Below, piece by piece: positions 1-32,929 of a stretch of 32,929 nucleotides of DNA. The position numbers were made by a program, and so were the translations under genes. The notes beneath the pieces are model-generated. The model searched no databases, had not been told where the DNA came from, and was given only the letters and a program-made list of their open reading frames with translations. How positions within the stretch are numbered: position 1 is the first letter of the stretch; the number at the start of each line of letters is the position of its first letter. Origin of the DNA: Chamaesiphon sp. GL140_3_metabinner_50 (GTDB lineage Bacteria > Cyanobacteriota > Cyanobacteriia > Cyanobacteriales > Chamaesiphonaceae); assembly GCF_025361915.1 (NCBI RefSeq), contig NZ_JANYJC010000251.1, forward strand, positions 1 to 32,929. Reading direction: 5' to 3'.

Positions 1-275
1 CGATCCCATGCCAATTGAAATCGCTTGGATACTGTTTCACAACGTTGTTGATTGGTCATCCCTTTCGGCGGTGGATATTTCCAAAGAATCAATGAAACAG
101 GCTCACTTGTGCCACTACTTACCGCTTGAGTTGTCGGAACGATCGCGCCAGATTGATTGATGCGACCGCAAAAAAATTGAACGTTATCTGTTGTATCTCT
201 AGCTAGAGATGGGGATGGCAGGATGAGAATAGGGAGAAATAAAGCGATCGCGATCGATCTAAATAATCTATTCAT
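1..275 (-). CDS. COP23-domain exported protein, copy 1 (3' end cut by window edge)
   Basis: This is a partial gene reading leftward off the window edge, with its ATG at 275-273. The first 25 residues form a signal peptide (charged MNRLFR, hydrophobic core, ending PSLA). The mature part has FFCG, a PVSLILWK-like segment and QRCET, matching the two neighbouring proteins, so I assign it to the COP23 (circadian oscillating protein 23) family of small secreted cyanobacterial proteins. The molecular function of the family is not established. It starts 2 bases after the stop of the upstream gene, so the two are almost certainly co-transcribed. The C-terminal half with the last two conserved cysteines lies outside the window. 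Confidence 0.8.
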   Translation of the reverse strand, partial: MNRLFRSIAIALFLPILILPSPSLARDTTDNVQFFCGRINQSGAIVPTTQAVSSGTSEPVSLILWKYPPPKGMTNQQRCETVSKRFQLAWD

Positions 276-277
276 GA

Positions 278-805
278 TTAATTAATAATACTTTCAAGAT
301 CGACAATGCCATCTCCAGCACTTTGGGGAAGTGGAATGCTATTGTTGCCAACTTTAATATCTTTGATCCGTTCGATCGTTTCAGTTGCGTCGGCACCATT
401 CGCCAAGGTAAATAACATGCTCGATCTCGTACAGCTAGTCGCGCGATCTTTAGCTCCACAAATAATTCCTAACCCTGACTTTTTATCGACTCCAGCAGTG
501 AGATAATTTAGTCGTTTAGCTTGCCATGCCTGTTGAAAGTTGTCTGAAACCATATTGCAGCGAACTTGGGGGGTATACTTACCACTAATTTTCGATTTCC
601 ATTGAATCAAGGCGACGGGTTCGCGTTTGGCAGAGCTAGCAACTAAGGTAGTCGGGACGATCGCATTGGTACTGGGGTCGAAAGTTTGACCGCAATAAAA
701 CCTCACTACTTTAGTAGGCGATTGGGCGATCGCCTGGATTGATAATAGGGTAGAACCAACAGTTAATCCACCGAAGATAAAGAGCGTAATTAAGCTATTT
801 TTCAT
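278..805 (-). CDS. COP23-domain exported protein, copy 2
   Basis: A 175-residue protein with a signal peptide (about residues 1-28, ending IQAIAQ). The mature part carries four cysteines in the contexts FYCG, VRCN, IICG and TSCT, and the blocks IQWKS, LTAGVDKKSGLG and MLFTLANG. The same blocks occur in copy 3, and this pattern is that of the COP23 domain, named for an oscillating membrane-associated protein of a cyanobacterium. The even number of conserved cysteines in an exported protein suggests disulfides (inference). It is followed after 2 bases by copy 1, so the two form a short operon. No enzymatic motif is visible and the role is unknown. Confidence 0.85.
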   Translation of the reverse strand: MKNSLITLFIFGGLTVGSTLLSIQAIAQSPTKVVRFYCGQTFDPSTNAIVPTTLVASSAKREPVALIQWKSKISGKYTPQVRCNMVSDNFQQAWQAKRLNYLTAGVDKKSGLGIICGAKDRATSCTRSSMLFTLANGADATETIERIKDIKVGNNSIPLPQSAGDGIVDLESIIN

Positions 806-1271
806 ATTTATTAAAACGTTTTCCTAATCTAAAATTCCAAATGTTATTAGAGAATGTCTGAGAACTCAATTATGTTCGGCTTAAACCCTAGAAATCCCCC
901 CTGTCTTGTCTCGCTGTCTTGTCGTTTTTTTATTCGGGGGGAACCCCCGAATTAAAACGCCGCTAAACCGTCGGGAGACAGAGGCGTGCGCGAGCCGCTA
1001 GCCCCCCTTAAAAAGCGGATGCAATCGCGCTGAGGTTCCCTCAGCGTGCGTTGCACCAAGCAGGGGGGAACCGGATCTTAGCCCCCTTTCCAAGGGGGTT
1101 GGGGGATTTAGATCTACGATCCACATCAAAAAACCTATTCGGACATCCTCCTAGATCTGTAAGTTAGTTCGCCGTAGCGATTCTCTTTCTCCAGAGGCTG
1201 TACCTACGGTAGGCTTTGCGAACGCCAAAGACCCACAGATCGAGAATCGATTATCGATCGTCATTTGTCAA
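806..1271. other. Gene-free spacer with MITE-like element and hairpins
   Basis: No coding region is supported here. The spacer holds a repeat element (849-1152), a 9-bp perfect hairpin around ATTCGGGGG at 932-952, an 8-bp perfect hairpin at 1028-1046 (CGCTGAGG/CCTCAGCG), and a TACCTACGGTAGGCT-type dispersed repeat at 1201-1215. The same dispersed repeat recurs near 4506, and a diverged copy lies near 12681. Confidence 0.7.
849..1152. repeat. MITE-like repeat, larger copy
   Basis: The ends carry imperfect inverted repeats: AGAATGTCTGAGAA near 850 and TTCGGACATCCTCCT at 1138-1152. About 45 bases of the right end (1106-1150), when reverse-complemented, match the left end of the element at 20627 nearly base for base, including GTTTTTTGATGTGGATCGTA. 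The interior is rich in G/C-run hairpins. I infer a non-autonomous transposable element; the left boundary is less certain than the right. Confidence 0.55.
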
Positions 1272-1856
1272 CTACTTTTTTCGTAATAGAGCAAAATTGC
1301 GGAGATCGACAACTCGATTACCACTGCTTTGATACAGCGGCGAACTCGCCGTTCCGGCTAGGACGTTAGAAAGTTGTTCGATGGTAGTACCAGCATCTTG
1401 ATAAGATTTAAGGGTGAATAACATATTCGTGCGATCGCAAGATTGTTCGGCATTAGCTAGCGCGCAAATCATCCCCAACCCACTTTTTTTATCGATACCC
1501 GCAGTCAGATAATTGCGCCCTTGTTGCAGTGCGGCTTGAAATTTGGGCGAGACTGTTTCGCACCGTTGTTGGGGTGTGGTTTTAAAAGCTTCGCTTTTCC
1601 AGATAATTAATACGGGTTCTTCTTCATAACCAGAAACTTTGGCAAGAGTAGCCGGGAGGTTGCTTTTACTGCTAGCATCTGCGGCTTTACCGCAATAAAA
1701 TTGAATTGTCGGCGCGGTTTGGGCAATCGTTTGGGGGCTGGCTACTGCGGGTACTGCATTCAGTAAAGATCCGGTAACGATGGCGAGGGTGGATAACCAG
1801 ATCGTGCGGACGATATTCGAGTTAAATGAGGAACGGATTTGGTGATGTAATTGCAT
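1272..1856 (-). CDS. COP23-domain exported protein, copy 3
   Basis: A 194-residue protein with a long N-terminal signal sequence (hydrophobic core TIWLSTLAIVTGSLL, probable cleavage after AVASPQTIAQ or the preceding AVA). The mature part has the family blocks FYCGKAA, LIIWKSEAF, QRCETVSPKF, LTAGIDKKSGLGMIC, QSCDRTNMLFTL and a C-terminal VVDL. The four cysteines align with those of copy 2. It is separated from copy 2 by a 466-base spacer containing a repeat element, so it probably has its own transcript. Function is not established for the family. Three tandem paralogs imply local duplication. Confidence 0.85.
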   Translation of the reverse strand: MQLHHQIRSSFNSNIVRTIWLSTLAIVTGSLLNAVPAVASPQTIAQTAPTIQFYCGKAADASSKSNLPATLAKVSGYEEEPVLIIWKSEAFKTTPQQRCETVSPKFQAALQQGRNYLTAGIDKKSGLGMICALANAEQSCDRTNMLFTLKSYQDAGTTIEQLSNVLAGTASSPLYQSSGNRVVDLRNFALLRKK

Positions 1857-1981
1857 GAGAATTAGTTAAGTTAATTGAATGTGAGTATGCCAGGAAATTG
1901 ACGAGTTCGCTACTGCTATTTGTCTAGATCGGGTGGTTAACTAGTGAAATATGCAATAGCACGGCTGGTTCTTTACAAAAG

Positions 1982-2698
1982 TTATTCAGTGGCGATCGTC
2001 GCGACAGGCGAACTTTTACCCTGACGTGCTTCGATAATAAATTGACGGACTAAATCGACACCGATGGCATAGTTAATCCCGACAGTGCCTGTATCTCTAC
2101 CAAATCCACCTGTATTGACACCAATTATTTCACCTCTATCGTTTAATAATGGCCCACCAGAATTCCCTGGATTGATAGCGGCATTATGCTGGATAAACTT
2201 ACCACCTTCGCGGATGGCACTGACGATCCCAGTAGTCAATGTATTTTGGAAAGCTTCGTCAAACGGCGTACCGATGGCATAGGCATTATCCCCGACTCTA
2301 AAGGTCGTCTGACTGAGGGCAACTGTCGGGAATTTTTGACCCCGACGATTGATTTTAAGTAATGCCAAATCTAGCCCATTTTTGCCGAATCCCACCACAT
2401 CGGCGGGTATTTCGGTTTTCCCATCTGCCATGATTAGTGTCACTACGGCTGGTTGCCCTTTAATGACGTGAGCGTTGGTAACGACATAACCATCGTTACT
2501 GATAATAAAGCCACTTCCCCAGACGCTATTGCCGCGAATTGTGACTACTGCCGGATTGGCTTTGGTGTAGACGCGATTGGCTGTAGTCGTAGTAGTGGCT
2601 GCTGGTGTTTTTGCAGCAGCGGGGATGAGATAAGCAGTGCTAATACAGCTATAAGTTAAGGTGGCGATTAATAGTGGGGCAAAAATTTTAGTGTTCAC
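1982..2698 (-). CDS. Exported HtrA-like trypsin-family serine protease (no PDZ)
   Basis: A 238-residue protein with an N-terminal signal peptide (ending IPAAAK) and a Thr-rich linker, followed by one chymotrypsin-fold domain. The catalytic triad is visible: His in VTNAHVIKG, Asp in GLDLALLKI and Ser in NPGNSGGPLL. These contexts are those of the DegP/HtrA (S1C) family, but the protein ends shortly after the protease domain and lacks the usual C-terminal PDZ domains. It probably acts on misfolded or specific proteins outside the cytoplasmic membrane. It lies on the same strand as the COP23 genes with a 125-base gap; whether it processes them is only speculation. Confidence 0.88.
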   Translation of the reverse strand: MNTKIFAPLLIATLTYSCISTAYLIPAAAKTPAATTTTTANRVYTKANPAVVTIRGNSVWGSGFIISNDGYVVTNAHVIKGQPAVVTLIMADGKTEIPADVVGFGKNGLDLALLKINRRGQKFPTVALSQTTFRVGDNAYAIGTPFDEAFQNTLTTGIVSAIREGGKFIQHNAAINPGNSGGPLLNDRGEIIGVNTGGFGRDTGTVGINYAIGVDLVRQFIIEARQGKSSPVATIATE

Positions 2699-3017
2699 GA
2701 TCTGATGGGTGGTGATGGATGATTGGTAGTGATGAATCGATAACCGCAGATTTTAGCTATATTCGATCTTTCGGGCTGATGCGATCGCATTATGCACCTA
2801 AATCGATAATGTTTTAGTGAATAGTGGATAGTGGATGGTGAATAGTGCGGGAACAGGGGCAAGACGTGAGTAATTCATCCCAACATAAAAGCCACCATCT
2901 GGAAAGATAGTGGCTTTTATAGCTCGATCGTTTTTACCGAGCGTTACCGCACCGCGTAGTATTTACCTGTGTCTGAGGCAGCACCTTGACAATCGACAAG
3001 CTGCTAAAGTGTCAATC
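2699..3017. other. Gene-free spacer between sigA and the protease
   Basis: No gene is seen. It contains degenerate heptamer-like repeats of the AGTGGAT/AGTGAAT type at 2815-2850 and the hairpin at 2887-2918. The remainder shows no recognisable structure. Confidence 0.6.
2887..2918 (-). terminator. Probable terminator downstream of sigA
   Basis: The arms AAAAGCCACCATCT and AGATAGTGGCTTTT form a 14-bp stem with one mismatch and a GGAA loop. The stem ends in U-rich sequence on both strands. It lies about 100 bases past the sigA stop and could also serve transcripts from the other direction. Confidence 0.65.
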
Positions 3018-4160
3018 CTAGCGAATATATTCTTTAAGAATACTATTGCGATTGGGGTGACGGAGTTTGCGGAGAGCTTTAGCTTCAATTTGGCGAATGC
3101 GTTCGCGGGTGACATTAAAAATCTGACCGATTTCTTCTAATGTTTTCATGCGTCCATCATCTAAACCGTAACGCAAGCGTAAAACATCGCGTTCGCGCGG
3201 GCTTAATGTATCGAGAACGCCTTCTAAATCTTCTCGTAATAAGCTCTTGGATACTTGATCTTCTGGCATTTCGCCGTCGGCTTCGATAAAGTCGCCGAGC
3301 CGGGAATCTTCTTCTTTCCCAATTGGTGTTTCTAGCGAGATCGGTAACTGGGCAGATTTAGCAATAAATCGCAGTTTTTCGATCGTCATTTCCATCCGGG
3401 TGGCAATTTCTTCTTCTGTGGGTTTGCGTCCCATTTCTTGAGAGAGTAATTTAGTGGTTTTTTTAATCCGCGAAATTGTCTCGTATAAGTGGACGGGAAG
3501 CCGAATCGTCCGAGATTGATCCGCAATGGCGCGGGTGATTGCTTGGCGAATCCACCAAGTTGCATAAGTCGAGAATTTATAACCTTTTTCGTGGTCGAAT
3601 TTTTCAGCGGCGCGGATTAAACCCAAGCTGCCTTCTTGAATTAAATCTTGAAAAGAAAGACCGCGATTCATGTATTTTTTAGCGATCGAAACTACCAGTC
3701 GCAGGTTCGATTGTACCATCTTATCTTTAGCCCGACGACCTAAAAATAACCGATGGCGAAACTGATTGAGTGGCATCGCTGCAACCTCGGCCCACTCCCG
3801 GTCGTGGGGTTCGCGATCTAAGTCATTGAGCAGCTTTTCGCGCATCCGCTCCAATTCTAATAAATCGGCAATTTTCCGAGCTAGTTCGATTTCTTCATCG
3901 GCGCGGAGCAAGCGAATGCGACCGATTTCTTGTAAATATAATCGAATCGAATCTTCTGTAAACTGTTTTTTCTTGGTTTGAACGCGGCGGCGGGAGGCTT
4001 TCACCTTCCCCAGCTTACCATCCTCGTCTTCGACATCAGATTCACCGTCAGCGTCAGCAGTAAAATCATCGGCATCAACATCGTCGTCGAGCAGTAGCTC
4101 TAACTCGGTGTCAGTGTCTTTCGTCGTTATGGTTGCGAGCATGTCTTTAGTCTGGGTCAT
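3018..4160 (-). CDS. sigA: Principal RNA polymerase sigma factor SigA (group 1 sigma-70)
   Basis: A 380-residue housekeeping sigma factor. An acidic N-terminal stretch (residues about 20-50, rich in Asp/Glu) precedes region 1.2 ([16 protein letters not shown]), region 2 with [34 protein letters not shown] and [19 protein letters not shown] (core binding and -10 recognition), region 3, and region 4 with [10 protein letters not shown] and [20 protein letters not shown] (-35 recognition helix-turn-helix). The length and the C-terminal ending fit cyanobacterial SigA rather than the shorter group 2 sigmas. It directs transcription of essential genes, consistent with the TTGACA/TATAAT-like promoters seen elsewhere in the window. 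The ATG at 4160 gives the full N-terminus. Confidence 0.95.
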
Positions 4161-4966
4161 GTGTGGGTCCTCTTACTCCTTATTTTTGTAACTAATGAAC
4201 TAATATAAATCCGCTTTTTCCGCAGGAAACCGTGGTGATGTTTATCGATATCGAACGCTCTAGTCAGCTCCCAGATCTCGATGAGTACCTGCAAGCTGAC
4301 GAGTTGTTGCGAACTACTTAAACTGAAATGTTAGTCGCTAACAGTAGGTAATTAATACTCGGCGATCGAGAGAATATCCTCAATCGAGGAAAGCCCTTTT
4401 GATTGTAGCTCTTATTAAAATTTCTGCCAGTTTGAATTGTTAATTAACATATCAATTTATCCGGCCTGCACTCTCATAACTACATATACTACTTGTCGCC
4501 GAGATTACCTACGGTAGGCTACGCCAACGAGTTCGATCCGATCGAGGTAGATATCGTTCGCATAGCGTCGCTCCGATCTCGATTTGGATCGGCACTAATG
4601 CCATTTCGATTCACGATCGAGTGGTGTAGACTCATTTTATAAATAGATGGTTTTTGTTACAAAGAGTTAACAAATGGGTCAGATCGCTGCGTTGACATCA
4701 TCTTATTTGTCAAGGTAGAAGCATTCCGCGAGCCGAAAGAGCAGTGTCCGAAATAATTTGACCCTCTCAATCCACAGTCTAACTGTTTAGTTTCGCTTTG
4801 CCCACCCAATTTCACTCAACAATCGTGCGTTAATTTGCTGAAATTAGCTAATTCGAGCTAATATTCGGGCTGATACTCATAGTTATAACATTGTCTGCCC
4901 AGCATTGGAGAATCGACTCAAACCCGATATACTAGCCACTAGCATCCTCACTTCGCACTAATATAT
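4161..4966. other. Long divergent intergenic region between sigA and purH
   Basis: About 800 bases without a convincing gene. It must contain the sigA promoter(s) on the left and the purH promoter at 4905-4933. A dispersed repeat (TACCTACGGTAGGCTACGCC) lies at 4506-4525. An inverted repeat TTGACA-N10-TGTCAA lies at 4692-4713 and could be an operator or a chance pairing. A 27-codon frame starts at 4238; I do not call it a gene. Confidence 0.6.
4905..4933 (+). promoter_or_regulatory. Predicted purH promoter
   Basis: TTGGAG (4905-4910) and TATACT (4928-4933) are separated by exactly 17 bases, 33 bases upstream of the purH ATG. This fits a sigma-70 promoter for the group 1 sigma factor, with a short leader of roughly 25-30 bases. 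Confidence 0.65.
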
Positions 4967-6499
4967 ATGACTCGTTTAGCACTCTTGAGTGTATCTGACA
5001 AAACCGGATTAATTGACTTTGCCCGTCAATTGGTCGAAAAATTCGACTTTGAGATTGTCAGTAGTGGCGGCACCGCTCAAGCCTTGAAGGCGGAAGGGAT
5101 TCCGGTGATGAAGGTGGCTGAATATACAGGTGCGCCAGAAATATTGGGCGGACGGGTGAAGACTTTGCACCCAAAAATACATGGGGGAATTCTGGCGCGG
5201 CGAGACTTGCCCGAACATATCGCCGATCTAGAACAACATCAAATTCGCCCTTTCGATCTAGTAGTCGTTAATTTATATCCCTTCGCTGCGACGATTAGCA
5301 AGCCTGGAGTGAGTTTAGCAGAGGCGATCGAGCAAATCGATATCGGTGGCCCTGCCATGTTGCGGGCTGCGGCGAAGAATTTCGCACATTTAACAGTATT
5401 ATCCAATCCCGATCGCTACGCTGATTATCTCACCGAACTGACTAAAAATAACGTTCACGCCTCAATCGAGTTCCGGCAAGCCAGAGCCTTAGAAACTTTC
5501 CAACATACCGCTGCTTACGATACGGCGATCGCGGGTTATCTGGCTGCCCAAGCAGGCGAAAATCAAAATTATCAAATTTCTGCCCAACCGCTCCAATCGC
5601 TCCGCTACGGCGAAAATCCCCAGCAACCAGCCGCCTGGTATCAGACGGGCGCAGTCCCCACAGGTTGGACGACTGCCAAAATCTTGCAGGGTAAAGAACT
5701 CAGCTACAATAACCTCGTCGATTTAGAAGCCGCACGGCGGATTATTGCCGAGTTTGGTGATACTCCCGCAGCCACGATTATCAAGCATAATAATCCCTGC
5801 GGGACGGCTTTAGGCGATACTTTACTCTCCGCATACAATCGAGCCTACAATGCCGACTCTACCTCCGCCTTCGGTGGGATCGTCGCCGTCAATTGCTCCC
5901 TCGATGCCGATACCGCGCGCTCGATGAGTCAAACCTTCCTCGAATGTATCGTCGCGCCAGAATGTACCCCTGAAGCTGCTGAAATCTTCGCCAATAAAAA
6001 GAATCTGCGGATATTAACGCTAGCAGATTTGACAACGGGGACGAAAGATAATGTCAAAGTCATCGCTGGCGGACTATTAGTTCAAACCGCCGACGAAGCG
6101 ATCGAAACTACCGATAACTGGCAAGTAGTCACTACCAAACAACCCACCGCCGCCGAACTTCAAGAATTATTATTCGCCTGGAAAGTCTGCAAACATGTTA
6201 AATCTAACGCGATCGTCGTCACTAAAAATCGCGCTACCATTGGCGTAGGTGCCGGACAAATGAACCGCGTCGGCTCGGCTAAAATTGCCCTCGAACAGGC
6301 TGGCACCAACGCCCAAGGTGCAATCCTCGCCAGCGATGGCTTCTTCCCCTTCGATGATTCTGTCAAAACCGCCGCCGCCGCCGGAATTACTGCGATCGTT
6401 CAACCTGGTGGTAGTATGCGCGATAACGATTCGATCGCGGCTGCTAATGAATTAGGCATCGTAATGGTGTTTACAGGTGTCCGACATTTCTTGCATTAG
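4967..6499 (+). CDS. purH: Bifunctional AICAR transformylase / IMP cyclohydrolase PurH
   Basis: A 510-residue enzyme performing the last two steps of de novo IMP synthesis in the cytoplasm: formylation of AICAR with 10-formyl-THF, then ring closure to IMP. The N-terminal cyclohydrolase (MGS-like) domain shows LLSVSDKTGL, SSGGTA, GGRVKTLHPKIHGGIL and FDLVVVNLYPF. The transformylase domain shows SLRYGENPQQ, GKELSYNN, IIKHNNPCG near residue 275 (the Lys-His pair of the active site), STSAFGGIVA and VKSNAIVV, and it ends in GSMRDND and FTGVRHF. The length is normal for the family. A promoter with near-consensus boxes sits just upstream, and the gene appears monocistronic. Confidence 0.97.
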   Translation: MTRLALLSVSDKTGLIDFARQLVEKFDFEIVSSGGTAQALKAEGIPVMKVAEYTGAPEILGGRVKTLHPKIHGGILARRDLPEHIADLEQHQIRPFDLVVVNLYPFAATISKPGVSLAEAIEQIDIGGPAMLRAAAKNFAHLTVLSNPDRYADYLTELTKNNVHASIEFRQARALETFQHTAAYDTAIAGYLAAQAGENQNYQISAQPLQSLRYGENPQQPAAWYQTGAVPTGWTTAKILQGKELSYNNLVDLEAARRIIAEFGDTPAATIIKHNNPCGTALGDTLLSAYNRAYNADSTSAFGGIVAVNCSLDADTARSMSQTFLECIVAPECTPEAAEIFANKKNLRILTLADLTTGTKDNVKVIAGGLLVQTADEAIETTDNWQVVTTKQPTAAELQELLFAWKVCKHVKSNAIVVTKNRATIGVGAGQMNRVGSAKIALEQAGTNAQGAILASDGFFPFDDSVKTAAAAGITAIVQPGGSMRDNDSIAAANELGIVMVFTGVRHFLH

Positions 6500-6887
6500 C
6501 TAAGGTGTACGCATGAGTTTGGCTGGCAATGATGCTTTGACAAAGGTTTTGGCAATTCGGGTTTCACCTAGTAGGGGCAATGTCTTGTCGGTGCTTGGTT
6601 GTTTTTCACGGTCGGGAAACCCGACCGAAAATCAATCCGCTTTTTTATATCTCCTGTCGGAGAGGCTCCGCCAACGGGGGGAACCCTAGACATAAAACCG
6701 CCGCTTCATGAATTGCCCCTACTAGGTGAAACCCTCAGCCCATACATGTATCGATCGGCAATCCTGCCCTCAAACTGGTATTAATTTTATCCTCTGGTGA
6801 AAGAGACAGCAGCGAGATTTTACTTACAATACAAATGCAGTGTAATTTGTCAATTATCTGCGTTCTAAAAAGTGAGCTAAATCGATC
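6500..6887. other. Gene-free spacer holding a 176-bp TIR element
   Basis: No gene is supported. The spacer is dominated by the element at 6559-6734. The remaining sequence, 6735-6887, directly precedes the first TPR-protease gene and should hold its promoter, which I cannot define. Confidence 0.6.
6559..6734. mobile_element. MITE-like element with perfect 23-bp terminal inverted repeats
   Basis: The segment 6559-6581 is the exact reverse complement of 6712-6734 (23 of 23 bases, beginning GGGTTTCACCTAGTAGGG). The 176-bp unit holds an internal perfect 8-bp hairpin (CGGTCGGG/CCCGACCG, 6609-6627) and codes for nothing recognisable. The base pair TC flanks both ends and could be a target duplication. 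The form is that of a non-autonomous transposable element; the mobilising transposase is not in the window. Confidence 0.75.
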
Positions 6888-8184
6888 GTGAAAATTCCCG
6901 CCTTCCTCGGTACTACCATCGCCCTCGTCTGCTTCGCAGATATCGCCATCGCCAGCACTCCAGCCGAAATCTCCACCATTGCCCAAGCCGTTACCGTCGA
7001 AATTACGCTTTCAAAATCGATCGGTTCGGGCATAATTATCCACAAGCAAGGCAATCTCTACACCCTCATCACCAATCGCCACGTCGTTTGTGGCGAGCAA
7101 CGTTCTTGTTCTAAACCTTCAGATACCGAAACTTTCCAACTGAAATTTGGGAATGGTAGCTCCGTCAAAGTCCCCGCCACCGCCGTCAAGATTGCCAGCA
7201 AAGATCTCGATCTGGCAACGATTCAATTTAGGAGTAATAGTAACCTCCCGATCGCCCAAATCGCCCCACTAGGTAGCCTCAAAGTAGGCGATCGCGTCTA
7301 CACATCAGGATATCCCGCCGAACCGCGTGGGTTCTCATTTAACAGCGGAGGTGCGATCGCGGTAGTCAACAAACGCCTGACTGAAGACAGAGGCGGTTAT
7401 ACAGTAGCCTATGATGCCCAAACCCAACCAGGCATGAGCGGTGGCGGCGTATTCGATAACAATGGGCGGCTCGTCGCTATCCACGGGCAAGGCGAGCGAT
7501 TTCGGGAGAATACAAATCTATCAGATGTATCCGCATCAGGAACGATCGTTAGCCGTGAAGAAGTAGGAAGCAAAATCGGCTACAACCGAGGAATTCCAGT
7601 GCGCTGGGTAGTGCAGAACTTAGCTACTCTGGGGATAAGGTTGGGTGAGCCAGAGCCGTTCGTACCCGCACCATCATCAGCGAACGATCTCGCCGATGAA
7701 TACTTCATCGCGGGATTTAATAAATTTGTCGAACCAGGTACCGATGTTCGAGCTGGCAAACAGCAAGCCACCGAGTCATTTACTCAAGCGATTCGTCGCA
7801 ATCCGCGCTATGCGATCGCTTACTACGTGCGGGCTTTGACATACCAGCAGCTACAGGAATATCGGCTAGCTTTAGCCGACTGGAACCAAGCCATCGCCCT
7901 CAATCCGAAATATGTAAATGCCTACAACAATCGCGGAGTTCTGAAGAAAGAGAAACTCAACGATCCTCAAGGTGCGCTCGCCGACTATAACCAAGCCATC
8001 GCCCTCAATCCGAAATCTGCCAAATTCTTACGGAGCTAGAGGACAATTGAAATACACCAAATTGAACGATCGAGCTGGTGGAATTGCCGACATGCAAACA
8101 GCCGCTCGGTTAGCTAAAGCACAGGGCAATACCCAGGTTTTAAATTTTGCCCTGCAAGCCCTGCAATCTTGGGGTGTAAAGTAA
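6888..8184 (+). pseudogene. Exported trypsin-like protease with TPR repeats, copy 1, frameshifted near 8020
   Basis: The GTG start matches the start of copy 2. A signal peptide (about residues 1-23, ending AIAS) precedes a trypsin-fold domain with His in TNRHVV, Asp in KDLDLATIQF and Ser in QPGMSGGGVF, then TPR repeats. The first frame stops at 8039 after ALNPKSAKFLRS. Aligned with copy 2, copy 1 has one extra base within about 8015-8024. Removing it restores NSYGARG and a tail ending QSWGVK at 8184. Only the last 50 or so residues, the final TPR, are lost, so the 383-residue product may still be an active protease. Copy 1 also has one more TPR than copy 2. A sequencing error is the alternative explanation. 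Confidence 0.85.
7884..8016 (+). repeat. 28-bp perfect direct repeat flanking the extra TPR unit
   Basis: The 28 bases at 7884-7911 recur exactly at 7989-8016 (105-base offset, 35 codons) and encode NQAIALNPK. They bound the TPR unit that copy 2 lacks, consistent with gain or loss of a repeat unit by recombination. The frameshift lies immediately after the second copy. Confidence 0.8.
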
Positions 8185-8197
8185 GGGATGATTTCCC

Positions 8198-8340
8198 AGA
8201 GGGTGTCTGAAAAGCCTAGATCTTAATCCCCCCAACCCCCTTAAAAAGGGGGAGCAAGAGTCTTAGTCCCCCTTTTTAAGGGGGATTTAGGGGGATTTAC
8301 CCACTTGAAACGAAGCAATTAGACTTTTCAGACATCCTCT
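8198..8340. mobile_element. MITE-like element, 143 bp, 17-bp terminal inverted repeats
   Basis: The left end AGAGGGTGTCTGAAAAG (8198-8214) and right end CTTTTCAGACATCCTCT (8324-8340) pair at 16 of 17 positions. The interior carries long C-run/G-run complementary segments (around 8229-8252 and 8266-8300) able to fold into stems. The terminal GGATGTCTGAA motif is shared with the elements at 849-1152 and 20627-20795, which defines a repeat family. No coding capacity is present. It fills most of the 409-base spacer between the two TPR-protease genes; the rest (8341-8593) shows nothing recognisable. Confidence 0.7.
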
Positions 8341-8593
8341 CAGAGGAGAGGTTATGCGATAATTTTTCAAGCGTCGAGCAAATATAAATGCCGACATTCC
8401 ATATTAACGCAAGTTGATAGTTACAATCGTGGCTGAGAGTTGCGAGCATTTTAAATGCGATCGATCGCACCGGATCTCGCTATTTGATGTCTGGCATGAC
8501 GATCGCAAAAATCGACAATTACCTTTTGGTACAGACAAGATCGGGTAGGATAGCTTGTAAAATTATTCCGTCCGATCTTTTAGATACCTAATC

Positions 8594-9793
8594 GTGAAAA
8601 TTCCCGTCTTCCTCGGTACTACTATCGCCCTAGTCTGTGTCGTCGATGCCGCGATCGCCAGCACTCCCGCCGAAATCTCCACCATTGCCCAAGCCGTTAC
8701 CGTCGAGATTAATCTCACTCAGGCACAATCGATCGGTTCGGGGGTTATCGTCCACAAGCAAGGTGATGTCTATACTCTGCTCACCAATCGTCACGTTGTT
8801 TGCCCTGGGAAGCCTGCTTGCGCCACAGCGTTATCTACAGAAACCTTCCAATTAAAATTTGGTAACGGTAGCTCCCTCAAAGTCCCCGCTACCGCCGTCA
8901 AGATTTTGACTAAGGATCTCGATCTGGCGGCGATTCAGTTTAGGAGTAGTAGCAATCTCCAAATTGCCAAATTTGCCCCACCAGGTAGCCTCAAGGTAGG
9001 AGATCGCGTCTACACATCAGGCTATCCCCTCGAACCACGCGGTTATTCGTTTAATACTGGAAGAGCGATCTCGGTAGTAAACAAACGCCTGACTGGAGAC
9101 AGAGGCGGTTATACAGTAGTCTATGATGCCCAGACGCAACCAGGCATGAGTGGCGGCGGTGTATTCGACACCAATGGGCGCATCGTCGCCATCCACGGAC
9201 AAGGCGAGAGATTTCGGGAAAATACCGAGTTATCCGATGTCTCAGCGTCAGGGGAGATCTCCTCTGGCAATGAAGTAGGTAGCAAAATCGGCTATAACCG
9301 AGGAATTCCAGTGCGCTGGGTAGTTCGGGGCTTGGCAGATCGGGGGATAAGACTGGGAGATCGAGATCCTGTCACCCCCGCAACAGCAGCAATCGATAAC
9401 ACTGCTGACGAATATTTTATTGCTGGATTTAATAAGTTTGTAGAACCGGGCAGCAATATTCGAGCGGGCAAACAGCAAGCGATTGAGGCATTTACTCAAG
9501 CCATTCGCCTCAATCCGCGCTATGAGTATGCCTATTTCCTGCGGGCTATTACATACTATCAGCTCAAAGAATATCGGCTCAGTCTAGCTGACTATAACCG
9601 CGCCATCGCCCTCAATCCGAACTTGGCAAATTCCTATGGAGCTAGAGGAATTTTGAAATATACCAAATTGAACGATCGAGCTGGGGGAATTGCCGATATG
9701 CAGACAGCCGCTCGTTTAGCCAAGGCACAGGGCAATAATCAAGTTTTAAATCTTGCCCTGCGATTTCTGCAATCTTGGGGTGTAAAGGAGTGA
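8594..9793 (+). CDS. Exported trypsin-like protease with TPR repeats, copy 2 (intact)
   Basis: A 399-residue protein starting with GTG, nearly identical at its N-terminus to copy 1. It has a signal peptide (residues about 1-23), a trypsin-like domain with His in LTNRHVVC, Asp in KDLDLAAIQF and Ser in QPGMSGGGVFDTNG, and C-terminal tetratricopeptide repeats (PRYEYAYFLRAITYYQ, NLANSYGARGILKYTK) ending QSWGVKE. The TPRs probably recruit a partner or substrate. Location outside the cytoplasmic membrane is inferred from the signal peptide. It arose by tandem duplication with the frameshifted copy upstream. The substrate is unknown. Confidence 0.88.
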   Translation: MKIPVFLGTTIALVCVVDAAIASTPAEISTIAQAVTVEINLTQAQSIGSGVIVHKQGDVYTLLTNRHVVCPGKPACATALSTETFQLKFGNGSSLKVPATAVKILTKDLDLAAIQFRSSSNLQIAKFAPPGSLKVGDRVYTSGYPLEPRGYSFNTGRAISVVNKRLTGDRGGYTVVYDAQTQPGMSGGGVFDTNGRIVAIHGQGERFRENTELSDVSASGEISSGNEVGSKIGYNRGIPVRWVVRGLADRGIRLGDRDPVTPATAAIDNTADEYFIAGFNKFVEPGSNIRAGKQQAIEAFTQAIRLNPRYEYAYFLRAITYYQLKEYRLSLADYNRAIALNPNLANSYGARGILKYTKLNDRAGGIADMQTAARLAKAQGNNQVLNLALRFLQSWGVKE

Positions 9794-10240
9794 TGTGGGT
9801 TTTTAGTGGATGTTTCAAGGCGATCTCGCGATTAATTTTAGATATTAGATCTCCACTATCTGTAGATCTAATCGATCGATGATTATTGGTGGAGCGGGAC
9901 AGGTTTCAGCTTGAGGTTGATTCGATCGCTTGAATTTATCTCTAAATCTGCCCGTGCGGGTCGATCGTCACAACCGATCGCCAGATCCACATTAAAATAT
10001 TGGTACTAGCATATTTCACTCCTGTCAGGAGCGGCGGTTTCGATCGTGTCGATCGCTAACATCTTCAACAACTAACAGATCGATGCCTTGCAGCCCACAC
10101 ACCCAATCTCCCAAATTTTCTAGGGTTTCTTGGCATTATTTATGTCCTAACTAGTGCTTCGATCGCGATCCTTTTGCAGCATCTCTATTCGCGATCGATA
10201 ACCAAAAACCCGCCACTAACCCCTATCCCCCTAACTTGCC
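9794..10240. other. Gene-free spacer upstream of nadK
   Basis: I see no gene or RNA here. There are many CGATCG tetramer/hexamer sites and a small palindrome CTCCTG-T-CAGGAG near 10019-10031. The promoter of nadK must lie in the right part but cannot be pointed to with confidence. Confidence 0.5.
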
Positions 10241-11179
10241 GTGCAACTCAAAAACGTCATCATCGTCCATAAAGCCGGAGATCGTACTAGTAAAGCCCTC
10301 GCTGAAAAAGCTGCCAAACAACTCGAACAAATGGGTTGTGATGTGATGATGGGGCCGAGTGGAGCTAAAGATAATCCCTATCCCGTCTTTTTAGCCTCTA
10401 GCAGCAAGCAAATCGATCTGGCGATCGTTTTGGGGGGCGATGGTACCGCACTCACCGCAGCAAGGCATCTATCCGCCGATGGCATCCCAATTTTAGCCAT
10501 CAATGCGGGGGGGCATTTGGGCTTTCTGACCGAGCCGTTAGAACTTTTTAATATCGACGCATTAATCGAAGGTGAGAGCGTCTGGGATCGACTCATCCAC
10601 GATCGATATGCAGTCGAACGAAGGATGATGCTCCAGGCGCATATCTACGATGGAGACGATCGCACCGCGCCCCCTGAGAGCGAAAAATTCCTCGCACTCA
10701 ATGATATGTGTATTAAGCCCGCCGCTGCCGATCGAATGATTACTTCAATTCTAGAAATGGAAATCGATGGCGAAATTGTCGATCAATACCAAGGCGATGG
10801 TTTACTCGTTTCCACCCCCACCGGATCTACTTGTTATAACGTCTCTGCTAATGGCCCGATCGTCCATTCTGGCATGGCGACAATGACGATCGCCCCAATT
10901 TGCCCGTTGAGTCTTTCCAGTCGCCCGATCGTCATTCCAGCGGGTTCTACTGTCAGCATTTGGCCTTTAGGCGACTACGAACTCAATACCAAGCTGTGGA
11001 CGGATGGCGTACTGGGTACCTCGATTTGGCCGGGGCAAAGAGTCGATGTCCAAATGGCCGACTGTCAAGCCAAATTTATCATTCTGCGCGAGAATTACTC
11101 CTATTACCAAACTCTCCGCGAAAAGCTCCTGTGGGCAGGTTCTCGCATCCGCTACGACCACCATCATACTAGGAATTAG
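10241..11179 (+). CDS. nadK: NAD kinase
   Basis: A 312-residue cytoplasmic enzyme that phosphorylates NAD to NADP, the electron acceptor of photosynthesis. Visible motifs are the nucleotide-binding GGDGT (residues 65-69, followed by ALTAARHL), NAGGHLGFLTEP, and TPTGSTCYNVSANGPIVHS in the C-terminal domain. The start is GTG (MQLKNVIIVHKAG), chosen because the N-terminus then matches the usual cyanobacterial form; an in-frame ATG further in would remove the first strand. Cyanobacteria generally have two NAD kinases and I cannot tell which one this is from the sequence alone. The stop codon TAG lies in the first unit of a heptamer tandem repeat. Confidence 0.95.
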   Translation: MQLKNVIIVHKAGDRTSKALAEKAAKQLEQMGCDVMMGPSGAKDNPYPVFLASSSKQIDLAIVLGGDGTALTAARHLSADGIPILAINAGGHLGFLTEPLELFNIDALIEGESVWDRLIHDRYAVERRMMLQAHIYDGDDRTAPPESEKFLALNDMCIKPAAADRMITSILEMEIDGEIVDQYQGDGLLVSTPTGSTCYNVSANGPIVHSGMATMTIAPICPLSLSSRPIVIPAGSTVSIWPLGDYELNTKLWTDGVLGTSIWPGQRVDVQMADCQAKFIILRENYSYYQTLREKLLWAGSRIRYDHHHTRN

Positions 11180-11224
11180 GTGTTAGGTGTTAGGTGTTAG
11201 GTGTTAGGTGTTAGGTGTTAGGTG
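11176..11224. repeat. Heptanucleotide tandem repeat (TTAGGTG x7)
   Basis: Seven perfect copies of TTAGGTG run from 11176 to 11224. The first copy supplies the TAG stop of nadK. This is a short tandemly repeated repetitive (STRR) sequence of the kind common in cyanobacteria; related TAGGTGT/TAGGTAT runs occur at 11319-11337, 27908-27950 and 31073-31115. Confidence 0.9.
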
Positions 11225-11367
11225 TTACTCCCTTCCCACTCAAGAAATAGACATCTGTCATTCACTATCCACTATCCACTACCATACTAGATGTCTAATT
11301 TGTCACTGGGAAGAGAGTAGGTGTTAGGTATTAGGTAAGTTTTTAAGAGCGGATATTCGCCTCAATC

Positions 11368-12351
11368 CTAAAGCATGTCGATACCTACTTTCAGAGCGGG
11401 ATTATTCTCCCATCGATCTCCCACATGGGCATAAATCGCCGTAGTGCGCGGATCGGCATGACCGAGTAAATCTTGTACCTGCCTTAATGTTGCTCCATTC
11501 CGCAGAGCTAATGTCCCCGCCGTATGCCGTAAACTATGTGCCGAGAGCGTCCGCCCCTCCATATATTTAAGATTAGTCGCTTGAAGATACTTATCCACGA
11601 TCTGGCGAATGCCCCGCCGCGATAACCGTTCCCCGCGCCCATAATTACTCAGATTGATCGATAGCGGACTATCCACCATACAATCAAACCCCGCCCCCCG
11701 CAGTGCTGTCAAATACTCCTCTAATACCTGTGCTAACTGGGGAGTCAACGGCACCACTCGCGTGTGTCGCTTACTACTGACTTTCAACCCTACCCGCGTT
11801 CCTTGCCGAACCACATCGCCAATATTCAGCCGATGCATCTCGACACTCCGCGTCCCTTCGAGAGTCATCACGCCCAGCAATAACTTATCCCGCAGGGTTT
11901 TCAACGGCAGGGAAGCACTAATCGACTTGAGTAGGATGGTAGCTTCGTCCTGTTCGAGATAAGTAATCCTGGCTGCCGGATCGATCGATACTGTGGGTGG
12001 TTTAACGCCCCAAGCCGGATTACCCCCCATCAATCCATATTCTACCGCCGCATCATACAACCGACTCACTGCTGTCAATTTCACCGCGATCGTTTTGGGC
12101 TTATACCCTCGCTGTGTCAAATGCCACCGATAGATCTTAATCGTCTCCCGCGTCGCCTCACGCGGATCGATCTGACTTTCTCGACACCACTCTAAATACT
12201 GTTTGACTTGCGTCCAGTAAGTGACGATCGTATCGCCACTGGCACCACCGTTGGCAACATCAAATTGCAAAAAGTTGGTGAAAACGCCAATCAATGCGTC
12301 GCAGTCAATTTCGACAACTGCTGCTGTCTGCTGCTCGGTTGGATCGACCAT
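11368..12351 (-). CDS. Tyrosine recombinase / integrase, copy A
   Basis: A site-specific recombinase of about 327 residues. An N-terminal SAM-like core-binding domain (TYWTQVKQYLEWCRES, TAVSRLYDAAVEYGLM) precedes the catalytic domain with Arg in LEGTRSVEMH, Lys in VSSKRHTRVVPL, HSLRHTAGT, and the His and Tyr of LGHADPRTTAIYAHV. All residues needed for strand exchange are present. I prefer the ATG at 12351 (MVDPTEQQ) over one 33 codons upstream, because the extra residues look non-native. It points away from the accessory genes at 13-21 kb and may bound that island. Whether it is a XerC/D-like chromosomal enzyme or an island integrase is undetermined. Confidence 0.88.
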   Translation of the reverse strand: MVDPTEQQTAAVVEIDCDALIGVFTNFLQFDVANGGASGDTIVTYWTQVKQYLEWCRESQIDPREATRETIKIYRWHLTQRGYKPKTIAVKLTAVSRLYDAAVEYGLMGGNPAWGVKPPTVSIDPAARITYLEQDEATILLKSISASLPLKTLRDKLLLGVMTLEGTRSVEMHRLNIGDVVRQGTRVGLKVSSKRHTRVVPLTPQLAQVLEEYLTALRGAGFDCMVDSPLSINLSNYGRGERLSRRGIRQIVDKYLQATNLKYMEGRTLSAHSLRHTAGTLALRNGATLRQVQDLLGHADPRTTAIYAHVGDRWENNPALKVGIDML

Positions 12352-12451
12352 TTGTCCAAAAAGTATGTGTCTCTTCCATTGTATGAAATATCGAAAGGTT
12401 AATGTCACGTACTGCAACAAATAGGGCAAGTTCGTACGTTCCCCCGCCACT

Positions 12452-13419
12452 TGTCAATCCTCGATCTCTGCTCTAATCCCCTAACGATCTTCGTCGGCGA
12501 TCCCTTTTCAATCTCGATTTAATACTTTTGTACAATAAATATATTCATCCAATATAAACATAGATATTTTAAACATATATTTGTATTTTAAATAGCTGGT
12601 TTTATATTTATAAAGCGTTATTTATACATAAAGCAGTATTTGATGTGTTAAAGATTCGATCGAACAAGTAAGCTTGGCGATTACCTTAGGTAGGCGATGC
12701 CAACGAGAACGGAATAATCACCCAATCGATGGATTTGAGGGCTTACTTATGTATTTGCCTGTAATCTGTGTCGATGCACAAGGGTTGCGTGGGAACGAGG
12801 ATGTACAGCATAGAGATGATGAAATTAGGATCCTTAGTGAGGGGGAAATGAGATACCGATAAGTGTATTTATCGGTACCTAGATTTTTCCCTCACGACCC
12901 TGACTCGACCCTGACTCGACCCTCAAAGATTGAGAGCGAGCGAAACGAATCGGAAACTTGGGATTGAGCTTTAAGCGTTGTAAATGTTGTGGGCATTGAT
13001 GTTGATACAAGAAGAGTGTGATAATGCGTCTTTTCGCATCCTTATTATCAAACCACGAGCCGACCCCAGATGGCTCGAACGTTCTCGTTCCATCCCCTCT
13101 GATTTTCATCAGATTAACATCCACCTATTACCTTTGATTAGGCTTCGCCGAGGCGATGCGAGATCCAAAATACCTTTAATTATTCGCCCTCACAGTCATC
13201 TAAATCCAGACGTTCAATCTGAGCTGAAGCATCGATCGACCCCAGGAAATGGAAAGGTAACATGCTACTTTCCTTTGTAGCACTAGACTTCGATCGCTAA
13301 AATCACTCGCCGATTCAGACCCAGATCGCTCTCAATATTCTCATTATATTTGTAATATAGTTTATGCATTAGAAAATTATAAATATATTGAAAGAATATC
13401 TATGGTTTTAAATAAACAA
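12452..13419. other. AT-rich and repeat-bearing gene-free region
   Basis: Nearly 1 kb without a convincing gene. Both flanks (12520-12650 and 13330-13440) are strongly AT-rich. The centre has a dispersed repeat resembling TACC-TAGGTAGGC followed by GCCAACG (12681-12705), a hairpin at 12854-12877, and a short tandem repeat of CCCTGACTCGA at 12896-12917. An 81-codon frame on the minus strand (12879-13124) has no recognisable motif and I leave it uncalled. The region may be decayed coding sequence. Confidence 0.5.
12854..12877 (+). terminator. Terminator-like hairpin
   Basis: TACCGATAA and TTATCGGTA form a perfect 9-bp stem around GTGTAT, followed within about 7 bases by a run of T. No confident gene lies upstream on this strand, so it may be a relic. 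Confidence 0.4.
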
Positions 13420-14232
13420 CTAATTTATATAAAAAATAAACGTAAACACAAAAAATATACGTTGTGGCATTTTATAAAATAGATTGAGAATGAATTCACA
13501 GGTAATCCGATCGGATTTAGGTTCGAGCCATTGCAATTCAACCTCATCCAGAATTTGGGACATCTCTGGGGTGACTCGATTATCCACTTCAGGCTCGACA
13601 GGATGTGAGTCTTGGGCATCTTCATTCATCAATTCGTCCAAATATTCCTCGACAGTCATTCCTTTGAGCCGAGCTTGGATTTTGGCACGGGCGAGCAGCC
13701 GTTTTGGGAGTCTGAGCGATTGCTTTTCTTCGTAGTCTGGATCGAGTGCTTTTTCGATCGCATTGGCGGTGATTTTTTCTGGTATGGTATTGGCGACTAA
13801 TGTGCCCCAGATTTGTTCTAACATTGGATGGTCTTGGTAATAGCCTGTTTCGAGCTTTTTGGCTTTAGTTAATACCGCCGCTTGGGAGTAGTTTCTTGGC
13901 AAGATCTCAAATCCAGAATCAGCTAGATACATGGCTGTATCGGCGGCTTCGATATAGCTGTTGGCTTGCCAGACGGTGAGCTTGAGCTTTTGTCGGCAAA
14001 ACTGGGCGAAGGTTTTCAATTTGTCTTGGCAGTATTTATACGCACATTGGTTACGGATTTTTTCGAGGGTTAATCCGAATTTGATATAGGCATATTGAGC
14101 CGATGCCACTAATCGATTGCCCTCATTCCAGCCATCGACATCTTTGAAGTTGAGATCGAATAAGTCTGCTTTCCATTCTTCGATGAAATCTAGTAAATGG
14201 TTCTCTATCGATCGTTCGGCGATTGTTTCCAT
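13420..14232 (-). CDS. Unrecognised protein with probable DNA-binding segments
   Basis: A 270-residue protein I do not recognise by name. The N-terminal part has FAQFCRQKLKLTVWQANSYI followed by AADTAMYLADSGFEILPRNY and a Gln/Ala block. This resembles the helix-turn-helix region of plasmid and phage proteins that begin with a 'FxxFCRxxLxLxxxxAxxxI' pattern. Residues near 175-205 (LRLPKRLLARAKIQARLKGM then TVEEYLDELM) look like a ribbon-helix-helix segment. The last 15 residues are hydrophobic and lie in AT-rich DNA, so the true stop may once have been earlier. It is divergent from the tandem HTH genes, with 223 bases between. A plasmid-like replication or partition accessory role is a guess. 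Confidence 0.6.
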   Translation of the reverse strand: METIAERSIENHLLDFIEEWKADLFDLNFKDVDGWNEGNRLVASAQYAYIKFGLTLEKIRNQCAYKYCQDKLKTFAQFCRQKLKLTVWQANSYIEAADTAMYLADSGFEILPRNYSQAAVLTKAKKLETGYYQDHPMLEQIWGTLVANTIPEKITANAIEKALDPDYEEKQSLRLPKRLLARAKIQARLKGMTVEEYLDELMNEDAQDSHPVEPEVDNRVTPEMSQILDEVELQWLEPKSDRITCEFILNLFYKMPQRIFFVFTFIFYIN

Positions 14233-14328
14233 GTCAAAGTTAGCCCCAACTGGGGCGGCGATCTGGTTTATTGCTCAAATTAGTCCTTAATTCTTCGTCG
14301 CTAGTGCGATCGCGGTCGCTTTTCGACT

Positions 14329-14383
14329 CACAATTAAGTTAGGAGTTTAATTGGAGGTTGGCGACTTCTCTACTATAGCACAA
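14329..14383 (+). promoter_or_regulatory. Conserved control region upstream of HTH gene 1
   Basis: This 55-base segment aligns without gaps to 14773-14827, with about 10 differences. It contains an inverted repeat CAATTAA/TTAATTG (14331-14337 and 14347-14353) and the conserved CTACTATAGCA, a -10-like motif. Preservation of this block beside two paralogous regulators points to a promoter with an operator, perhaps for autoregulation (inference). Confidence 0.5.
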
Positions 14384-14455
14384 TCACTCGAATTCGCGGG
14401 ATAGATAGCGATAATTTGCGCTAAAAACTATGATTGAAGAAGCCACAATAGGCTA

Positions 14456-14701
14456 ATGAGTAATGGAGGTAAGCGATTGAAGGAATTAATTAGGCAACGT
14501 GGGTTCAGGCTTGGTGCTGTAACTGAGGCGATCGATGTAGCTCCCTCGACTATGGATAGATGGACAGATAATGCCCCGATCGGTAAGTTGGTAAAGCTAT
14601 CAAAGTTCACGGGCATTCCTCTAATGGATGTCATTAACTGTCTTGTGGTTGAAGATGATTCGGGGGCAAGTTCTCTCATCAAAGAGCAGCAACACGAATA
14701 G
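14456..14701 (+). CDS. Small HTH regulator, tandem copy 1
   Basis: An 81-residue protein. Residues 5-60 form a compact Cro/CI-like helix-turn-helix: GKRLKELIRQRGFRLGAV, then the turn and recognition segment AIDVAPSTMDRWTDN, then IGKLVKLSKFTGIPLMDV. The first 65 residues are close to those of the two genes that follow, while the tails (here VVEDDSGASSLIKEQQHE) differ. It probably binds DNA as a small repressor; the target is unknown. The ATG is preceded by AGGCTA, the same context found before copy 3. A conserved control region lies about 75 bases upstream. Confidence 0.7.
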   Translation: MSNGGKRLKELIRQRGFRLGAVTEAIDVAPSTMDRWTDNAPIGKLVKLSKFTGIPLMDVINCLVVEDDSGASSLIKEQQHE

Positions 14702-14772
14702 CTTCAGCATCGGCGGCTAAAAAATTAGTCTCTAGTTGGTGTGACTATGCACTCACAGCTACCACTGAGCCT

Positions 14773-14827
14773 CACAATTAAGATTAGATGTTTAACTGGA
14801 GAGTGGCGATTTCACTACTATAGCATA
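14773..14827 (+). promoter_or_regulatory. Conserved control region upstream of HTH gene 2
   Basis: This is a duplicate of the block at 14329-14383, with CAATTAA and a one-base-changed partner TTAACTG, and the same CTACTATAGCA -10-like motif. It lies about 75 bases before the HTH gene 2 ATG, matching the spacing in front of gene 1. Confidence 0.5.
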
Positions 14828-14901
14828 ACTAGATTAATTAATCTGTTTTTACTGAGTTATTTATCTGTTTAACATGCGATTGGAGTAGCCACAAGAAGCT
14901 A

Positions 14902-15123
14902 ATGAGCAATGGAGGCAATCGATTGAAGGAATTAATAAAAAAAAGGGGGTTTATTCTCAAAGCGGTAGCTTCTGCGATCGATGTCGATCCTCAAACGATA
15001 ACTAGATGGACTAACAATGCGCCGATCGGCAAGTTAATCGAATTATCAGACTTTACGGGCATTCCCTTAATGGAGGTGGTTGAATCTTTTAGAGCAGCCG
15101 ATCGTGGGAGCAAGTCGGAATAG
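14902..15123 (+). CDS. Small HTH regulator, tandem copy 2
   Basis: A 73-residue paralog of the preceding gene: GNRLKELIKKRGFILKAV, AIDVDPQTITRWTNNAPIGK, then LIELSDFTGIPLMEVVESF. It is the most diverged of the three in the recognition helix region (DPQTITRW against APSTMDRW and NPNTMTRW), so it may read a different site. It ends 4 bases before the ATG of copy 3, which implies one transcript and translational coupling. The function is inferred from the fold only. Confidence 0.7.
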   Translation: MSNGGNRLKELIKKRGFILKAVASAIDVDPQTITRWTNNAPIGKLIELSDFTGIPLMEVVESFRAADRGSKSE

Positions 15124-15127
15124 GCTA

Positions 15128-15418
15128 ATGAGCAACGGGGGTAAACGATTGAATGAATTAATTAGGCAGCGTGGGTTTAGACTTGGTGCTGTAGCTGAAG
15201 CGATCGGCGTTAATCCGAACACGATGACTAGATGGACAGATAACGCTCCGATCGGTAAGCTGATTAAATTATCGAGATTTACGGGGATTCCCATCCTGGA
15301 GGTGATTAGTTGTTTCGACACAGAAGACGAATCAGCTTTAACACCCCCCGAAATCCAGAGTAGGGTACCATCTGGATCGATCGATCCCAGCCATCACTCG
15401 CGATCGATCGATAGTTAG
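15128..15418 (+). CDS. Small HTH regulator, tandem copy 3
   Basis: A 96-residue protein starting at the ATG that aligns with the starts of copies 1 and 2 (MSNGGKRLNELIRQ). An in-frame ATG 16 codons upstream lies inside copy 2 and is unlikely. The HTH core reads RGFRLGAVAEAIGVNPNTMT then RWTDN, IGKLIKLSRFTGIPILEV. It is closer to copy 1 than to copy 2. Its tail is longer and rich in Ser/Pro/His, and the end is encoded in CGATCGATCGAT-rich DNA, suggesting recent read-through into non-coding sequence. It has no control region of its own and depends on that of copy 2. Confidence 0.7.
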   Translation: MSNGGKRLNELIRQRGFRLGAVAEAIGVNPNTMTRWTDNAPIGKLIKLSRFTGIPILEVISCFDTEDESALTPPEIQSRVPSGSIDPSHHSRSIDS

Positions 15419-15462
15419 CTGGTATTATTATGCGAGGTACTTTATAGGAAAATTCATATAAA

Positions 15463-15834
15463 ATGGAACAAGGCGAGGATAATCCTGAAATCCTTTTACG
15501 CCCGTTGGTATGGATGGGTGACTCTCTTGGCAACATTAGATCGTTTCCGCCAGAAGTACGAACGGCGGTAGGATATGCTCTACAATTGGTGCAGGCTGGG
15601 GAAACGCCAATGAATGCCAAGCCATTTAAAGGGGTGGCTAGTGGTGTATATGAGATCGTTAAACGGTATGATACCGATACTTATCGCGCTGTTTATGCCG
15701 TGAAGATTGGCGAAAAAATTTACATATTACACGCATTTCAAAAAAAATCGAAGCAAAGCATAAAAACCCCGCAGTCAGATATTGACTTAATCAAACAACG
15801 TTATAAAGATGCCATAGAGAGGGCACAGCAATGA
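15463..15834 (+). CDS. HigB/Gp49-like toxin of a type II toxin-antitoxin pair
   Basis: A 123-residue protein with the RelE/HigB (phage Gp49-like) pattern: LVWMGDSLGNIRSFPPEVRT, AVGYALQLVQ, AKPFKGVASGVYEIVKRYDT, TYRAVYAVKIGEKIYILHAF, followed by KKSKQ and a C-terminal helix. Members of this family are ribosome-associated mRNA endonucleases that inhibit translation. The gene overlaps the next by the ATGA quadruplet, so toxin and antitoxin are translationally coupled, with the toxin first as in higBA systems. The assignment rests on the fold pattern and the gene pair; activity is not shown by the sequence. Confidence 0.85.
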   Translation: MEQGEDNPEILLRPLVWMGDSLGNIRSFPPEVRTAVGYALQLVQAGETPMNAKPFKGVASGVYEIVKRYDTDTYRAVYAVKIGEKIYILHAFQKKSKQSIKTPQSDIDLIKQRYKDAIERAQQ

Positions 15835-16157
15835 ATACAGAGCCTAAATTCATCGATGGCAGTGGTAATATATTTGTCGATCTAGAATTAGATGATGCCG
15901 ACGAACTATTTACTAGAGGTAAAATTGGTATCCAAGTTATCCGTCTATTGAATAGACGTAATTTAAAACAGCGAGAGATTGGAGAACTTTTAGGCATATC
16001 TCAGCCAGAAGTATCTCATTTAATGAATGGTGAATTCCAACGTTTTAGTGATGGTAAATTAATTAATTTTCTCAAGCGACTAGATGCCAAGGTTACACTG
16101 CACATCCAAGATCGACATCTCACAAATGAATCGAGTGAGACGCTAGTATTGTTATAG
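15831..16157 (+). CDS. XRE-family antitoxin (HigA-like)
   Basis: A 108-residue protein with a central helix-turn-helix: IQVIRLLNRRNLKQREIGEL, LGISQPEVSHLMNGEFQRFS, then LINFLKRLDAKVTLHI. This is the XRE-type antitoxin usually encoded after Gp49-like toxins. It would bind and neutralise the toxin and repress the shared promoter upstream of 15463. It overlaps the toxin stop by 4 bases. The N-terminal 30 residues are acidic and may be the toxin-binding part, although in some HigA proteins this is C-terminal. Confidence 0.85.
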   Translation: MNTEPKFIDGSGNIFVDLELDDADELFTRGKIGIQVIRLLNRRNLKQREIGELLGISQPEVSHLMNGEFQRFSDGKLINFLKRLDAKVTLHIQDRHLTNESSETLVLL

Positions 16158-16194
16158 TTGTAGCATATCTTTAGACAAGAAGGGGAAAGATGTC

Positions 16195-16374
16195 ATGAAA
16201 AAACAACCTATGCTGCCAGACCCATTGGTAGATCGCCGACTGCTCGATAATTTACGGCAAGCTCGATTAAGTTTTGAAGAAGTCGATCTGCAAATGGAAG
16301 AAGTAATAGCTAAATTTGATGAACTAATTCGGCAGCAAAAATTACAACGCATTAAGCAAAAGCAAAAAAATTAG
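16195..16374 (+). CDS. Small charged helical protein, 59 residues
   Basis: A short frame with an ATG preceded by AGGGGAAAGA, a plausible ribosome binding site. The product (MKKQPMLPDPLVDRR, then LDNLRQARLSF, VDLQMEEVIAKFDELIRQQK and a Lys/Gln-rich tail) is predicted to be one amphipathic, highly charged helix. It starts 37 bases after the antitoxin stop on the same strand, so it may be part of that operon. I recognise no family. It could be a third TA component or an unrelated small protein. Confidence 0.5.
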   Translation: MKKQPMLPDPLVDRRLLDNLRQARLSFEEVDLQMEEVIAKFDELIRQQKLQRIKQKQKN

Positions 16375-16400
16375 TCGTAACAAGAAATCAGCGATACATA

Positions 16401-17033
16401 TTATCGATTTATAATTTGTGGATTGGTAGGTTTGGGAATAGACACTGCTTTGAGAAGTGATTGATAATCTTTGTAACCCATCATGGGAGCTAAATTCATC
16501 GCGATAATTGTGGCTCTCTCGGTTTTGCCATTTTCAAGAGCCTCTGCTAATTTCTCGGATAGAGCTAGTTTGATTTCATGTTCGCTGCGGTATTTTTGCA
16601 TTTCTGCATTCAGGCGATTTACTTCTCCTATCCCTCCATCCGTAGATCCCAGTGGAATGGTAACACCTACTACTGCTTCTAAATTAGTTCCAGATCCGTA
16701 GGTAGCTGGTGAAGCTCTGGTAACAGCGAAGAAACAGCCGCCATTACAACTAGGCGGCGTGAGGGTACTCGCGTAACCATTTACTTGAATTCCGCCTGAT
16801 TGTTGATTGAATTGGGTTACTGAATTGTTTAGTGTTGATGGTGTCGAACTGCTAGGTATTATTGTTCCTCCAGTATTTGTTTGAGGAGTGGAGTTATCTA
16901 TTTGGGTGGGGATAGTAGTGGGGGTAAATGTATCAACAGCACCGCCACCAGCTAAAGCTGGATGAGCTATCACAGCAAAAGCCAGGAATCCAGATATGGC
17001 TCCGATTACTGCTATTTTATTTGACGATTGCAT
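16401..17033 (-). CDS. Unrecognised exported protein
   Basis: A 210-residue protein with a clear signal peptide (MQSSNKIAVIGAISGFLAFA then VIAHPALA, cleavage near residue 28). The mature part begins with a Thr/Ser/Asn/Gln-rich low-complexity stretch (about residues 30-85), then a cysteine pair in PSCNGGCFFAV, a glycine-rich stretch (VVGVTIPLGS) and a C-terminal helical half with EVNRLNAEMQKYRSEHEIKL and LAEALENGKTERATIIAMNL. The hydrophobic strand followed by a helical tail resembles surface or outer-membrane-associated cyanobacterial proteins, but I cannot name it. It lies 69 bases downstream of the lectin/peptidase locus on the same strand and may share its secretion context. Confidence 0.6.
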   Translation of the reverse strand: MQSSNKIAVIGAISGFLAFAVIAHPALAGGGAVDTFTPTTIPTQIDNSTPQTNTGGTIIPSSSTPSTLNNSVTQFNQQSGGIQVNGYASTLTPPSCNGGCFFAVTRASPATYGSGTNLEAVVGVTIPLGSTDGGIGEVNRLNAEMQKYRSEHEIKLALSEKLAEALENGKTERATIIAMNLAPMMGYKDYQSLLKAVSIPKPTNPQIINR

Positions 17034-17102
17034 GATGGAACAGTTTAGGAAGGTTAGTATAGGAAGAAGAAAGCGATCGGATCGATCGCCCAGTTAGTTG
17101 TG

Positions 17103-18146
17103 TTATTGGCGAGCAACACTGATGTGTAAACCGCCATTATAGGAGAAGAAGACTGCTAATTGAGTGCGATTCATCTCTACAACCCCACCTCGATACAGAG
17201 GATCGCCAACGAGATAGTTACCACTAGATGTTTTACCCAAAATAGTATTGATATGATTGGTATCTCCCGCTCCTGTTAAACTATAGCTAGGAAACTGATT
17301 CCGCCAGTTAGTTCCATAGTAACCAAAAGCGATAACTGCTTTACCATCTGCAAGATCTCGATCTATCTGTGCCAAAGTATTAGAATCATAACTGTAAGTG
17401 TTAGAGCGAAGTCCAACACTTGACAACCCAGTTACTACTTGTAGGTTATTAGTTTGAATATTATTATTCATAGGTGCATTCATTAACTGACGGGCGCGGT
17501 TGATGCTAGTTTGGACTGAAGTATTAGATAATTCTTTGCCAAATAACTTAAAAATCATTGCGACACTTGTTGGCCCACAGTTTTCACTACTCAATGGCCC
17601 ATCAGGATTCCACTGATTGTTATAGTATTGTGTTTTAAAATAATTGTTAGCTTGACTTACACTACTGAGTATAATATTATTAGATTGTGTTGGTGCTGGA
17701 GGGCTGCAAGTTGTAGCGGTATTAGTTGCCCAAAGAGCTTGATTTTGGGCATTGTACATGACGAAGTTGCTATTATCTTCAAGAGTGATTCGTGTTGCAC
17801 TTCGACGCTCAGTATTAGAAGCCCAAACAGCATTATTGCTGGTATTGTAAATGACTAAATTACCATCACTCTGGAAAATAGTTTGTTTGACATTACGCCC
17901 ATAAGTTGCTGTGTTCCATAGAGCCTGTCCATTCGATTGGCGATAAATAACCAAATTTCCATCAGCTTGAGCATTTAAACTAAAGCACTGATTATTAGAT
18001 TTAATGCTTGACCCTAGTTGCATTATCGTATTATTGATAAGGGAATTAGCAGGGCGGGTAGGTGTTGGTGCTGGTGCTGGAGTGCTATTGCCACAAGATG
18101 TAACTGTATTTGTTGCCCAAATAGGTTGATTTTGGGAATTGTACAT
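17103..18146 (-). CDS. Lectin plus C39-like peptidase fragment (3' part of the broken locus)
   Basis: This 347-residue frame can be translated from the ATG at 18146, but that ATG lies inside a lectin repeat and there is no signal peptide, so secretion is unlikely as it stands. It contains the end of one lectin repeat, a Pro/Thr-rich linker (PAPAPTPTRPAN), a complete bulb-type lectin domain (about residues 45-150) and a C-terminal peptidase_C39-like domain with Cys in NCGPTSVAM, His in DTNHINTI and Asp in LVGDPL. Such domains cut peptides; here the lectin would target the enzyme to mannose-type glycans on cell surfaces. Expression as a separate product is doubtful. Confidence 0.55.
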   Translation of the reverse strand: MYNSQNQPIWATNTVTSCGNSTPAPAPTPTRPANSLINNTIMQLGSSIKSNNQCFSLNAQADGNLVIYRQSNGQALWNTATYGRNVKQTIFQSDGNLVIYNTSNNAVWASNTERRSATRITLEDNSNFVMYNAQNQALWATNTATTCSPPAPTQSNNIILSSVSQANNYFKTQYYNNQWNPDGPLSSENCGPTSVAMIFKLFGKELSNTSVQTSINRARQLMNAPMNNNIQTNNLQVVTGLSSVGLRSNTYSYDSNTLAQIDRDLADGKAVIAFGYYGTNWRNQFPSYSLTGAGDTNHINTILGKTSSGNYLVGDPLYRGGVVEMNRTQLAVFFSYNGGLHISVARQ

Positions 18147-19018
18147 TACTACATTGCCATCATCTTGAACGATGAGCTGCGTTGCACGTCTTGTTGAGTA
18201 GGATATGCAAAATTTGACTCAAGAATAGTAAGGGTTAGATTATTACCATTTTGTTGAACACTGCGTACTAGAACTACATGACCAAAGGGATTACTTGAAG
18301 TAGCAGAGAAAGACATAATAGACCCAGGGATTGGAAGACGTGGATCGCTTAAAGGCAAAAATTCATTAGGAAACTGACTGCCTACCGAACCAGCCGTATT
18401 CCGGCCATCTCCTATCCATAATGCACCCTTTCCATAATGATCTTGCAAGTAACGAGCAATTAGGGTGACGCATTCACCGTCCAAGTTGCGATTGTCTTTT
18501 CTCCAAACCCGTTTAGTAAGCCAATCATTGGCAAATGCATTTACCTTTCTTTGACTGTCACGCTGAGAAGGTACATTACAAGGAATGCCATTTGTATTGG
18601 TTGCCCAAATAGGTCGGTTTTGGGAGCTGTAGATGACAACGTTTCCATCATCTTGAACGATAAGCTGTGTTCCGCCTCGACGATCGGTATTAGAAGCCCA
18701 AACAGGCTGATTGCTGGTATTATAAATAACTAGGTTACCATCAGTTTGAAAAATAGTCTGTTTGACATTGCGTCCATAAGTTGCTGTATTCCATAAAGCT
18801 TGTCCATTTGATTGCCTGTAAAGCACCAAATTTCCATCGGCTTGAGCATTTAAACTGAAGCACTGATTATTAGATTTAACACTCGATCCTGGGGACAGTA
18901 TAGTAGGCGCGGGAACGGCTTCTGCTTATTCCGCTGTAATCAAGATCGCGCTGATGCTCGATAGTGCAACAATAGTCGCTACAAATTTGCCAAGCTTTAA
19001 TTTGCTTAAATTAGACAT
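17103..19018 (-). pseudogene. Broken lectin-CHAP-lectin-C39 peptidase locus
   Basis: Reading from the ATG at 19018, a signal peptide (MSNLSKLKLGKFVATIVALS) is interrupted by an in-frame TAA at 18928-18926. Beyond it the same frame continues with a bulb-type lectin domain (repeats of ADGNLVLYRQSNGQALWNT, DGNLVIYNTSNQPVWASNT, DGNVVIYSSQNRPIWATNT). A CHAP amidase domain follows, with Cys in DGECVTLIARYL, His in FGHVVLV and Glu in LESNF. At about 18187-18197 the CHAP frame runs into the last third of a second lectin domain in another frame (RRATQLIVQDDGNVV), so the CHAP frame stops at 18149. The second frame holds another full lectin domain and a C39-like cysteine peptidase (ENCGPTSVAM, TNHINTILG, GDPLYRGG) ending at 17103. 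I infer two adjacent lectin-enzyme genes fused by deletion and then, or before that, hit by a nonsense mutation. Confidence 0.75.
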
Positions 19019-19254
19019 TTTGGATGGTACTCTAAATCTTAGTTTGGAAAAGGGGCGGATTGATTGCTTGAATCGTTTCCTGACTACAAGCATATTCAGG
19101 CTCAAGTCGATCGTCGATAGGAAAAAATAGGCAGTTACAAACCTGTGATCTGAAAACGTGACATCCAATATTTGGTTGGATCCGGAACAAAAGTAATGGG
19201 TTTAATTACAAAAAAGTAGAATAAAATAGGAGCAATGTAGTCTACCGCCTTACT

Positions 19255-20622
19255 ATGGATATTGCCGAAGCCCTAAAAATAGCTGACAATTTGGTCTTCG
19301 CATCGCGCAATAAGCATCTCAACGACTTGGAACGATCGATTATTGAAGGTGTCTGTCAGGGCAAAAAATATTCACAGATAGCCAAAGATAACTATTGTGA
19401 GCAATCTCACGTTAATGATGTTGCAGCCAGTTTATGGAAGGCGATCTCTGAAGCTGTAGGCGAACAAGTAAAGAAGGCAAATTTCAAATCTACGATCGAA
19501 CGGTATAGATCTGAAAATAGTGCATCTGTTGGACAAGTATTATTTAACGTTTGTCCGCAGATCACACTAAATAATAATCAATATCACAGCCATCAACAGA
19601 CAGATCGATCGGACACCCCGCAGTACTTAGAAACCATTCCCGATCTCATCTCTATCTACGATCGATCTCAAGAACTAGACTCGCTCAAAAACTGGATACT
19701 CACAGAGAAATGTCGCTCCGTCGTCATCTCCGGTACTGCTGGTATTGGTAAAACTGCCATAGCTAGACAATTAGTAGAAGATATTAAAGATGAATTTGAT
19801 GAGATCGTCTGGCAGAGTTTAGGTTGTCAGCGTTCTGTGGTGGAATTTATCGATCGCAATCTCATCGCGTCACTCAAGATCGAGGCTTTACCTAAACCAC
19901 CATTAGATCTAGAAGCTAGGTTATCTCTACTACTCGAACATTTCCGATCGCATCGCTGCTTGATAGTATTAGACGATCTCGATCGACTCTTTAGCAGCGG
20001 TGAATTAGCAGGTAATTATACAGAAGAAGATCGAGAGTATCGATATTTATTTAGGCGAATTTGGGAAACAAATCATCAAAGCTGTGTAATTCTGCTGAGT
20101 CGGGAGGAGCCGAGTAAAATGGCTGGATCGGTTAGTAATAATAGCTCGATTCATTCTTTACCACTTGGCGGATTGGGCGATGGTGGTAGAGAAATATTTA
20201 GAGCGAAGGGTTTGAGTGATGAGGACAGGTGGGATTACGCCATCGAGTATTTAGGTGGAAATTCAGCCTATCTAAAATCGGTAGCGATCGCGATTAACAA
20301 GTTATTTGGTGGTAAAGTTGGCGAATTTTGTAAGTATGAAGAGTTATTCATGACTGAAGAGATCGGATCGCTGCTGAATCATCAACTCGCTCGATTATCA
20401 CCAGCGGAACGAGAAGTAATTCGCTCTTTAGCTAGTGAGGCTATCCCAATAAATATATCTAGCATTATCGAGTCACTAAATATGTCCCCCGCAGATGTAG
20501 GGAATGCGATCGTCTCATTGGGTAGACGGGAATTAGTCGAGCGAACTGAAACGGAAGATGGTGCAATTTTTAGTTTGCGATCGATCGTTATGCTCCAAGC
20601 AAAACTGCTGGTTCTAGATTAA
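19255..20622 (+). CDS. NB-ARC-type STAND ATPase with N-terminal HTH-like domain
   Basis: A 455-residue protein. Residues 1-85 (LNDLERSIIEGVCQGKKYSQ then IAKDNYCEQSHVNDVAASLW) match the helical DNA-binding-like domain that cyanobacteria place before NB-ARC modules. The NTPase follows with Walker A SGTAGIGKTA (about 160-169), Walker B CLIVLDDLDRLF (about 234-245), a sensor-like VILLSREEPSK, the region around LGGLGDGGREIF, and a winged-helix-like end (LSPAEREVIRSLASEAIPIN). The usual WD40 or TPR sensor repeats of STAND proteins are absent, as is a recognisable effector domain, so it is either a compact switch or a truncated one. STAND ATPases serve in signalling and anti-phage defence; the role here is not determined. 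A MITE-like repeat begins 4 bases after its stop. Confidence 0.8.
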   Translation: MDIAEALKIADNLVFASRNKHLNDLERSIIEGVCQGKKYSQIAKDNYCEQSHVNDVAASLWKAISEAVGEQVKKANFKSTIERYRSENSASVGQVLFNVCPQITLNNNQYHSHQQTDRSDTPQYLETIPDLISIYDRSQELDSLKNWILTEKCRSVVISGTAGIGKTAIARQLVEDIKDEFDEIVWQSLGCQRSVVEFIDRNLIASLKIEALPKPPLDLEARLSLLLEHFRSHRCLIVLDDLDRLFSSGELAGNYTEEDREYRYLFRRIWETNHQSCVILLSREEPSKMAGSVSNNSSIHSLPLGGLGDGGREIFRAKGLSDEDRWDYAIEYLGGNSAYLKSVAIAINKLFGGKVGEFCKYEELFMTEEIGSLLNHQLARLSPAEREVIRSLASEAIPINISSIIESLNMSPADVGNAIVSLGRRELVERTETEDGAIFSLRSIVMLQAKLLVLD

Positions 20623-20626
20623 CCTT

Positions 20627-20795
20627 AGAGGATGTCTGAACAGGTTTTTTGATGTGGATCGTAGACCTAAATCCCCCTACTTTAAAGCCCCCTGCTTGGT
20701 GCGCTACACTGTCGGGGAACAAAGGACGGTGCGCGCATCCGCTTTTTAAGGGGTTTGGGGGATTTAGATCTCAAAACGAAGTCTATTACTCAATA
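20627..20795. repeat. MITE-like repeat, third relative
   Basis: The left end AGAGGATGTCTGAACAGG followed by TTTTTTGATGTGGATCGTAG is the reverse complement of the right end of the element at 849-1152 (about 1106-1150). G/C-run segments (AAATCCCCC, TTTGGGGGATTT) follow, as in the copy at 8198-8340. A matching right terminal repeat is not seen, so this copy is probably truncated. The right boundary is approximate. Confidence 0.55.
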
Positions 20796-20881
20796 AATCC
20801 CGAACTGGAGATCGATCGCCAGCAAAGTATTCGGGTAAGATTGATGGCAACCCGATTACTCAAAGGTGAGCATTAATTACC

Positions 20882-21841
20882 TTGACATTACTCTCCACCA
20901 TCGCCGCATCACCCCTATCGCTGCAAGATATCGCCCAGCGGGACTTGCTTCAGGAGCTAATTGCCGATCGCAGGTCGCCCAATACGCGGCGGACTTATAC
21001 TAAGGCATTGGTAGATTTTTTCATGCAGGTGGCCCATGCTGCGCCGACACCCGCCTTAGTCGGGGAATTTTTGGCACTCGATCGCTATCAGGCGATGACA
21101 TTAGTATTGAGATATCGGCGGATATTAACCGATAAAGGGTTGGCTCCTTCGACGATTAATACCCGACTGGCGGCGATTAAAAGTTTGGTGGGTTACGCGC
21201 GCAAGGTGGGGCAATGTCACTACGATCTGGCGGATGTGGAGGGGGTAAGAGTAGAGACTTATCGGGATACTTCGGGGGTGAATCCGACTGAGTATCAGTT
21301 GACGATCGGAATGTGCGATCGGGATACTGTTAAAGGGGTGCGGGATTATGCGATCCTGCGATTATTGTGGGATAACGCGCTGCGGCGGGCGGAATTGTGT
21401 CAGGCTAATGTCAAAGATTTCGATCCGCAGGGGAGTAAGTTGTGGATTATTGGGAAGGGGAAGGTACAGCGGGAGTCGATCGATCTCAGCCGTCAGTCGG
21501 TACAGGCGATTCAGGCGTGGTTGGAAGTGCGGGGGAAATGTAAGGCTACCGAGCCGTTATTTTGTACGCTCGATCGAGCGACGAAGGGGCATCGGTTGAG
21601 TGGGAATGCGATCTATAATCTCGTCAGAGAGACGAGTGCAGCAGCGGGGATATATAAGGTGATGAGTCCGCACCGCGTCCGTCACAGTGCGATTACGGCG
21701 GCTTTGGATGCAACGAATGGGGATACGCGCCGAGTGCAGAAGTTAAGCCGTCATGCGGATCTGAATACTTTGACTCGGTACGATGATAACAGGCGGCATC
21801 ATCAGGGTGAAGTTACGAAAATTTTGGCAGAATTAGTGTAG
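20882..21841 (+). CDS. Tyrosine recombinase / integrase, copy B
   Basis: A 319-residue recombinase, with a TTG start chosen because the frame is otherwise only entered later. The core-binding domain (SPNTRRTYTKALVDFFMQVA, APSTINTRLAAIKSLVGYAR) precedes the catalytic domain with Arg in LLWDNALRRAELCQ, Lys in IIGKGKVQRESIDL, His-x-x-Arg in PHRVRHSAIT, His in LSRHADLNTL and the nucleophile Tyr in TRYDDN. It is clearly distinct from copy A. It lies at the right edge of the accessory stretch, directly after the NB-ARC gene and a repeat element, and could be the integrase of this island. The coding sequence is unusually rich in GGG/CGG codons compared with its neighbours, hinting at a separate origin. 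Confidence 0.87.
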   Translation: MTLLSTIAASPLSLQDIAQRDLLQELIADRRSPNTRRTYTKALVDFFMQVAHAAPTPALVGEFLALDRYQAMTLVLRYRRILTDKGLAPSTINTRLAAIKSLVGYARKVGQCHYDLADVEGVRVETYRDTSGVNPTEYQLTIGMCDRDTVKGVRDYAILRLLWDNALRRAELCQANVKDFDPQGSKLWIIGKGKVQRESIDLSRQSVQAIQAWLEVRGKCKATEPLFCTLDRATKGHRLSGNAIYNLVRETSAAAGIYKVMSPHRVRHSAITAALDATNGDTRRVQKLSRHADLNTLTRYDDNRRHHQGEVTKILAELV

Positions 21842-22024
21842 GATTTTGGGCATATATACACTTCGACTGTCGCTCAGTGCAAGCTATCCACTATCCACAC
21901 TTCTCCTGATGGAGCATGCGATCTGATATAAATGTCGCCTAATAAATGAAAGAAACTTTGGTTAATGTGTTGGGTTTCATTCTGGTTGATGAGCGATAGC
22001 CGAATCACAACCCAACCTACAGAT

Positions 22025-22052
22025 CTATTCACTATTCACTATTCACTATTCA
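22025..22052. repeat. Heptanucleotide tandem repeat (CTATTCA x4)
   Basis: Four perfect copies of CTATTCA are followed by a diverged CTATTCC. It lies just past the stop of the TspO-like gene and is of the same class as the other heptamer runs in this window. Confidence 0.85.
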
Positions 22053-22066
22053 CTATTCCCTATCCC

Positions 22067-22531
22067 CTAATTCAAGCCTTCCATTACCCAGGTGACATAG
22101 GTACCGATCGGACTCCAGAGCAGATAGGGAATTAACAAGATCGTTGCCATGCTCGAAACTGGGAATACTAATATTGCCAGAATGACACCGATAACCCAGC
22201 CTACCGCACCGACGATCGTTCCGGCGCGAAGATTCCGAAACCAAAACATTGAGGGCGTGTAGAGCATAATTGCCACCTCTAGCAGCAGATATAAAGCCAT
22301 CAATCCCCAAGGTGGATTTTTGATGGGTGCTGCTTCCCACACATTATAGGCCGACCACACGCCGCAAATTAAAATCGCCGTCCAAATTACCGGAATCAGT
22401 CCCTCAAATGTCAGCCAGTTGGGGCGACGTTGGCGATTGAACCAGCGATACCCTTCTGGTGTATTTAGTCTCCCCAGCCCGATCGCAACTACTACCGCCA
22501 CGATCCCAATTACCAGCCAGGATTTAATCAT
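22067..22531 (-). CDS. TspO/MBR family membrane protein
   Basis: A 154-residue hydrophobic protein with about five membrane-spanning helices. It has the family's RRPNWLTFEGLIPVIWTAIL (the 'P..W...P.VWT' element), WSAYNVWE, and the C-terminal LLIPYLLWSPIGTYVTWVME. TspO proteins bind tetrapyrroles or sterols and in bacteria are linked to stress and pigment regulation. The sequence fits a diverged cyanobacterial member, and specific ligand residues cannot be assigned. The NADAR gene lies immediately upstream on the same strand with a 20-base gap, so the two are probably co-transcribed. Confidence 0.8.
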   Translation of the reverse strand: MIKSWLVIGIVAVVVAIGLGRLNTPEGYRWFNRQRRPNWLTFEGLIPVIWTAILICGVWSAYNVWEAAPIKNPPWGLMALYLLLEVAIMLYTPSMFWFRNLRAGTIVGAVGWVIGVILAILVFPVSSMATILLIPYLLWSPIGTYVTWVMEGLN

Positions 22532-22551
22532 TTTGAACGATCGGTAAAAAA

Positions 22552-22995
22552 TTACGAATTCTCCCTTAATATCCCTCTGACCTGCATTAAAGTCAAGCCG
22601 AGCTGATTTTTGCCCGTACCATCTTTACCACAGCCCCAATAATAGTCGTTAGGGGCGTTTTCGACGATTTCTTCATCGCCAGTGCCGAGTAGAATTTCGC
22701 GAATATCTAGGTGAATTTGAAATTTACACGACACGGCGCGGAGCATAATTTCGTCTTTGACGCTTTCCCAATCGGGGCGTAATGGTAGGGTGCGTTTGCG
22801 CCCCATTTTAGCAGCGTCGTTGGGCGTATTTACCGATCGGATTTGTTCGAGATAGGGGGTATTGATAAATTTCTGGGCTTGAAAGTAGTGTTCGGTGGTG
22901 TTCCACCATAATTTATCCATCACGAATCCATGCTTGGAAAAGTTGGAGAAGCAGCCGTATAGTGGTTCGCGATCGGTATAGAAATAAATAGTCAA
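22552..22995 (-). CDS. NADAR family protein (YbiA-like)
   Basis: A 147-residue protein with the hallmark NADAR pattern: YGCFSNFSKHGF, WNTTEHYFQAQKF, AAKMGRKRTLPLRPDWESVK, LLGTGDEEIVENAPNDYYWG and CGKDGTGKNQLGLTLMQVR. Members of the family remove ADP-ribosylated or damaged riboflavin/NAD-related compounds (N-glycosidase chemistry), and some reverse DNA or base ADP-ribosylation. The full domain is present at normal length. It heads a likely two-gene operon with the TspO-like gene. The physiological substrate in this organism is not known. Confidence 0.9.
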   Translation of the reverse strand: MTIYFYTDREPLYGCFSNFSKHGFVMDKLWWNTTEHYFQAQKFINTPYLEQIRSVNTPNDAAKMGRKRTLPLRPDWESVKDEIMLRAVSCKFQIHLDIREILLGTGDEEIVENAPNDYYWGCGKDGTGKNQLGLTLMQVRGILRENS

Positions 22996-23105
22996 GGGAG
23001 TTGTAAAATGGAATGAGTTTGAATTCTCAATTTAATTGAGTTCTTATATTGATTGTAGACTAACAAATGCCCTCTCCCAAGCAACTTACTATTTCTTAGG
23101 CAAAA

Positions 23106-23720
23106 TTATGGTGAGGAATAGAGCATCATTTCCATGAGATTATCGACTACTCGCGATCGTTCGATCGGCATTACTTCTCTGATATGTAAAATATTTTGGG
23201 AGATGTGATAATAAACTAATGTCCCTACAAATAGCGAGGTCGCTGCTTCTGGATCGGATATTTTTAACTCTGGATGTGAAATAATATATTCGACAATTAC
23301 ATCATTAATCGGCTTGAAAAGATTGATGGTACATGCTTTTGATAACTCTGGAAAGCGTCCTGATTCACCAATAATCGTTCGCATAAAACAACTAAACTCT
23401 TCGTCTTCAAGATTATTAAAAGCTACTTCAGCGATATTTCGCAATACGATTTTTGGATCTCCAACAAGTGGTTCTTTCCCAAACGTCGAGCTAAATTTTT
23501 TCTCGGCTAGGGTTTTAATTAAAGCCTGAAACAATTTTTCTTTGTCTTTAAAATAACTATAAACTGTCGGCTTAGATACGCCAGCAGCAGCAGCGACTTT
23601 TTCCATACTCGTACCCGCATAGCCGCGTGCTAAAAACTCCCGCATCGCTCCTTGCAGGATTTGTTCGACTTTTTCCCCGTTGTGTTCTGCGTTCAAATCT
23701 CTCGCCTGTGTCAACCTCAT
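23106..23720 (-). CDS. TetR-family repressor of the devBCA operon
   Basis: A 204-residue regulator. Its N-terminal HTH reads EQILQGAMREFLARGYAGTS then MEKVAAAAGVSKPTVYSYFK, DKEKLFQALI, the TetR_N signature. The C-terminal ligand-binding half is helical and ends in a TetR_C pattern (SLFVGTLVYYHISQN). It is divergent from devB, with 143 bases between the genes. Two palindromes with the core ACTAAAC-N-GTTTAGT lie in that interval, one across the devB promoter, so it most likely represses both the exporter and itself until an inducer is bound. The inducer may be a substrate of the exporter (inference). Confidence 0.9.
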   Translation of the reverse strand: MRLTQARDLNAEHNGEKVEQILQGAMREFLARGYAGTSMEKVAAAAGVSKPTVYSYFKDKEKLFQALIKTLAEKKFSSTFGKEPLVGDPKIVLRNIAEVAFNNLEDEEFSCFMRTIIGESGRFPELSKACTINLFKPINDVIVEYIISHPELKISDPEAATSLFVGTLVYYHISQNILHIREVMPIERSRVVDNLMEMMLYSSP

Positions 23721-23777
23721 TGTTAATCTCTCTCTACAACATTCTATTTTAAGGAGCTATTTATTATTTTACACCCA

Positions 23778-23800
23778 CTTGACTAAACCGTTTAGTCAAG
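23778..23800. promoter_or_regulatory. TetR operator 1
   Basis: CTTGACTAAAC-C-GTTTAGTCAAG: perfect 11-base arms around one central base at 23789. It covers the -35 box and the spacer of the predicted devB promoter, so bound repressor would exclude RNA polymerase. Confidence 0.85.
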
Positions 23801-23807
23801 CTATGCT
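23779..23807 (+). promoter_or_regulatory. Predicted devB promoter
   Basis: TTGACT (23779-23784) and TATGCT (23802-23807) lie 17 bases apart, 57 bases before the devB ATG. The -35 and spacer coincide with operator 1, and operator 2 begins about 10 bases past the expected start of transcription. Confidence 0.75.
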
Positions 23808-23823
23808 GAAGTCATCTGCTAAA

Positions 23824-23842
23824 TTACTAAACGGTTTAGTAA
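23824..23842. promoter_or_regulatory. TetR operator 2
   Basis: TTACTAAAC-G-GTTTAGTAA: perfect 9-base arms, centre at 23833, 44 bases (about four helical turns) from the centre of operator 1. It shares the core ACTAAAC-N-GTTTAGT with operator 1, which supports a common binding protein. Confidence 0.85.
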
Positions 23843-23863
23843 ACCCGTAATCAACTGGAGCGA

Positions 23864-25279
23864 ATGAGGATGCTGCAAAAATCGGATGGACTGCTAGGGT
23901 GGAATACTTGGCGAATGGGGCTAATTTTGGGAGCGATGGCGTTGCTCGGTACTGGGGTTCCCGTCTATATCAATCGACAGCAAGAACAAACAGCCGCAGA
24001 TAACAAAGCCCAACAGACAGCCGTAGTCGCGCCTACAACCGTGACAGCATTGGGAAAATTGGCACCCAAAGGGGAAGTCATTAAGCTATCTGCGCCGACA
24101 TCTAACGAAGGCGTAAAAATCGAGAAACTGTTGGTGGCGGAAGGGGCGACAGTTAAAGCCGGACAGTTAATCGCGATTTTGGATAGTCAGGGACGCTTGC
24201 AAGCGGCGGTAAATGAAGCTAAAGCCAAAGTCAGCGTCGCCGAGGCAAGTCTGGTAAAAGTCAAAGCTGGAGCCAAGCAGGGCGAAATTAACGCTCAAAA
24301 AGCGACAATTGGCAAACTCAAAGCAGAACGGGAAACGGGCATAGAAGCCCAGCAAGCGACAATTGCCAGAGTAATGACGGAAACAGCCACTCAAATCGAA
24401 GCCCAGCAAGCGACAGTTGCCAGAGTAGTGGCGGAAACCACCACCCAAATCGAAGCCCAGACAGGAGCCATTGCCGAAGCGCAAGCTGGACTGGTTAACG
24501 CTCAAGCTGAGGATAACCGTTATGCGACTCTGGCTCTACAAGGAGCGGTTTCGGCATCTAGCGGCGATAGTAAGCGGTTGATTTTACAAACAGCACAGCA
24601 GAGAGTAAATCAGGCACAAGCAAATTTAAAACGCATTACATCTTCGGGGCAGCAACAATTAGCCGAAGCGCAAGCTAATTTACGCCGGATTCAAACATCG
24701 GGACAACAACAGATTGTTGAAGCAAAAGCTAATTTGCGAAAGCTCGAAACATCGACACAACAGCAGATTAAAGAAAGTCAATTTACGCTCGATAAAATTG
24801 CTGAAGTACGTCCGGTCGATGTCATGTCTGCCGAAGTAGATATCCAAAGTGCGATTGCATCTTTAAAACGTGCTGAAGAAAATCTCGCTCAAGCGAGTAT
24901 TAAGTCGCCCCAAGATGGTCAGATCTTGGCAGTTTTTGCCCGTCCGGGGGAAGTAGTTGGCACTAATGGCATCGCCGATCTCGGTCAAACCACTCAAATG
25001 TATGGAGTGGTAGAAGTTTACCAAAGTGATGTCAATAAAATTCGAGTCGGACAGAAAGTAAAGATCGCCAGTAATTCTCTACCTGGAGAACTAAAAGGAA
25101 CTGTAGAAAAAGTTGGCATTCAAGTTAAGCGTCAAAATGTAATTAATGCCGACCCGACTAGTAATATTGACGATCGCATCATTGAAGTTCATGCGGTCTT
25201 AGACGCGGCATCCAGTCAAAAGGCTGCTAAGTTTACTAACTTACAAATTAAAGCAGTCATCGATATTGATGCTCGGTAA
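23864..25279 (+). CDS. devB: DevB-family membrane fusion protein of an ABC exporter
   Basis: A 471-residue periplasmic adaptor (HlyD type) linking an inner-membrane ABC pump to an outer-membrane channel. An N-terminal membrane helix (residues about 15-35, MGLILGAMALLGTGVPVYI) precedes a lipoyl half-motif (GEVIKLSAPTSNEGVKIEKL then EGATVKAGQLIAILDSQG), a long Ala/Gln-rich coiled coil, the second lipoyl half (ASIKSPQDGQILAVFARPGE) and a beta-barrel domain. The coiled coil contains two sets of 18-residue tandem repeats. In heterocyst-formers DevBCA exports envelope glycolipids; homologs elsewhere export other lipids or stress compounds, so the substrate here is unknown. First gene of the TetR-controlled operon. 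Confidence 0.92.
   Translation: MRMLQKSDGLLGWNTWRMGLILGAMALLGTGVPVYINRQQEQTAADNKAQQTAVVAPTTVTALGKLAPKGEVIKLSAPTSNEGVKIEKLLVAEGATVKAGQLIAILDSQGRLQAAVNEAKAKVSVAEASLVKVKAGAKQGEINAQKATIGKLKAERETGIEAQQATIARVMTETATQIEAQQATVARVVAETTTQIEAQTGAIAEAQAGLVNAQAEDNRYATLALQGAVSASSGDSKRLILQTAQQRVNQAQANLKRITSSGQQQLAEAQANLRRIQTSGQQQIVEAKANLRKLETSTQQQIKESQFTLDKIAEVRPVDVMSAEVDIQSAIASLKRAEENLAQASIKSPQDGQILAVFARPGEVVGTNGIADLGQTTQMYGVVEVYQSDVNKIRVGQKVKIASNSLPGELKGTVEKVGIQVKRQNVINADPTSNIDDRIIEVHAVLDAASSQKAAKFTNLQIKAVIDIDAR
24341..24460 (+). repeat. 54-bp tandem repeat inside devB
   Basis: Units begin at 24341, 24395 and 24449 (offset exactly 54 bases). They encode EAQQATIARVMTETATQ, EAQQATVARVVAETTTQ and a partial third starting EAQTGAIAEAQ. 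The 18-residue period fits the helical hairpin of the adaptor. Confidence 0.85.
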
Positions 25280-25334
25280 GCTAGGGCTGAAATTACCTCA
25301 AGGTAATAATTAAGAGCCGAATAATTGATATTTT

Positions 25335-26513
25335 ATGCTGAAATTTATCCGAAACCTGACTCGCCGAACTCCACTAGGCTGGTTACAACTGACCCAACAT
25401 AAAAGCCGATTTGCAGTGGCAATTTCTGGGGTTGCATTTGCCGACTTATTAATGTTAATGCAATTAGGCTTTCAAGGTGCCTTATTCGAGAGTGCCGTTG
25501 TCTTGCACTCAAAATTAACAGCAGATATATTTATAATTAGTCCCCAAGCCTCAAATATTGGGGCAATGTCTACATTTCCACGCCGCAGACTATACCAAGC
25601 GATGGATGTAACTGGGGTAAAATCGGCAGAGCCAATGTATGTCAGTTTAGTGACTTGGAAAAATCCGCAAACTCGCGATAAGAAAAATCTGATTATTATC
25701 GGATTTAATCCCGATCGACCAATCTTTAATTTACCTGAAGTTAATAGTCAATTAGCTAAAATTAAACAATCCGATACATTATTATTCGATCGCAAGTCAC
25801 TCGGTGATTATGAAAAAGTAGTAGAGCGCGTCAATGCTGGTGAACCTGTCACTACCGAAATCGAAAGACGCACGATCTCTGTCAATGGATTATTTTCAAT
25901 CGGTGCTTCGTTTTCAGCCGATGGGCATCTGATGACAAGTGAAGATAATTATTTACGATTATTTTCTCGACAATCGCAAGGGAATATCAATGTCGGGCTG
26001 ATAACGCTCAAACCGGGTTACGACCCCGCGCAAGTAGCCCAACAATTAAAAGCTTATTTGCCTAAAGAAGATATTAAGGTGCTAACTAAGGCAAAATATA
26101 TTGCTTTTGAACGGGAACATTGGCAAAAAGAAAGACCGATTGGGGCGATTTTCAATGTCGGTGCAATTCTGGGATTCCTGGTGGGAATAATTATTGTTTA
26201 TCAAGTTTTATCGACTGATGTAAATTCTCATCTCAAAGAATATGCCACTTTCAAAGCGATGGGTTATAATAATACTTATTTGCTGGTAATTGTATTTGAA
26301 GAGGCATTAATTCTCGCCATAGCGGGCTTCCTTCCAGGTTTAATTGTATCGATCGGATTTTATAGTGTTGTCAGTGGTGCGACCAATTTACCGATCGCCA
26401 TGACAATTGCCAGAGCAACTCAGGTACTTACGGGCACTCTAATTATGTGTATTCTTTCTGGTGCAGTTGCAACGTTAAAAGTTCAAGCTGCCGACCCTGC
26501 TGATATGTTTTAA
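25335..26513 (+). CDS. devC: DevC-family ABC exporter permease
   Basis: A 392-residue FtsX/MacB-type permease. The first membrane helix lies near residues 28-50 (AVAISGVAFADLLMLMQLGF). It is followed by a large periplasmic domain (about 50-270) and three C-terminal helices (IFNVGAILGFLVGIIIVYQV, YLLVIVFEEALILAIAGFLP and the last, VLTGTLIMCILSGAVATL), with the cytoplasmic-loop motif HLKEYATFKAMGY that contacts the ATPase. It follows devB after 55 bases and is followed by devA, the canonical order. It forms the transmembrane part of the tripartite pump. Confidence 0.92.
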   Translation: MLKFIRNLTRRTPLGWLQLTQHKSRFAVAISGVAFADLLMLMQLGFQGALFESAVVLHSKLTADIFIISPQASNIGAMSTFPRRRLYQAMDVTGVKSAEPMYVSLVTWKNPQTRDKKNLIIIGFNPDRPIFNLPEVNSQLAKIKQSDTLLFDRKSLGDYEKVVERVNAGEPVTTEIERRTISVNGLFSIGASFSADGHLMTSEDNYLRLFSRQSQGNINVGLITLKPGYDPAQVAQQLKAYLPKEDIKVLTKAKYIAFEREHWQKERPIGAIFNVGAILGFLVGIIIVYQVLSTDVNSHLKEYATFKAMGYNNTYLLVIVFEEALILAIAGFLPGLIVSIGFYSVVSGATNLPIAMTIARATQVLTGTLIMCILSGAVATLKVQAADPADMF

Positions 26514-26608
26514 AAAGTTGAAAGCTGGCGACTTTCGCGACAGCCGTAGCGTAGCGTCTGGGGTAAGGAGAAGTGTTGAAAGTTGAAAGTTGAAAGCGAT
26601 CTTATTGG

Positions 26609-26653
26609 CAATTTCGCAAACAAGTATTATTTAATATCAATTTCAAAAATTAA
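26609..26653 (+). repeat. devA-like remnant between devC and devA
   Basis: Read from 26609, this stretch encodes QFRKQVLFNINFKN and then a stop. That mirrors QLRRQVLFDINLKI at codons 19-32 of devA (from 26713), with the DNA matching at about 80% over 45 bases. It is preceded by short TTGAAAG repeats (26576-26596). It is either the trace of a small duplication or the residue of an earlier devA copy. Confidence 0.7.
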
Positions 26654-26658
26654 TTATT

Positions 26659-27360
26659 ATGAGAGAACGAATAATTTCCATTTCTCACCTCAATCACTAC
26701 TTCGGCGTAGGACAACTTCGCAGACAAGTATTATTCGATATTAATCTCAAAATAAATGCTGGAGAAATTATCATTATGGCTGGGCCATCTGGTTCGGGTA
26801 AGACGACACTATTAACTCTATGCGGTGGGTTGCGATCGGCACAATCGGGTAGTTTGAAAGTGCTGGGAACGGAAATGTGTGGGGCTTCGGCAAAACAATT
26901 GACACTCGCCCGTCGGCATCATGGCTATATCTTTCAAGCCCATAATTTACATGAGAGCTTAACTGCATTACAAAATGTTAAAATGGGCTTAGAATTACAT
27001 GCTAAATATTCTGTCCGAGAAATGACCGATCGATCGATTAAAATGTTAGAATTAGTAGGACTAGGCGATCGGGTAAATTACTATCCAGACAACTTATCCG
27101 GCGGGCAAAAACAACGAGTGGCGATCGCGAGGGCACTCGTGAGCCAGCCTAAAATTCTGCTAGCAGACGAACCGACAGCCGCATTAGATAAACGATCGGG
27201 GCGCGATGTGGTAAATTTAATGCAAAAATTGGCTAAAGAACAAGGCTGTACGATTTTACTCGTAACTCACGACAATCGGATTTTAGATATCGCCGATTCG
27301 ATCGTGTATATGGAAGATGGCAAACTAGCACCAGCACCAAATTTAGTCAAGGCAACTTAA
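26659..27360 (+). CDS. devA: DevA-family ABC exporter ATP-binding protein
   Basis: A 233-residue ATPase of the LolD/MacB type. Walker A AGPSGSGKTTLLTL (about residues 41-54), the Q-loop region GYIFQAHNLHESLTA, the signature LSGGQKQRVAIARAL, Walker B ILLADEPTAALD and the H-loop LLVTHD are all intact. The start at 26659 places the family motif LNHYFGVGQL at residues 10-19. It powers export through DevC and DevB. It ends 56 bases before the Rieske gene, and no terminator is obvious between them. Confidence 0.95.
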   Translation: MRERIISISHLNHYFGVGQLRRQVLFDINLKINAGEIIIMAGPSGSGKTTLLTLCGGLRSAQSGSLKVLGTEMCGASAKQLTLARRHHGYIFQAHNLHESLTALQNVKMGLELHAKYSVREMTDRSIKMLELVGLGDRVNYYPDNLSGGQKQRVAIARALVSQPKILLADEPTAALDKRSGRDVVNLMQKLAKEQGCTILLVTHDNRILDIADSIVYMEDGKLAPAPNLVKAT

Positions 27361-27415
27361 ATATGGATGCGAACAAAAATTAGTTAAAATTGAAGTATTC
27401 GATCGATCCTTAATA

Positions 27416-27919
27416 ATGATGAAACGTCGCTCATTCCTTAGGTGTTTTAGTATTGGTTGGCTGACTAGCTGCTTTCCCATAGTTTTAGCAATCTGCACTC
27501 CCAATAAATCGATAGCTCAAACTACTACCGATCGAGATCCGGCTAAACCAGATGCGAGTAAAATAGATCCAGGTTTTACAGTCATTGGTACCGTTGCCGA
27601 TCTCGAAAAAAATGGCTATCTCCAGACTAAAGAAGTTGCAGTTTTAAGAAATCCTTATAATCTTCAAAAGTTAATTGCTGTCAATCCTAAATGTACCCAT
27701 CAAGGTTGTGATGTAAAATGGGTAGCTGAGGAGAAAAAATATACATGTCCCTGTCATAGCTCCAACTTTGAAGCCAACGGCGAAGTCATCAACGGCCCCG
27801 CAACCAAGCCTTTAACCGCCTATCCTGCTAAAATTGTTGGTACCCAAGTCCTAGTTAAAATCGTCGCCCCACCAAAACCCAACCAGAATACTCCATCTGG
27901 ACGCGGCTTTAGGCGTTAG
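27416..27919 (+). CDS. Tat-exported Rieske 2Fe-2S protein
   Basis: A 167-residue protein. The N-terminus has a twin-arginine motif (KRRSFLR) before a hydrophobic stretch, so it is predicted to be exported folded, either anchored or released after IAQ. The Rieske cluster ligands are C93 and H95 (CTHQGC) and C111 and H114 (CPCH), with C98 and C113 as the likely disulfide pair. It is shorter than the cytochrome b6f Rieske subunit and lacks its long flexible region, so it is probably a soluble Rieske-type electron carrier of unknown partner. Its stop TAG lies in a heptamer-type repeat run. Confidence 0.85.
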   Translation: MMKRRSFLRCFSIGWLTSCFPIVLAICTPNKSIAQTTTDRDPAKPDASKIDPGFTVIGTVADLEKNGYLQTKEVAVLRNPYNLQKLIAVNPKCTHQGCDVKWVAEEKKYTCPCHSSNFEANGEVINGPATKPLTAYPAKIVGTQVLVKIVAPPKPNQNTPSGRGFRR

Positions 27920-27950
27920 GCTTTAGGTGTTAGGTGTTAGGTGTTAGGCT
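27908..27950. repeat. Heptamer-type repeats at the Rieske stop
   Basis: The run reads TTTAGGCG, TTAGGCT, TTAGGTG, TTAGGTG, TTAGGTG, TTAGGCT, a degenerate array of the TTAGGTG class. The stop codon of the Rieske gene is embedded in it, as happens at nadK. Confidence 0.8.
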
Positions 27951-28041
27951 TCAGGCTTTGGAACTGCGTTCCAGGCTTTCAATAATTACACTTCTTACTT
28001 CTTACTCCTTACTCCTTACTTCTTACTCCCCTCTCCCCCTC

Positions 28042-29394
28042 ATGAGTGAAAATGCAATTCGTCCGGCGATGATTACCGGAATTATTCCCGATTCGATCGC
28101 GGCAGAAATTGGATTTACTCCTGGCGATCGATTGGTTAAAGTTAACGGTCAAAAGCCGCGCGATCTGATCGATTATCAGTTCTTATGTGCGGATGAATTG
28201 CTGGATTTAGAAGTATTAGATGCTAAGGGAAAAGCGCACCAGATCGAGATCGAGAAGGATTATGACGAAGATTTGGGACTAGAATTCGAGTCGGCTTTAT
28301 TCGATGGGTTGATTCAGTGTAATAATAAGTGCCCCTTTTGTTTTATCGACCAACAACCTCCCGGAAAACGCGAATCTTTATACTTTAAAGATGATGATTA
28401 TCGGTTGAGCTTCTTATATGGTAGCTACTTAACGCTGACCAATCTCAGCACCAAAGAATGGGATCGGATCGCCCAGATGCGGCTTTCGCCCCTGTATGTT
28501 TCCGTTCATGCTACCGAGCCAGAAATTCGATCGCAACTGCTGAAAAATGCCCGTGCGGGCGAGATTATGAACCAACTGAAATGGTTTGAGTCTCACCGCC
28601 TGGAAATTCACGCTCAGGTAGTATTATGTCCGGGGATTAACGACGGCGCGCATCTGGAACGTACCATCCGCGATTTAGCCAGCTTCCATCATGGCGATAC
28701 TCCTGCCGTGGCTTCTGTCGCCGTCGTTCCCGTCGGCTTGACGCGGTTTCGTCCCAACCTGACCGAACTTTCGCCCGTCACGCCGGAAGTCGCCAGAGTT
28801 GTTATCGCCCAAGTCGAGAGCTTGCAACAAGAATTTAAAGAAAAATTTGGTTCTACCTTCGTCTGGTTAGCCGATGAATGGTATCTAATTGCTGGCATAG
28901 AGCTACCCCCCAGCGATTATTATGAAGATTATCCCCAACTCGGCAACGGTGTCGGTTCGATTCGTCGCTTCTTGGATGAATTTGCCCAAGAAATTGCCGA
29001 ATGGGAGATTACCGAACTAAATCCCCCTCACACCTGTACCTGGGTCGTCGGCAATGCCGTCGAGAATGCCTTCCAGCCCATCGTTAACCAGTTAAACCAA
29101 GTACCAGGTCTACAGGTTAACTTAGTCGCCATTGCCAGTCAATATTGGGGGCAACAGATGACAGTTACCGGGCTAGTCACCGGGCAAGATTTACTTGCCG
29201 AGCTGCCAGGGCGAGATTTAGGCGATCGCATCCTGATTCCTAGCGTCATGCTCAAACACGACGAAGATAAATTTCTCGATGATGTTACACTCGGCGAATT
29301 AGCCCAAAAATTACAAGTTCCCCTCATTCCTGTCAGTGGGATTCCAGATTTTCTGGAGAAACTAGGGGAAAATAGATCTGGGATTAATAGCTGA
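28042..29394 (+). CDS. PDZ/radical-SAM protein (DUF512, cyanobacterial FeS oxidoreductase family)
   Basis: A protein of about 450 residues. The start is set at 28042 (MSENAIRPAMITGIIPDS), because upstream in-frame sequence is repetitive TTACTCC-type DNA. An N-terminal PDZ-like domain (IAAEIGFTPGDRLVKVNG) precedes the radical-SAM-like cluster C93-x3-C97-x2-C100 (CNNKCPFCFIDQQPPG) and the DUF512 C-terminal half (ADEWYLIAGIELPPSDYYED, LGNGVGSIRRFLDEF). It matches the cyanobacteria-specific putative FeS oxidoreductase family. The substrate is unknown. It may be regarded as an independent gene within the exporter neighbourhood. Confidence 0.9.
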   Translation: MSENAIRPAMITGIIPDSIAAEIGFTPGDRLVKVNGQKPRDLIDYQFLCADELLDLEVLDAKGKAHQIEIEKDYDEDLGLEFESALFDGLIQCNNKCPFCFIDQQPPGKRESLYFKDDDYRLSFLYGSYLTLTNLSTKEWDRIAQMRLSPLYVSVHATEPEIRSQLLKNARAGEIMNQLKWFESHRLEIHAQVVLCPGINDGAHLERTIRDLASFHHGDTPAVASVAVVPVGLTRFRPNLTELSPVTPEVARVVIAQVESLQQEFKEKFGSTFVWLADEWYLIAGIELPPSDYYEDYPQLGNGVGSIRRFLDEFAQEIAEWEITELNPPHTCTWVVGNAVENAFQPIVNQLNQVPGLQVNLVAIASQYWGQQMTVTGLVTGQDLLAELPGRDLGDRILIPSVMLKHDEDKFLDDVTLGELAQKLQVPLIPVSGIPDFLEKLGENRSGINS

Positions 29395-29461
29395 TATCTG
29401 GGGCGATGAGATCGCCCGATCGCATCCCCTCTCTTCTAGCAATTTTATCAACAAATCAAAT

Positions 29462-31057
29462 ATGCTAACCTCGATCGAATTCATCCATCTACTCGATACC
29501 CGCATTGCCGCTTACCGAAAACTGAGTCGAACCGCCAACTTACAGATTAGGTACACTCACAGCCAGCAGCAACGTGTCATCAGATTACAAGCGATTTGGG
29601 CGATTATTGCAGTGAGTGTAGGTAGTTTGGGACAAATTGCCCCCGTCCGAGCCAATACTCTAGATTTAGTTGGCATCCGTTACAGTCTAGAATTAGCTAC
29701 CAACAACCGAGCCAACCTCAATCCACCCACGCACCTCGCCCAAAAGACCACCACCCCAGCATCGTACTCCGATATTAAGCTGCCCAACAATCTCAACCTG
29801 CCCAAAACCGGGGCTGAAGTACAGATTACAGGCAACCAATCGATTACCCTGCAACAAGCACTCGATCTGGCTCTTCGCAACAACCGTCAAATTCAAGCCG
29901 CACGTTTAACAGTCGATCGATCGCAAACCGGAATTCGCCAAGCTCAAGCCGCTCAAGCCATTACAGTTGGATTGAGAGGCACCCTCCAAAATCAGGGTTC
30001 GCCGCTAATTATTGGCAACCAGCCTCAATTTGGCAACTCCAATAGCACCGATGCCAGCGGGACGCTGCAAGCTAATTACAACATCCTCAGTGCGGGTCGC
30101 AATCAGAGTCAAGTTCGCGCCGCCGAAGAACAAGTCAGATTCGACAGACTCGACTTGGTCAGAATCGAGCAACTCGTACGCGGTCAAGTCAATAGTGCCT
30201 ATTACGATCTCCAATCTGCCGATTCGTTAGTCATCATCAACCAAGCCGCCGTGCGAGATGCCACCCGCAGTTTGAGCGACGCTCAACTTCAAGAGCGAGC
30301 TGGTGTCGGCACTAGATTTGACATCCTCCGCGCTCAAGTTCAACTGGCTACCGCCAATCAAGATCTGACCAACGCTCAAGGTCAACAACAGACAGCTCGC
30401 AAACGCATCGCCCAAATTTTGGTTGTCGATAGCAACACCGAATTTAGAGCCGCCGATCCGGTCAAAGAATTAGGTAGCTGGGGCTACTCGCTAGAAGATA
30501 GCATCGTCACCGCGTTAAAAAATCGCCCCGAACTCCAGCAACAACTCGTGCTCCGCAGCATCAGCGAACAACAAGGCATCATTGCCGCATCGGCTGACTC
30601 GCCACAGGTTAATCTATTTGCTAACTATACTCTGGGCAAGAGCCTGAGCAGCTCTGTTGCCGCCCAAGACAACTACAGCCTTGGCGCACAATTAAGCTGG
30701 AACTTCTTCGATGGTGGCTCCGCCAGAGCGGGTGCCGACCGCGAGCAAATCAGCCAAACTATTTTTGAAAATCAGTTTACTACCAACCGCAATCAAATTC
30801 GGTTTGAAGTCGAGCAAGCCTTCTATAGCCTCGGCTCCAATCAAAAAAACATCGGCACCGCTACCCAAGCACTCCAGCAAGCCGAAGAAAGCCTCAAACT
30901 AGCTCGGCTGCGCTTTCAAGCAGGGGTCGGCACTCAAACCGATGTCATTCAAGCCCAAACCGAACTCGCCCGCGCTCGTGGTAATCGCATCTCTGCAATT
31001 ATCAACTATAATCGCTCTTTGTCTAATCTCCGGACGGCGACCTTGTTAGCGGAGTAA
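29462..31057 (+). CDS. TolC-family outer-membrane efflux protein
   Basis: A 531-residue outer-membrane channel. An unusually long N-terminal extension with an internal hydrophobic segment (RLQAIWAIIAVSVGSLGQIA then PVRA, about residues 39-62) acts as the signal peptide; a start closer to it is possible. Two OEP repeats follow (SITLQQALDLALRNNRQIQA and its partner SLEDSIVTALKNRPELQQQL), with long helical stretches and beta strands (LSWNFFDGGSARAGADREQI). It lies 4.2 kb downstream of devB on the same strand and is a good candidate for the channel used by DevBCA. Confidence 0.9.
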   Translation: MLTSIEFIHLLDTRIAAYRKLSRTANLQIRYTHSQQQRVIRLQAIWAIIAVSVGSLGQIAPVRANTLDLVGIRYSLELATNNRANLNPPTHLAQKTTTPASYSDIKLPNNLNLPKTGAEVQITGNQSITLQQALDLALRNNRQIQAARLTVDRSQTGIRQAQAAQAITVGLRGTLQNQGSPLIIGNQPQFGNSNSTDASGTLQANYNILSAGRNQSQVRAAEEQVRFDRLDLVRIEQLVRGQVNSAYYDLQSADSLVIINQAAVRDATRSLSDAQLQERAGVGTRFDILRAQVQLATANQDLTNAQGQQQTARKRIAQILVVDSNTEFRAADPVKELGSWGYSLEDSIVTALKNRPELQQQLVLRSISEQQGIIAASADSPQVNLFANYTLGKSLSSSVAAQDNYSLGAQLSWNFFDGGSARAGADREQISQTIFENQFTTNRNQIRFEVEQAFYSLGSNQKNIGTATQALQQAEESLKLARLRFQAGVGTQTDVIQAQTELARARGNRISAIINYNRSLSNLRTATLLAE

Positions 31058-31072
31058 GGAGATGGGAGATGG

Positions 31073-31115
31073 GTATTAGGCTTTAGGTATTAGGCTTTAG
31101 GTATTAGGTATTAGG
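31073..31115. repeat. Heptamer-type repeats after the TolC gene
   Basis: Alternating TTAGGCT and TTAGGTA units form a degenerate run. A mirrored-strand run (CCTAACACCTAAAACCTAATACC) continues near 31163-31187, so the two can pair into a hairpin. Confidence 0.75.
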
Positions 31116-31263
31116 CAAAGCAGTCGATAATTCGATCCTGACTCATATCCTCTCTTCAACTCCTAACACCTAAAACCTAATACCTAATCTACCCCCTTGG
31201 CAAAACTGTCAAATATCTTAATAATCCTTAATAGGGCATAAATTATTTTTAGGGGTATATGAG

Positions 31264-31560
31264 ATGAGTGCGATTAAATTTATCAAAGAGAACAAGGAAA
31301 TTATCGTCGCACAGGGGTCAAATCTGCGCGAGAAGGCGGTGCAAAACCAAATTGATATCTACACCTTCAAAGGGAAGCTGATGAACTGTGGTGGCTACGG
31401 TCAATGTGGGATGTGTGGCGTGGAGATCGTTGAAGGGATGGAAAATCTCTCGCCGCGTACGGATTTTGAGAACCGTAAATTGGCAAAAAAACCCGATAAC
31501 TATCGCCTTGCGTGTCAAACCATCGTCAATGGCCCAGTGTGCGTAAATACTAAGCCTTAG
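31264..31560 (+). CDS. Small 2Fe-2S ferredoxin
   Basis: A 98-residue plant-type ferredoxin-fold protein. The cluster ligands are C42, C48, C51 and C84 ([10 protein letters not shown] then LACQ). The spacing C-x5-C-x2-C-x32-C differs slightly from the photosynthetic PetF (C-x4-C-x2-C), so this is not the main photosystem I ferredoxin. The last cysteine, C93, is extra. It is encoded just before psbM. A GGGG-containing ribosome binding site lies about 10 bases upstream of the ATG. The electron partner is unknown. Confidence 0.88.
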
Positions 31561-31721
31561 TTTCGGCTCCAGATCGCTAGCGAGGATATATCTACTCCTC
31601 TCTGGCTGGATGTAGCGATCGAGCGCAGGATGTTAAATCTTTACCCTACTGCCTAGACCTTCTCTGAAAATGATATTCTAGTACAGGTAAGCAATAATAA
31701 TACTTTATAGGAATTACGCTA

Positions 31722-31838
31722 ATGCAAACTAACGATTTAGGTTTTGTCGCCAGCCTGTTATTCGTCCTAGTGCCAACAATTTTCCTGATTATTCTCTTTA
31801 TTCAAACCAATAGTCGCGATACTGGTTCTGATTCATAG
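31722..31838 (+). CDS. psbM: Photosystem II reaction centre protein M
   Basis: A 38-residue single-span membrane protein: MQTNDLGFVASLLFVLVPTI is followed by FLIILFIQTNSRD and a short hydrophilic tail. PsbM sits at the monomer-monomer interface of the photosystem II dimer in the thylakoid membrane. The length and the N-terminal sequence are typical. A strong terminator follows within 25 bases, and the gene stands alone after the ferredoxin gene. Confidence 0.96.
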   Translation: MQTNDLGFVASLLFVLVPTIFLIILFIQTNSRDTGSDS

Positions 31839-31862
31839 ATATTTAATATTTCTAATCGACAC

Positions 31863-31902
31863 AAAAGACTGCTAAGAGATTTACTCTCAGCAGTCTTTTT
31901 TA
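31863..31902 (+). terminator. Rho-independent terminator of psbM
   Basis: AAAAGACTGCTAAGAG and CTCTCAGCAGTCTTTT pair as a 16-bp stem with one mismatch around a 5-base loop, ending in a run of six T. It starts 24 bases past the psbM stop. Confidence 0.9.
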
Positions 31903-32042
31903 AGGCAATAAGATCTAGGATTTAGGAGATAACGACCTCAAGCCTAGCTGGTAGGCACTGCCCACCCTACTGGCTACTAATAGCTATACCTAAAACCTAA
32001 CACCCATCTCACTAAAAACCCATAGACTCGCAACTTGGGTTA

Positions 32043-32741
32043 TTAGGCAGTTACTAGTTCCGGACGCTTGCTATTGCGAACGCCTTTAATTGCTTCGGCA
32101 TAGTCAGGAGCATTAAATACTGCCGAACCAGCGACGATCGCATTTGCACCAGCTTCGATGACTTGCCAGCTATTATTTGGCTTGAGACCGCCATCGACTT
32201 CGATCCAAGGATCTAAACCGCGTTCGTTGCATATTTGACGCAATTTAGCAACTTTGGTGACCGCACTAGGGATAAAGCTTTGACCGCCAAAACCAGGGTT
32301 AACGCTCATAATTAAAACTAAATCGCATAAGTCGAGGACGTATTCGATTAGTTCTAGCGGCGAACCGGGATTGAGGACGACACCAGCTTGTTTGCCAAGT
32401 TCTTTAATTTGTCCCAAGGTACGGTGCAGGTGAGCGGAAGCATTGTACTCAGCATGGACAGAAATAATATCAGCACCAGCTTTGGCAAAATCAGCCACGT
32501 ACTTTTCTGGTTCCACGATCATCAAGTGGACATCGATAATCTTTTTGGTGTGGGGACGAACGGCTTCCACAATCATGGGGCCGATAGTAATATTTGGTAC
32601 GAACCGTCCATCCATGACATCAACGTGAATCCAATCGGCTCCAGCAGCATCCACAGCCCGAATTTCTTCACCTAAGCGGCTAAAGTCTGCCGAAAGGATC
32701 GACGGGGAAATTACCAGGGATTTTTGGCTCATGGTTACCAC
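32043..32741 (-). CDS. rpe: Ribulose-phosphate 3-epimerase
   Basis: A TIM-barrel enzyme of 229-232 residues interconverting ribulose-5-phosphate and xylulose-5-phosphate in the Calvin cycle and the pentose phosphate pathway. Family motifs seen are [64 protein letters not shown] and [10 protein letters not shown], which include the metal-binding His/Asp residues and the phosphate-binding loop. The start is either GTG at 32741 or ATG at 32732 (MSQKSLVI); an AGGAG box lies 4 bases before the first and 13 before the second, so this is unresolved. The gene faces psbM, with 204 bases between the two stops. Confidence 0.96.
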
Positions 32742-32892
32742 AGTTCTCCTAAAATTAAGTTTTTTGTAAAAACTTTAACAGTTTATTTAATTTTAACAGG
32801 GGTGAGGAACTAATTCGCTAAGTTCGGAGATGGGAGTTGGGAGATGGGGGGACGGGGGGACGGGGGGATTTTTAATCCAAATTACTCCTTAC

Positions 32893-32929
32893 TCCCCGCT
32901 CCCCGCTCCCCGCTCCCCGCTCCCCGCTC
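32893..32929. repeat. Heptanucleotide tandem repeat (TCCCCGC x5) at the window edge
   Basis: Five perfect copies of TCCCCGC run into the right edge, so the total length is unknown. A GGGGGAC-type run (32846-32868) lies shortly before it. Confidence 0.85.

Follow-up and report, generated by a model that had tools for sequence, protein, structure and literature searches.

A probably recently inactivated locus for secreted, lectin-targeted cell-wall hydrolases in a Chamaesiphon genome

A locus on the minus strand of a Chamaesiphon sp. contig is probably the remnant of a recently inactivated pair of genes (or of a single large gene) for secreted, lectin-targeted cell-wall hydrolases. The window, i.e. 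the whole stretch of DNA that was analysed, comprises 32,929 nucleotides. In the draft assembly the locus displays lectin and hydrolase domains with their sugar motifs and catalytic residues, two lesions, and the marks of past purifying selection (Table 1). The copy is dead or nearly so.

The Pfam search recognised the B_lectin family (PF01453) once in each frame, with 36.9 and 35.9 bits against a curated cut-off of 32.4 (E values of 5.5e-9 and 1.1e-8). The CHAP domain (PF05257) scored 38.1 bits for a cut-off of 26 (E = 2.2e-9), and Peptidase_C39_2 (PF13529) 30.3 bits for a cut-off of 24 (E = 7e-7). As all the scores lie above the curated cut-offs, the lectin, CHAP and C39-like identities given in an earlier reading of this DNA (the original prediction) were upheld. 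It had also claimed that both enzymes keep their catalytic residues, which was confirmed by translation and alignments. In the case of CHAP, the translation and an alignment with a relative showed the Cys at 18470-18472, the His at 18278-18280 and the Glu/Asn at 18218-18220 and 18212-18214. For the C39-like domain, Gln 17628-17630, Cys 17577-17579, His 17253-17255 and Asp 17202-17204 were found to be kept in an alignment of 30 sequences. Of the seven QxDxNxVxY sugar motifs, six are intact and one, in lectin 2, is degenerate; the third of the domain that carries this degenerate motif showed an elevated replacement divergence.

The AlphaFold model of the C39-like domain (pLDDT 95) has a papain-like fold. 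Its best solved match was the pseudomurein endoisopeptidase PeiR (Z 17.0, rmsd 2.7-2.9 over 150-153 residues), followed by the leader peptidases ComA and PCAT1 (Z 15-16) and then by phytochelatin synthase and a CDI toxin. With PeiR and ComA matching equally well, the substrate cannot be deduced from the fold alone. The model of lectin 1 with CHAP, which was built without an alignment, reached a pLDDT of 41 and was unusable.

Table 1. Features of the lectin-hydrolase locus and of its neighbourhood (positions in the window)
Feature	Positions	Strand	Evidence
Signal-peptide-like N-terminus, 30 codons, start ATG	18929..19018	-	translation
In-frame TAA stop separating the signal peptide from lectin 1	18926..18928	-	translation
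B-lectin domain 1 (98 aa) with three QxDxNxVxY motifs, all intact	18593..18886	-	Pfam PF01453 5.5e-9
Sugar motifs of lectin 1	18844, 18748, 18655	-	
CHAP (peptidoglycan amidase/endopeptidase type), end cut by junction	18191..18577	-	Pfam PF05257 2.2e-9
Junction of CHAP end and last third of lectin in other frame	18190..18191	-	translation and repeat search
B-lectin last third, one intact sugar motif (18167)	18105..18190	-	85% aa identity to the equivalent third of lectin 1
Full-length B-lectin domain 2; two of its motifs intact, the other degenerate (LEDNSNFVMY)	17718..18011	-	
C39-like (Peptidase_C39_2) papain-like cysteine peptidase, stop codon included	17103..17675	-	Pfam PF13529 7e-7
Outward-pointing tyrosine integrase genes on either side of ~10 kb of accessory genes, the lectin locus among them	11368-12450, 20882-21841		
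Gp49-like toxin and HTH_37 antitoxin pair, adjoining the locus	15463-16157		
Protein of unknown family, signal-peptide-like start	16401-17033		
Divergent STAND-type ATPase gene	19255-20622		

Three-frame translation of 17000-19060 revealed that reading from the ATG at 19018 gives MSNLSKLKLGKFVATIVALSSISAILITAE, meets the TAA and then continues in the same frame with AEAVPAPTILSPGSSVKSN. The predicted separation of the signal peptide from the first lectin by an in-frame stop was thus confirmed at 18926-18928. The frame of lectin 1 and CHAP stays open until a TAG at 18151-18149. The lectin-C39 frame, which is -1 relative to that of CHAP, has a TGA at 18221-18219 and is open from 18218 to its stop at 17105-17103, with a proline-rich linker between the partial lectin and the full lectin 2. 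According to the codon scores, the coding potential moves at the junction from the first of these frames to the second. The passage of CHAP into a lectin of another frame had been predicted at 18187-18197, and the repeat search placed the edge of the lectin homology (family D2) at 18190.

The two full lectin copies share 81% DNA identity and differ at 17, 6 and 32 first, second and third codon positions, respectively (dN/dS 0.15). Between the partial lectin and the matching third of lectin 1, the corresponding differences were 0, 3 and 10. Such a ratio reflects purifying selection and suggests that both frames were translated until recently. As this selection covered most of their history, the lesions would be recent. 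Decay, as originally proposed, is therefore upheld, with a stop and a frame-changing junction lying in a sequence whose lectins diverged under purifying selection. Gene conversion between the lectin copies was considered and found unsupported, given that the synonymous divergence is equal along the domain (pS of 0.483 and 0.479).

The junction is best read as a deletion, which is well supported by the sequence: some 70 lectin residues are absent, and the remainder was under purifying selection. The original prediction had described a fusion junction. Its deletion component stood; as for two genes joined or one gene shortened, no intact homologue in either arrangement was found in the genomes searched. 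Two lesions were observed in the 1.9 kb of the locus, against no evident one in the other open reading frames of the window, 22.7 kb in all (P ~0.006 assuming an even fall, a rough value since a gene broken elsewhere would be missed for want of a long open frame).

Apparent lesions could also arise from assembly or base-calling faults, the true locus being intact. The genome is a metagenome-type draft of 394 contigs and 3.86 Mb, in which the window is contig C83, and the locus itself holds repeats of 81% identity. However, the genes of the window that were sampled, among them those for the RpoD-type sigma factor, purH and NAD kinase, are full length, and the loss of ~200 nt or more at the junction is not a base-call error. 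Repeat collapse would not create this junction either, because the sequence 3' of 18190 belongs to CHAP rather than to a repeat. Such faults are considered improbable, and we infer that the lesions are real mutations.

The junction might instead be functional. A programmed -1 frameshift at A_AAT_TTT (18209-18215) would link the CHAP and lectin-C39 frames into a single working protein, and this heptamer stands in the correct register within the 67-nt overlap of both open frames. Nevertheless, a slippery heptamer of this type is expected at the junction by chance with P ~0.12, the RNA structure downstream of it is weak (z -1.43), and the one-third lectin at the junction is without the rest of its fold. 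Furthermore, the TAA after the signal peptide would block translation even with the frameshift, and no homologue with the CHAP/one-third-lectin arrangement was found. A working frameshift is considered very unlikely. It is also highly unlikely that the C39 frame is a separate live gene restarting at ATG 18146, just past the CHAP stop (TAGTAATG). Stop and ATG are indeed 2 nt apart, but TAATG occurs in the window as frequently as by chance, this ATG is homologous to a Met/Ile codon within the lectin motif (VVMYN, VIYSS), and the product would be without a signal peptide.

Under the preferred reading of recently inactivated hydrolases, the intact protein would have been exported by its signal peptide. 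Mannose- or rhamnose-like glycans of a cell surface or sheath may have been the ligands of its beta-prism-II B-lectins, and the cysteine hydrolases tethered to these lectins, CHAP and C39-like, would have cut peptide bonds in peptidoglycan or surface proteins. In the present copy, the nonsense codon would halt translation directly past the signal peptide, and the deletion would have taken the CHAP end together with the initial two thirds of the lectin that followed, shifting the frame. With a nonsense codon and a frame-changing deletion, neither enzyme could be made in exported form. We infer the ancestral form because an intact orthologue was not found.

In the genus, the B-lectin, the CHAP part and the C39 part were absent from the other eight of nine genomes. 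A first scan of the genome contigs with a single protein as query gave no match. One relative of CHAP was detected among 386 cyanobacterial genomes (locus L145), in an intact frame and with 35-38% identity. Its domain order is Amidase_3, B-lectin-like, LGFP and CHAP, the latter ending the frame. Proteins joining B-lectin-like and M23 domains were found in other cyanobacteria (L014, L024, L009 and L012). For the C39 family, 71 loci were found; its nearest members are from Microcoleus, Leptolyngbya and other cyanobacteria, followed by Myxococcales. None of the 71 has an intact QxDxNx[VIL]xY lectin motif, so the combination of lectin and C39 was seen only here, within what was searched. The joining of bulb-type lectins to a C39-type enzyme is the one feature of the locus that looks unusual. 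Among the myxobacterial C39 proteins (L046-L061), which are possibly predation factors, at least one (L046) carries PG_binding_1.

The NAD kinase of the window shows 88-91% identity to those of eight same-genus genomes, which identifies the contig as cyanobacterial. The surroundings of the locus look like an accessory stretch. The STAND-type ATPase has 76-80% identical copies in two genomes of the genus, without the lectin locus alongside; some copies of this gene contain stops (TGA in G002, TAA in G004:C81). Candidate attachment-site repeats flanking the 11.3-21.9 kb stretch were rejected: the 15-mer CTATCCACTATCCAC common to both ends is a short tandem repeat of a heptanucleotide that is present in several places, and no tRNA was found at these ends. 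Such repeats are mostly intergenic (11176-11227, 22025-22063, 31072-31117 and 32892-32929), one of them at the contig end. A phage origin was discarded, the lectin-C39 part being unmatched in phages and C39 unmatched in viral contigs; the lectin part gave weak matches in four Pseudomonas phages. A plasmid origin was also discarded, since plasmids matched the lectin part only. Elsewhere in the window, a 54-bp tandem repeat of 2.2-2.4 copies (24344-24475) lies within a HlyD-like gene (23864-25279). The gene order also differs from that of same-genus genomes, where purH is followed by NAD kinase and then by the sigma factor gene. In the window (3018-11230) the sigma gene adjoins purH in inverted orientation, and NAD kinase is separated from purH by two trypsin-TPR genes (6888-8039 and 8594-9793).

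The role of the intact proteins may be viewed in two ways. They could have served in remodelling of the producer's own wall or sheath, or in attachment, rather than in antagonism. This is a real possibility, somewhat short of even, and it is compatible with the other explanations. It agrees with the retention of lectin-M23 proteins in several cyanobacteria, and neither Pfam nor the neighbouring genes revealed a recognised immunity gene adjoining the locus. On the other hand, lectin-like bacteriocins require no cognate immunity factor (PMC6465234), and both the patchy presence (one of nine genus genomes) and the setting beside integrases and a toxin-antitoxin pair better fit an accessory conflict gene. 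A weapon is plausible by likeness to lectin-like bacteriocins and albusin B. In its full form this suggestion is tentative and rather unlikely: the ancestor might have been a weapon that an attached cyanobacterium secreted and that lectins guided, with tandem B-lectins carrying two different cysteine-hydrolase warheads (CHAP and C39), a combination of which no description was found. With this locus, C39-type peptidases join M23, Amidase_3 and CHAP as enzymes that cyanobacteria couple to bulb-type lectins. This points to a modular set of lectin-wall-hydrolases, with competition or attachment as candidate roles, and the state of the copy limits its weight.

The inactivated locus resembles other cyanobacterial B-lectin hydrolases (L145, L014, L024, L009 and L012) in having a lectin beside a wall hydrolase, and in L145 the lectin precedes the related CHAP. 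Unlike it, these proteins are intact, larger and free of C39; their B-lectin matches are below the Pfam cut-off, yet QxDxNxVxY motifs are present. The C39_2 proteins secreted by cyanobacteria and Myxococcales (L039-L061) belong to the same family, with 34-46% identity and the same catalytic residues. Their modules are S8, FG-GAP, PA14, LGFP or PG_binding_1, and LysM-like stretches were seen by eye. LlpA and putidacin L1 share the B-lectins, which are in tandem in the C39 part of this locus, and the intact QxDxNxVxY motifs, whereas LlpA has no enzyme domain. The LlpA/putidacin profile NF033557 gave partial matches of 79.1 and 89.8 bits, far under its cut-off of 275 bits, which places the locus outside that family. 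Albusin B, a bacteriocin of Ruminococcus albus that combines a B-lectin with a peptidase M15 (PMC6240691), is alike in the joining of a B-lectin to a peptidase domain. It differs in that the peptidase is M15 rather than CHAP or C39, the producer is Gram-positive and the protein is functional.
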